From Golubevia sp. BC0850 (Eukaryota > Basidiomycota > Exobasidiomycetes > Golubeviales > Golubeviaceae), in NCBI GenBank assembly GCA_012976225.1, contig JAAVVG010000021.1, forward strand, positions 310,001-374,000: 64,000 bases of DNA, read 5' to 3'. Positions 1 to 64,000 of the stretch are shown here, one piece after another. The position numbers and the translations under genes were made by a program. Below the pieces are notes generated by a model. It made no database searches. It was not told the origin of the DNA and saw only the letters and a list, made by a program, of their open reading frames with translations. Numbering within the stretch: the stretch's first letter is position 1; every line of letters begins with the position of its first letter.

Positions 1-2
1 CG

Positions 3-2126
3 ACGGTGCCAACTTCCATCAGCAACTCCTCTTCTCATAGTGGAAGAGAATCTCTCAAAAGTCTGAACGAAGGATTCAACTTTCTGTCAAAGGAGGAAGC
101 AGACAGAGCACTACTCAACGCTCGTCTTTCTGCAAGCGCTGGATCGGTCGCTACGAGCAGGAGGAGAGGGGAAACGAGCACTTGGAACAGACAGTCTTTC
201 ACTTCAGCTACTAAGTCGCCAACATCAAACCGAGGATCTCTAGTTCGAAGAAGGTCTTCGGTCAAGAGCCCAACCAGTGCAGACATCCAGATCTTGAGCT
301 TCGGAGAGCAGCAACAGCAAGAAGGTCAAGAGCTTCACTTCACCACTCCAAGATACGACCGTCCATCCTCAAATTTCTTATCTCTACCTTCACCTTCAAC
401 CGGATCAAGACGACACACCTCTCTTCAATTCCCTTCGATGAGCCCAATCAGTCCAAGAAGCGCAGCAGCGCAACACTCGCCCTCTACTCTCGCTCCTCCA
501 ACTTCTCAAGTTCAACATCAACATCTATCGATCGGAACGACCCCTCTGAGTGCTACTCTCTTGGCTCTGGGAGTCAATCGAGAAGCTCAATACTACACTC
601 GAGGCGGAGAAGATTCATCTCCCTTTGATGATGATGAAGGCAATCCAAGATGGTCGGTCCCATTCTGGGCTAGGAGGTCGGGGGTGTTGGAGCAACAAGC
701 GGCGGTCGAGAAGAACAGGAAAGCTATTGAAGAAGGAGGTGGACTTCCAAGGACTACTATACCAGGTCAACATACATTCTCCCCTAATGGTAGCATCTTC
801 GAAATGGGCAACGTCACCAGCTCAGCTCCTCAAGTCACAGAAGCTCAAACGTCAACTAGATCCTTTCTAGAGGTACCACGTCCAATCAAACAAAGAGGAG
901 CCATCGAGTCTACGGTGAGAGCTGGAAGACTAGCTGCTTCTCGTTTCAGCGACTCTCTAGCTTCTTACATCTCTGGAAACGGTTCTACTTCTGGATCTCA
1001 AACCGGTCCAGGTTGGAGGGGCGCTTTGCCATACAAAGCCTCTTCTCCACCTTCTCTACCAACTCAATCAGATTCATCTCAATCGGACTCTGCAAAAGGA
1101 AGGAACGACGGATGGGGTGGAAGTAGAGCTACTTGGTTCCCAAGCTCAATTCTCGGACCTTTAACGTCCCCTGCTCCAAAGTTCAAGTCTTCTCCTAGAC
1201 TCAAAAGTCTTCATCTAGCCTCATCTTCAACTTCTAATTCGGTCGGAGACGGCAAGGATGGGAGAACTCGTCCAAATCTAAGGGTTCACTTTGCTCCTCT
1301 GGAAGTGGACAAGACGAGTGACGAGGACGGAAATGAAGACGACTGGGTGGACGACGATGACACTCAAGATCTTTTGCCATCTCCAAGACAAAGCCGATCC
1401 CTCTCTGCCAGTTCCAGTCCATTCTCAAAGTTCAACAAGACATTCGGAGCTTCTAATCTCTTCAGACGCAGGTCCTCAGGAGGCTCGCCTGGTTCTCCAA
1501 CTTCGACTCTCAAGTTCACACCTCCACCGCCAACTTCCTTCAACAATGGTCTTCCAACCGGCTTTCCCTCTTCTACAGTAGGCAAGAAGGTCCCTCAGGC
1601 AGGAGGAGTAATCGAGGCAGAGAGAAGCTCGAAAGAGGGAACGCCTGTAACTTATCGAGATGGAAGCGCAGAAGGAAGACCTTTCGATTCTCTGCAGCAA
1701 GTCAGAAACAGAAGAAAGAAGACCGCTCTAAAAAGAATGGGTCTGGGTCTAGGAATCACCACCTTTCTCGTTCTTCTCATCAATGTCATCGTACTCGACT
1801 TCAAGCTACTTCCAGTCAAAGACAATCACGTCTCTTCCAGCAACACTCAAGCTCCTTCAGATCTGCTTTCAAGTTCAGAGCTCTCTCTCTCAGTTACTCC
1901 TCTAGTCGCAATCACTTCTATTTCTCCCACCCCTACCGTCTCGCCACTTCCTTCTGACTCTGTAAACGATTTCGCTTCTTCCACCACCCTTTCTTCTTCC
2001 CCGCTCTCTTCTAGTTCCACCCCAGCCGCCGAATCTTCTGTTTCCGAGTCTCTTCTGTCTCCAGTCACTGTAGCCGCTCAACTCAGTGGTGCCGAAAAGT
2101 ATCGTATTCTAGGCAGAATTCAATAA
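3..2126 (+). CDS. Ser-rich single-pass membrane protein, 5'-partial
   Basis: I do not recognise a family. The frame is open from the window edge (no ATG is needed before position 6), so the start lies outside. About 700 residues are visible. The first ~570 are Ser/Pro/Thr-rich and look disordered. An acidic patch (EDGNEDDWVDDDD) lies near residues 438-450. One clear transmembrane helix follows at about residues 580-600 (GLGLGITTFLVLLINVIVL), preceded by a basic KKTALKR stretch. By the positive-inside rule this puts the long N-terminal part in the cytosol and the ~100-residue Ser/Thr-rich tail outside or in the lumen, where it could be O-glycosylated. The stop is TAA at 2124-2126. The next gene is convergent, with its stop only ~165 bp away. 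Function unknown. Confidence 0.7.
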   Translation, partial: TVPTSISNSSSHSGRESLKSLNEGFNFLSKEEADRALLNARLSASAGSVATSRRRGETSTWNRQSFTSATKSPTSNRGSLVRRRSSVKSPTSADIQILSFGEQQQQEGQELHFTTPRYDRPSSNFLSLPSPSTGSRRHTSLQFPSMSPISPRSAAAQHSPSTLAPPTSQVQHQHLSIGTTPLSATLLALGVNREAQYYTRGGEDSSPFDDDEGNPRWSVPFWARRSGVLEQQAAVEKNRKAIEEGGGLPRTTIPGQHTFSPNGSIFEMGNVTSSAPQVTEAQTSTRSFLEVPRPIKQRGAIESTVRAGRLAASRFSDSLASYISGNGSTSGSQTGPGWRGALPYKASSPPSLPTQSDSSQSDSAKGRNDGWGGSRATWFPSSILGPLTSPAPKFKSSPRLKSLHLASSSTSNSVGDGKDGRTRPNLRVHFAPLEVDKTSDEDGNEDDWVDDDDTQDLLPSPRQSRSLSASSSPFSKFNKTFGASNLFRRRSSGGSPGSPTSTLKFTPPPPTSFNNGLPTGFPSSTVGKKVPQAGGVIEAERSSKEGTPVTYRDGSAEGRPFDSLQQVRNRRKKTALKRMGLGLGITTFLVLLINVIVLDFKLLPVKDNHVSSSNTQAPSDLLSSSELSLSVTPLVAITSISPTPTVSPLPSDSVNDFASSTTLSSSPLSSSSTPAAESSVSESLLSPVTVAAQLSGAEKYRILGRIQ

Positions 2127-2291
2127 GTAAAATCAAAATCAGAATGATGAAAGTAGATACTTCCACACGCTCTTCGCAATCAATTCCAGGGTTTCTTCGA
2201 AACAGTCTTTAGGCTTCGAAAGCCTCGAATGTGATGTTGCTCCGATTCAAAAATTGTGAAAGCTCAAAATGTACAGATTGAAGTCGAAAGA

Positions 2292-5200
2292 TCAGGATTC
2301 CATGGCTCCACACCTCTCCAGCACTTTCTTCAGCCTATCCTCCTCATTGACATGGAAATGCGACTCGATAATGTCATCAACTTGATAGTTCTCGAGTCCT
2401 GGGACGCCAACGATGGCTCGATTGCCAGCAACACGCGGAAATCTGCCACTTCTGAGTTCCTCGATCGAGATTCCACTTCCCAGCCAAGCTGCTATTGCTG
2501 AGACCATGTCTCGACTTGAATGACAGTTTACGAATCTCCTGCTAACGACGCTTCTGGCCTTTTTCCAAGTGGCAGTGGAAGGTGCCAGAGGAGCAGAGAT
2601 CAGGTAAACCGATTCGACTAGATGGGAATTCTCTTCTGGAGACTTCGCCAGCTCTAGAAGTGCAGAGAGAATCGTGGCGCAGCCAAGACTGGTTCCTACG
2701 AGGATGACTGGTCGGTGTCCTTGAACTTCAGCTTTGAGAGTTTCGGCTAGAATTAGTCCAGCTCTGTGACTCTTCGTCTTAGCCCTAGAGAACAGTCCAT
2801 CCAATGCAGCGCCGGCAGCTCCGATGACTTAAAATGGGAGCGAATGGTCAGAGAAGTGAATCGAATGAACCTGTCCCTTTTTTAGAAGAAAGGAATTGAC
2901 TCACCTGTCAAAGGAAGGGTCAACGCTGCGAATCCAGCGAGAGCGGTGTGTTTCAAAATTTCCTCCCCAACTTTTTGACCACCAGATCGAAGAGCTTGAT
3001 CAAGGACGTAGCTATTCAGCCCTTTTCCAGCTTCAACCATCAAATCCCTCTCGAACTCGACAAGATAAGAGTCTCTTGAATCTATAGTCTTCTCAAAGAC
3101 ACGAACGAAAGACTTTCCGTGATCTTCAGGTTTCAGTAAAAGACCAGGAATGCAAATGGTTGCATGCAAACTTGGTATCGAGACACCAGCTTCTTGAGCG
3201 AGTGTCGGAATCTCATGAAAAGAGAAATCCTCTACTCCACGTAGCCTTCTCTTGACTCGATAACCAGCCAAGCCTCCACCTCCCAATCCTAAAAGAGTTC
3301 CCATCATGATGATACCTCCACCAGTAGCTAGAAAAGAAGCTCCTGTTAGACCCACAAGAGCTGGAGCGATGATTGGAGCGGCTAAACCACCGGTCAAACC
3401 TATGATTGTGCCACCTCTGATGGTCGGTGACAAGGAAGAGGAAAGGAGACAAAGCGAAATTAGCGAAAAAAGGACCATTGTCTTGACCACTTTCGATTCT
3501 CTTCACTCACAAAACGAAACCTCCAGCAATAGCTGCGTTCTTTCCCCAACTAGACTTCCCTTTCTCTTTCGCAACAGCCGAACTACTGATCGAATTCATC
3601 CAACTTTTCCTATCTCCACCACCTTCACTTGCTTCTGCAGAGCTCGAATTGATTCTTCCAGTGTTGACGTCCAAATCAGCTCCCGCCGGTAGATTATCTA
3701 GAGGGTCTTTTCCCTCCTTCTTCTGAGCGGCGCTTCTGCCCTCTGACATCAAGAAGTAGATTGATTGACCAAGGACCTTCTCTCCCATGAAGACATCTTT
3801 CCCTTTACATCCCATAGAAGTAGCAGCTACGAAGATAATAGCCCTTGCTCTGGAGTCGTAGTGACATAGTTCATTCGGTTTGACTGGACCTTTACCTTTC
3901 TTTTTCTCTGTTACCTGTTCTGCTCGAGAGCTGACAGTTTCCGCGACAGATCTACTTGCATCTGCGATTCCTTTTCCAGCAATTGAAGCACCTGAAGAGA
4001 TTCCTTTCCAACTTGTTGAAGCTCCGGATTTCAAGGCTGCACCCCAAGCTTTGGTTGTTGAGGTTGGAGTGGTAGCGGTCGTGGAAAAATTGCTTGGAGT
4101 TGACGTCTCTTGAGGAGCTGAGATCTCTTCATCTTTCGCTTCCTCCTTTTCTTCTCCATGTTTAGCATCTAATCCCATGTCTCCGAAAAGAGCATCTTGT
4201 TCGAAAAGAGTAGTCACACCGTCTTCAGCTCTGAACTGGCCCAAACCTAAAGCAATAAGAGCTAATTCATGAACCACTTCAACTTCTCTTCCTCCTGCGA
4301 GAGCACCTCCTGCTCTAGCTGGTAGCGGCTTGGACGGAAGAGGCGTGAAGATCTTAGTTGAAGCTGGAGTTTGAGCGTCCTCCGCGTTTGCATCTTGTTT
4401 CGATCGAGAGAGGGATAGAGCTCTCATGTAAGAAGGCAGCGTTGATCTTGACCTTTCAACTTCATCTTGAGGCTCATCCGCTCCGGATGTGTTGGGCTTC
4501 AGAGCATCTGGACCTTCGATATCAGAAGCTGGCAGGGGGTCTAATTCTTGAAGTTCAGGTGGTGATGCTTCTTGAATTTGTTCGTTTCGAGGTTCTTCTA
4601 CTGCGGCTTCTTTCTCCTTGACCTCTCCTTTCTCTTTGATCTCCACTGCTTCTTTGGGACGTCTAGCTTCTGGAGAATCACTGAGGACAACTAGTTCCGG
4701 ATGAAGTCTTGCAAAGGAAGAACCAGTTTCGAAAGTCCTTTCAGATTGCTTGGCTGCTTGATGTTGAAATTCGTCGTCGATGATTCTTCCTTGAGAGATA
4801 GTCATGATGTCTTCTATAGTATTTTCACCTGGTGGCAGAACTTCTTGCGAGACTCCTAGATGTTGGCAGGTGGCAGTGACGAACTGAGGTATAGTAGGTG
4901 GGATGGATGGAAGGCGAAGGATGAAGCTTCAGCTCGTCCGTCTGGCTTATATGGACACAAGAGAGGAGAGCTGGATAGGTTTCACCCGATCCAGACTTTG
5001 GTATCAAAGGTTCAACCGAAGGAGTAGCTCTTGCTTTGGGCATGCAGCTACCCCGCCTTGCCCTTAGCTCCTTCTATGCCTTCCTGGATCATGTTTGAAA
5101 GTACTCACCTTCTCAGAGAAATCTTCCCAATCCTGTTTGAATTCCAATCTTTTTCTGATCCTTCTGTTGCTACCAAACTCAGTCGCAGCTGGCTGATGAG

Positions 5201-5432
5201 AAGTAGAGACACCATTCTCATCTACCTCTTCTTCTTGCTCCTCCTCCTGATCTTCAGCTGGGTTGAAATTGCAATCTTCAGTAAGTGCTTCTACTCTTTT
5301 GCACAGAGATTGAGAAGCGTGCCTGACTGCGATACAGACGGCGAAGCGTAGAGTAGGTGGCCATGAGGTTGAATAGGAGGTTAAAGAGGCTAGGTCCAAT
5401 TGAGGTGAGGTTGAGCTTGAAGGACCTGTCAT
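2292..5432 (-). CDS. DUF726 alpha/beta-hydrolase (Mil1/TMCO4-like)
   Basis: This is a DUF726 family protein. The yeast member Mil1 (YFL034W) is a putative lipase that binds the AP-1 clathrin adaptor; the human member is TMCO4. Exon 1 runs from the ATG at 5432 to about 5109. A long exon covers about 4970-3512 and is acidic and disordered at first. Two more exons follow at about 3420-2905 and 2830-2292. Family hallmarks seen in order: a Gly-rich hydrophobic double segment (GGTIIGLTGGLAAPIIAPAL, then GTLLGLGGGGLAGYRV), the basic KRRLRGVEDF stretch, and the nucleophile elbow G-T-S-L-G inside VILVGTSLGCATI. A late His in IIESHFHV could complete the triad. The joint between exons 2 and 3 (about 4980-4940) is not certain. 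Family assignment is firm; the substrate is unknown. Confidence 0.82.
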
Positions 5433-6117
5433 GATCTCTCAAAGAGAATGGATTGGTGCTTGTACTGCTTGGATAGATTGAGTGTAAATCGAGATTGAAT
5501 TGTTAGATGCGACTAGTTCGAGAAGTGGAGGACAATCAGGACATCAAGAAGAGATGGCAAGAGGGCTCTCCATGCCAACTTGCATCTTATCTCCTCGCCC
5601 TTGTGACGATCTTCAAAGATGCTTCATGGCTACGACATTCGAAAGAAAGCGTCGCGAAAAGCATTTTCAATTCAATCACCTAGAGTTCTTTCTCCTTCCC
5701 TTTCGGATTTAGAATCAATTCTGTGTATTCTCAGTAGTCAGTAGGCTATCTTTTTCCTTCGTTGATCTCAAGTTTCAGTTCGTTTCCTCATTCCTGCTGC
5801 TCTCCGAAATCACTGTTCTGTACCTAGCTCTGCAATCAGTCTTTGATCCTCTTCAGTCCAACTCAACGTCAATTTTCAACTACGTCGATTTTTAATTGTA
5901 GAGTCACATTCCAGAAAGAGTTTATCCGATGATATCCCATCTTCAGGTTCAAGCTGTTTCCATGTCTTGTATCGAAGCATTGTGGGTGGAGGGTTGTTGA
6001 GAACTAGAACAGTGTTGAGGACGGAGAACAATCAACAGAAGGGCAAATGGACGAGGTGGAGTAGACGGTGAGAAGTTTTAGTTTCCAGTTCTCTAAACGA
6101 TTTGACGAGACTTGAGG
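5433..6117. other. Intergenic region upstream of the DUF726 gene
   Basis: About 690 bp separate the DUF726 start from the 3' end of the RING gene, both on the minus strand. I see no gene-like frame. It should hold the DUF726 promoter and the RING terminator. No clear TATA box or repeat was noticed. Confidence 0.5.
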
Positions 6118-8095
6118 TCAAGGATATCTGGCAAGGGAAGAAGTATGGGCACGACGAAAGAAGTGTTTCAGATCAGACAAATGAACTGAGTCGCCACTTT
6201 CTTGCAACTCACCTTTCCAAACTTCATCGCCACTACCCAAATTATCGAGTTCAGATGGTCCTTTTGAAGACAAGTCCATCTCTGTAACATCTTTCCACTC
6301 CTTCCTTATCGAAAAGGCGAGTCGAGCCAAACTGATGGTGTGGACCAACGACTTGACGGAAAAGATCTCAGTTGGAGGGAGAGGAACTTTCTCTCTACAG
6401 GTAGGACAAGTCTTCGGATTCTCTAGAGTTGCTTGGATCTGAGCTCTGGTGGGAGGGTTGGATTGTGGAGTGTGTTGAAAGTAGCGGCAGGGAAGACAGA
6501 AGAGGTGACCGCAAGGAGTCAAGCTGCAGGGAAAAAAAAAGAGTGAGAGAAATGACGTGAAGAGCAACGAAGAGAGTGAAAGAAGGGTCAGAAAGATCAG
6601 CCGAGCCGAGGAAGCATTCTGTTAGAGTCGCCACTGAAATCTTGACCGCAGCGTCGCCTCCAAATCATCTCGACTCACCAGAATGGTCTCCAGCAGAGTT
6701 CGAGACACACGCTACAAGCCAAAGTCTCCTCAAACTTTGTTATCAAATCTCTCATTTTACCTTCGATGTCAAAGAAGCGACATTAAATTCGTTTGATTTG
6801 GCTTGAGTCTCCAATTCGTCGATCTTGAGTTCCGTCAACGTAAGCCTTCTGGTATCAGAAGCGCTCTGAGTGACTTTGGTCTGTAGAGAAACCAGCTTTT
6901 TCTCTTGAGCCAGTGTCGACTTTTTCAAGGCCAAAACACTTCTTCTCTCCTTTTCCAGAGCTTCTTGCTTGATTTTGGATTCATCTTTCTCTTTACGAAG
7001 CAGTTCTTTCAGCTCATCCTTCTCCTTTCCTATCGAGTCTAGATTCATATCAGGCTTGACACTTGTGTTTCAATCTTTTTCAAGAATCTCATCCTTAGCT
7101 TTGGATTCCTCTTCCCCCTGACGAAGTAGGTCACTCAACTTCTCGAGCTCTTTGTTCTTGAGTTCTAATTGAGATTGCTTCTGATTTACGTTGTTACCGT
7201 TGATTATTTTTCCGTCTTTGAGAACTTTCTCTTGAGTTTTGAAGCTTTCTTGTTCTTTGAGGAGGGACTTCTTCAGGTGTTCGATCTCTTTGTCCATCGT
7301 GTCGACTTTATTCCTGAGTGTCAAGATGACTTGTCTCTCTTTCTTCAGAGCTCCTTCTTCAGCCTTGAATCCTTCCTCTTTCTTACGAAGTTTCTCTTGA
7401 AGCTCTGGAAGATCTTTCTCGGGGAGTCTAACGTTCTCCTTCTTGAAATTTGAGTTGGCCACTTCTAGAGCTTCTTGCTTCACCTTGATTTCATTCTCCT
7501 CCTCATAGAGCTGTTTCTTGAGTTCTTCAATCTCCTTCTTTTTTGATATCAACTTTTCGCCTTTGACCATTGACTCCTTTCTAACAGTTGAGATGAGTTC
7601 CCTTTCCTCCTCCAAAGCTTCTTCCTTCGATCTGGACCCTTCCTGTTCCTTGTGAAGTAAATCTTTCAACTCTTGAATTTCTTTCTCCTTGAATTCCAAA
7701 TCGTTGTAATTGAGATGAATTTCCGATTCTCTTCCGTTCTCAAGAGCGTCTTCTTTCGACTTGAGTTCGTCTCTCTCTCTTTGTAGCAGGTCTTTTACCT
7801 TGATGATCTCTTCGTCTTTAGATCTCAATTGACCTTTTAGATATCGATTCCATTTTCTCCAAAGCCGAGTCAATAATCGAATCCTCCCTTTTCTTCAAAC
7901 ATTGTTGAAGTGCCCAAATCTCTTCTCTTTCTTGACCTATCTGAACATAGTCACAATCAGAAGTTATGCCTGGTTGAGTAGACGCAGAAAAAGAGATAGT
8001 TATAGACTGAGCGAAACTTCCATAAGAGAGGTTCGATCTTCCGCTTTGAGAGACGTGCAACGTAGAGGGGTTGGCAGCTGTCGAGGCAGACTAAA
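6118..8095 (-). pseudogene. Coiled-coil RING-finger protein, frame interrupted
   Basis: A long Glu/Lys-rich coiled coil is followed by a C-terminal RING finger, so the intact protein would be a RING-type E3 ubiquitin ligase candidate. The RING is split by a normal intron. The first half (C-S-V-C ... C-W-R-P-F, near 6710-6680) ends at a GTGAGT donor. The second half (near 6525-6400) gives PCGHLFCLPC and later CPTC, forming C-x2-C, C-x-H-x2-C-x2-C and C-x2-C. The coil holds seven or eight degenerate copies of a ~40-residue unit like (K)DLLxKExExxKxKEEALExE. Three problems break the frame: a one-base shift near 7840, an in-frame TGA at about 7070 within the repeats, and a one-base shift near 6750 just before the RING. 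No spliceable intron explains them. The first exon upstream of ~8095 was not resolved. Either a decaying gene or one with sequence errors. Confidence 0.6.
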
Positions 8096-9051
8096 AGAGG
8101 CGGCGAGAGGCGAGAGAATGGAAACGATTACGAGTGATGAGTGAATGAACCAGAGACAGATTTGATGCTCTGCTACATAATCAGCTTATGGGAATTCTCC
8201 ATGATAAGTATGCATGCGTCCTGATCCTTTCGACTCGTCTCTGCCCACGCTTGTCACCAGGAACTGCTCAGGTTCTGAAACTCACAGAGATACAAGGTTT
8301 TGGTTGAGAAAGTCTTGAGCTCTGAAAGGAACGTCTTGCTCTGATTTCAAAGAATCCATCTCGAAGTGACGGATGTGTTTGTGAGGAACGAAAGAAAGTG
8401 AATTGACCTCCTTTCAAGCTCGAAGCCCCTCGCCTCACCTCCTCCCTCCTCTATGACAGAGAGAAAAAGAACCCAAGTAAACCACTTTTATCATCTAGAT
8501 GATACTCCCACATCTTACTCTGAGCTCAGACTCTCTCGCGTTTCAGCTCAAAGTACCAGATATGACTTTTCGTGGTATATAAAGAACGAGAATCGACAAT
8601 TGAGAGACCAGGAAACTAGAAACGACCGGAAAGGAGAAGATTGACAAAGGAAAGGAGAAATTTAAGATTAGAGTAGAAAAGGAAAGAAGAAAGAAAGAGA
8701 AAATATAGAGCTGAAAAGATGTGGAATGTAAAAAAAGGGGGAGATAGAGTTAAGGCAACGGAAAAGAATGGAGAGAGGTTGCTCGAAGGGCAGAAGACGG
8801 AAGGTAAATGGTTTGTTTTTGTTTTCGAAAAGATGCTTTGATTTTGAAGTCGAGGCTTGAATTGATCCACATTGAGAAGAAGAGGGAGAGGGTGTGGAGC
8901 GTGAGGAGTCTAAACCGAGATGATAGGACAATGGAAATTTAAAACTCCCTTCTTCTGAAAGCTTGCCCAGAGAAAGAAGGTTGAGTTGAAAGAGAAAGTT
9001 TGAAGCTTGACCATGAAATCGATCCATCTTCTCCTAAACCTTTCGATGGAT
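8096..9051. other. Intergenic region between the RING gene and pal1
   Basis: Roughly 950 bp between the RING gene start and the pal1 stop, both on the minus strand. The stretch 8620-8760 is strongly purine-rich on the plus strand, that is, a pyrimidine tract on the transcribed strand just past the pal1 stop. It is probably 3' UTR and terminator. No gene found. Confidence 0.45.
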
Positions 9052-11241
9052 CTATTTTTTCTCTCCTTTACCTTTCCTTCCAAACCTACTAAACAAACTT
9101 CCACTTCTACCCAAACCATTTGAACCACTAGAATTAGATCTACCTCTAGTTTCATCATCACCATAACCAGTCCTCAAATAATGAGAATCTTGTTGTTTAT
9201 TATTAGAATAACTAGTTGGAGTAGTTCCACCAGGAGAATAGCTTCTATCATTTGTCGAAAGTCCATCAGTTTGAATTCTAATTCTGCCATCATTTTGATT
9301 AGGAGAATTAGAAACATTAATAGAAGGAGAATCAGATCCACCAATTTGAGTTGGCGGAGTTGAAGGAGAATAACGATGACCAGCATTTCTAGATCTATTG
9401 ACATTTCCATTTCTATAACGTCTTTGATTAAGATCATTTTCATTTGAAATTGAAGACAATTCAACATCATCAACACTATCAGGAGGTGGAACATTTGGAC
9501 TTTGTCTTGCAGATTTGATTCTTTTAATTAAACTTTTAGATCTTTTAGCACCACCATCAATTTCATTCGGACTATTACCATTTCCACTTCTAAAAGCAGA
9601 CCAATCTCTTTCAGGAAAAGGACTAACCCCAGCCCCTACCATATTTTCACCATCTAAATCTGCTCTTCTCTTAGCTTCTTCTTCCTCTTCTTTTCTTTGA
9701 GAACTAGTTTTACCAGTTAGAATGGCTTCCATATCCATGATACTAGAAGCAGAAGAAGTAGTTCCACTTCTCATAGAAGGATCAAATCCACTTCCTCCAG
9801 GCATTAAACCTCCATTTTGTTTTGAAGATCTTTTATTCTTATCTTTACTTGATTTCTTAGTTGTAGGACTTGCGAAATCTTGCCAAGGTTCAGAAGTTGC
9901 ACCCCAAATTTCAGCTTGATTTGATGGAGTTTTATAATATCCTCTATCTTCATTATCACCTGCTTCAGAAGGTGGAACACTTGCTGAAGTTGTTGAATCT
10001 TCTTCTCCATGTCCTCCACCAAAAGTTGAAGATGGATTTCTTGATTGATCAACAAATGAAGCGTTGCTTTCATTTGGGGATTGCATTCCCTCGGAAGGTA
10101 ACACTGGTAAATTGTTGGTATTGTTTGATGAACTGAAACCTCTTGAATAAGATGGCTTTGACTTTGTGTGAGAAGAAGGAGTTGCTTGCGATAAAGGTGA
10201 ACTGGCTTTTGGATTGGAAGTTGAAGCTCTCTTTTTTCCTGTCATTGGATCTACGTTTGCATCAAATGCGTTCACTGGTGCTTTCTTCGAGTGTCGATTG
10301 TAATGTGGTGAAACTGCATCGTAGGGTGAATCCTGTGAGGAAGAAAGGGGAAGGGAAAGGGGAGAAGTGGAAAGGGGTGCGGAAGAGAGAAATAGGGTCA
10401 GTCTTTTGGAAAAGTAGACTCTACTCAAAACCCAAAGTTAAAAATTCAGAAATTACTGAAGATGAACAAAACACTCTCTTTCAAACTTTTGACAAGAATT
10501 CTTTGGCAGTCCATCATCAGATCTCCAAAACGCGGAGAACTCTAAGCGCACGCTCTACCCCAAGATCCTTACTCTCCTCATTCTTGGATCTACTCACATG
10601 ATGAAACATACTACTCCCATGAATCCCACTCAAATCCAATCTATCAATGACATCCATTCTACTAGTTTTAGCAGCGCTTCTATCAATCTCTTCCTTCATT
10701 CTAGCCGCTTTCTCCTTTCTCTTGGTTTCCTTATCTTGACCTGCTGCCTTTCTAAAAGCTCCTGCAAGTCTTGCACCCATTCCCATTGAACTTCCTTTTG
10801 AAGGATTGTTGGCTATGTTTTGTGGTTCTAGGTTGGGCGTGGAAGCTGAATTGTTTCGATTGTAGTAAGAAGTTGGATTTCCTATTGAATGATAATCAGT
10901 TTTGTCTGGTGGAGGGGGTGGATGATTTGCATTTTGTCGATTTTCTGACATTGGGTTGTGATTGTCGTTTCGATTGATTGAAGAATTGGGATCAACTATA
11001 ATGACGTCGGATAACGCTGCTAGAACTTGCTCTCGAGATTGAGAAGCTGATTTGGATGGAGCTGACAAGGGCAGAGCAGAGGGCGAGGAGATGGGGAAGA
11101 AGTAGAAGTAGAAGGAATAAAAGATGTTAGGAAGAGATTGGAAAGGAGAAGAGAAGAGAAGAGAGAAAGAAGTTGAAAGAAGAGAGGTTGACTTCTGCTT
11201 GGCATACATAACAGCAACAACATTAATCGTTACTCACCCAT
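9052..11241 (-). CDS. pal1: Pal1 cell-morphology protein
   Basis: Pal1 family. In fission yeast Pal1 is a membrane-associated protein needed for cylindrical shape; in budding yeast it joins early endocytic sites through Ede1. The diagnostic core spans a splice joint: DVIDRLDLSGIHGSSMFHH then DSPYDAVSPHYNRHSKKAPV, matching the family pattern of FHHDGPFDACxPHRN followed by P-M/V-x-AF. Exons: 11241-11238 (ATGG only), 11061-10598 and 10332-9052, all with consensus GTGAGT/CAG sites and giving about 582 residues. The tiny first exon supplies only Met and one base. Outside the core the protein is Ser/Asn-rich and disordered, ending in a basic GRKGKGEKK tail. A poly-Asn and Ser-rich composition with AT-rich codons runs through 9170-9500. 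It shares a 253-bp divergent promoter with the PP4R2 gene. Confident. Confidence 0.88.
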
Positions 11242-11494
11242 AGCTGCTGCGAGAGTCTAGGCGCGAGTTGAAGGCGGAAATTAAATGAAAGCAGGGAAAA
11301 GGGGAGAAGGGTATAAATGAGACCCAATAAATAATAGAGAATGAAGTTGCAATGGGATGTCAAGGAGGTTGAAGCACCTTGTAGGTTGGTCCAGTCAGTA
11401 CAGCCCCCGCTCGCCGAGTCTGATTACGCGTTCTGTACGGTACTGACGCTCTTCAAGATTACCTTTGAGCTCTCCTTCTCTTCCTTCAACGAAC
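11242..11494. promoter_or_regulatory. Divergent promoter pal1 / PP4R2 gene
   Basis: The two start codons point away from each other and are 253 bp apart, so both promoters must lie here or overlap. No clear TATA box. A short A/T-rich stretch (AATAAATAATAG) at about 11327-11338 is the nearest candidate. Confidence 0.5.
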
Positions 11495-13920
11495 ATGAAT
11501 TTAGAACCAACTCAGATTCAGCAAACCGATCCAGAAACAACACAACAAACGCAATCATCTCAGACAGAATCAACCCAGACGCTGACGCATCAAGAAGTGG
11601 ATGGTGAGCAGAGCAGAGCAGCAACACTTTTGAATTTTCGATTGACAGATTCTCCTCCTTTCTTCCTGCTTTGAATTCTTTCTCAGAATTAAATCAACGA
11701 CTGTCTCAATTGGCGAAATCAGATTTCCTATCTAAACCGTCAGTTGTAAACGCAAAGCTCTCTTCTTCCTTCTTTTGCTTATCTCGAGTTGGCTCATCTT
11801 TTGCCCTCTTACCTTCTCTTCCTCTTTGGGTCGACATTGACAGTGAAGAATGGCCATCTTTAAGAAAGTACATTCAATCCAAACTCAAATCGAACCTTTC
11901 AAGTTTCCCATCCAAACCGATTGCCAAACTCCATCCTCAAGCAAATTCAATTCCACCTCCTTCAACTTCAAATGGCACTGAAAAATCTGTAAAAGATTCA
12001 ACTAATTCAATTCCAAGATCTGAAGTTTCTCTGAATGACAGATTCGTTTCTTCAAATGAGAACTCAGCAGTTCCATCTTCCTCTTCTCCTTCTGCTCCAG
12101 AACTACCTTCAACTTCATCTTCAGATGTAACTTCCACTTCAACAGAAGGATCAACAGAAGGATCAACTCAAGTAAAAGTGGAAGAAGCTCCTTTGAACCC
12201 CTCGAATCCATCAACGACCTTTCATATTCCAGGTTTGGCCCCAATTGAATCTTCAATGTTTTTTCCTTCAAAGAGACAACCTGGACCTGAACTCTTTGGA
12301 ATGTGGTCGAAAGGTAGTGATGAAAATCAGTTGAAGGAAGAAGTTGATAGGCTTTGTGGGGCTTTGGATGGGTTTGAGAGGTGAGTTGAAGAGAGGAGAG
12401 CAAGAGTTGAGAAAAGGATGCTCTGAGAGGAGAAGAGGCTGGTTTCCAAAGATGAATGGGCTAGACAGATTTCGATTCAAGGCTTGGTCTCAACTTCTTC
12501 AGACCAAGTTGAGGAGAGAGATTTGGACCTGGTTGAGACAAGCCCAAAGAGGAGGGTGGCAAATCTTGAGAGCCCTCAAGTGTTCCAAGCTCCTTCATGC
12601 TCCCGTATTTCGCTCGCATACACCTACCTGGATCTTAAAAAACAGATCTCGCTTATGTCGGTTGTCAGATGTGTCGCTGACGCTTCTCTCTCCTACCTGC
12701 TCCCTCCCCTCAGTGCTCCTCCCTTCACAATCCAAAGATTATCCGAATTAATCCTTCAACCAACACTCTATCATACTCCCACAAAATACCTATCAGCAAT
12801 CCGCAGAGTTTTATCAGTAACAGCAGAAAGAGATTCTTTCCCAATTTTAGACAAGTCTTCAACAATAGATGAGACAGCTCCTTTAGATTTAAACGTAAAC
12901 GTCAATGGGATTTTGAATTCAGCTATCAATGGCGATGGAAGCTCACCTGCTTTTCATCCTAATAGTTTGTTTCAATCTACTAGTGGAGGAATTGGAACTT
13001 CAAGTGGAACTGTTAGACCAAATGGAAATTCAATTGGTGGATCAAGTCCTAGAACTCCTTATGCTAGGAATAATGAACCTATCTTTAGCCCAATTCCTTT
13101 CTTGATTAAAGATCATTTGGAAACCTCTTCTAGTCAGAATGGGGATGTGAATGAAATTCCTAAAATGGAATTGGGAGAAAGTGAAACGGGAATGAATAGT
13201 AGTGGGGATTCAGCTGGGGAAGTTCAGGAATTGTTGAAACAGGTTAAAGAAGATGGTTCGGAAAAGGAAGTTGAAAAGGATGTTGAAATGAAAGATGGAG
13301 AAGCTTCTTCCAATGTGGAAACTCAAGATTCTAAATCAAATGTGAAAGCTGAGATCGAGACCTCGAATTCAACAGTCACTCCAAATCCGACTTCTCAAGT
13401 TGTCCCTTCCACTTCTACAGCTGATCTACCTAACGTTCCTACTTCAATTCCGCTAGGTGTGCCTCTTGGAAGAGTGGATGAGCTGGATGATTTACCTTCA
13501 AGTTCTACTGTTGCCTCAACCTCTTCAAGTACAGTTGCTCAAGCAACTTCAAACGGAGATTCAGAAACGTCTTCCTCTGATCCTACTTCCAAACCAATCT
13601 CACCCACTAATCGGGGTCGATTGAGCTCTGATTCAGAAATGAGACCTATTAGTTCTACAACTACTGTTTCAGCGACAGGTACAAATGAGAATGGAAATCA
13701 AGTTCAACATGGAGATGATGAAAGACAAATCAAGAGGATTAGAAGTGATAGGAATTTGAGGAGAAGAAGTGGAGAGAAGGAAAAAGAAAAGGAGAAAGGA
13801 AAGGAAGAAGAGAAGTCAAGTGATGAGATCTCGAAGACTGAGACCTCCAGTCAGAAGGCAGATGACAAAGGTAAAGATATCAAAGTAGATGATCAGAAGG
13901 AAGTTGAAGCTTCAAATTGA
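11495..13920 (+). CDS. psy4: Protein phosphatase 4 regulatory subunit 2
   Basis: PPP4R2 family regulatory subunit (yeast Psy4) of the PP4 phosphatase. The complex dephosphorylates DNA-damage checkpoint targets such as gamma-H2A and Rad53 in the nucleus. Exons: 11495-11603, 11687-12380 and 12438-13920, about 761 residues. Motifs seen: WPSLRKYIQSKL near the N terminus, then EVDRLCGALDGFER across intron 2, and the family signature PPFTIQRLSELI...YHTPTKYLSAIRRVLSVT. The family's usual ~400 residues are extended by a long Ser/Thr/Glu-rich, disordered tail ending in a Lys/Glu-rich stretch near 13760-13900, a typical acidic/basic PP4R2 tail. Intron 2 is only 57 nt and unusually purine-rich, ending GAAGAG instead of a pyrimidine tract plus CAG. 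Confident in family, good confidence in exons. Confidence 0.87.
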
Positions 13921-14825
13921 TTGAGATTCAGAATAGGAAGGAAGAACTAAACGGGAACGTCGAAGTTGAGGGGAAGGAAAAAGATGCGATGGACATATCC
14001 TGAAGAGCGTCAAGTGAGAATAGAATCTGAAAATCGAGGGATGGGAAATTGATAGGAGAAGATACGTTGATACCCAATGCTTGGGCTGTAATTTTCCACA
14101 TGTAAAAGTAGAAAGAAACGCAATTGCAAAAATTTCTTGACCAATGGTGGTCTCAGTTGAGAGTGAGACAACAATCTGAGAAAAGGATGATCTTGAACTC
14201 CTTCATTTTGATTTACTTCTCCCGGAGCTGTCGAGAAAGACTTTGCTTGAGTTCACGAAGTGCTTGTCCTCATTCCTGCAACCTTGGACGATCGCTCTCG
14301 TTCTCACCGAAACAGATTCCTATAGTATGTGTCCAGTGCCGTACATATCAGAATCAGAAATCAAAAAGCTAGCACGATGTGGACTTGAAGAGGGGCGACA
14401 GCGCGACATCAAGACGACCAGGACTTCGATCTGCTGTAAACTTGAATTATTTGTTCATCAATTGCGGGTAACGTATCTATGCTAGAAATCAAAACAAGGA
14501 GAAGTGGTCGTTGAAACGCGAAACATGAAAGTGAAGACGAGGGGAGGTTGCGAGCAGAGAACTTGTTGACAGGGAAATGGGAAAAGACTTGACTGAGACG
14601 TGAAAATATAGTAAGGTGAGGGTCGGAGTGAGAAACAACAAAAAGTGGGAAGGATCAATAATAGTAGCGTAGTAATACAAAAATGTGAAAGAACTTGAGG
14701 GGAGTGGGTTGACTAATCATTAAACTGAACTTTGAAATTTCTCTCTTCTTGCATCTTTAGATTCTATCGAGCTTAACTCATTTTCAGATTGCATTGTAAG
14801 AGAAGGAACCGGTTTGAGAATCTAT
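13921..14825. other. Convergent intergenic region, no gene seen
   Basis: About 900 bp between the convergent PP4R2 and DUF2156 genes. Short open frames here show no recognisable motif or splice structure. I take it as two 3' UTRs and spacer. Confidence 0.45.
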
Positions 14826-16617
14826 CTATTCGGATCCATCGGACTCATGGTATTCGAGCTCGAAGTCGTCAGCCTTGGATTTGAGAGCATTGACGATGGC
14901 ACCGATACCTTTTTTACCCATGCCCTGTTGAGAAAGTTATCGAGAAAAAGGAGAACGAAAAAAATGTGAGAAGGAGAGAGAATCAGTTCCCGATCAAAGA
15001 ACCCTTTTGTTTGTTCTGTGACCCCTTGTTCCGAACCAGATTCTCCATTCATTCACTCACGTTCTTGGGATAAGCAATGTAGACTCTTCTACCGGTAGCA
15101 TTGAACTTGGTTCTAAACTCAGATTTTGAACCAAGATGGAAAACGTTTGAGACGGCTTCGAAAGTCTTACTTAAAGGGACGATTTTCCAAGAAGAAATGT
15201 GGCTCTTAGGTTTGAGTTCAGCTCTTGAGATACCAAAGGTCAAATGATGAGCGTCTTCTTTATGTAAAGTTTCCAAGACGTGTTCGACTAAATCTTCTGA
15301 AGTCCCTTTTGGAGCATTTGGGAATTCGAGTAACCATTTGAGGACCGAAGTTTCTTTGGTCTTAGCCAAGACCAACATTCCAACCAACTCTTCTTCTCCG
15401 TCAGGTTTCTTAACTTGAGCCCAAAAGAACCTTCTATGTTGACAGTCTCTCCAAGGTTCTACTCCTGAAACACTGATTTGAGCTCCCTTCTTTCCAGCTT
15501 CCCAAGCATCGATACCTTTATTGGCTTGATCTCTTAATCTTTCTTCAGGGTACTTGTAGCTATCTTCATGAATGTGAACTCCAGCTTTAGTTGCTTTGTT
15601 GATCTTGTTTCTGACTCTCTTGTCTAGCTTTGCGATATCTTCTGTTGTTGGATCGATAATATCCTCCTTTACGCATGAGATGGTTACCCAACCATGAGGA
15701 TCGGAAGAGAGGATTCCTTCCTGAAGAGGGGAAGGGAGGAGAAATTGAGAAGTGAGCAATTGCAATTCCGATGCGGATCGTAGCCTCCGGTAGTTGGTAT
15801 CGGAAACTCACCATAGTCTCAGTGATACAAGACCAAATCGGCTAGTGAGAATGAGGGGAGTCGAGAAAAGGGAGGAGCGAGCCGTCAGTGAATGGAGAGT
15901 CGAACCCGAAGGCATACATCGATCGACAAAGAGACGTTACTCACTTTCAATCCTTGCTTGCGAATGTCCTCTAACCATTTCTCAGTCACTACTGGAAAAT
16001 CACTGACTGGGCAGAGGGGCTGTGGAAACATTTAGAAAATGGAACAAGGGGGTTCAGAATTTCAACCTCATCTTGAATCGGTATGCACTGAATGAGAGGC
16101 GACGGTATGCAGCCTTTCTTGGGTTTTCGCCCCTCCGAAACAGGGTATAGGGACAGATTGAAGTACCAAGAGTATGGAACTTATTCCGCAAGACAATTGT
16201 ACATCTCTTCTCTGAGCATGAGCTCTGCACTTCTCCACCTCTCCACCTCTCAAAAATCTCTTCTGAGCTTTCCAGCTCCTCTCTGATCCCTCGAGTGTCC
16301 TTCTTCTGAGATCCCAACAGTTTCAATTCTTTCCTAGCTCTTCTATCTCTGACTCTATGACTCACCTCTCCCCAAGCGATAGCTCTTCCATCTTGCACCA
16401 AGTAACCAATTGCTGCTCCTTTTCCTGGAACATGCTCTTGACTGGAATTCATTTCCATAACTACCTTTTCATTGGGATTTTCTCTGAAGACTTGATACTG
16501 TGGCTCTACCCAAGGAGTACTTGAAGCTGATCCATATAGCTCAAGCAAGATTGGAAGATCTGGATGAGCTTTCAAGTTACCAGTACCAGGTTCAGCTGGG
16601 ATGTGAGTAATAGCCAT
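14826..16617 (-). CDS. Freestanding DUF2156 (LPG-synthase-like) protein
   Basis: DUF2156 proteins have a double GNAT fold and move an amino acid from aminoacyl-tRNA to a lipid. Bacterial members are lysyl-/alanyl-phosphatidylglycerol synthases. In fungi, ErdS (fused to Asp-tRNA synthetase) and ErgS (freestanding) make steryl amino acids. Seen here: the first GNAT-like half with AIGYLVQDGRAIAWGEVSHR; a second half with DPHGWVTIS, then VRNKINKATKAGVHIHE, typical of the basic helix in this family; and a C-terminal RRVYIAYPKN-GMGKKGIGAIVNAL. No synthetase domain is attached. Start ATG at 16617; exons about 16617-16255, 16018-15945, 15724-15061 and 14930-14826, all with GTGAGT-like donors. A TATA-like element and two heat-shock elements lie upstream. 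Family likely; amino acid and lipid unknown. Confidence 0.66.
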
Positions 16618-16708
16618 TTGAAATCGATTTGTTGAAAGCTAAAAAGTGAAGAAGTTTGGAAGAAAGAGTTGAGAGGAGAAACAAATTCAGAGGAAAAGAA
16701 ATTCTTTC

Positions 16709-16718
16709 CTTTATAAAA
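16709..16718 (-). promoter_or_regulatory. TATA-like box of the DUF2156 gene
   Basis: TTTTATAAAG on the minus strand, about 95 bp upstream of the start codon at 16617. Position and sequence fit a TATA element. Confidence 0.5.
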
Positions 16719-16964
16719 TGCGCTTTCGGATGCGTTCCCGTTTTGAGTCTCCACTTGCAAAAACTGCATTCGCGGTGATGTTACTTCTTCTGGATCGTTA
16801 CCTCCGTTGCCATCAAAAACCCGATTTGAATCTCCTTCAATTCAGGGCATCAGTCACAATTCAGACCGAGATGACGTAGAGGTGACGTTCTTTGATTTTT
16901 TTTCTTCCACCTCGACCCACGGTCCACGGGTCGAACCTTCCTCTAACTCCCCATGACATCGAAG

Positions 16965-16997
16965 TTCTGGAACGTTCCTTTCGTTCTGGAACGTTCC
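16965..16997 (-). promoter_or_regulatory. Two tandem heat-shock elements
   Basis: The 14-base block TTCTGGAACGTTCC occurs twice, 19 bp apart (16965-16978 and 16984-16997). Each is a perfect three-unit TTC-nn-GAA-nn-TTC site for heat-shock factor. They lie ~350 bp upstream of the DUF2156 start and ~330 bp past the G6PD stop, so the DUF2156 promoter is the natural target. Confidence 0.7.
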
Positions 16998-17208
16998 TTT
17001 TCATCCTTGAACGCTTGGACAGGAAGGTGTCTTTTCAATCAAGAGAATCGGTAACGAGGGGGTTTCTATTCTAAATAATTCTTTGTATTGACTTGGAGAC
17101 GGAGAAAGAGAAACTAAGAAAATCGATTTTATCGTCAAAGCTTCTGGATTGTATTTGTTTGCTCATTACAGGAAGAGAGAGTCTCGGAGACAAATTGAGA
17201 GAAGATGA

Positions 17209-17218
17209 AAGAGAGAGA

Positions 17219-17274
<56 letters not shown>
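17209..17274. repeat. (GA)n microsatellite
   Basis: About 30 GA units, with one GGG interruption at 17221-17223. It lies ~55-120 bp downstream of the G6PD stop codon and so is probably transcribed as (UC)n in its 3' UTR or lies in the terminator. Confidence 0.95.
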
Positions 17275-17278
<4 letters not shown>

Positions 17279-17327
17279 CTCTTGCGAAAGGGGAGAGGGG
17301 GCAGAGGGAAGAGAGAGATTGGATTCT

Positions 17328-20027
17328 TCACATCTTTCCTGAAACCTTAGCTACGTTGGTCTTTGGCCATTCGTAAGTGTCGTTGCTGAAAAGCAAAGTG
17401 AAAGAAGAAGGGAGGAAGAAGATCAGAAAGAAGTCCTGGGCTCATTTCACAATCGTCTACTCTTCTCACTTCCTTCGGTACTCACTTCCTCTTGTAACCA
17501 TACTTTCCAACAAACTCATCCAATTCCTTAGGTCCTCTACTTCCATAAGCATAACTCTTATTCTTAATCTTTCCTTCATCAATAGCATGTAAGATCGGAG
17601 TGAAAATCTTCCAACTGACGTCTAATTCATCATCCCTTACGAAGTTTGAGTGATCTCCATTAAGAGCATCCAAGATCAGAGCTTCATAAGCTTCTGGGAT
17701 TCTAGCATCACTAAACCTTTCTTTGTAAGTCAAATCTAAATCGGTTGATAGAGAAGACATACCTAGACCTGGAGTTTTAGCATTTACCTTGAGGTAAACA
17801 GCTTCATTTGGTTGAATACGAACCACTAGCTCGTTACGTGGGATTGGGTTTGGGAAAATCGAAGAGGCCACATCTTTGTATTGAACGCGGATTTCGACTT
17901 TGGCTTCGTCGAGAGCTGGAGGATGAGAAGAAAGAGAGAATTCGCAATCAGTAAAAAAAATCGAAGGGCGTGGTCAGATTCTAACATTTTCCCATCATTG
18001 GACATTTCCACAGTTCCTTTTCTCCAAGCCAGCTCTCTCACACTCTCTATCTGTGCTTTATAACATATTCTATCTCTCTCATTCATACTGACCTTTTCCA
18101 GCCTTCAAAATGAAAGGCACACCCTTCCATCTTTCCGAGTTAACCCAAAGAGTCAAAGCTGCAAAAGTTGGACAGTTTGAATCTTTTGGTACAGTATCAT
18201 CATCTTTGTAACCTGGTTTGTCACCTGAAGCAGCATATTGACCAATCAAAACGTCTTCTTCCTTAATGGGAGAAACGTCTTTCAAGACAGCAACTTTAGC
18301 ATCACGAATAGCTTCCGCCGAGAAAGATTCTGGACGTTCCATTGCTAGAAGAGAGAGGACTTGAGAAAGATCTGAAAAAGAAGGGTCGCAAGGAAGGAAT
18401 CAAGATCACGAAGTTCAGTTGTCTCGTTTCACTCCACTTGTTGATTTCTATCTTGCTCCTCTGTCTCGAGATAAGGAGATAAGAGCCCATGTCTACAGAC
18501 CAGAAGTTTCAAACTACTTCCCGCTTTTTGGTCTCTCATCTAAAACTCACGATTCTGTTGGATATCTCTAATGATACCGAACTCATCGAAATATCCACCT
18601 CTACCTTCCGTTCCAAATGGTTCTTTGAAAGTGATTTGAACATTGTCTACCATTCTGTTGTTCAATCCTGCATCTACGATTGGGTTTCCGAACCTCATAA
18701 TAAGTAGGTTCTTCACCATTTCCTTTCCTAAGTAGTGATCGATACCTGTTCAAGCAAAGGCATTTTTGGAGGGCAGAGAAGAGACGAGAAAGGAAGAGAG
18801 GGAGAGAAAGAGGAATGAGAAGAATTATATCAGTAAGAAGATTGGGACGTGAGAGAAGGAAGAAGGAGGAAGAAGAGAAAGAGAGAAGCATACGGCGTTA
18901 GCGGGAAGAGGGAAGGAATCTTCCCGATTGCGATCGGAGCAAGGTCCGTTTTCGATTCCCTGTCGAGAAAATCTTGAATGTGGGAATGTTTCCAACTAGA
19001 TTGGTAGTATCAAGTCTCTTCTCAACAGCTCTTCGAGCGATGCAGCTGCACTTCATCTCTAGAGCGGAAGGTTAGGGAGGGATAGAACGAAGCACCCTTT
19101 GATCACCTTCCATTGTTCTCTCACTCGCGTATAGCCTGTCTTCTTCACTATTAGGAACTTTCCCGTACAGTCCCCTGATTTTGTTCAATCTTGATCACAG
19201 AACCACCTGAAGAGGGAGAGAGAGCCTTCTCCAACTGATACTCACGGAAAGTTTCCTCCTCCTTCCAAAGAGGTTTCAATTTCCCCATCATATCTCTACT
19301 GCTTTCCAAATCTTTACCGAAAGGTTTCTCAATTACAATTCTGTTGTTACCATTTTCAGCATAACAGTTCTTCTTGAGACCTTCAGCAACGACTGTAAAG
19401 ACATTTGGAGGTAATGCCATGTAGAACAACCTGTTATTTTCCTTTGAATCCTTCCTCTCCTTCTCTAGAGTTTCAATTTCCTTGTTTAAATTTTGGAAAG
19501 CTGAATCTTCATCATAAGCACCTGGAACGTAGGTACAAGCTGAAAGGAATTTGCTTTTGGCAGAAGATGAATCCGATTCAGAGGATTTGAAATGTTCTGA
19601 GATCTTGGAATGGAAGGTCTCTAAGTCCATCTTTGTACGAGCATAACCGATGATTTTCGTGTTCTTTGGTAAAAGATCTAATCTGAAAAGGTTGAAAAGG
19701 GCTGGATAGGTCTGGGAGAAGTGAGAAGAGAGGGAGAGGAAGGGTGAGGACGAGCTTGGGTGGAGGGGGTCAGTGAGATGGAAGGATTGTCAAGATGCTA
19801 ACCTTCTTTTTGGCCAGATCACCAGATGCACCGAGTACTGAATGAATTGATAGTTAGAGTGGACATGTTCATAGAAGGAAGTGAAAGAGGATAGGTGAGA
19901 AGTTGATCGGATTGAAGGACGTAAGCTGATTAGAGAACAGACAGAAGTGGGTGGAAGGGAAGAGATTTCACTTACCAACGATGATAGTATCACCTTCAAG
20001 TGTGGCAGCTCCAGATCCAGATGGCAT
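17328..20027 (-). CDS. ZWF1: Glucose-6-phosphate dehydrogenase
   Basis: Oxidises glucose-6-phosphate with NADP+, the first and rate-limiting step of the oxidative pentose-phosphate pathway in the cytosol. Seen in order: the NADP-binding [12 protein letters not shown] (split between a short first exon and a ~33-nt microexon), the TYPALF segment, [11 protein letters not shown], the active-site RIDHYLGKE created by splicing (19246 joined to 18745), [40 protein letters not shown], and a C terminus [11 protein letters not shown]. At least seven exons; first 20027-19977, last about 17387-17328. The intron between 19245 and 18746 is about 500 nt, much longer than any other here. Divergent from the proteasome gene (520 bp apart). 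Very confident in identity, fair on all exon ends. Confidence 0.93.
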
Positions 20028-20547
20028 TTTACTTGTTGATTTAGTTGTTGAAGTTGTTGAGCAGAGTGAGGTGAAAGAAGAAGAGATACTTTCGAGTTGA
20101 TTCATCAGGAAGAGATTTCGAGTCGCGGCTCCAGTTGTTCCTTGTCGACTCCACCCCTCTTAATACTCTTCTTCTAATTCCTATGACCGTACACCCGGCT
20201 CGTATGAGCATTTACCGTTTAATCTATCGTTCATCTAGTCAACCAATGACCCACCGCCTTCTCTGGAGTTTCTCATCCTTTCGATCGATCTCTATCGTCT
20301 GTCCTATCCCTGTTCTGGAGGATGATCCCCGTCCGTCTACCGAACTTTATATCTCCTTCCTTGCATCATTTTTGAATTTATTTCTTGACACAAGCTAATC
20401 GTCTCCAAATCAAAGTCAAAATAAAATTCCAAACCTCTGCACAAAGAGAAGAGTGAGAACTTGTGTGCAGAGCTCAGCTCTATGAGCACCACCTCTTGAT
20501 CGGGCCACCTAATCTTGCCTCCCACCCCATCATCAATTCGATTCAAT

Positions 20548-21837
20548 ATGGCTCACATGGCACTCTCACATTCTCCTTTCTCCTCAAGACCTGGACCATC
20601 TCATTCTGAAACCCATTCCTCAGTAGCACCAACCAGTGGAACGATCGGTCATCAATTCTCGCCTTACACTGAAAATGGTGGTTCAATCTTAGCAATCGCA
20701 GGTTCAGATTTCTGTGTGATTGCAGGTGATACTCGTATGTCTGAAGGTTATAACATTCAAACCAGATATAAACCAAAGGTGAGTTAGTGACAGGTGTTAT
20801 GTAGATCTATCTCCATTCCAGAACCAACTCAAGGTGATTAACCTCTTCCCATTTCTCTCCCTTCTACTTCCCTTTTCCTCCTTCCCAGGTATTCCGTCTA
20901 ACAGATCAAGCAACTCTAGCAACCAACGGTTTCTCAGCAGATGCGGAGGCCCTAGTCTTACGTATTCGTCAAAGATTAGAATGGTATCGTCATGCTCATA
21001 ATAGATCTATGCCTTTACATTCCATTGCTAGAATGATTTCTACCATCCTTTATAGTAAGAGATTCTTCCCTTATTACGTTTATAACATTTTGGGAGGAGT
21101 GGATGAACAGGGTAAGGGTGGAGTCTATTCTTTCGATCCAGTGGGAAGTTATGAGAGAGAGTTTTGTAGAGCTGCGGGTGCGGCTCAGAGTTTGTTGCAA
21201 CCGTTCTTGGATAGTCAGGTTAGTTCATTTGGATTCAGAAGAGGTGGAAAGGGGGAAGAGAGGGAGAGGGAGGGGAGATGGAGATTGGTGATCGAGAGGA
21301 GGAAGGTATGACTTTCGTTTCGAGAGGTCTCTTCTTTGATACGATGCAATAGAGTTCAAAGAAAGTAAGCTTGATTCAAAAAAAAATACAAAGCAAGGCA
21401 GCAAGAGAGTTATAAATTTTCAATCCCTCAGCCTTATCGTTCCTCTCCATCATCCCTCCTCCTTGCCATTCACTGACCCCTCTTTCCCTCTTTCTCTACA
21501 ATCTCAGGTCATGTTCAAAAACCAACATTCGACTCCAACCCATAAGGTCCCAACCCCAGGAACCATGTCCTTACCTCAAGTCCTTTCCATCGTTCAAGAT
21601 TCTTTCACTTCAGCCACAGAACGTCACATTGAAGTTGGAGATGGATTAGAAATGTTTGTGGTTAGAGTTCCAAAGACTAGTGCTCTAGCTGCTAAAATGG
21701 AGGCCCCAGTAGCTGGCAAGGCTAATGAGGTGGATTTAATTTCACAACCTTATGGTGCGGTGGAAGCTCTTGGAGGTGAAGATGGTGCTGTTGATGGAAG
21801 TTGTGTGGTTATTAGGAAGGAGTTGAAGAAAGACTAA
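20548..21837 (+). CDS. PRE7: 20S proteasome subunit beta-6
   Basis: Structural beta6 (yeast Pre7, human PSMB1) subunit of the 20S core; it is not one of the catalytic threonine subunits. Exons 20548-20778, 20889-21218 and 21508-21837 give 296 residues and join in frame at GTGAGT/CAG and GTTAGT/CAG sites. Hallmarks: FSPYTENGGSILAIAG, GDTRMSEGYNIQTR, ILYSKRFFPYYVYNILGG, and YSFDPVGSYERE. The N-terminal 30 residues are a Ser-rich propeptide-like extension, and a ~25-residue insert (AAKMEAPVAGKANEVD) near the C terminus is longer than in human. Nothing suggests a defect. Confidence 0.95.
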
Positions 21838-22434
21838 AAGCAAAGGGATTGGAGATGGGATGGGATGGAAAGTCGGGACGAGAAGGGGGAAGAAAAGGAA
21901 AGAGATCAATATGGGAAAGTGGATAAGAATTGAAGGACTCTTTAAAGCTCTGGTGTTTCTTTTGTACGTTAGGTTGAGGTGGAGAAGTAACAACAAGATT
22001 TAGAACATCACACACCTTTATATTCATGAGGTTGAGAAGTCCCCTGAAACAAAAAGGGGGTTCGAAAAGATGATTACTGCGTCTCGAGACTCACTTTTAC
22101 TCGTGACTCCTCCCTCCTCTGCTTGAGATTGGACGCCGTTTTAACTTTCAGGTCATACTCAAGAATGGTTCTCGAAGGATTTTTCAATTCTTCCAGAGCT
22201 GAGGTGACGAGGATCGATTCCGCCTCGAGCTGTCAAACCTTCTCTGCACGACTTGGACTCTGTGCGATCCTTCTCATGGGATTCTTTCGTCGACAAGACC
22301 GATTGATACCACAGGAACATGGGCGAGGTGGAAGAGCGGTCCGAGAGCTTTCTCAGGAGAGAATGAGCGTTGAGCGCTTGAGCTCCGCTATATGCCCTGG
22401 TCTTGCTTCGAGCCATTATCATCTTCTCATCAAG
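21838..22434. other. Intergenic region upstream of the Tag1-like gene
   Basis: About 600 bp between tandem plus-strand genes. The reading frame of the next gene stays open upstream to 22123, but that stretch lacks the composition of the mature protein, so I treat it as 5' leader and promoter. Confidence 0.4.
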
Positions 22435-25238
22435 ATGGCAAGCTCTTCTGATCCCAACGCTGGAGGAACGAACATGAATACAGTTAAGAAAGGAAAGAGT
22501 CCAATTTACTCAAGTCAAGCTCAAGCAGAGCATGGGGATGGGGATGGGGATGGATTGAATGGAGAAGTAGATGGAGATGAGACAGCTGGATTGCTATCTA
22601 GTAGTGAATCAAATGGCAATGGTCGCTACAATCGAGCAACTTCAACGATTTCAGATTATTGGAATTCGTTCAAACTAAGCATAGTTTCAACCACTTCAAC
22701 TCTAATGGGAAGCCCAAGGAAAGCTTCCAAGAGGAGAGCCACTCCCACTCAAGATGATGGCGAATCTCAATCCTCCAATCACCTTTCATTAGGTCAACGT
22801 TTCAATTCTTTCAAATCAAAGCATCCAACTTTATTGAAATCATTCATCGGTCTATCTATTCTATTCCTACTATTCCTACTCTTCTATCTGGTAGCCATCA
22901 TTCATCTAGTCTTTTGGACTTTAAAACCTCCATCTTCTGAATCTCAAACTTTGATCTTAGATCAATCTCTTTTATTAAAAGGTCCAGATTCAATTTCACT
23001 ATTAAACGTAAGCGATGAGGGTATCTTAATTCAACTCAATGGAAGATTAGGATTAGATCCAGATGAAGCCTTGGATTTATGGTTAGGAAAGACTAAAGAT
23101 TTAGGTTGGTGGAAAAGGAAAGAAAGGAACTGGATAGAATGGTCAATTGGTAGAGTTGGTGGAATCAGAATTGAAACTGGTGAGATTGTTATTGGAGAAC
23201 CTGATTGGAATTTGGATTTGAAAGAGGAGAAATTGGGGTTATTGGATCCTCCAAAGAAGGAAGGAAAGGAAGATTCAATCTCTATTCTTTCAGATAAATC
23301 AACTACACCTGCAGATTTATTGTCTTTCCATATTCAACCTTTAACGATTCCTTTGCCTGCTTTGAAATCTCAACTGGGCAAACACAAGAACGATTCGGAA
23401 TCTTTGATTGATCAACCTCCCATTCTTGGGAATCATTCTACTCATAGAGCTAAAGCTACTTTACACCCTTTGAATTTAACTTTACTGTTGAGACCAGTTT
23501 CACCTGCTCCTTTAATCATGGAGGTCGTCAAGAAGGCGCTGCATCATAACAAGGCAGTGGTAGATTTGAACGTCAAGAGTTTGAGAGTAAGAGGAATTCA
23601 GAGGAACGAGATGAAAAAGAAAGGTGCTGAGGACGCCAGGACTGGAGGTGGATTGGCTGGCTGGGTTGATATGAAACAGAGTAACATCATAAAGAGATTG
23701 GCTCAACAGAGTGAGTGATCGAAAGAGATGCTATCTCGCACCTCGATCTGTCTAAATCTGAAGATCTTCCTCTTCCCCTCTCAACAGTCCCCGATCTCAA
23801 AAATGACACGAAAGGAGACAAAGGCGATTTGCTCAACTTGACTCATTATGACTTCTTCGAAATCAACGGATCTCAGAAATCAATGTCCCTTCCCTTCAAC
23901 GATCAAGACGTCTCAACTCAAGATGGTCCAAGAGCTCTAGGAATCAAAGCAGTGGCGGAAGCCAAGAATCCGTTAGGAAAGGTCCTACATGGTCATATTG
24001 GTTACAATCTGCCTCTAGGTATCTTCCTTCCGGTCGAACAGTCCGATCTGAAAGAGGCTGCTTCTGGAGCGGAAAACTCAACTGTCTTACTAGCTGCTGT
24101 CGCAACTGAGCCTCTAACCATTACTGGAGAAACGATTATCCCACTTTCCATTCTGGGACGAGTAGTTCCCCCTCCAACTGGAAAGTCGATGGGATCTGAG
24201 GGCAACGATGATCTCACAGAGGACACCAAAGGATGGGGATCTGTCGTCTCTCAATTGATCTTCGGAACTGGACCTGGAGCTATTGAAACCTCTTCCGAAA
24301 TCGAGTATACCTCGGAGAAGCAGAGCATTCATCTAAAACAAGACACTCCTCAACAGGTCGCGCTTTCAGGTTTCCTATCCAGGTTCTTAAGAGGAGAACC
24401 AAACACAGTCTATGTTCGTGGTGGATCTCCTTTCAGTGTCCAATCTAATGAGACTCAGATTCCATCTCTACCAGGAGATGGTTCAGTCTTACCTCAATGG
24501 TTAGATTCCTCTCTACGTCTACTAGATTTACCAATTTCTTTCCCAGGATCTAAAGTCACAGAACTTATCAGAAATGTAACAATTCAAGATCTCAAAATCA
24601 CTCCTCATCCATTCGAAAAAGAAAAGTTACTCTGTTCTGGAACTGTTTTAGGAGAAATGAATTTACCTGGTCAATTAGCAACCATTGATGTTCAAATCAC
24701 AGATTTATGGCCAGACATCGTAGTTTACAATGGAAAGCCTCCAGCATTAAAGAATGGAAAAGGAGGAGGGAAACAACCTGATGATGGAACTGGTGATGGA
24801 GATGATGATGACGAAGATGAAGAATTCAACTATTCGACCTTCCTAGATGCTCCTTCGGATGATATCCCACCTCTTCCAGCACCTATGACTAAGAACGCTT
24901 TTGGAAGAGTTAGACCCCATGATTTCGCTCCTGCTGAAACTATCTTGGATCCAAATGATCCAGAGGGTAAGAAGAAACTTCTGAGATCCGAATTAAAGAA
25001 CGTTCCTTTCACTGTTTTACCTGGGAAAGGTCCTGAATTTAGAAGTTTCACTTGGAAAATCGTTACCGGTGAAGGTGCTTTGGCTGGAATTCAAGGAGCT
25101 AGTAGAGCTAAGATTTGGAATTCTGGTTTGGGTAAATTGGAGTTGAAGAACTTGCCTGTTAAAGGTGCTTTCACTGTGGGCAAACGAGGAGGCCCAGGCG
25201 GAGATGATGATGGAGATGATGATTTCGCTTTAGCTTAA
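22435..25238 (+). CDS. Tag1-like vacuolar membrane protein
   Basis: Two exons, 22435-23710 and 23788-25238, give about 908 residues. The layout is a ~135-residue Ser/Gly/Asp-rich N-terminal cytosolic part, a single transmembrane helix at about 140-160 (SFIGLSILFLLFLLFYLVAI), and a ~740-residue beta-strand-rich lumenal part that ends in an acidic Gly/Asp tail (GPGGDDDGDDDFALA). This matches fungal DUF3712-type proteins related to yeast Tag1 (YLR173W), a vacuolar membrane protein that helps end autophagy. Such proteins are often mislabelled 'pre-rRNA processing protein'. The ATG at 22435 gives the expected short cytosolic tail; an in-frame upstream extension is open but less protein-like. A second acidic loop (DDGTGDGDDDDEDEEF) lies mid-lumen. 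Identity is by architecture, so moderate. Confidence 0.6.
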
Positions 25239-25624
25239 GACCGATGTGGTTGGTTTTGTTTAATGGCTGTTAGACGAAAGTCATGGCTTCGTTGGGTCGG
25301 TTCGGATGTTGGGCTTCAGATCTCTCTCTTTTTCTTTTGCATCTTTTTAAATAGTCCTCCCTTACCCTTTCTTGGTTTGTCAAATACGTTTCTTTCTGTA
25401 CTTTTTCTCAATGCTATCGTCTCTCTTGCCTATAGGGTGAAACGTCTGCGACTCGCAAGTCTCGATCAGTCAGATACGAAACCAATTTAAGACTTCCAGT
25501 TTTCAGATTGAAATGCCATAAGGAGCGAGGCGAAAGAGGTGGGAATACAAAGAACAGCAGTAAAGCCAGCAACGACTTTCGAGATTGGAAATAGGAAGAT
25601 CGACTCCAAGGACTCTCGGAAGCT
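25239..25624. other. Convergent spacer, no gene seen
   Basis: About 385 bp between convergent stop codons. Partly T/C-rich near 25320-25420. No motif supports a gene. Confidence 0.45.
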
Positions 25625-26429
25625 TTACTTAATGTCTTTGGATTGAACGATAGTAGCGATGGCATCTCCTAGCTCGTCACATACAGTCTCAATCAGAGTG
25701 TCTGCGTCGACTTGCTTCTTTCCATCGGCGCTTGGGATGTGTCTGTCTCCAATAGCATCCTTGACGATGACGCTGGAAAAAAATGAGTTTAAGAGGCAAC
25801 AAGTCAGGAAGAGACGGGAAAGGAAATACTCTCAACTGAGAATGCTCACACATCGTATCCATTCTCCATAGCTGATCTAGCAGTGCCAGTTACGCATACA
25901 TGAGCCTGAAAGGGGGACAAAGAAAGAAAGAGATGTCAGACAATTGGAAAGATAGAAAGCAGGCAATAGTCGAAAGCTTCGCGAAGCCTTCAGAACCCAA
26001 CTTGACTCTACTCGCCATATAACCAGTCAAGACGAGCTGTTTGGACCCAGTCTTCTTCAACATGTCTTGAAGAGAAGTTCCAGTGAAAGAAGAAGGTGCC
26101 TGTTTGACAATGCTGTGCTCGTTCTCAGCTCCCTTGTTTGGACGAAGCTCCCCGATGAAGTCGAAGGTCTCATTGTCTGGGTTGAAGACTGGAGCGCCTG
26201 ATCCTGCAGTGTGTTGAACCCAAATGATTGGAGCCTTGGCTGAACGATATTTCTCAACGACTGAACTGATTGCTTTTTGACGGGTTTCGACTTGGTCGAT
26301 GGCAAGAGGTCCACTGGCGTAGGTGTTCTGAGCGTCAATGACTAGCAAAGCACTTTGTCCATCAGCAGAAGGGCTGACAGTGGAAGGTTGAAGTCCTAGA
26401 AGTTGTCTGAAAGAGTTTGGTAGAGACAT
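25625..26429 (-). CDS. Isochorismatase-family cysteine hydrolase
   Basis: A 205-residue single-domain protein of the isochorismatase-like superfamily (nicotinamidases, ureidoacrylate hydrolases and related amidases). The catalytic triad is visible: Asp in ALLVIDAQNTY, Lys in HSIVKQAPSSF, and Cys in AHVCVTGTARSA, preceded by LVLTGYM. Exons: 26429-26016, 25905-25850 and 25772-25625, in frame throughout. The first intron starts with GC, not GT (ATG then GCGAGTAG) and ends TTTCAG; no GT donor keeps the frame, and the splice restores the cysteine motif. The second intron is normal (GTGAGC). It lacks the metal-binding DxxxxH pattern of true nicotinamidases as far as I can see, so the substrate is open. 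Its start faces the tandem-paralog gene 280 bp away. Confidence 0.85.
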
Positions 26430-26708
26430 GGTTTTGAAAATGTGAAGTTGAGAAGGAAGGAGTCTTTGGATCTTCTGACCTCTGTGCTCCACTTCCACGT
26501 GCGAACACCGAAAGACTCTTCAAATCTCAAACGCGATGGAATGAGCCTGAATCAAATCAGAGTGAAATCGACGTCTTGGAATGAACAAAAAAGGATCTGG
26601 CACGTGGATAGTTACCGAGAGTCATCACGTCACGACTTTTTTCTTCTCCTTCCAAACCAATCAACGTTTCTTTCATCTTCCGACAAACGCCATCAAGAAA
26701 GAGTCAGA

Positions 26709-28630
26709 ATGCCAGCAACAAGACACTGGACCACTGGAGATCGTGAGTAGAATCGACTGCTGAAAAGAGTGGTTGTATTTCTTTCTCGCCGCCTCTTATA
26801 TCATCTCATCCTTCCTCTCTCTCCTCTTCACACCCCTTCCAGAACTCGTCGGATTCACTCTATTCAGCTCTCCTTCTCCAAACTCTAAAGAATGGGTAGC
26901 ATCCAATTGCTCGTCTGCCATGCTCGAATCTGAATCTATCGTTTTGCTCAACACGCGCAAAATAGGGACAATGTCACAGTAGCCTTCGATGCCCCTCCAA
27001 ATTCGACCATCAGTCTCAGTCTATACGTTGCTGGGCTTTTCGACAGTAACTCCTATTACTGGGCGTTCTCTGCCCTATTATGCAGTGATATGCAAGGGCA
27101 AGAAGATAGGTTTGAGATTTGGAACAGTAGCAATCCAAAGGAATAGAAGTTGCATCTCCGCAAACGATTTCTATCGCACCTTTTGTGTATCCAACCGAAC
27201 TCAGCGGAAAGCGTTCTTCAAAGGTGAGGGATTGAGGCCTTTCTCACTTGATGGATTCTAATTTCTCCATGCTCACTCTCTGCTTCTCGACCCTCTTTCC
27301 CAACATATTTTAGCCTCGTCTATACTCCGTATTGTCCGTTCGAATGCTCGACGAATCCCAAATTCGAAACAAGTCAGGAAGGCCCTCAAGAAAACTCGAA
27401 TACTTGAATGGTCGTGTTCACCCATTTATTTCCACAAACCTCGATCCACCCATCCCGAGCATTCCTTCAATCCTCGACCATGATTTAAAGAAAAGTTCAG
27501 TCTCTGGAATCGCTACCCCAAAGGAGAAGGAAGATGGGCCCAGGGGGAGGAACCTTTCGAGAAGATCCAGATCTCCCTCTCCTCGTCGTAGATCGACCCA
27601 CGACTCGGGATTTTACTCATATTACCGTTCTTCTACGTCTTCAGATCGTCACTCAAGAGAAGTTGGACGCTATTCTGATCCGAGAGCTAGTCACAGTCGT
27701 CGCCCTTCTTCTAGAGATGCATCAAGGCATCGTTCTTCCGAAGGTAGACCGTCTAGACGCGAGGGTTCAAGTCGTCGTTCAAACAGAGATGATTTCGATA
27801 CGCCTGCTTCCAGATCAAGAGATCATTCAGAAACTCACTCCTCAAGAGAGCGTGCAAGTCTTCACTCGACGTCAGCATCGACTTTTTCCAAAGATCTACC
27901 TCCGAGTCGTTCTTTTTCCAAAGATTTCTCAACAAAAGGACCACAGGAAGAGTTGGAGAGAGCCAGAAGAGATGTGGAGGAACTACGCAGGATGGTCAGA
28001 GAGAGAAAGGCCGCGGAGGAAGTGAAAGCTTATCTGGAAGAGAAGAAGCGCTTGGTGAGTGTCCAAAGCCTATGTCACCTGCCGCGCTGTCGCACTGTCG
28101 CTCAGGATTGATCGCTTCGATCTCGGTGCTGGACTCGAATTTGGACCTTCCGAACTCGCCTGACCATTCTTCTCTCCTCTTGACTCCTTCAGGAAGCGGA
28201 ACCACTTGCCTTGGAAAGTGGAGGCAACTCTCCAGAACCCAGTCTACCTACTACGGGCGAGAACAAAGATCAATACCGATCCCAAATTGGGGAAATCCTG
28301 AAGCTGAATTGAAAATGGAGAGAAGAGAGCAAAGATCTTAATCCAGACCGCTCTCAATTCCGTGACTCTCAAGCTGCAAGTCTCTCTTTCCCACCTCCTA
28401 CTGCACACCTTACAGAGGACACTTTTCAAGACACAAATGATCCTCAAACTATGCAGGGCTCTGATGATGCAGATTTCAGGATGGAACACGCCCGAGTTTC
28501 GGATTCAGAGGATGAAGAGGATGCTCAGGTTGATGGGAGGTGAGGACTCGCTCACGTCACACTCACAGACTCAGAAGAGAGTGAAGATGAAAGTGATGAT
28601 GACAGTGAAGATGATCGATTTCTAGCTTGA
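26709..28630 (+). pseudogene. Unknown paralog A (SR-rich, acidic tail), frame broken
   Basis: First of two tandem homologous genes; family not recognised. It begins MPATRHW, then an intron (donor after GGAGATC), a hydrophobic beta-rich domain containing SLYVAGLF...YYWAFSALLC and later FVYPTELSG, an intron, then PRLYSVLSVRMLDES, a long SR/RS-rich region (like splicing-factor tails, about residues 200-320), a short coiled coil (RRDVEELRRMVRERKAAEE), and an acidic end (DSEESEDESDDDSEDD-RFLA). Aligned with copy B, the frame changes at about 26935 (after CTCGAATCTG) and again near 27150 (eight bases fewer than copy B over the same stretch). No plausible introns cover these points. Splice sites elsewhere are sound. 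Either decayed or affected by sequence error. Confidence 0.55.
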
Positions 28631-28901
28631 GATAAGATACGAGAGACATTGCGTTTTCAGAGATGCGGCATTTCAATTGTACTTTAACAGACCCTCCTCA
28701 AACTCCTCTTCGATGCTCTTTTGATCAACCCGATATTTGAAACTGAGCTGACCAATAGAGTCTTCGAAACTGAATTGAGATAAGTGGCACGCCACGTGTA
28801 AGAGCGTGCGAGCAGCGAATGAGGATCGAGATTTCTTCCCTAACCTTCCCTCCTCGCACTTCCATCCAGAAACCTATCCAATCCTCTCCTTCGAAACTTC
28901 A

Positions 28902-30664
28902 ATGCCAGTAAACCTGAAGCCGGCCTCTAGAGAAGGTCAGTCCAGCCTTTACTACCAGTCGGTCTCTCAGAGAAGGTTCACTTAACCACTAACGTCTCTT
29001 CATCTCCTCTCCCTCTTTCCCTTCTAAGTTCTCGTCCATCTACGCGTATCATCTTCTGGCCCCGCTACTAGCTCTCGACCATGGCTACCAACTATTACTG
29101 CCTTTAGAGAAAGTGATCAAATTCAAATCCAAATCCTCAACAGACATGCCATCGATTATGAAAAAGTGGTGCTTGTTAGGAGACCTAGACCTCTAAATCA
29201 GGTGTGCCTCACTCACATTGAATGTCTCTGGTCTTTTCCGACAAGAACCTTCTTACTGGGGATTCTCGGCCCTATGCTGCTTGGACATGACAGTGTTAGA
29301 AGATCGCTTTGTCGAGTGGGGAGAGGCGCATGAAGTTTCTTTCGATCATCTAGACATCGGACAGACGAGCACACTCTCAGTCGCTCTCTTTGTGTACCAG
29401 ACAGAACCAGATGGAAGTAGACTATTGCAGGTGGGTGAGGTTGTGTAGGCTGGCGAGTACCAACGGTGGCTGACTTCTTCATCTCTCTAATTCCTCCTCT
29501 CATCCTTAAAACCAGCCACATTTCTACAGCGTCCTCGCTATTCGGCTGATTGACAGTCCCGATCAATCTTCCATCAGTCGTCGAAAGCCCGCCATGAACG
29601 ACTCCGTCATGTTACAGCGTGTCCATCCTTTTCGACCTGAGGAGATTGATATGCCCTACCCTCGAGGACCACTTCCTCTTTCCCCGCCTTCTGTTTCTCG
29701 CGGATCATCAACAAGAAAACTCTCTACTACTGCACCTACAACAGCTTCTCGTTTCTGGAGCGGCAGTCCTAGGAGACGTTTGGAAACTCAGGACTCAGAA
29801 GCACCATTGGCTGAATTCAATCTGGATAAAGAGGAAATGGAGGTTAGAGAATTGCGGAACAAAGTTCAAGAGAAGCAGAGATCCATCGAAATGTACAAGA
29901 GAAAGATACAGAGAAAAAAGGAACTGGTGAGTTGACTTTTCTTTTGCTTCGATGTAAACCTCGAGTTTCCTCTTTTCCTTCTGGAAGTAAACATCGCTGA
30001 TCTCAATCCTCTGTGAATCTTTTCTTCTCCTCGACAGGCTGCTGAATGGGCTGCCTATGAAGCTGAACAACAGCTTCCGTCGGGTCCAGCTTCCTCTGAT
30101 TCGTTCAGAGATGCAACAACTGAAACGAGGAAGACTGTGGACCCACGTTCTCTTCCTCGGGCTCAGTTCCAGATACTCAATGAGAAGATCAATTGTAAGA
30201 GGAAGGCTTCAACGGAAGATCAAGATTCTGGCCAAACTAAGGGGCGGACAGCTCAAGTCTCAATCACCCCTTCTCCCTCTCCATCGGGCCAAGGACCTCA
30301 TGACGAGACAGAGGGGATGATGACTGTTGCAATGTCTGAATCTGAAGACGAGAAGGATCCGGAGAATAGTGACGAGGAAAGTGAAGATGATGGATTCTGG
30401 CTTGAGTCGTTTCTCAACCATCAATGCACTTGTATTGTAGTCTTTGGCTTCAGAATGAGGAAGACGTTTTTCTTTCTGTGCTCTAAGTCAGAACGATTGA
30501 ACAGAAGCTTCTCTTCCCTTTCCCTTGGTGTGAATCTTTCCCATCAATGTGAGATCAAGGAATTGGTGACATTTCATTCTTCCACGACTGAACAAAGCGA
30601 AACAATACAACAATACAATGCTTGGTACCAAAAGCATGAAATGAAGCAACATCACATGACATGA
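28902..30664 (+). pseudogene. Unknown paralog B (coiled coil, acidic tail), frame broken
   Basis: Second copy of the tandem pair. It starts MPVNLKP, with the first intron (GTCAGT...CTAAG) in the same place as in copy A, then a domain with TLNVSGLF...SYWGFSALCC, FVYQTEPDG, and PHFYSVLAIRLIDSP, a coiled coil (VRELRNKVQEKQRSIEMYKRKIQ), and an acidic SESEDEKDPENSDEESEDDG segment. The SR-rich region of copy A is missing. The frame is shifted by a 4-bp tandem duplication, CTCACTCA, at about 29207-29218; reading it as a single CTCA restores homology with copy A. At the 3' end a one-base difference moves the ancestral stop (near 30400) out of frame and adds ~80 unrelated residues up to 30664. A decaying duplicate is the simplest view. 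Confidence 0.55.
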
Positions 30665-30716
30665 AACGTGAAAAGAGACATAAGAAAACGCACGTGAGTC
30701 TACTGCTGAGTGAATT

Positions 30717-33700
30717 CTTCGAGGTTATCCTGAGAGTCGAAGAGAGGGGGCAGAAGGTCAGCGATCGCTCTTTCACTACAAAATGATGGCCTCAATTCTC
30801 GCCCTTTGACACTCACTATCCAGGAATTGTTACCTTGCTGTTTCTGCTGATCTTGTTCCTTCGATCCATCTTGCTTCTCCTTTTTTAATCGTCCCCTTTC
30901 CTCGATCCTCTCCGAATCCTCCGGACCTACTTGAGGCAAGGCTCGATTTGCTCTTTCAGTTGGTGGAGAGGAACCAAAGCCGTGATGAAGGAAAGCGAAG
31001 GCGGACCTCTCTTGAACATTAGGATCACGACCGAATTCTCCACTGAGACGAGGTCTCTTGTGCGGATTGCTGCTCTGATCCGGATCGACTCCGACTCTAG
31101 GAGGAGCTGCGAAACCGAAAGATGCGAAGCCGAAACCCAGTGGATTTCGATTGTTTTGAGAACCGGAAGAGGCAGAGGATCTTGGAGTTGAAGCTTGTCC
31201 TGAGAGATTAGCTGGGGAGGTTTGAGGTGCAGCGAATCCCTGGGCTCGTCCAACTGCTGAGGTTTGAGAAAAGCTTTGACTCTCGACTAAGGGTGCTTGA
31301 GTTTGAAGGTTGAGGTCTCCATTTTCAGAAGAAACTGGGGAGACAAAGGTTGGAGATGAAGATCTGGGCTGATTCAGAATTCGGTCTTGGTTTTGAGGTT
31401 GGATTTGTTGAGGAAGTTGATCTTCCAACAGTCCAGGTTGAGCCAGAAGATCAAGATCGGTCGAGTGATCTTCCAGAAGCTTCCGAGCGTGAGAAGAAGG
31501 CAAGTCCTCCTGATCCTGACTGTCATCGAGCCTTGAAGTCGAGGTTGAAGTTTCAATTCGGGTCTCCACCATATCCGTTCCTTGATTAGAGGTCACTTGG
31601 ATTTGAATCTGTTGACTGATACCATCCTGATCTGGCGTCTCTTGTGGTGGTGGTAGCCATCTTCTAGATCTAGAGGCTCTCCCACTCGAAAGATCCACTT
31701 GAATTGGTTCACCCTCACTCTGGAGTTCCAGCGCTTCTCGCTCCGCCTCCTTCCTTAGTTCTTCCTCTAGTTCTTCCCTTACCAGCTCTTTCCTCCTCAA
31801 TTCTGCTTCATTCTCCCTCAATTCTGCTTCAGCCTCCAATCTCTGAGTCTCTTCGATGTCCTTATTCCTGGCTTCTACAGCATCCCAAAGAGCAGCCTTC
31901 CTTCTGATCGAATCTCCGGTCTTTTCATTCTGTAAGATTAGAAGTTTGTTAGTGCTTTCTAGTCTTGCAATCTTCGATTCTAGCATTTGCTTCTGTTGTT
32001 TAGCAGCTTCTCTTTGACTCGATAAACCGATCTTCAACTGCCCTCTGACTTTTTCGAGTTCAGTCCTCTCATTCTTGAGCTCTACCGAAGCTTCACTTGC
32101 AGAAGCGTTTGCTGTTCTCGTTTGCTCTCTGAGATAGTCCGTGTCGGCCAAAGCAGAGCTCAGATTCTTTTGAGTTGCGCTCAGCTGCTTCTTCGTTTCC
32201 TTCAGCTCCTTCACCAAAGCGTTCACGTCGACTTCGTTTCCGTTCTGAGTTCTACTGCCCGACGAGGAGGCTTCGAGCTGAGCCTTCAATCTTAACCATT
32301 CCGCCTTCTCCTTCTTCAAGAGGTTTAAAGATCTGGCCATCTTTTCCCTTTCTTCTTCGAGTAAATGAACAGAATCGATAGCATCATCTCTCTCGATTGC
32401 GGGGTGCGTTCTCTCTCTTCTGAGTTGCTCCACAGTAGAGACCAGACTTGCGTTTAAAGTTCTGATTTCATTCCAATCTTCTTTGGAGGGAGAAGTCTTC
32501 CTGCTTTGAGGAGGAATTTGAGTGACTGCTGGATTGCTCTGAGGTCTAGTTACACCTTTCCAAGGTCGACCTTTAGAATCCACCCAAGGATCACAATCGA
32601 AAGTTGATGCCCTCAATTCATTCAAGTCAGCTTTTGAGATCAACTGAACATCATAAGTCGAGACTGTGGTCCAAAGGACTAAGACCAGGACAGTTTCTTC
32701 CAGAATCTCTCCTTCTTTTCGATGTTCGTTGGAAGATTCGAGTGAAGTTTCCGCCCCATCATCTAGCTCCAACATCCAAGAGTCTTTCAATCTCAGATAC
32801 CTATAATCTTCGGATTCGTCCTCTGTGACCGATTGAGATTGAGATTGAGATTGAGCTTGAGCTTGAGCTTGAATTTGACCGTCCTCAGCGATTTTAGCTT
32901 TGTTCAGATATTTCATCACATCTTCTCTCAAAAAGGCAGGGAATTGTTCATAAGTCTGAATCAACTTGAAGATATGTTCTCTAGAGGCCTTCGATCCAGG
33001 AGTGGCTCTGATCTCAGAGCGTGTCAGCTCGTATTCCGAAGATGAGATTTCCTTTCCTTCGTTGAGAATTCCAGCAGATGAATTGCCAATCTGATTTCGA
33101 TCCTCAGAATGTTTCCTCTTGTTCAGGCGTGATCCAGATACAGAGCCAGAAGGAGTGATGACCTCCTCTTCATCGTCAGAATCTTCCTCGATCCTTTTCA
33201 ACTTCCTTTCCTCCGCCAACCTAGTGAGTCTAAGTCTCTCTTGAGTGAGAAGATCCGAATCAGGAGCAATGATCTGTTCCTCGTCCACAGCTTGAACTCC
33301 TTGATCCACTTCCATTTCGGAACGATTTCTAGCTTGTCTTGAAGATTCAAAGGCAGGAAGTTCGCTGATTTCATCGTCGTCACTGAAATCTCGAATTGGA
33401 GAACTAAGGTCTTCTCTCCCTCGGTCCCTTTCTTCGTCTTCACCGGCTTGGACTTGGGCTGGGATTGGTCTTGTAGCAGGCTTGTTCATCAACTTGATGT
33501 TCTGAGCAACCGCTTTCAGTCCTTGACCAATCCCTTTTCCTGCTGTTTTCTTCTTCTTTGGACCACCTCCTTCTCTCTCCTTTCCATTTCCATCATTCCA
33601 GGAATTCCTACTTGAACACTTGGTCCCAGAGCTTTCTCCATTTCCATCTAGAGAATTTCCGGTCTTTTCGTTCAAGAAAGGAGCGAAAGCTTCTTTGCCG

Positions 33701-35822
33701 AACAGAGGGAGGCCGCCTCTTTTCTGTTCTGGTTGCTTCTTCAGATTTGCTGGAATTGGAGACTGGATGGCTGGAGATCCAGATAGAATCCGATCGAAGG
33801 GGCTTGCAGGTTGAGATTGAGAAGGGGAAGGGTTTGACAGTTGTGGGATCGATTGAACCTCTTGAATTTGATCACGAGTAGAAGCATTTTCAGTTGCTGC
33901 TGCGAACTCTCCTCTTGAAGGTCCGCTGGGTGCTTGAAACCCCAAAGACGTACTGCTGTTCACTTTCTCTACCGATTGAGTTCTCCTTTCGCTAGAAGCC
34001 TGACGAGTAGAGGAAGATTGTCGATCTGCAGAGACCGTGCTCCTGTCGTTCTTTCTCTTCTTGTCCTTTTTGACTCTAGGATAAATCATGACTACAGGTA
34101 CGAGATCCCCTTTTGGTCTGTTTGAATAGATCTTCGTCCCTTTCCTCGAGGTAGAAGGTGCAGAAGTCTCCGTATTTCCCAACAAGGCTTGAATTCCTTC
34201 AGCTCTAGTCTCGTCTCCGACAGCTTCTTCGTGAGATTCATCTGCAGTTCTATCTGGTTCAAATCCTTCATCTCCACCTAATCGAAGACCAAAGGAAAGT
34301 TTCTGGCGCTTTGGATTTGGAGACTGGATTGACGAAGTAGTAGGTTTCGATGATTCTTTCTTCGAAGGTGAGGAAGATGTTGGTTTTAAAGGACTAAATG
34401 CCGGTGAATCGTCACTTTGCTAGATGTTTTCGAGGATCAGACCAAGAGCAAAGGGTCAGGCAGGATCTAAGAATAGGAACAGGAGAGCTTGAAGCGGCAC
34501 ACAACCAAGACACTCACATTCGAAGGTTCACCTTGTTCATCTCCGTCTTCACTTCGTTTCCTCTTTCCGGCATTCTGATCCTTTCCATCTTCGACGTCTC
34601 CACTCCCACCCTTCATCTTTTCCTTCATTTCTTCCACCTTTGATTTCTCCTTCTCTGCTTCTAATTGAGCCTTAAGTTGCTGTTTCCTAACCTCTTTCAA
34701 CCTCCTATTCTCATCCCTTCTTGGTCTTTCTAGTCTCCACCATTCTATTAGTTCTTCTGAGACTTCATCCTTTGGTATCTCTTTTCTATCCCAAGGTCGT
34801 AAATCTGATTGGCTCAATCCTCTAAAACCGACCACATAAACTCCACTCTTTGAGGCGAAGATTTCAAATGGCTGAGGTCTGATTTCTGTGACTCTTCCTT
34901 CTAAGATTTTGAGGACTTCCAGCCTGGTTGATTCTGGAAGTTTCATTAGACGTGGGAAATTCATGTTGTAGAGAGAGGATTCAGAGAAAGGATCTGAAGA
35001 TTGAGACTTTGAAGTCGGCTCCTTTCCTTTTCCCTTAGAATCTTTCCCTGGAGCTGATTTTTTCTCTTTCTGTTCCTCCTTCTGTTCGTTCGAAGCATCC
35101 TTTCCATTTGCCTTCGACTGCTTTCCAGCCTTCTCCTGTTCAGCACCACCAGGCTTCCCACTCCCATTCCCCTGCCTCTGACCGTCTACCTGCATCTGAT
35201 CATCGTCTGCTAGAAGATATGCAGAATTGATTTGAGAGGATTGAGTTGGAGGCAGAGAAGAAGAAGAGCTACCAGAAGAGGAAGGGAACTCTTGCTCATT
35301 CTGAGCACCTTGACCTTCCTTCCCTTGACCCTTCTGCTTTCCAGCACCTGCGCCTAGATTGATAGCGGGAGTTGAGCTCAGAGGATAGTCTTGGTCCTTG
35401 GAAGATGGAGGCTGCTCTTCAGATTCATTGGAAGACTGGATGACTGAAGCTGCTGAAATTGAATTGGCCACCATCACAGGTCCACTGGATCCATCTCCAT
35501 TCCTCTCCTCTCTTCCAGATGAATCTGTACTTAGGCTCATACTTTGAGATTGAGAAGGATTGGGAATTGAGTTGGGAACACTATTGGAGTTGCTGTTAGA
35601 GTTGCTGTTGGATAGATTGGCATTCGGATCGCTATTGGAATTGCTGTTGCTTGAATTGCTGGTCTCTGGGTGAAATTCAGTGTCTGAAGGATGTTGCTGG
35701 GTGTCAGTTGGTACCTTGAATCTTGGATCTGATCCACCTGATTGAGATTGGGATGATGAAGAGGAGGAGGAATAAGTGGTAGACGCAGGAGCAGGAGCAG
35801 ATTTCGTAGATTTGGTCTTCAT
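30717..35822 (-). CDS. Very long disordered and coiled-coil protein, unknown
   Basis: About 1,600 residues with no family I recognise. Exon 1 (35822 to ~34518) is Ser/Asn/Gln-rich, then carries the only compact-looking segment, FPRLMKLPESTRLEVLKILEGR through GLSQSDLRPWDRKEIP...ELIEWWRLERPRR, and a Lys/Glu-rich helix. Exon 2 starts after CATCTAG near 34420 (QSDDSPAFSPLKP) and runs to ~30817, with nuclear-type basic clusters (KKDKKRKNDR; KKKKTAGKG), acidic patches, a ~250-residue coiled coil at about 32460-31720 (LRRERTHPAIERDD to EELRKEAEREALELQ), and a Gln/Ser-rich tail. A last small exon adds DNLEEFTQQ and stop TAG. The basic clusters suggest a nuclear protein. The final intron has no stop in frame and is a multiple of three. 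Confidence 0.65.
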
Positions 35823-36413
35823 GATTCTTCAAGCTCCTTTTCTGCTGCTTGACACTGGCTTCAAAATGAGATCGATTGAACTGATGACTTGAGGAGCTGC
35901 GTGGGAAAGGAAGAAGGAAAGATCGATTCGAATCGCGACGTGAACTGAAGATGGATCAAAGTGGCTCGTGCTGCAGTGTGAAGCCGACTTCTTCTGGATC
36001 ATTCTTTGCAGAGTCACCAAGGATCAGATTGAACCAAACGAAGGAAGTCGAATTCAAACCATTCGTTCACGACTTTAGATCTTGTTGATGAGTGATACAG
36101 ATGAGGGAGAAGATAGTCGTCAGCCGAGACGAGAGGTGAACAATTTCGAGAAGATGAGCGAGAAGATGAGATGGTAGATGGGGGGCCAAATGTTGACAAA
36201 ACGAATGTGAGATTCAAACTTAAAAACAAAAATGAAATGAAATGTCTACAGGAAGTTAGGAAGTAGTCGAGACGAGATGATGCTGATTGCTGGAGGTTCA
36301 AAGTCGAAGGAAATGTTAGAGAGTCAGGCATGATTTGATTTGAACAAACGGACTTCAAAGAGAAACAGGTATTTTGGCCCGACTCACTTTGATATGTAAC
36401 CTTGACAGCTCTT
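35823..36413. other. Intergenic region upstream of the long protein gene
   Basis: About 590 bp, holding the 5' flank of the long minus-strand gene and the 3' flank of the secreted repeat-protein gene. No further copy of the repeat unit was found, apart from a possible KR-like remnant just past its stop at 36414. Confidence 0.45.
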
Positions 36414-36919
36414 TTATAAGATATCGATGTTGACGTCGCTGCAAGACAACAGGTTAAGGTCAAGCAGACCAGCCTTTGAAAGTGCTTCGCATTTCTCAAC
36501 TTTAGTGTACCCCTTGGAAGCTTTGTAGGCTTTTGGAGATCTCTTGAGAATGTCTAGGTTGTTTAGCACGTCGACATCTACGTCTGAGCAATCCAAGATT
36601 TCTAGATCGATCAAACCAGATTTGGAAAGAGCTTCGCATTTGTCAACTTTGGTGTACTTTTTTGATATGCTAGATCTTTTGAGGATGTCTACGTCGACGG
36701 AAGAGCAATCTAGGATGTTGAGAGAGAGTAAACCAGCCTTTGAGAGAGATTTGCACTGGTTGACCAAAGTGGCTTTGGAGCTGTGAAAGAAGAAGAAAGA
36801 AAACAATGTCAGATTTTGAAAGGAGAGGGTGAGTTGAGGCTAGATGTGACTTACGAAGGTAGAGCGTGGGTAGCTCCTACAAGGGAAAGAGCACACAGTG
36901 AGAGAGTGAAGAAGTTCAT
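36414..36919 (-). CDS. Secreted Kex2-type repeat protein with three Cys units
   Basis: A 143-residue secreted precursor. Exons 36919-36855 and 36780-36414 join at a GTAAGT/CACAG intron. Residues 1-19 (MNFFTLSLCALSLVGATHA) form a clear signal peptide. The rest is three copies of one ~26-residue unit of the form KCEALSKAGLLDLxLLxCSDVDVDIL. Each unit has two cysteines ~16 residues apart and an acidic DVDVDxL end. Units 1 and 2 end in ILKR, a dibasic site for the Golgi protease Kex2, and are followed by linkers SSISKKYTKV and SPKAYKASKGYTKV. Cleavage would free three small peptides, each able to form one disulfide. The layout is that of fungal Kex2-processed repeat proteins (repellents, pheromone and RiPP precursors); the unit itself matches none I know. 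A TATA-like box sits ~95 bp upstream. Confidence 0.82.
36430..36765 (-). repeat. Three tandem ~26-codon repeats in the secreted protein gene
   Basis: The coding blocks at about 36765-36690, 36640-36562 and 36497-36417 are similar at DNA level, with shared runs such as GCTTTCCAAA/GCTCTTTCCAAA and GACGTAGATGTCGAC. They were produced by internal duplication. Confidence 0.75.
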
Positions 36920-37011
36920 TTTGAGATGAGAGTTGATGCTAGTGATGCGAGGAGTCGAAGAAATGAGAAGATTTGAACGTGGGAAAGGAAATCAGATGGG
37001 ATTCATACCGC

Positions 37012-37020
37012 TCTTAAATA
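37012..37020 (-). promoter_or_regulatory. TATA-like box of the secreted repeat gene
   Basis: TATTTAAGA on the minus strand, ~95 bp upstream of the start codon at 36919, the usual distance for a strongly expressed fungal gene. Confidence 0.5.
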
Positions 37021-37799
37021 GCTTTTTCTCTCTCAAGTAGAGGGGTCTCCTTGAGGACGAAATGGAAGATGTCGTCACTAGAAATGATCAATGACGTTCC
37101 CTCCATCAGCCGAACTGCATCACAGCCCTGGGTTTCCATTGCTTTCCATGAAAAAAACTAACAAATCGAGGGCATCAAAGAGGTTCGAGCGTCATTATCA
37201 ATTGGAAGTGGTTCTCAAATCCCAGAATAGAAGGGGGTCGTAAAACAATTGAGCTGACGAAGACGAATTTCTCCTTGGAGCTTTCAAGATCTAGGGGTCT
37301 TCGTTTTGGGTGTGAGTGAATACTCCTGAACTTCTGTTATACGACCCTCTCAATTGTGTATTCCATCTACGCTCATCCTACGAAGACATCGAGTGCTTCT
37401 GGATCACCTACCAAAGCGTATGGCTAATAAAGCTGGTGACGTTCTTTTTCTTCCTTTTTTTTCATTTTTAGTATAGTACGTTTACGGATGTGACTGTGTC
37501 TCCAGCGCTTGCTACTTTTGTTCGACAAGCTTCGAGACGATGGAGATCGAGACACGGGACAAGGACAAGACTTCACAATAGGAGAGTGACGCAGTTTCGA
37601 GAACATAAGCTATGGAAAGAAGAATATAGAACTACAAAGAAAGTCTAAACAAGATCGTTGAAAGGTTGTGGATAAAAGCTTTGTCCATTTTAGGTGAAGA
37701 GTGAGTTTGATGTAGAGAGATTGAAAGACAAACCATCCTGTTTTTTGAAATGAGAGGAGTTTTGCTCTCTTTTTTGAGGTGCTAAATTTTGAGAGAATA
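37021..37799. other. Intergenic region, no gene seen
   Basis: About 780 bp between the secreted repeat gene promoter and the methyltransferase stop. Low-complexity T-runs occur near 37440-37470. No gene or repeat family recognised. Confidence 0.4.
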
Positions 37800-39774
37800 C
37801 TACGTTGAGCCAGAAGAAGTCCAGCTATAAGTTTGACGATCCAATCTCCAAGAACATTCTCTACTTAAAAGTGGATCAATTTCTTCCGATTTCGTCTTAG
37901 ATTGAATTTTAAGAGATGCAGAAATGTCATATGACCTGGGTATTTGTCACAGAGAGAGAGAGAGATTTGTCAGATCTGAACGTGTGTCTAAGAAAAGAGG
38001 GGGGTTGGGAACCTTCTGACTTTACTTACCTCTGATCATTAACTTGAAACCTCATCTCACCAAGAACAGTCTGACCTTTATTAACAGCCAAAGGTTCAGG
38101 AAGAGCGAACCTTACCTGTTGCCAATGAGTTGGAGGACTCAAAGGAGAAGTAGTCATATAAGTCGTTGGAACTTGAACACTAGGGCTAGGTTCAGAAACT
38201 CTTAAATCAAAATTGAAAGGATCTAAAACGTCATAGGCTGAATCTGAATCTGATTTTGGTTGAAATGTAGGAGCTTCTATTGAAAGTTTGTTATTTGACA
38301 TGTCTGTCATTTGAACGTCTTCTTTCGACAAGTTGGAAGAATTAGAATTGATGGGAGGTAAAAAAGATAAATCAAACCAACCACCTAAAGCATGTATAAC
38401 TGCAGTTTGTTTGATTTCAAATTTCAATGGGATCTGAAACTTTTCTAATTCAGATTTTGTGACGGTTTCGAAATCTACGACATAATCTGATGAAGAAGAT
38501 AAAAGTGTTGTTGGAGAAAAACAACCAACTATTGGAGATGAGAAAGCTTCTATCCAAGCTGATTCACTGAAAGGTGTTAGATCTACTCCGAAGAAGTTCT
38601 TTAAAAAAACCAAGGGGAAAGAAGAAAAGTTGATGAATCTTTAGTCGAGTATTCTAAAATCCAGGTGTTCCTCCAACCTTTGTTTCCTGTCGTTTACTCA
38701 CTTGATTCTGCCACCAAGTACCTTTTTGAGCAGTTTCATCCCAAATAGCCTTATCTTCAACGGGTGCTAAACAAATGGTCCCTGAATTTGGAAACATAGC
38801 TCCACCAGGTTTTAAGAATCTATCTCTTGCGTCGATGAAAGATTCACACATTCTTTCGTGAAGCAATAGAACTCCTAGACATTCTGATACTATAGTATCA
38901 GCCTTTTCGAAACCTTGGAGATGTTTCTCAGTGACATCTTCCACCTTAGCTGATGAGGCATAAAGAGAAAGAAATGTAGAAAAGTCGTTTGAGTCCAGAA
39001 GAATTGACAGTACAATCGTTCTCCCTCTTCATCCATAGGCCCTCTCTTTTCCTCTCTAATCCTTTCCTAAAGTTCAGATTTGTTTTGAACTCACAATGAA
39101 TTGGAACCAGCCTATCTCCCAACCATTCATTCCTAGGCTGTTCAGTCAATTCTCCCTCTCCTTCTCTTTCCTCTTTACCTTTCCCCTTTCCCTTCCCCTT
39201 GCCCACAGGATTAGCAGCTTGAACCAATTTATCCAAATGTTTGACCATCAAACTAGCTTCAACAGCAAAGACTTTCTTAGCTCCTGCTTGAGCTGCAAAG
39301 AGAGAAAGAATTCCATTTCCGGCTCCAACGTCCATTACGACTTTGTTCTTGAAGCATTTGTCTGAATGACCTAGAATTGCTGATTGATAAGCTGAAGTTC
39401 TGACGTTGTCCTGTGAGAGAGTAGAATGAGAAAAGAGAGAAGAGATGAGTGGACCTTGCTAGTTGCTGGCTCTATCAGATTGTTGCTGCTACGCTGCTTC
39501 CTTCCTCCCTCTCTCTTTCTCTGGCTTTTGAATGACTCGCCTGTAACATTTGAGCTTGATGACCCAGATTTGCATAATAAGTGAAATAGGCGCCATCTGT
39601 GTTTGGGTATGGGTGATCTGCTTCCTGTCCTTGTCCTTGTCCTTCTGATTCTCCTACCTCTTTCACTTTCTCTTTCTCTTTCTGAGCTATCGACTTGCTG
39701 GTTGGAATTTCATCTTCTGTATCATCTCCATTAGAAGATCCATTTCCATTTCCATTTCCAGCTTTGGAGCTCAT
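37800..39774 (-). CDS. CARM1/PRMT4-like protein arginine methyltransferase
   Basis: Type I arginine methyltransferase that uses S-adenosylmethionine to make asymmetric dimethylarginine, usually on histone H3 and RNA-binding proteins. Exons 39774-39541, 39410-39095, 38949-38702, 38598-38030 and 37935-37800 give 500 residues. Motifs: [33 protein letters not shown] (CARM1-type N helix), [19 protein letters not shown] (motif I), VFAVEAS, the double-E loop [13 protein letters not shown] with both Glu kept, [27 protein letters not shown], and a C-terminal QRSYDIS, which is specific to CARM1. Oddities: a Gly/Lys-rich insert ([18 protein letters not shown]) in the Rossmann fold, a ~75-residue insert before the THW loop, and intron 1 with a GC donor (CAG then GCGAGT). 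Divergent from the NIPA gene, with a G-rich repeat between. Confidence 0.9.
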
Positions 39775-39842
39775 GAAAATATTTGAAGCCTGAGGTGTTC
39801 CAAGGTCAACTTCAACTTCCTCTCCAGCGCTTCTCAGTCGTT

Positions 39843-39872
39843 GCCTCCCCCTCCCCCTCCCCCTCCCACCCA
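39843..39872 (-). promoter_or_regulatory. G-quadruplex-type repeat in a divergent promoter
   Basis: On the minus strand there are five G-runs of 3-5 bases built from a GGGGGA hexamer repeat. They lie ~75 bp upstream of the methyltransferase start and ~170 bp upstream of the NIPA start. Confidence 0.7.
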
Positions 39873-40040
39873 CTTCGGCTCTCACTCATCTTTTTTGATT
39901 CTTCTTGTGGCAGCATCTCAATTACAATTAAGTCCTCTGGAAGCAAAAAGGAAAGAGAGCAGCCAGTCCAGTCAACCTTGAATCTTCTACCAATCAGTAC
40001 CTCTACGCCTATACCACGGACCCACTACCCACCCGTCAAG

Positions 40041-42384
40041 ATGGCACCAACACCTGCCTCCATCCCACCTGAGATGAGCCTTCAATTAGCATCAATCATT
40101 TTCTCTTCATTCTCAATTTCAACTCCAAGTCCCCAAGCCAGAGCCAGTTTAACTGGAGTAGCAATTTCCATAGGAGGTAACATTTTAATCTCAATAGCTC
40201 TAAACGTTCAAAAACTTTCTCATATGAGATTAGCTGATCAAAAAAATCAGGCTACTCGAATCGATTCTCAAGGGAATCACTCAAACGTTCAAAGTGCTAG
40301 CAATGGACAGGTAGAAGTAGAAGTAGAAGGAGAAGATGGAGATGGAGATGATGATCCGGATGAGAATGAATCAACTCCTTTAACTCCATCTCCTTCTAAC
40401 AAAACTTATGGTGGATTGAACAAGTCTAATTCAGAATCAAGAGGTTCTTTACCTAGTCTATCTAAATCTAACAGGCGGGTCAATTCTAATTCAATTTCTA
40501 ATCCAACGTCTGAAGAGACTGATGAGGATTTTGATAGATCTGATGGTCCTGGATCTGGTTTCTTACATTCCAGATTATGGTGGTTAGGAATCTCCTTGAT
40601 GGCTTTAGGTGAAATGGGCAATTTCCTCTGTGAGTATAACAGGTACACAATTCAAGATTCGGAAAAGATGGAAGTAGGGATCAGCCAGAATAGAAGTCGC
40701 TTTTGTCTAGCTAACACTAGAAATAAATGACTTAATCTTCATATTTCCTAGCCTACGGTTTCGCTCCAGCCTCATTAGTAGCTCCCCTAGGAGCAGTAGC
40801 TCTTCTCTCCAACGTATTAATCTCTCCAATCCTTCTTGGACCTGGAGAAGCCTTTTCCAAATCTGATTTTGGGGGAATGATCCTTGCTACCATAGGAGCT
40901 GTCACTGTGGTTTTCAGTAGTAAGGAAAGTAATGCAAGGCTTGGTCCTGGTCAATTGATTCATTCGATCAAGAGAAAGGAATTTTTGATTTATTCGATTG
41001 TCACCATTTCTTGTGCTATCATTTTGATGGGATTGAGCAGAACTAGATTGGCTGAAAGGTTCGTTTTGATAGATGTTGGAGTTTGTGCTTTGTTTGGTGA
41101 GTGTTGGAGATCCTTTCTTTGGAAAGCTGCGCTGGGATGTCCCTCTCTCTCTCTGTCTGTGTGTGAGCTTATTCATCATCTTCCTTTTTGCTCTCTCTCT
41201 CTCCATCTCTTTCTTCAGGCGGTTTCACTGTTCTCTCAACCAAAGGTCTATCATCTCTTCTCTCAGCTCGAAATCCTTTGGACATGATTAAATATCCGAT
41301 CACCTATGTGCTACTCGCGATTCTAATAGCAACGGCCATAGCTCAAATCACATATCTCAATAGAGCTCTCTACAGATTTGATTCGAGAGAAGTCATTCCA
41401 ACTCAATTCGTTTTCTTCACAATCTCAGCTATAGTAGGATCTGCAGTTCTTTATAGAGATTTCGAGAATGTTGAACCTCATCGATTTATCAATTTCATCT
41501 TTGGATGTTTAACTACTTTTGGAGGAGTTTTCATTTTGACTAGATCTAGAGGTGATGGAGATGAGATTCAGGAAGAAAGATATCAAGAACAAGATTCTAC
41601 CAATCCTTCGCCAGTGAGCACTCCAAGGAAAAAACGTTCAAAGAAAAACCAGACCTCTTCAACTTCTTCTAATTACCTTCAAGTTCCAGGACAGGAAATT
41701 ACTTCTAATCTTCAAGAATTGGATCTCGATTTGGATCGAGCTGTCACTGTTGACATTTTAACCCCAACCACACCAACCAGTGAAGCAGAACGGGAAGATA
41801 TGATCAGTCCCCTGGTTTCGACTTCTCTCCGACCATCTAATCAATCCAAACATCCAGGAATCACTTCTTCAATTACAACTGGTTCTGTACCACTTTCCAA
41901 TCCACGTCGAACAGTCAAAGTGGATCCAGAACTTTCAGGAAGTCTCCCAAATAGTTCACATTTAAGTGAAGGAGGTCAGTCATTTGTTAGGAATCATAGA
42001 TTAAGTTTTCCAGGTCCAAGATCTTCGCCTAGAGCTACTCCTGGATTGGGCTTCTCTGCAGGTCATTACCTTCTATTAGCTTCTTCTTCTTCTTCGAACA
42101 GTCAAGGATTGTTAGTTCCTACCAACGGAATCAATACTCCTGTGAGACCAAGGAATACGGATCACGTTAGAACTAGAAGTCAATCTACCCCGGGGAATAG
42201 GAGAAGGAATCAAGAAGGTGGAAGGAGAGAGAGGGAGGAATCTAGTGAGGGAAATGCGGTCACCAGTTCGAATTTAAATACTCAGGAAACGGATCGAACA
42301 GCTGAAGCAGATGAGATTGGAGACTTGCAAATGGAATTTGAAGAGGATGAGGCGCCGAAGAGGAGGTCGACGATAGAGAATTAG
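40041..42384 (+). CDS. NIPA-family magnesium transporter
   Basis: NIPA proteins (DMT superfamily) are membrane carriers for Mg2+. Exons 40041-40629, 40752-41096 and 41219-42384 give 699 residues, all in frame at GTGAGT/CAG sites. Signature seen across intron 1: GEMGNFLS-YGFAPASLVAPLGAVALLSN. Further helices: ILATIGAVTVVFSS, FLIYSIVTISCAIILMGL, then, after intron 2, GGFTVLSTKGLSSLL and YVLLAILIATAIAQITYLNRAL, FVFFTISAIVGSAVLYRDF and RFINFIFGCLTTFGGVFIL. Two unusual additions: a ~110-residue acidic Ser/Asn-rich loop between the first helix (GVAISIGGNILISIALNVQKLS) and the second (WWLGISLMALGEMGNF), and a ~285-residue disordered C-terminal tail. NIPA proteins normally have ~9 helices and ~350-450 residues. 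Confident in family. Confidence 0.9.
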
Positions 42385-43321
42385 GATACTTTTTTCGCCC
42401 ACGCTTTCACTTTTGATCTCTTTGTTCTTGCTTCACTCTTTCTGTTTGATCATGGGTCTTTCATTTGTATTACTTCTTTGCTCTTTCAACTACTCCCATC
42501 TTCCGTTTGTGTGGTTCGGTTCACTTCAAGTCTTCTCGATGACCCTGGTCCATTCTTCCCCCTTCTTTCTTCCGATCGCCTCTCAAGTCAGAGAACACAA
42601 TCGTGATTCAGGAATCTAGCCAGGAAAGGGCTTGTTCCCTGATCTTTCAAACTTTAAGAATTCTGGCTCCATCCACAAGTCAGCATTGAGGCGTTGATTC
42701 ACATGACAAAAGTCAGCTTGCTTTCTTTCTCTAGGGGTACCATACTGATTCTAGATGGTAACACTAGGCTGTATACTAGAATCCTTTAGATCTCGTAGCC
42801 AAGGGAAGAGAGGTCTTCATTGGCAGTTGGGGGGGATCCCCATAGATGACTGAAGGACCGAGTTTTGACCCAACCTTTTCTCTGTCCTTGATTCACATTA
42901 ATTGCTGTTATGAAGGGCTCTACACCCGTGAATTGGAAGCGTTCATAGTTGAATGGCCCTGCTGACGCCGACCAGTTGACTGAGAGTGACAACTCGCCTT
43001 GCCCGCCATTGCACTGATCGAAGTGTCGATTTTGATTTCTCTCATTGTGTTTTCATCTTCAAAGGTCTTGTACTCCGTCTTTGGCCGAGTGAGCAGAAGA
43101 AGCGCCATAAAACCAGGGGTAACCCAAAGTCCCATTACGGTTTCTTGGTTCTGGTCGTTAAATTGGAATCAAGGGCTAGAAGATCAAAGGGAAGGCATCA
43201 AACCATTCAAAGTCTTGAACAAAAAAGGTCAACCAAAAGATTGGATAAGGGAGAGCTTTTGAGAAAATTTGTTGTGAACAGCTCCGACCTCGTCGGTCTG
43301 CAAAAGAAAGTGCAAAAGGGG
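42385..43321. other. Intergenic region, no gene seen
   Basis: About 940 bp between the NIPA gene and the tRNA. A few short frames exist without motifs or splice sites. Nothing recognised. Confidence 0.4.
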
Positions 43322-43417
43322 TAGTCTATCTGGGAGTCGAACCCAGGATCCCTCCGCCTGCAAGTCAAAGTTATTGAGTTTGTAAAGGAGATGTGATAAC
43401 CGTTTCACCAACAGACT
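43322..43417 (-). tRNA. tRNA-Val(UAC) with intron
   Basis: Folds as a tRNA on the minus strand. Acceptor AGTCTGT (43417-43411) pairs with ATAGACT, discriminator A at 43322. T8, D-stem GTG...CAC with the GGTTATCAC typical of tRNA-Val, anticodon stem TCTCC/GGAGG, loop T-T-TAC-A-C, and T-arm CTGGG-TTCGACT-CCCAG. An intron of ~23 nt lies after position 37, as is usual for eukaryotic nuclear tRNAs. Anticodon UAC reads GUA codons. Confidence 0.82.
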
Positions 43418-43862
43418 TTCGGTTAGACTGATTATAAGGACCTTAAATTGGCAATGATATCAAATGAGGGTAGAATCAATGAGGCTCCAAATGAGGCTCC
43501 GCTGTTTTGCCTAGAAATTTGTCAGATCTACGACCTCCAAAGAGCAATAGCATCCATCAACTTAGGATTCGAAGTCTTCAGAAAGAGAAGAAAAGAGAAA
43601 TTCAGAACCTAATCCATCACCTTATTTCCAAAGTCAAATTGAAATCCATCAAATTCAATTCAAATGTTCCAGTTTTCAGGCTCGTTTTATTTTATTCTAT
43701 TTGGGATTAAAGAAACAAAGGTGAATTGAAATTGGAAAAGCTCTTATGTAACAGAGTATCTCATCTCATTTGCTGAGAGAGGGTGAGAAGAACGAAATGA
43801 ATTGAGAAGCAAAGTCCGATATAGTGACGAGAAATAATAGTTGGGAGGTGCCTTTGAGTCAC
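43418..43862. other. Spacer between tRNA and WSC gene
   Basis: About 445 bp, A-rich near 43570-43740. It contains the tRNA 5' flank and the WSC gene terminator. No gene seen. Confidence 0.4.
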
Positions 43863-45472
43863 TTAGAACATTTCATAAAGAGTCATGGCATAGTTAGATC
43901 CTCCACAACGCTCCGCCGAGTCAGCTAGGAGCGAGAATAGAAATGAGAGAAGAGAGGGTCAGCCAGGGCTGGGTCAACGAAGGAGGACTTTTGGTTTCCA
44001 TTTTTTCTCTTACCTGGGCATCTGACGTCACAGTTGGCTGTGGGCTTACTGAAGCTAGCTAGTTCATTACCACATCTACACTCAGTTCCGTATTCCGCAG
44101 CTGGTTGCAGAGAAAAGCGAAGAGATGTCAATACGCATCATTAACGGGCAGTGAGGACTTTTATACTAACCAGCGTATTTGAATCCATAGAATGCACAGT
44201 TGCTAACACAGGATTCGAGGCTGTTACCAGAAATTGTCGTAAAACGACCGGTTAGAGCTCTTCCCTGAGAGTCTGGACGATCACTGGTGGCGACAAGAAA
44301 GAAAATGGACAGAAGCACACGTCAGTAATACGCCCGACCCAAGAATCAAGAAATCAAAGCGGAAACTCACGTGTAGCATCCTAGGTAGGTGTAAGTGCTG
44401 TTCGAAGATACGATGGGGGAAGGGGTCTGGGGAGGCGCGGCTGGTGAAGTCTTGTAGATACTTTTGAAAGTATTGTGAGGAGAGAGAAGAGGAGATGTGT
44501 TACAATGTGTTACAAACAGTTCTTTTTCCTGATAATGAAACCAAAAAGCTGAATCAGAAACTCACGCTAAAGCTCCTGAGCCCCCACATAGTTGTGAGTG
44601 ATTCCCGTCGCAAGTGTACTGGCAGTTAGAGCTAGCAATGGCCTTGGGAAGTTGACGAGAAGCACTTGAGACAGCCCCGAAACATTGAGTAGAGTGTTCT
44701 AATCCGCATAGATCGTAACCAGCTGCAGTACAAGCTGAGAGGCACTTTTCAGTAGTCAATTTGCCATCGACGTTGAGGTAGTTTGGAAGAACTCTGTTCT
44801 GCTCAGAGTCAGGGTAACACCCTTGATAAGTGGCATTAGCTACTTTCGCTTGGGATGGGACCTGGTCGATAAGAGGGTATACTAAGAGTTAGAAGCGTAG
44901 ACAGAAGTGCAGATTAGAAGGTTGGATAAGGCAAGCTCTTCTTTTGCCTGTGTACTCACCCCATCGATCTTGCTTTGAAACAGTAGAATAGCGTTACTTC
45001 CTCCACCACTCTGGTTGCCAATTCCAGCAGCATTAGAAGTGCAAGCTCCAGGGAGGTTTGCAGGCTGGGTCTGAATGGAAGAGCCATCGGCAAGAGTGGC
45101 AGAACAGTAGCATTGATCTCCATTCTCCAATCCAGCTAGATGAGCTCCCTTATCTTGACAGAAGGTAAGACAAGTCGAGATCGTCATTGAGTTGGAGGAG
45201 AGGTAGCCTCCATTCATGGCTCTGCTGTTGGGGTAGAGGTCGTTGGCGCATCCGACAGTCTGGAGAGACACGGTTAGGAGAAGAAAGGAGTGAGATTCGA
45301 TCTTTCTGGGTCGAAGACATCCTGGCAACCAAACGAAACAGAACTAACTCACTTCCCAATTTCCTTTGTTGGGCCCAGCTGGGTTGAAGCGGCTGCTTGA
45401 AGCTTGACGAGCCTCAAGGACGGGGGAAGCTGAAGCAGAGAGAGCGAAGAGGAGGGTAGATAGAAGAAGCAT
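43863..45472 (-). CDS. Secreted protein with three WSC domains
   Basis: WSC domains are Cys-rich modules that bind cell-wall glucans; they occur in wall sensors, galactose oxidases and secreted lectin-like proteins. The start ATG at 45472 gives a signal peptide MLLLSTLLFALSASASP. Then come three WSC domains: (1) VGCANDLYPNSRAM...CLTFCQDKGAHLAGLENGDQCYC; (2) GCYPDSEQNRVLP...CLSACTAAGYDLCGLEHSTQCFG...CDGNHSQLCGGSGAL; (3) LGCYTDRPDSQGRAL...SCVSNCAFYGFKYAAAEYGTECRCG...RCGGSNYAMTLYEMF, then stop. At least six exons with GTGAGT-type donors; several introns fall inside domains. There is no transmembrane helix after domain 3, so it is probably free or wall-bound rather than a Wsc1-type sensor. A Pro/Ser linker separates domains 2 and 3. 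Identity is solid; exon ends are approximate. Confidence 0.85.
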
Positions 45473-46216
45473 GATTATGGAGATGAGCTTGAGGCTTGGA
45501 GGGATGTGGGGAGGATGAAGAGGGTGAAGGATGGGGGTAGGATAAACGTTCTTGACCTTCTCTTCTAATACCTTTCCTCTTTCCGACCTCCACCTTTCTA
45601 ATTCAAACTCAAATAAGAAAGATTCCGAGAAACTGAGGGAGTGCTCAGTCACTTTCCCTATGCATATCTCCCATGACCTGCCACTTCGACTGCAAGTTCC
45701 CCACCTACCCTTCAATATTCAATCGTCGGATCGCGGCTTCAACTTTCGAGGAGATGACGAAGAAACGGAGAAAAGAAACAACGGAATTGAGAAAACTAGC
45801 TTCGATTCCACCCTTCCCCCTTGAAATGGACCACGGATTTCCACGACTTTGGAATTCCTGCATGATCAAATACGTAAGGGATGACAAAGTCAAAGGTTCC
45901 AGGTTCCGCTGTTTTCCTTCATGATTCACTCCCACCTTCACTCACTCTCGAATCCTCAAAGAGAAGCGGAGCCTGGGATCCTGCATAAATGAAACCACGG
46001 AACCATGCATCTCTCCCACGCTCCCACTCTCCCTTGTCCTCTTCCCTTTCTTCCTCCGCTCTTATGTAGCCTCTCAGAGACTGCAGAACGATCCAAAATT
46101 GTCAGATCGAGACGGAAAAAGTAACAAAAAGTACACATATGCATCTAATCACAAAAGAAAGAGACAATGAAAACAAGTGAGACAACGAAGATTCATCTTT
46201 TGCCACCAAACACTGA
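45473..46216. other. Intergenic region, no gene seen
   Basis: About 740 bp that hold the WSC promoter and the monooxygenase 3' flank. No gene recognised. Confidence 0.4.
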
Positions 46217-47861
46217 TCACTTTCTGCTCTTTTCAAAGTCTCTACTCATTTCTTCTCCTTTCTCCTTGGCTGTCTTGTAAAAGGTGTCGCGCATCCCCTT
46301 AGCACTTGCTCTTGCCACAGATTGAGCCCTTGGGAACTGGATCGCTTCAAAATCGAGCTGAGCGAGCTTGAGTGCTTCCGAAGCCTGTGCGGGAGTTGGA
46401 TTGGAAGTTGATGAGCTTAACTTGGAGAAAGCTTTGGAAAGGCAGAGAGCTAAGTCCGTTGCGTCTGCCATTGCAGTGTTAGCTCCCTGGGATCGGAAAG
46501 TAGGGAAAGGAAAGGATCAATCTCGACCACTTTATCTAAATTGTTCTATTTCAGGGTGGCTCCTTGGTGATGGAAAGCTGAATGAGTAACTGTGGCTTCC
46601 CTTGTTTGATCTCACCTCTCCAGCAAATGGACTCATGGCACTTGTTAGCATCTCCAAGGAGTTCAGCTCCTAGCTTGAATTCTCGACGATAGTCTGGGTC
46701 AGCGGCATAGATTTTCCAAGCCGGAGGAATTTCATTCTCGTCGGCCTGACTGATGAAGTTCAAAAGCTTCTGGTCCCAACCTTTGAATAGCTCCAAGCAA
46801 TCCTTCTTGACCTGCTTGATGTCTGTTGAGATCGGAGAGTCTTCCGGCGCGAGCTGAGATGAATAAACTCTTATTATGCCATGCGAGTTCCTTTGAATGA
46901 CGAGAGCTTTTCCATCGTGAGAGGCTATCGATAAACCTTGGCCCACAACGGATTCGTCGACCTTGGAATTGTTTGAGGGGGATATTAAGAGCTGATAGAA
47001 GAAGACTCCAGAGTAGGTTGGCAGTTCTGAACCAAAGACGTGAGACCTGAGTTTAGACCAAGTTCCATCCTAGAAAACGAGAGAAGAAAGACGTTAGTCT
47101 TCTGGCGAGGTTCAACAAGAAAGTCCAGCTCATCAACACCTTTAGCTTGCACTGCACTCACCGCTCCAACAACCAGATCCGCGGAGGTCTTGTAACCATT
47201 GGCAAACTCCAGCTCGAACTCAGTCTTCCCGTTCTCTCTTTTCTCTTCCACTTTCGAGAGTTTGTGGCCCCACTTGACCATTTGAGGATCCAGAGATTTC
47301 ACGAACATTTCCTTGAGATCACCTCTATCGATTTCAGGGGCACCTTTCTCTGAGCCCGGTTCATAGCCAGGAGCATGAGAGAAGTGTCGATTGGCGTAAT
47401 GGTCCAGAATATAGAACTCTTCTCCATCTGCGCGACTGAGCTTGGCGAATTGAGACTCGAGGTGCGCGTGGTGAATGGCTCGTCTTCCTGTGCCGCTGCG
47501 CTCGTGATTGAAGAAGATAAAGAAGGAAGAAAGGAGTCAGCAGTGGGGTCTCGACACATGTTGGGAGGTGGCTTACTCACGGTTTCAAATCGAGGGTACC
47601 CCCTTGTTGCCTTGCTCCTTCTCCAGCTTCTGCTTCGTAGACAGTAGAGGCTATACCCTCGACTGCGAGAGTGCGGGCAAGAGTCAATCCAGCTGGACCT
47701 CCTCCGATGATAGCAATCGTGCAGAAGCTTTTGAGCGAGGTAAAGGGGATGAAGGTGGCGTTGGCGGCGTTATCGATCATCTTAACGAGAAGAAGAAGTT
47801 TGGCTTTGAGGTTAGAATTTGAGTTTTGTCCTTTCTTAAGTAGTCTGGGGAAAGCATTCAT
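46217..47861 (-). pseudogene. FAD-dependent monooxygenase (TetX-like), frameshifted
   Basis: A class A flavoprotein monooxygenase (FAD_binding_3 type) whose closest look is to TetX-like enzymes. Seen: the dinucleotide fold IAIIGGGPAGLTLARTL, the GGTLDLKP motif (joined by an intron to GTGRRAIHHAHL), PEIDRGDLKEMF, DLVVGA-DGTWSKLR spliced at the DG motif, and the C-terminal GANTAMADATDLALCL. The key GD motif is broken: ELLGDA is read in one frame and M-S-P-F-A-G-E in the next, with ten bases between them where nine are needed (about 46625-46660). An AG acceptor exists just before, but using it would remove the GD motif. So it is a frameshifted gene or has a one-base sequence error. All other joints are clean. 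Start ATG 47861; a second Met at 47779 is possible. Substrate unknown. Confidence 0.68.
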
Positions 47862-48556
47862 TGCCTTCCGTGAGAGGCAGGTTGAAAAGGATGAAGTGAA
47901 GCTTCGGGGGGATCTTCCGTTGTCAACATCCCACTTCGCCTCATATGATCTTATCTTGGTCTTTAGTTTTCAATGTTTGCGGCTGTTGTGGGGCTGATCT
48001 CACGGCAAGGAGATCGCGATCAATCAAGAAGAATTGGATCAATTGGATGAAACTCGAAATCTTTTAGCTTCCGTATTGCGGCCGAACTCAATTCAGACGA
48101 ACGGAAGACTCGCACCGACTCATTTTTCAGTACTCTTCTTCGAATCTTTGAGAAAGATTTTCCGACATGTCAGATCATTTCCACTTTAACTGGGCTGAAA
48201 AGATGCATATGAGGAATCTCTGTACAGTATTCAGATGCCTTGTCGATGCCAGATGCTTCTTCGACTGGACCTAAAGGCAAGAGAATGGAAGTCATGAATT
48301 ACTAATTGATTAAAGTTGACTAGAAAAAAAGAGTTCGAAAGGAAGAGAGAGGGACAAAGAAAGAAGAGGAGAACGGTTTCAACCGAAAGAGAGAGAGGGG
48401 GAGGAGAGATGGGGAAACCGAGATAAGACAAAGCAGCGACCGTAACGATGCTGTGCGGAGCGAGGTGAAAAAGTTTGGGGGTATCTCTTTATTGAATGTA
48501 ATAGGAACGAGGGAGAAGGGAGAGCGAGCGTGTTAAATTGAAGTTGATTGAGACTC
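47862..48556. other. Intergenic region, no gene seen
   Basis: About 695 bp between the monooxygenase start and the CFA-synthase stop. The stretch 48320-48420 is purine-rich on the plus strand. No gene seen. Confidence 0.4.
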
Positions 48557-50694
48557 CTAAGCACAGAAAGCTGGGAGGGACTTGTTTCCTTGACGAGTAA
48601 ACGAGAGGATGTGGTCACCGATAACCCTTTCTGTGAATCCTACTTCACAATAAACGAAGTAGTCTGAGATTCGAGTTGGAAGAAGGAAAGAAGGTACGTC
48701 AGTAAAGAAAATTCAATGGATGCAAGGAGCTTCAAACCATTGCAATCTTCCGAGTACTCACATCTCCATTTCCTTCTGAAAACCTCAACTTCCCTCATCT
48801 TTTCTTCTTCGGGTAATTCCCTGATTTCCTTATGATCCTTCATCAAAGCAGGTTTAATAATCTGTTCAAAGTTGATTTCAAATCGATTTCTCCATTCTCT
48901 AAGAGTTCTGGAGTAATGAGGACCAATGTTGATCAAGCCTTCGGGAATCAATTGACCATCAGTTCCTTCCTTAACAGCTTCATGAATACTAGTGACACTT
49001 GGTAAAACCCCACCTGGGAAGATCCATTTCCTGATAAAATCGACTTCTTTAGAATAAGAATCAAATCGATCTTCAGGCATAGTGATACATTGGATACAAA
49101 TACTTCCGCCATCTTGTTTTAGAACTTGATTTAAGCATTTGAAATAAGTAGAAAGGAATTCCAGTCCTACAGCTTCTAACATTTCAATGGAAACGATTCT
49201 ATCGAATTTGTTTCTCCAAGCTAGAGGCATATCCCTATAGTCCATTAAATGAACTGTGATCGAATCTTCTAAGCCAGCAGATCGAATCCTTTCTTCAGCT
49301 AGAGCCTTTTGTTCTACTGATAATGTGAGAGAATCTACTTTGCATCCTGTGGTTTTGACTGCTTCCATGGCGAAGGACCCCCAACCTGTTCCGATTTCCA
49401 AGACTCGATCTCCTCGACGAATGTTTGCTCTCGAGATATGGGCTCTGAGTTTGGTTCTCTGACCTGCTTCAAGCTCATCATCGGGATGAAGGGTTGAATC
49501 TCTTGAAGGGGAAGATGAATCTGAAGCTCCGTTTCCATTTGGAGAAGTCATTCCATTGACTAGTCCGTTGGCTGCTAGCTTGGCTGAGGCGACTAGGGAA
49601 GCATCGTTGAGCATCGTGTTTGTTAGATCGGAATCCAGAGTTGGGAAGATGGCACATCTGGTTAGAGGAGAAGGGGAGGAGAGATAAGCTCCGGCTCAAA
49701 ATCCATCAAGGGATCCAACAAGAGACTCACGAGTAGGTCATATCGGCAGACAGGAAAGCTTCATACATGGTGTTGGACTAGGAAAAGGATGAGGAAGGGA
49801 GAGAAAGGCATGATGAGCTCTTCCGCGGCTGAGAAGCTGATTCTTCAAGCCAAGTCGAGACAGGAGTCGAATTCTGCTGATCTAGCAGGAACTATGCAGT
49901 CCATTGAACTGAGCTGCGCTTTTGATCTGAGTGGGGCAGAGCCACTTGGGAGACGATTCCTTACGCAATACTGCTTCGGAGATATCCTTCCCAAAGCTCC
50001 CGCTCTTCCACGTCCTTTCCAGCATGGACTTTTGATCCAATGCAATGATTCTCGACAAATCAGGAATCCAATCTAAGAGGATGATTTGATTGTTCGACAC
50101 GTTTCCAGCTCTATTGGGCCCCGATGCTGACCAACTTCTTGTGACCGATAAGGGAAGAGATTTCCTCTGCCTGTTACTCACGATATCATAATGAGCTCCA
50201 ATGTTTTTCAAACTTCCAACTTTAGTATTGGCATACCTTCTATTCAAAATCGACTGCACTTTGCTTCCAACCTTAGCAATGATTCCAGTGTCCAGTTCAG
50301 AAAGAGCTTCTCTATTGGCAATGAATAAAGAGAAGACAGTAGCTAAATCTGGAGTGGAACATTCACTTGACATGTAAGATTCAGCAAACCCTAAATCTTT
50401 CCCGAAGGCTAGTCTGAGATAGAAGTTTGTAGATTTGAGAACTAGAAGAGCAATTGGAGAAGAAGAGTTGTTTGAAGTTGTTGTAGTAGAAGTTGTATCA
50501 TCTTTAATGTTATGGAAATCTGTTGTAGATGGATTCAGAGATTGATCTCCAAATGTTAATTGATTTCCGTCTGGTTCAATGATATCCAATCTACCGACGT
50601 TTAGCTTTGAGAATAGAGATAGAACTGCAGATCTACAAGCTGGTAAAAGGATTGGTGTCGTAAGAGAAGATGTCAAGGACAGTAGCGAGTCCAT
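48557..50694 (-). CDS. Cyclopropane-fatty-acyl-phospholipid synthase
   Basis: SAM-dependent methyltransferase that adds a methylene bridge across the double bond of a fatty-acyl chain in membrane phospholipids. Exons: about 50694-50183 (ending GAHYDI), a ~60-nt exon at about 49784-49730 (SNTMYEAFLSADMTYS), 49660-48760 and a last one to the TAG at 48557. Motifs: YDLS-type entry, RVLEIGTGWGSFA (SAM loop), DYRDMP, FDRIVSIEMLEAVG, IRKWIFPGGVLPS, NIGPHYSRTLREWRNRF, and a C-terminal YYFVYCEVGFTERVIGDHILSFTRQGN. A ~40-residue Ser/Asn-rich insert precedes the SAM motif, as in other fungal homologues. Total about 500 residues. Complete, no sign of damage. Confidence 0.9.
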
Positions 50695-51516
50695 CGGAAG
50701 AAGCTTAGGAGGAGAGGAGGAGAGAAAGAGAGCGGGATAGGAGTCACTCTTGCTGTGAAAGAATGGAAATGGTTTGAAAATGTGAGGGAAAGATGAAGAA
50801 CGTCAAAAGTGGGAACATAATTTGCTGATCTAAGCAATCGCCGGCCGCTAACCAAATTCCAACTCTCCTGGAATCGTACCATCTAGGATCTACATAATCC
50901 AGAAAGGAAAGGAACTTGTTTGACCCTTTTGGGATCAGCACAAGGAAGTCGAGAGAGAACACGTCCTGGAGGGAAGCGAGCGGATTGAAGATTGATTACA
51001 TATTGATCAGTGGACCCTGGAAAGAGCCACAAACAAAAGCTCTACATACATATCTCCTTCATCCGAACTGAACGTTTGAGAATGCATCCTTGGTCCAATC
51101 GAGTCTGTGTGTACCGAACGCGAAGAGAAAGGAATGTCGAAGAAAAGAAACGCGAAAGGAGGCTCGCGTCATAAGGGTGCTAGTGGCTGAGGAGTCGAGT
51201 TTCTCGTCGACGCCCTACCATCTTCCATCAACTTGTCAAAGTCATTGAGCCAGTCAGTCAAAAGAAGGTTCTTAAAAAAGAAAACGCCCAAGTCAAGGCG
51301 AATCCGTGGGTTCTTTCCATCAGAATGCCTCTCGCCACCTCGCAGCTCGATTGGTCCAATCTTTCAACTCGGCTCGATGGAGTACAAAACCCCAAACATT
51401 CTTTTTCCTTCTTTCTTTCCTTTCTTCATCTCACTTTCCCTGTTCTTCTCTGCTCTTTCTCTCTCTCTTCAAGTCAAACAATCCACGCTCATTTCAAGTC
51501 ACACTCTTTTCCAAAC
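50695..51516. other. Divergent intergenic region
   Basis: About 820 bp between the CFA-synthase start and the second secreted repeat gene. The part next to the latter (51390-51510) is a long C/T tract typical of strong fungal promoters and 5' leaders. No gene recognised. Confidence 0.45.
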
Positions 51517-52962
51517 ATGCAACTCAAACTAGCTTTCATCTTAACCGCTATCTATCTCAGCTCCAGTGCTTTGGCAGTGAGTGCTACTTCGAGTATCAAG
51601 TCAGATTCGACTAAGCCGCCACTGACACTTTCTTTTTCCAATCACAGTACACCCCTGAAATCTCAGGCCTCATCACTCCAGGCTCTCCCGAATCCTTCGG
51701 CGCTCCCCAGGCTCACTTAAAGATCCGTGACGAAACCCCAGCTATCGGTCTCGGAGATTCATCATCAAGTGATCCAGCCGCTTTACTGAAAGGTGCCGCT
51801 GCTCCAGTTGCAGGACTCGCGGTTGACCAAGTGAAGGGAACTGTTGCCGGTTATCTTGGAACCGTTGGAACAGGAGTCAGAACTGCCAAACAACTTCAAG
51901 CTTTCTTACCAACTGGTGCCATAGCTGGTCCATTATCTGGAGCTGCTGGTTCTCTACCTCTAGCTGGAGCTCTACCAGTCAAGAGAGAAGATACCCCAGC
52001 TCTTGGACTTGGTGACGCCAGCTCTAACGATCCAACTGCTTTGGTCAAGGGAGCTGCAGGACCAGTCGCTGGTATCGCTACTGATCAGTTAAAAGGAACC
52101 GTTCAAGGGTATTTGGGAACTGTTGGTACAGGAGTTAGAACAGCTAAGCAGGCTCAAGCTTTCCTACCTGTTGGAGCTCTCGCTGGTCCTCTATCTGGTG
52201 CCTCGAGTTCTCTACCTTTGGCTGGAGCTTTACCAGTCAAAAGAGACGGGAATCCTCTAGAACAGGTCACTGGCCAAGCCGTTAACATCAAGCAAGTCGG
52301 TCCTAACGATTTGGTAGCTGACGTCAAGGCAGCTCCAGAAATGGTAAAAGGTGATGCAGCTCAAATTGTCGCAGAGGTGAGATCAGAAAGTGCCATCGCT
52401 TTCGCTTTGCTCTTCACTTTTGTTGAAGCCAATCTCTTTCCTATTTGTCTCTTAATGCAGGGAAGTAACATGGCTGCATCTACTCAACAGACCATCCAAG
52501 ACTTGCCAGCCAACGTCAAGGCTTCAACCGACCGTGTCCAAGCTGGACTCGCTTTCGCATCTAAAATGAGTTCGGAAGGCTTACAATCTAGCAATCAGCT
52601 GGCTCAAGGTGGATTCCAAAGTACTCCCATCCCTGGAAAGAAACCAACTACCGAAAACTTCAGCGAGAGAAACTTCATCGTCCCTGCCGTTTCTGTGAGT
52701 GTTGATTCTCGATTAGGGACTGATGCTCGATGTTTTTTTCTTCGTTCTTAGGTTTTCTCTGGTTAAGACTTTTTTTATTAATCTTCGCTGACTTCCTTTC
52801 GAACCTCTTTGTTTTCTCTCATCAAAGCTTTTCCCTGGTTCTGGTCCCAAAGCCAACGAGTTGAAGCACAAAGTCCAGGATTTAATCGGGCAAGGTCAAG
52901 GTGGATCTGGATCAGGCTTACCATTGGGTAAAAGAATGCACAAGGTCAAGAGATCGAATTGA
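51517..52962 (+). CDS. Secreted Kex2-type repeat protein with two ~86-aa units
   Basis: A 385-residue secreted precursor; exons 51517-51576, 51648-52376, 52461-52694 and 52828-52962 join in frame. The first exon encodes exactly the signal peptide MQLKLAFILTAIYLSSSALA. Then come two near-identical tandem units of ~86 residues, starting (R)DETPAIGLGDSSSSDP / (R)EDTPALGLGDASSNDP, with KGTVxGYLGTVGTGVRTAK in the middle and ending LPLAGALPVKR. So KR Kex2 sites lie at both unit ends, plus an R-D at the first unit's start and a C-terminal PLGKR and VKRSN. The units are Ala/Gly-rich, lack Cys and look amphipathic or hydrophobic. A less repetitive tail (FASKMSSEGLQSSNQLAQGG) follows. The layout recalls repellent-type and other Kex2-processed secreted proteins of basidiomycetes. 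No homologue recognised. Confidence 0.82.
51732..52251 (+). repeat. Two tandem ~86-codon repeats
   Basis: Blocks at about 51732-51990 and 51990-52251 are highly similar at DNA and protein level (for example GGAACTGTTGCC / GGAACCGTTCAA around the KGTV motif). They end in the same VKR codons. Confidence 0.85.
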
Positions 52963-53604
52963 AAAATCACCTTGTCCTTCTCGCATATCATCTCTTCTCA
53001 TCAAGTTCTCATTTCTTTCTTTCTACTCTCCTGACATTGTTACGGACTACCAAAGACCGACTTCAACCCTATTCACATCTCTTTAATTGCTTTGGCTCTT
53101 TCTTTCGAATCTGGACTCTCGCCCGCTTTCTGCTCTTCTCCACTTTTGCCACCTGCTTCTTTCGATCTGTACTTTACTCCACAAGTCCATCGATCACTTT
53201 CTCAGATTTGCTACTCGGCTTGGTATCACTTTTGATTTCCGAGTTCGTCTGTGATCTTCGAGCAAATTTTGGATTCAACGGGAGGTGATTGAAAGAATTG
53301 TCGACCAAGCTTTCTGTCTGACTCAACTCATAAGGTGTGACATTGGATAAGATCTCATAAAGCTTCGATTTTCATTTGACCTATGGACTTGAAAACTTAC
53401 AAAGGGGGGCTGGATACTTTTTTTTGGAGAGAGCTGGGTTTTCAGAGAGACCAAGATCGGAACAAACCATTTGAGTCGCAGAGAACAAGAATTCAGGGTT
53501 TGGGGAAATGGAAAGGGGGAGCACAAGGGGAACTGGGGTTTCAACAAAAACAAATTTTGATTGGAACTTGACAGGGTTGAGAATTTCTCGAGATTCGTCT
53601 GTCC
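52963..53604. other. Convergent spacer, no gene seen
   Basis: About 640 bp of 3' flank for two convergent genes. T/C-rich on the plus strand at 52980-53200. No gene seen. Confidence 0.4.
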
Positions 53605-54545
53605 TCAGAAGGCGGCTGTAGCAAATACTCCACAACTAGGTTCTAAAGGAAGTGTTTGAGTAGCGGTTTGAATGACGGCAGATGGATCGGTTGCTGTAAT
53701 TGGTAGTTCGGAGGTAGTATCCTCCATGTGGATGGAACTGACTTCTACCGTAGCTCCGGTTGCTTCAGTAAAGGCTGCCACAGCTTCGTGAGGTCCAGTT
53801 TCGGAGGGTCTGTATTCATCAGAGAGTTGAGCCAATCCAATAGATGGTGGGCTGACCTGGAAAACACCGTAGACAGATTTGAGAAAGTCTGAAAGAAGTA
53901 TAAAGGTTAAGGCCCAGTCAGGGGTGGCTGGAAAAGATGAAGCCCCTGACTTCGCTACTTACAGATTCCGAGAACCCAGCTTTTACTGTCGTCTGACTCC
54001 TCTGCTCCAAAGAAGCAAAAGGGTCTTTCCATCCTGAGCCAGAGCTCTGAATTCGACGAGGTACTCGAATGGCCAATCAAAGGATACTCCTCCAAATTGA
54101 ACTGAAAGCTGAATGGGGCTTGGTTGATCTTTCTCGCATTGAACATTAGGTATCTCCAATCCAGCAATTTCCATGGAGCCAACATCATATTGAGATGTAT
54201 CGACAGAGGCAAAGAGGCTGCTAGCCAATGCCGGAGGGAGCACTGAACGAGGGGTGCCTGGAAGGTGATCGAGATCGAGAGTCATCAGATTGGAGTTGAG
54301 CATCCCTTGAAGAAGGAAAGACAGAGACCAGGGAAGAGAAGTGGTGACTCACCAGTGTCGAAGATGACATCGAAAGCAGAACCAGGAATCTGAACTTCGT
54401 TGGAGGTAAAGAAAGAGATTGTAGAGGACCAACTGGAGGGGTATGAAGTTGAGTACAAGGAGTTGGTGACGACCGGAGAATAGTAGATTTCTCCTTGGAA
54501 GAGGGAGGCGTCGATTTTCCCACTCTCTCTTACCTTGGATCCCCA
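53605..54545 (-). pseudogene. Aspartic protease (A1) C-terminal lobe only
   Basis: Only the second lobe of a pepsin-type protease is present. Seen: a linker and strand GKIDASLFQGEIYYSPVV, then SAFDVIFDTG joined by an intron to TPRSVLPPALASSLFA, which rebuilds the second-lobe DTGT catalytic motif. Next come FGGVSFDWPFEYLV, CFFGAEESDDSKSWVLGI and, after a short intron, YFLKSVYGVFQVSPPSIGLAQL, the usual C-terminal end, plus a ~60-residue Thr-rich tail. No first lobe (no DTGS-S-x-LW, no Y-flap) and no signal peptide can be found between here and the Vps39 stop 440 bp upstream. So the gene is 5'-truncated, probably by rearrangement, and cannot be an active enzyme alone. Introns look intact, so truncation may be recent. 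Confidence 0.62.
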
Positions 54546-54991
54546 AAACTCCTGATTATGTTCGATATTTTTCGACTCAGCAGAATATTCGAGAAAGTTG
54601 ACAAAAGCTGTGCTGAATCACCGGCTCTTCCTTCTTGTCGGTCAGACCTCTCCTTACCTTTCTTCTCCCAGACCTTCTAGCTTGGAAGAAAGGCATACAT
54701 CAAAGCCATTCAGAGAGAAAATGGCACAAAAAAGCATTTGGAGGGAAAGATATTCTCTTTTTTTCGCAGGCAGTGAAGCGATCGTGTAAAGTGTACAATG
54801 GTAGAAGATGGGACAAGATCTTTGCATTGTCACCTAAGCACATTCTGAAATCTAGTTCGCTGCGTCAGCTTTTAGGAATCTAGTCTCTGACGAGGATTGG
54901 TGGACTGAAATTTGGTATTGGAAATGGAGGTAAAAACTAGTATTACAGATGAAGGATGGAGAAAGCGAAGGGCGGCTCAAAGTGATCGAAG

Positions 54992-57900
54992 TTAGATTCG
55001 AGAGGGAAGTCCGGAGTGATGTGAAGCTGAATTGGAATTGCTGTTCAAGGAACAGAAGTAATGTAGAACTGCCCCCGTAGAGGTGACTGCGATGACACTG
55101 TTTCCGAGTCGTTTCTGACAACGCGGGCAGCTGGTGACGACGAAGAAGAAATGAGCCAAGGTGAACGGAAAGAGACAGAAGTTAGCAAGCTTCGTGAAGG
55201 AGACGGACGAAAAGATCTTCTCAAATTTACTCACGTTCGATTCTCCTCGACTCTGATCCTCTTCCTTAATCTGGCGATCCGTCTCTCCTCGACCTGCAAA
55301 TCCCTAGCTTGAGAAATCTCTCTCAGCACTCTAGCCTCGTTTCGATGAGCGGTCGATTGTTGAAGCGCTCGTCTAGTGAAGGAATGAATATCTTTCAATT
55401 TGACTAAAGGTGGGAGAAGATTGAGGACTGAGGAAGTGTCGAGACGAGCTGAATGTCTTGAGATTAAAGAGAGAGCAGGCTCCAATTGAAGAGATTGAGA
55501 AACTGCCGATGTAGAGATGGAAGTATCTTGGAGTTGCTGATTGGAAGGAGAAGAAGCGATCGGTCGCAGGTAGATTCTCAGTAGAGTCAAAAAAACATTT
55601 CTGTCTTCTTTTCTGGGATCTCTTTCCTTCTCCTTATCTTGACTCCTATTATTTCCCACAGGAGCAGAGGTAGAGCTTGAATTGTAGTTCCTATTCATCT
55701 CGACACCGAACTCGTTTTGATCATGTTCGTTTGAAGACATCTTCATCTCTTCTCTTTCTCTTCTTGAATTCTCATTCCAAACCCTTTTGCAGTATTCTTC
55801 TGCTTTGAAATGATCTTTCAATCTATGAACATAAATTCCAAGAGCACCTTCATGTTGACCCATCCTTCCCAAAAGAGTGGCCCTTGATTGGAAAAGAATC
55901 GTCGATTCCTCATCCAATTCAAGTTGCTCTTCTTTCTCGTCGTAGGATTTGCCAGCCACCTTATCGAATTTCAATTTCGCTCTGTTCTTGGATTTGAGTG
56001 ATTGGCTTGAATTGAAGCTTGGATTCGAGCCAGAAGGCATGTGTCCCAAGATCCTCTCCGAATCGTACTGAAGACTCGATTCCAAGAACCCAAGCATCTT
56101 CTTCAGAACCTTTCGTCTCTTTTCGACCTTGAGTTTAGTCTCTTCCTCGTTCTTGACAGCTGAATCTTTGGGACCATTTTCGACTTGAAGTTGAAGATCT
56201 GCAGCTTGTTTGAGGTATCCAAGGACGAGTTTGTCGTGTAACTCCGGTTCACCTTCTCCGAGAGCTGAGATGATGTGCTCGAGGTACTCTACGCAAAGGT
56301 CAGAATCGAAGGTTTCTAGGTCCGAAACGATGGCAAGCCTGGGAAAGTCAGCCACTTTGCCGGTGTCAGCGGTGAAGATCTGAGAGAGGAAGAGAAAAGG
56401 AAGGTCAGAGACTTTCGGGCCATGCAGAAAGCTGAAGAAATCTCACTACTCACCTCCATTCCTTTCTTGCTATCTTCACGCAGAACCAAATGAGCATTCT
56501 CAAGGATCACATCGATGAATCGTTCATCCAGATTCTGAAGATACCTAATTGTAGGATCCAACTTCTCTTCCGGGTCTTCTTCTTCATCAGCGAACTTCCT
56601 CAAGAGAGCCAAAGCCTTCCCATGTTGGTGCTTCGAGGAATAGAGAGATATCAAGTCGGAGAATTTCTGAGGATTTTGCGAGAAGAGGAAAAGAACACAG
56701 AGTCAGAACTTTAGTCGCATACACTCGTCCTCACTTCATTTGAACAGTCTCTAGAACTCACCTTTCTCTCCTCCAAAACACCCTCAACTTCCTCCACTTT
56801 ACACCAGTTCCTGACTCTACAAAGCGGACCGATAAGACCTGGTTTAGTCTTCAAGAAGGTTTTGAACAGAGCAGTGTCCACAACAATAGCGATCTCCTTC
56901 AAATCCTTTGGATCCAATTCGGTCAAAGGTAAAGAAGGAATTTCTAGAAGCTGTTCTGTAGTGATCTCCGGCTGGGTTTCTTGAAGATTATCTGACGAGA
57001 TGGTTGTTTGTAGTGGAATCGAATCAGAAGGATCTGAAGATTCGAGAAGAGGCATGAAGATCCTTCTACGATCAGCTAAGAACCTTCCTAAAGCGTCTAA
57101 AGCTTTTCTGTTGGTTGCTTCATTATCAGAATTAGCGTTCGCAGTCTGGTTGGCAACTGTTTTAACCGATCTGATGGAGCCGGATTCTCCAGCATCTTTG
57201 TCTTTGATTTGAACATGATCTCCAAAGATCATACTTGAAGGTCTTAATCCACCTGATAGAAGTGAAGTGAATCTAGATCTTTCCCTTGGACGAGCTTGAG
57301 GCTGAGATGGAGATGGAGAAGGAATTGGAGTTTCCGAAGGAGAAGAACTTGAAGAAGGAATTGGAACTGAAGAAGTTCCTTGAGGTTCACTTGAAGTAGC
57401 AGTTGAAGTCGAGATCGTCGAAGGAAGTTCTTCGACCCCGATTGAACTATCATTCGTTCCTTCATCTCTATTCTTTACGACTTCAACCTCGGGATCTATT
57501 CTTTCCTCACTTGACCTCTTCCTCCCACCAACGATTTCTTCCCAGCTATCTTTCTCTCTGCACAAATCTCCACTAATCTCCTTCGGAAAGAGACACAAAA
57601 CCTTACAAGGATTGAGTTCCAATTCCGTGAAGACATCAATGGCTTCTTCAAATTTACCCATTTTAAACAGTTCTAATCCATGTAGAGTTCTTAATTCTCT
57701 AGTTTTTTCTAACTTTTTACCAATTCCCAATCCTAGCATTCTTTCATCGATACCTTCAATTAATCTCAAAGCTTCAGTCCATTCCCCTTTTGAAACCAAT
57801 TCTTCGATTTGTAAATTCCAACTTTTCATTTCAAATTTCCAAATGCTAGATCCTTTCTTCTCTAGTAGAGCTCTATCGGTTGGAGTAGAAATCAAAAAGA

Positions 57901-59848
57901 AAGGAGGTTTGGATCCAGGGGAAGAAGTTAAATGATGAAGTTGATGGGATGAAGTGGAAGAGTTAGGAGGGAAAGGGAAGGTTTGGACTGGAACTAGAGT
58001 GGAAGAAGATCGGATTTGAATCAAAGATCTGAGATCTGGACCCTCTGAATCGGTTTCGTTTGAAGTTGAAGTCGAATAGTTTCCCCAACTTGCGAAAGAG
58101 TTTGAACTAGGTATGCCGGTTGGTTTTGGAAGTGCGCTTGGATGAAGACTTTGACTTCTTGTCATCGTACCTGTGTTACTGTTTTCACTTGAAACTTGAG
58201 TATCGTAGGGAGTTCCAGCCGGTAGGACTGCCACCAGATAAGGTTTTGCATAACTCAAATCCTCAGGAATTGAACCATTCCATTCTATTCCTTCCTTTCT
58301 ACTTGGTTTGCCGAATTCGTTCAAGAAGAATGAGTTCGTCTGACCTTCTTTGGAGAACAGAGTTTCTCCCTCATCTATCGAGAGAATGGATCTGGCAGTC
58401 TTGTTGGTCTTTGGACCCAGCCCGATGTATCCGGTCAGACCACCAAAGGCGGCTCCTAATCCTCCTCCTGATTGAGCAGCTGCAGTAGAAGTACCTGAGT
58501 GATCTTTCTTGGGATCGAATTCCTGATCATCTTGGCTAGCTCCAGACGAAGGTAGATTCAGCTCCTTGACTTTCCATGATTCAGAATTCGTGTCGACCCT
58601 AGGTCCAGTGGAACTGTTGAGGGGCACAAGAGTTCCAATTCCTAGCAAGCTCGAGCTGGTAGAATTCGAATTCGAGGACTGAGGTGGATTGGAAAAGACG
58701 CTGGAAGAGCTTGCGAGAGGAATGGAGAGAATCGAGTAATCGGTTGAGGAGTATCCGAGGAAGAGAGACGTCGGTGTTGGGAAGGCTAGAGATCTTGGAG
58801 AGTGAGGAAGAGAGATTTCCTGGAGGTCAAGAAGATAGCTAGTCAGTAAAATTGATAGCTTCTTTACGAGATAGATTAGAGCTCTCTGAGTGCAGCAGCC
58901 CATACCACCATCTCCCCGCTTCTTGGCTAGGTCACTCACCTTTGTGTCCCAGAACTCTCCATCTACCCATCTGAATAGTACCACTTTCCTTCTACAACCC
59001 ACGGCCAAGACAGTGACTAGAGTCATTATGCCCTCCTCTCCGTCTCCGCCGTTCCCACTATTGCCAGCTCTCGAGACATTCTGCAAGCCTTCCTTGACTC
59101 TCATCTCCCTTTCTTCCTTCTCTCTGACCAAATCCTCCATTCCTCTCAAAGATTGTCTCCAAGAAGGATCTGGACCTTTACCACCCGATAAGGTAGGATT
59201 TCTTTGTCTAGGTAGAGTTCCAGTAGGTCTATAAGCACCATTGTTCCTTCCCAAAGTGTTTGAAGTTCCAGCAGAAGAGAAAGGAGAAGATGGAGATAAG
59301 GATGGGCGATCATTTGAAGATGCAAGGTTATCTCTATGTATGAACCTTGAAGGAGGTTTCGGTGGTAAAGGTCTTCTTTGAACTGAAGTGTCTATTGAGA
59401 AAGTTAGAGCCGATTTAGTTTGTGGTAGAGTTGAGGTTGAGGATGAGGAGGGAGTTAATTGACTTGAAGGAGTTAATGAAGTAAGATCATGTAATGAGAT
59501 GACCGAATCTGTGAGATAGATAGAGAAAGGGGATAAGCAACAGATAGGAGATGGCAGATGGAGAAAGGGAATCGTCGACTTACCCGAGAGTGAAACCAAA
59601 GTGTTTGCTTCTTTGATGATTCCTAATTGATCGATTGATCTCTTACTGAAATCTGACTTGCTCTCTATCAGCTTTGAAGGACTGGTAGCATCTGTAGTAT
59701 CAGTTTCATCTGATTGAGGGTTGAGTCTATAAACGTTGATGGAACCTTGATGATTCCCTAAGATTAACTTGTTTGAATGAACTAAGATTGATTCAGGTTT
59801 ATCCTTTAACCCACTCAAAACCTCAAAGCATTGAAAAGCTTCGTGCAT
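54992..59848 (-). CDS. VPS39: Vps39/Vam6 subunit of HOPS
   Basis: HOPS tethering subunit that binds the Rab7/Ypt7 GTPase and drives fusion at the vacuole. Six exons give about 1,450 residues. N-terminal CNH-type beta-propeller: FEVLSGLKDKPESILVHSNKLILGNHQGSINVYRL, then STIPFLHLPSP, VAVGCRRKVVLFRWVDGEFWDTK and ISLPHSPRSLAFPTPTSLFLGYSS. Middle: helical clathrin-type repeats around LNLQIEELVSKGEWTEALRLIEGI and MGKFEEAIDVFTELELNPCKVLCLFP. C-terminal: LRIYLRPIASS, ALSLISRHSARLDTSSVLNLLPP, and a last exon CPRCQKRLGNSVIAV...VLHYFC, the family's zinc-ribbon-like end. Long Ser-rich inserts sit in the propeller and before the third quarter. Introns lie near 59525-59585, 58820-58940, 56650-56760, 56393-56452 and 55119-55233. 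Start ATG at 59848 chosen because the family's propeller begins there. Confidence 0.85.
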
Positions 59849-60043
59849 CCCAAGAGAGTCAGAGAGAGAGGAGAGAGGCTGCGATGTGGAATCGAAAATG
59901 CAACCTTCCAAATTCCATCCTCCTTCCCAATCATCGCAAATGTGGATCGAAAAGGCACTCAAGAGAACGAATTAACGAAAGAGGAAGAAGAGGAAGAAGA
60001 TAAAGTATGGAATTCCTTCTTCAACAGCCTCAGTCCTGAGAAA

Positions 60044-61544
60044 ATGAAATATTTTGCAAAGATGTTCGCTTCGCTGCCTGATCTAGCTGTACAGGAACCA
60101 ATGATGAGACTTCCAGCAGAGTTGAAACCCACACTGGACGGTATCCCTCTAGAACTGGTTCGTCCGATCGTAGATCTGGTTAGAAGTTCGGCAGACAGTG
60201 AAGAGAACTGTGTGGGAAGGCAGGCTGGTAAAGAAGAAGCAAGGAGGTAAGTGATAAGTCTTTCCCCAATGAGACACTCATTTTGAACTGACATATTTCA
60301 CTGAAACCGCCAATCTTCCCTTACCTTCAGAACAAGGGACCCCACTCTCAGAGCGCTAGCTCTCAGTAACAGGCAGAACTACGATCGTTTCCTTCCATAC
60401 CTTCTTCAAAACGTTACCATAGAAGAAGCAACCTTTGGATTCTATCAACTTCTCAGGAGAAATCCTCTTTCAGGTCAATTTGTCAAATCTTTCGGTCATA
60501 GAAGGAGGTCTAAGCGAGGGCGAAAGAGAAAAGAGATATCTGAAACGGACCTCTTTGTCACTCACTCTATGGCCAGAGAGAGACGGAGTATCAAGCTTCG
60601 CAAACATGGACGAGTTAAGCGTAACAATGCATTATGACATATTGGCCTACATTATAGCACGATTGCCCAATCTAGAGATACTTTTCCTGAAGAGAGATTT
60701 ACTTTTTTTCACAATGGTAGAAAGCATCGATGGAAATCCTTCAACTCCTTTCCACTGTTTAACGCACTCTTTGAAAAGACTTCATGTCCCGTTCAATGAA
60801 TCTATAAACAAGTCTATCTCTGCTAGGAATGCGCTCTGGTTACTTGTCTTCTGTGAAGGCTTAGAAGAAGCTGCAATAGGGTGCAGTTTGGACAAGAACA
60901 ATGACGCAGCTTATTTGAAAGAATACAGTCAGGATTTTAAAGGTCTATCAAGAGTCAAGAAATTGGCTATTGGATTCGAGGTTATATGGAAACAGGAGGA
61001 TAAGAGTTCATGGTGGCGGCCTTCAGAAGGAGAAGGAGAACGGCCGAACATCAAGTCTACAGCGATCCAAAACTTCCTATTAGTCACTAACTAATCAACT
61101 TCGTTAGAATTCACGTCGGAGGATGCGGACGAATCATCTGAAACTTCAAGTGGATTTCCCTTAATTCCAGTCATTTCAGCTCTTTCAAATTCTCACGAAA
61201 CTCTTTTGAATTTAAAACTTCTAGGATTTTTCTTCAGCAGACTAGATTCAGGAACCACAGAGTTTTCCAAATTCAAATTTCTTCGGCTTTTATCATGCGA
61301 ATTCTTCTCAATTGGAGCGATGCTCAGACCTCTTTCTGAAGTGAGTGAAGGTGCAGTCCCACCTCGACTGGAAATCCTACAGCTTTATAATTATAGGACG
61401 CAAGACTTTTCTGAAGATTCTCTTCTGGCCAACTTACTCACGGTGGAGATGTTCCCTTTCTTCAGGGAAGTTATCATTCCTACAAAAATCGACTTTATAG
61501 ACGCGATGAAAGATGGTTACCTTCAGGGGGAATTCGATCGTTGA
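60044..61544 (+). CDS. F-box/LRR-like protein, probably frame-damaged
   Basis: An F-box-like start (IPLELVRPIVDLVR after PAELKPTLDG) is followed, after an intron (GTAAGTG...CCTTCAG at 60248-60330), by TRDPTLRALALSNRQNYDRFLPYLLQ, then leucine-rich segments LPNLEILFLKRDLLFF, LTHSLKRLHVPF, SARNALWLLVFCEGLEEAAIG, and, further on, FKFLRLLSCEFFSIGAM and PPRLEILQLYN. Proteins of this type are substrate adaptors of SCF ubiquitin ligases. The frame changes once at about 60480, inside QFVKS / LSVIEGG, where one extra T in a TTT run explains the shift, and again near 61090, where no good donor joins the two frames. It may be a decaying member of a local family: the regions at 61548-62290 (minus) and 62470-62849 (plus) are homologous. 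Confidence 0.5.
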
Positions 61545-61547
61545 ATT

Positions 61548-62292
61548 CCTCTTTATTTCACCATCTCGTCTTCTTCGGGTCTGAAAGGAACAAAGGTCCG
61601 AGAGCCAGCTGCTTGAGCTTGGTAGCTAAACCTTTGAAAGTAGAACTGAACTCTTCTGAACATTTCACGTCATCCAAATCCACTCCAAAATCTAAAGCTG
61701 CCTCTTCAATCTGTCTTCCAAATACCAAAATAAATGTTGCATTCCTAGCAGAAACATCCCTTTGATGTAGTTGACCTCCCGAGATCTCTATCCTCTTAAG
61801 AGAATCAGCAAACATAGATAACGGTACCAACTTTCCGTCTACTCTCTCCAAAAAAGGAAAGAGAGAAGGGGCGTGATGATAACGGAGAGTCTCCAGATTC
61901 TTCGCCTTGCTGAGTATGAACGCCACTTGACCAGTATAAATTGAGTCTACTCCAGCAAGCTTGACTGGCATTTTCATCGTTTTCATGGAGGTCGGTTCTT
62001 AAGGAAATGCTCGTAACGTAGCTCAACGAACTTTGCGAGACCTATGTCACGCCTACGCCTCTGCTCATCTGTGTGTACAGGCATAGAATTGATGAGAACC
62101 ATAGATTTGATGAACTTGGCTGCTGTTGAGTCTCTCTTGAGAAGATCATAGAGACAGTGAACGTGGAGAGGAGAGAAGGTTGACCGTTTTCAAGAGCGCC
62201 GGTATGTAAAGAGCATATGATTTCTTGCATAGCAGAGCTAGAGTATTGAGAGTAGAGTCTCTTGGAAACCTAGAAAAATACGAAAATGAATT
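61548..62292 (-). pseudogene. Inverted N-terminal half of an F-box/LRR paralog
   Basis: Homologous to the plus-strand gene at 60.3-61.1 kb but reading the other way. Visible: an intron acceptor (TTTTTCTAG at about 62275), RDSTLNTLALLCKKSYALYIPALLKTV (compare RDPTLRALALSNRQNYDRFLPYLLQNV), LYDLLKRDSTAAKFIKSM, and LSKAKNLETLRYHH, DSLKRIEIS, DVSARNATFILVFGRQIEEAALDFGVDLDD and FKGLATKLKQLALGP. One base is out of frame between the first and second blocks (near 62150), and another shift separates the third. The F-box exon itself is missing. It stops where the homology to the middle of the plus copy ends. Confidence 0.6.
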
Positions 62293-62469
62293 GATCTAGT
62301 CAGTATACTCTAAGCTTGAAGGTCGGAATTGAAAGAGAAGTCTTCTCTCAGTCTCACCGTCTTCTCTTTTGCCTGGCAATCCTCTCCCCGTATGGCTCTT
62401 TGACTAAGGCCATCCCTTCCAACCGGTTCGGATCATTGGCGTCTGAATAACCGAATTCAAACTCTTTAA

Positions 62470-62849
62470 GACTATTTTCTAGGTTTACAGCTCTCAAGGT
62501 TCTCATGTTCGATGCTCTACCCGCCGTCACACTTTCTGGTCTGGTCAGGGCTTATCCTTATTTGTTGAAAGAGAACCATTTACCCGAACTTGAAGAGATC
62601 CATCTGTTGAGAAGCTTCTATAAGAATTCGGAGACCAGCATTATGTCCGGGGAAGACACTTTAGCTCTCTATCTGGTGAGTTTTCCGAGAATCAAAACTT
62701 TGAAGGTGGTGAGCTATCGGCTACCAAAGTACTGGAGAATGGAAGTCGGAAAGGAGTGGTTAACTCGACCTGCTTGGACCATGGCTAGAGAAGCATTGAT
62801 TAGAGCCTGTAAGAAGACAGGGATCGCGTTGGAGCTGGTAGATAATTAG
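62470..62849 (+). pseudogene. C-terminal half of an F-box/LRR paralog
   Basis: An open frame on the plus strand, RFTALKVLMFDALPAVTLSGL ... LPELEEIHLLRSFYKNSE ... FPRIKTLKVVSYRLP ... WTMAREALIRACKKTGIALELV. It aligns with the C-terminal half of the gene at 61.2-61.5 kb (FKFLRLLSCEFFSIGAM, PPRLEILQLYNYRTQDFSEDS, FPFFREVIIP). It has no start region of its own. Together with the inverted piece to its left it would make one full paralog. Confidence 0.55.
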
Positions 62850-63309
62850 TCTCTAAAGCGGTAATCAGATCATTTTCATCCTTCACCTCGAAGCTTCGTC
62901 TGAGTCTCCTTCTCTTTTCGACTTGACGGCGACGACGTCTCATCTCATTCTGTTCAAGATATTCTGAAAAATCCGGGGATCTGAAATGTCAAGCAACATG
63001 ACAACCAGGCACTTGGGACAAGCCACAAGATTCACAATTGAAGGCGAAAGAAACAGAAAAGAGATTTTACAAAGAAAAAAAGACAATAAAGGAAAGAACA
63101 GTCGGGTCCAGGATTGACCTCGGATTCCTCTCCGGCTTTTGGTTTGGTTGGTTGAATTGAGAGGTATATAGGAGAGAAGTGCGAGTAGGGTAGAGGGTGT
63201 GGAAGTTTCACTCTCTACAGCTCCAACCAACCGAAGGTTCCATTTGAAGCTTCCATTTTCATCTTTTCCATCAGCCCCATCCAGCCCGAAAATACTACAG
63301 TCCCAGCCC
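62850..63309. other. Spacer, no gene seen
   Basis: About 460 bp between the F-box fragment and the unknown minus gene. Contains a purine-rich stretch at 63030-63095. No tRNA or other gene could be folded or read here. Confidence 0.4.
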
Positions 63310-64000
63310 CTAGCGATTTTGACTGTCTTGAGAACCACGGCTTGCCTTTGGAGAAGACGGAGAAGAAATCTCATTCGCTAGTTTCTCCATGCTCTGAAGG
63401 GAAGGAAAGGGAGAGTGGAAGCGTCAGCGACAAGACCTACTTTGTCCAGTTCCTTAACTCAACAGTTACTCACAGCACTATCACCACCTTCACCACCATC
63501 CAAAGCTTCCTTGATCATACTGATTGTGCTTTCCAAACTTCTTCTCCTGTTACTTGGCGAACTCATCGTCGTTCCTAGACTGCTATTTCTTGAGTGACCA
63601 CGTCTGTGGGAAGAGGCACTTGGACCAGGAGAAGAAGGAGAAGAAGCAGAGATCGGAGTTCCACCTGGTGAAGAAGGAGTTGAGGGAAGTTCTTCGTCTC
63701 CTGGTACTGGAGAAGCGCGAGCTCCATCTGCCGGAGAGGCAGGTCCAGCTTCATCTGCATCTATTAGATCAGGTGGGAGTCTCTCGTTCTCAATGTCCAC
63801 CTTTCTAGCATCGTCGAAGTTGGTGATAGCATCCTTGATACCTTGAGATCCATCTGCAAGAGTTCCGTATGGAAGCTTTCCAGTTCCGGAAGCTCCCTTG
63901 AGCTCAGAAACACGTTCGGCTTCCTCACTGAGATGGAAGGTAGATAAGAAAACATCTGTCAGAAACGGAATAGAGCCGACATTGGAGATGGCTCCTCTCC
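63310..64000 (-). CDS. Unknown gene, C-terminal part only
   Basis: The gene runs off the right edge. The visible part reads [43 protein letters not shown], then [33 protein letters not shown], a Ser/Pro/Gly-rich disordered stretch, and [16 protein letters not shown]. An intron (donor GTGAGTAAC near 63470, acceptor CCCTTCAG near 63392) leads to a last short exon [21 protein letters not shown] and stop TAG at 63310-63312. I do not recognise the family from this part. Confidence 0.55.

Follow-up and report, generated by a model that had tools for sequence, protein, structure and literature searches.

The precursor gene and its predicted product

The window, by which we mean the whole stretch of 64,000 nucleotides analyzed here, carries on its minus strand a gene with a single intron (36919..36414) that encodes a protein of 143 residues. 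Its spliced reading frame is 432 nt long (143 codons and a stop codon) and contains no internal stops. The coordinates, the protein length and the three-copy repeat given in the original prediction all agree with the gene model and the repeat alignment. The features of the gene are the following:

37014..37020, minus strand: TATA-like element (TATTTAA, by pattern match) lying 101 nt ahead of the ATG
36855..36919, minus strand: exon 1, with the signal peptide (assigned by eye) MNFFTLSLCALSLVGATHA and the first residues of the mature chain
36781..36854, minus strand: intron of 74 nt, GTAAGT...TCACAG, phase 2 (gene model)
36414..36780, minus strand: exon 2, with the three units and the stop codon (gene model)
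36675..36862, minus strand: segment 1, residues 20-57, LPSSK...CKSLSKAGLLSLNILDCSSVDVDILKR, spanning the intron
36675..36680, minus strand: KR site after unit 1 in the context ILKR, residues 56-57
36540..36674, minus strand: segment 2, residues 58-102, ...CEALSKSGLIDLEILDCSDVDVDVLNNLDILKR (gene model and repeat alignment)
36540..36545, minus strand: KR site after unit 2 in the context ILKR, residues 101-102
36417..36539, minus strand: segment 3, residues 103-143, ...CEALSKAGLLDLNLLSCSDVNIDIL, ending at the stop codon

The N-terminus consists of a hydrophobic stretch followed by a THA|LP site (both judged by eye), and the paralogues start similarly. Units 1 and 2 are followed by ILKR as originally described, while the protein stops at unit 3, which for this reason lacks a KR. 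Unit 2 contains an extra NNLD ahead of its ILKR, and a KK pair at residues 62-63 within segment 2 provides an additional possible cut. Each segment encodes one C-x15-C, with Cys pairs 31/47, 70/86 and 119/135 at a spacing of 16, which bears out the two Cys per unit that had been noted. The acidic DVDVDxL end assigned to every unit is found in units 1 and 2 (DVDVDIL and DVDVDVL), whereas unit 3 ends in DVNIDIL. The protein thus terminates with NIDIL and lacks, as had been stated, the CaaX end that marks basidiomycete a-type pheromones. Likewise, the TATA-like element is present at -101, although nothing firm about the suggested strong expression follows from it. The calculated average masses of the three predicted peptides are 3746, 4713 and 4400 in reduced form, and net charges of 0, -4 and +1 are predicted for them.

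Divergence of the three units

The KR-bounded segments align with BLOSUM62 local scores of 111 (segments 1-2), 101 (1-3) and 135 (2-3), compared with maximum scores of 47, 49 and 50, respectively, when the mature chain was shuffled 2000 times. Identity in the gap-free cores of 29 residues amounts to 18/29, 18/29 and 20/29 for the same pairs, and unit 1 is the most divergent of the three. Second codon positions are identical between cores in 26/29, 24/29 and 27/29 cases, third codon positions in 13/29, 13/29 and 15/29. This codon-position pattern of the repeats supports the frame as a coding one. Nei-Gojobori estimates between units gave dN values of 0.28, 0.38 and 0.25 and dS values of 4.4, undefined and 1.4; the estimates are saturated and usable for their direction only. 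Judged by these substitutions, the units are old copies whose amino acids appear to be under constraint.

A family of paralogues in the same genome

The window is part of contig C13 in an assembly of 25.8 Mb and 64 contigs. At least six further loci with the unit are present in this genome (C61:632.9k, C2:42k, C34:57k, C5:317k, C2:6.9k, and C4:478.7k); the family was searched with four protein queries (the window protein and three paralogues), and all locus numbers are lower bounds. Five of the six are predicted to be complete multi-exon genes whose splice sites are GT-AG and whose exons join in frame without an internal stop; they would encode proteins of 208 aa (C2a), 229 aa (C34), 466 aa (C5), 192 aa (C2b), and 158 aa (C4) with two to five units each. 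Long Gly- or Ser/Thr/Gly-rich stretches separate the units in two of them. The proteins start with MNFF or MKFL in four cases and with MNYL in C5. In all five modelled paralogues the first intron lies at the same point inside unit 1, in phase 2, where it splits the [AG] codon of C-x2-[LF]-S-x-[AG], and introns cut through units in five of the six models of the family. The intron of the window gene is located just behind the signal peptide instead, which makes this gene look like a divergent branch. By these gene models the window locus is a divergent member of a predicted family of at least seven loci.

The sixth locus (C61) departs from this pattern. It has a matching signal-peptide exon with an in-frame TGA immediately ahead of the probable splice donor, and is either a pseudogene or has another exon structure or splicing. 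Its single unit matches the third window unit at 61% over 46 residues, measures 17 residues from Cys to Cys, and has a KR before it and none after it. Because of the in-frame TGA, C61 was omitted from the count of 20 units used below.

A TATA-like element was found between -101 and -166 from the ATG in six of the seven loci, a raw count without a chance rate. It reads TATAAA in C2a, C34, C2b, and C4 and TATAAG in C61 (all at -121 to -166); no such element was found in C5 by the patterns used.

We should also note two observations on individual paralogues. A comparison of C2:38500-46500 with C34:53500-61500 gave 98-100% identity at positions 4101-4300 of the former region (intron 3 and the flanking exon ends) and 54-97% per 100-nt block elsewhere, with the last block (alignment end, 0 identity) omitted. 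Identity this uneven suggests that gene conversion took place recently or that a segmental duplication was patchy. A subtelomeric location was considered for C2 and C34 and is not claimed, as neither TTAGGG nor CCCTAA occurs in three 3-kb contig-end stretches. At the 3' end of C5, the last unit is succeeded by a hydrophobic tail, PTIKIGEGLLPAVTSIVGGIIGILD, with a possible part in membrane or wall association.

Dibasic sites at the unit ends and a candidate kexin

The distance from Cys to Cys is exactly 17 residues (C-x15-C) in 19 of the 20 units of the six models and 16 in one C5 unit; the units were chosen by eye, and the count is partly a product of that choice. A KR or RR occurs within the 30 residues after the second Cys in 17 of the 20 units, at a distance of 8-16 residues, and is absent from this range in the other three. 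Viewed from the sites, 17 of the 20 KR/RR pairs of the mature chains fall 7-22 residues after the second Cys of a unit, and the remaining three are all located in C4. When sites were placed at random in the same proteins, a mean of 5.1 fell in this range and 17 was reached in 0 of 100000 trials. With the near-copy C34 excluded, 13 of 16 sites lie at unit ends versus a mean of 3.9 (again 0 of 100000 trials). The range of 7-22 residues was fixed after the sequences had been inspected, and sites other than KR and RR did not enter the test. KK pairs, which are also counted in surveys of Kex2-processed repeat proteins (KEPs), lie mostly away from the unit ends in this family, as at residue 62 of the window protein.

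The residues ahead of the unit-end sites vary (ILKR, ILRR, VLKR, IGKR, IGRR, LKKR, LRKR, HNKR), with ILKR or ILRR at 10 of the 17. Of the 17 unit-end sites, 15 have L, I, V, A, or P in position P4, as does one of the three others (raw counts, without a background rate). Kex2 is described as preferring Arg at P1, with Lys favored at P2 and an aliphatic residue at P4 (PMC8528282). A match to P_proprotein of 64.3 bits (cut-off 21) is present in the same genome at C5:266553-266738, and the surrounding 5 kb encode the S8/subtilisin-type motifs DDGLD, HGT, and GTSAAAP and a hydrophobic, membrane-like stretch (identified by eye). It is therefore very likely that the genome encodes a kexin able to do the cutting. 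Taken together, the five modelled paralogues, the KR/RR placement and this putative kexin locus lend good support to the multi-unit Cys-peptide precursor of Kex2 type that was originally proposed, and we are confident, if not certain, that the window precursor would be processed by Kex2.

One competing explanation is that the family consists of modular proteins, secreted or in the cell wall, whose units remain joined or are only partly cut and whose ILKR end is structural, resembling a Kex2 site by accident. The three units without a nearby KR/RR would fit such a family, as would the long Gly- or Ser/Thr/Gly-rich stretches that connect units in two paralogues. Polyhydrophobins provide a precedent in that a single chain keeps several domains, whose cleavage is yet to be evaluated (PMC12375992). 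However, 17 of 20 KR/RR pairs occur at unit ends while the residues preceding them vary, marking the dibasic pair itself as the part that is kept, and we regard linked or only partly cut units as unlikely.

Searches for domains, folds, and relatives

The window protein gave nothing above cut-off against Pfam (E-values up to 10); the sub-threshold hits were HTH_NWD1 at 17.6 bits (cut-off 27) and Dicer_dimer at 13.8 bits (cut-off 23.7). Among ten unit sequences, one unit had one weak Pfam match (Dicer_dimer, E-value 0.23). Four of the five modelled paralogues (C34 was left out) were compared with Pfam at E-values up to 1: three were blank and C5 had sub-threshold matches to DUF6030 and Presenilin. 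These Pfam searches placed the unit in no known, non-processed family. Hydrophobin domains have eight Cys, and the hydrophobin profile matched neither the window protein nor the same four paralogues, in agreement with the hydrophobin pattern having been denied at the outset. A PDB sequence search returned chance-level matches only (best E-value 0.25). Scans of viral contigs and of bacterial and archaeal genomes yielded 8 and 29 pattern matches, respectively, none of which was confirmed; a lack of relatives there is expected for a fungal gene.

A leucine-rich solenoid was also considered, prompted by an LxLxxC pattern and a weak match to a PP1 regulatory subunit (E-value 1.1). It was rejected because the unit starts are 39 and 49 residues apart, KR sites lie between the units, and a locus with a single unit exists. 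AlphaFold modelled one unit, given with two sister units (3 sequences), at a mean pLDDT of 66.9 with a single helix at residues 13-22 (KVEKCEALSK), and the exon-2 chain alone at a mean pLDDT of 44.2; such poor models are unfit for a fold search.

Among the articles listed by literature searches we found no description of this unit, with the supplementary tables of the KEP studies outside the scope of those searches. The unit thus appears to match no described one in Pfam or among PDB sequences, and its novelty as a sequence family is judged against these collections, without fungal proteomes. The earlier statement that it belongs to no known class holds for the unit in this sense (in Pfam nothing reached the cut-off, and among PDB sequences nothing was significant) but not for the layout of the protein, which is that of the known KEP class.

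Proposed processing and role

We propose that the signal peptide directs the precursor into the secretory pathway, where kexin would cleave after both ILKR motifs; the KR left at the cut ends would be removed by a carboxypeptidase of Kex1 type. Three related peptides of 36, 43, and 41 residues, with the ends DVDIL, NLDIL, and NIDIL, respectively, would be released, each with a C-x15-C pair, probably closed as one disulfide, and a tail of alternating acidic and hydrophobic residues. The family as a whole would supply secreted or wall-bound peptides that work as smut repellents do. For the window protein, we infer cleavage, KR trimming, disulfides, export and a surface role from the sequence. 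As a whole, this model of a Kex2-processed repeat precursor is the probable explanation of the window gene.

A role at the surface or wall is the more tentative part: we consider it possible, with analogy of layout as its basis. It is favored by a layout that comes closest to that of Rep1, and for C5, too, short peptides are predicted along with a long piece rich in Ser/Thr/Gly. Polar and hydrophobic residues alternate in the tails, with a beta-moment shuffle fraction of at most 0.05 in 7 of the 12 tails tested (from 12 of the 20 units); values for the window tails are borderline (0.058, 0.043, and 0.051). Alternating tails of this kind would suit a strand, weakly so in the window units, and give a weak hint toward repellent-like surface activity. 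Two observations count against a surface role. Helical amphipathicity was not significant in any of the 12 Cys-to-Cys cores tested (shuffle fraction at least 0.088), and the assembly contains nine hydrophobin matches over cut-off, on C6 and C55, so that a substitute for hydrophobins is not needed. More speculatively, the C-x15-C unit might be an undescribed fold that, in basidiomycete-type fungi, founds a third class of Kex2-released, disulfide-stabilized surface peptides in addition to hydrophobins and repellents, deployed as short peptides as well as in a form anchored to the tips of mucin-like stalks; we think this improbable.

The Kex2 step is shared by an explanation in which the released peptides act against other organisms, as antimicrobial or killer-type peptides or host-directed effectors, and have been diversified by duplication. 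Small, possibly disulfide-bonded peptides encoded by a divergent multigene family would be in keeping with this, as would the near-copy pair C2a/C34 with its uneven identity (54-100% per 100-nt block). Membrane-active peptides are typically cationic, and the net charges of 0, -4, and +1 are unlike theirs; moreover, the window units show amino-acid constraint and not diversification. Although KEPs include candidalysin (PMC9769878) and repeat effectors (PMC8528282), we hold a role against other organisms to be rather doubtful, on a par with that of linked units.

Signaling peptides of the alpha-pheromone or quorum type are a distant third, and we give them little credence. The precursor layout is the one seen in ascomycete alpha-factor, two Cys are conserved in certain alpha-pheromones, and a basidiomycete yeast is reported to have one such repeat (PMC6339444). 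However, the units are 36-43 aa long and vary from copy to copy, only one of the 17 unit-end sites precedes an XA/XP dipeptide (the SP behind the second site of the window protein), and the CaaX end is missing from the window protein. The assembly contains a match to STE3 but none to STE2, a weak point since the STE2 search was silent in control genomes too. Alongside the hydrophobin matches, this pattern of STE3 without STE2 suggests that the genome belongs to Basidiomycota. The fit with pheromone precursors that was originally suggested is thereby weakly disfavored. The same suggestion had extended to RiPP precursors, and although a signal peptide and Kex2-separated repeats would suit cyclized peptides of the ustiloxin type, we find these barely credible here, as dikaritin cores are much shorter than units of 36-43 aa, none of six neighboring window ORFs compared with Pfam gave a UstYa match, and, more weakly, the assembly has no UstYa/DUF3328 match (control genomes were silent too, and introns can hide it).

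Other features of the window and the assembly

A second repeat protein of secreted, Kex2 type is encoded in the window at 51517-52694 (plus strand) and beyond. It has a signal-peptide-like start, MQLKLAFILTAIYLSSSALA, and two closely similar segments of 86 residues, both ending in ALPVKR; its ORF had no match in Pfam. On the minus strand, the ORF at 48640-50694 encodes a cyclopropane/mycolic acid cyclopropane synthase domain (PF02353, E-value 1.4e-51), and the ORF upstream of it may be the 5' part of the same gene. A tRNA at 43322-43417 (minus strand) scored 45.7 bits with Rfam and is missing from the ARAGORN list; at 96 nt versus a model of 71 positions, it perhaps contains an intron. Outside the window, the hydrophobin matches on C6 form opposite-strand pairs of equal score at 82k/178k and 477k/528k, as if they were inverted duplicates.

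Comparison with known systems

By its sequence features, the layout of the window protein is that of a known class, the KEPs (PMC6339444, PMC7329392, PMC9769878). This class is very diverse, with 7878 KEPs reported in 1345 of 1461 strains, comprising 838 types and 2560 stand-alone cases (PMC7329392), and given such diversity a new unit type is expected and not startling. The window protein shares with KEPs a signal-peptide-like start and similar segments divided by KR. KEPs are defined by an N-terminal signal sequence, three or more segments of 8-100 aa that resemble one another, KR between them, and a kexin in the genome; here, the segments measure 38, 45, and 41 aa, all pairs score far above the shuffles, KR lies between them (residues 56 and 101), and the kexin-type locus is present. 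Published surveys scored repeats by a value of 0.6 (PMC7329392) or 70% identity (PMC9769878), in place of which we used the shuffle test. The pipeline of Le Marquer et al. (PMC6339444) further sets a cut-off of at least four fragments after KR/RR cutting. With two KR sites and three fragments, the window protein falls below it, while C2a, with four KR/RR sites, would pass. The window protein differs from KEPs in having three imperfect segments and a unit that carries a fixed Cys pair (the words cysteine, disulfide, and Cys are absent from the main text of PMC9769878 in a word search), and its family differs in the introns that cut through the units.

Two further systems share part of this organization. 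Ascomycete alpha-type pheromone precursors with two Cys per repeat (PMC6339444) also have a signal peptide and Kex2 sites, but their peptides are described as 9-24 aa long and, as a rule, accompanied by STE13 signatures, as opposed to 36-43 aa and XA/XP after one of 17 sites in the window family. The tri- and pentahydrophobins of Claviceps (PMC12375992) resemble the family in that a single secreted chain combines a number of small Cys domains, with Gly-rich linkers in both. They differ from it in that the window family has two Cys per unit and no hydrophobin match in the five proteins scanned.

The closest of the known layouts, by analogy, is that of Rep1 of Ustilago, which is described as having repeats of 34-55 aa with Kex2 sites (PMC4617103; similar in PMC2515848) and as giving ten peptides of 35-53 aa and one piece of 228 aa (PMC4617103). 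Rep1 of Ustilago maydis is described as cut by Kex2 into peptides of 35-53 aa and a longer piece, a piece of which kind is also predicted for C5, and it differs in having 12 (PMC4617103) or 10 (PMC2515848) repeats versus three window units, a comparison made by description only. The window family is not a new mechanism, and its interpretation is supported for the architecture as predicted from the gene models. KEPs are common in fungi, and few of their peptides have been observed or assigned a role (PMC9769878); the KEPs of Coprinopsis were studied with Pichia as host (PMC9769878). Split-unit exons and few cut sites suggest that gene predictors and filters of at least four fragments would miss members of this kind. 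With its fixed Cys spacing, kept cut site and seven loci, the family offers clear targets for mass spectrometry and a searchable profile.
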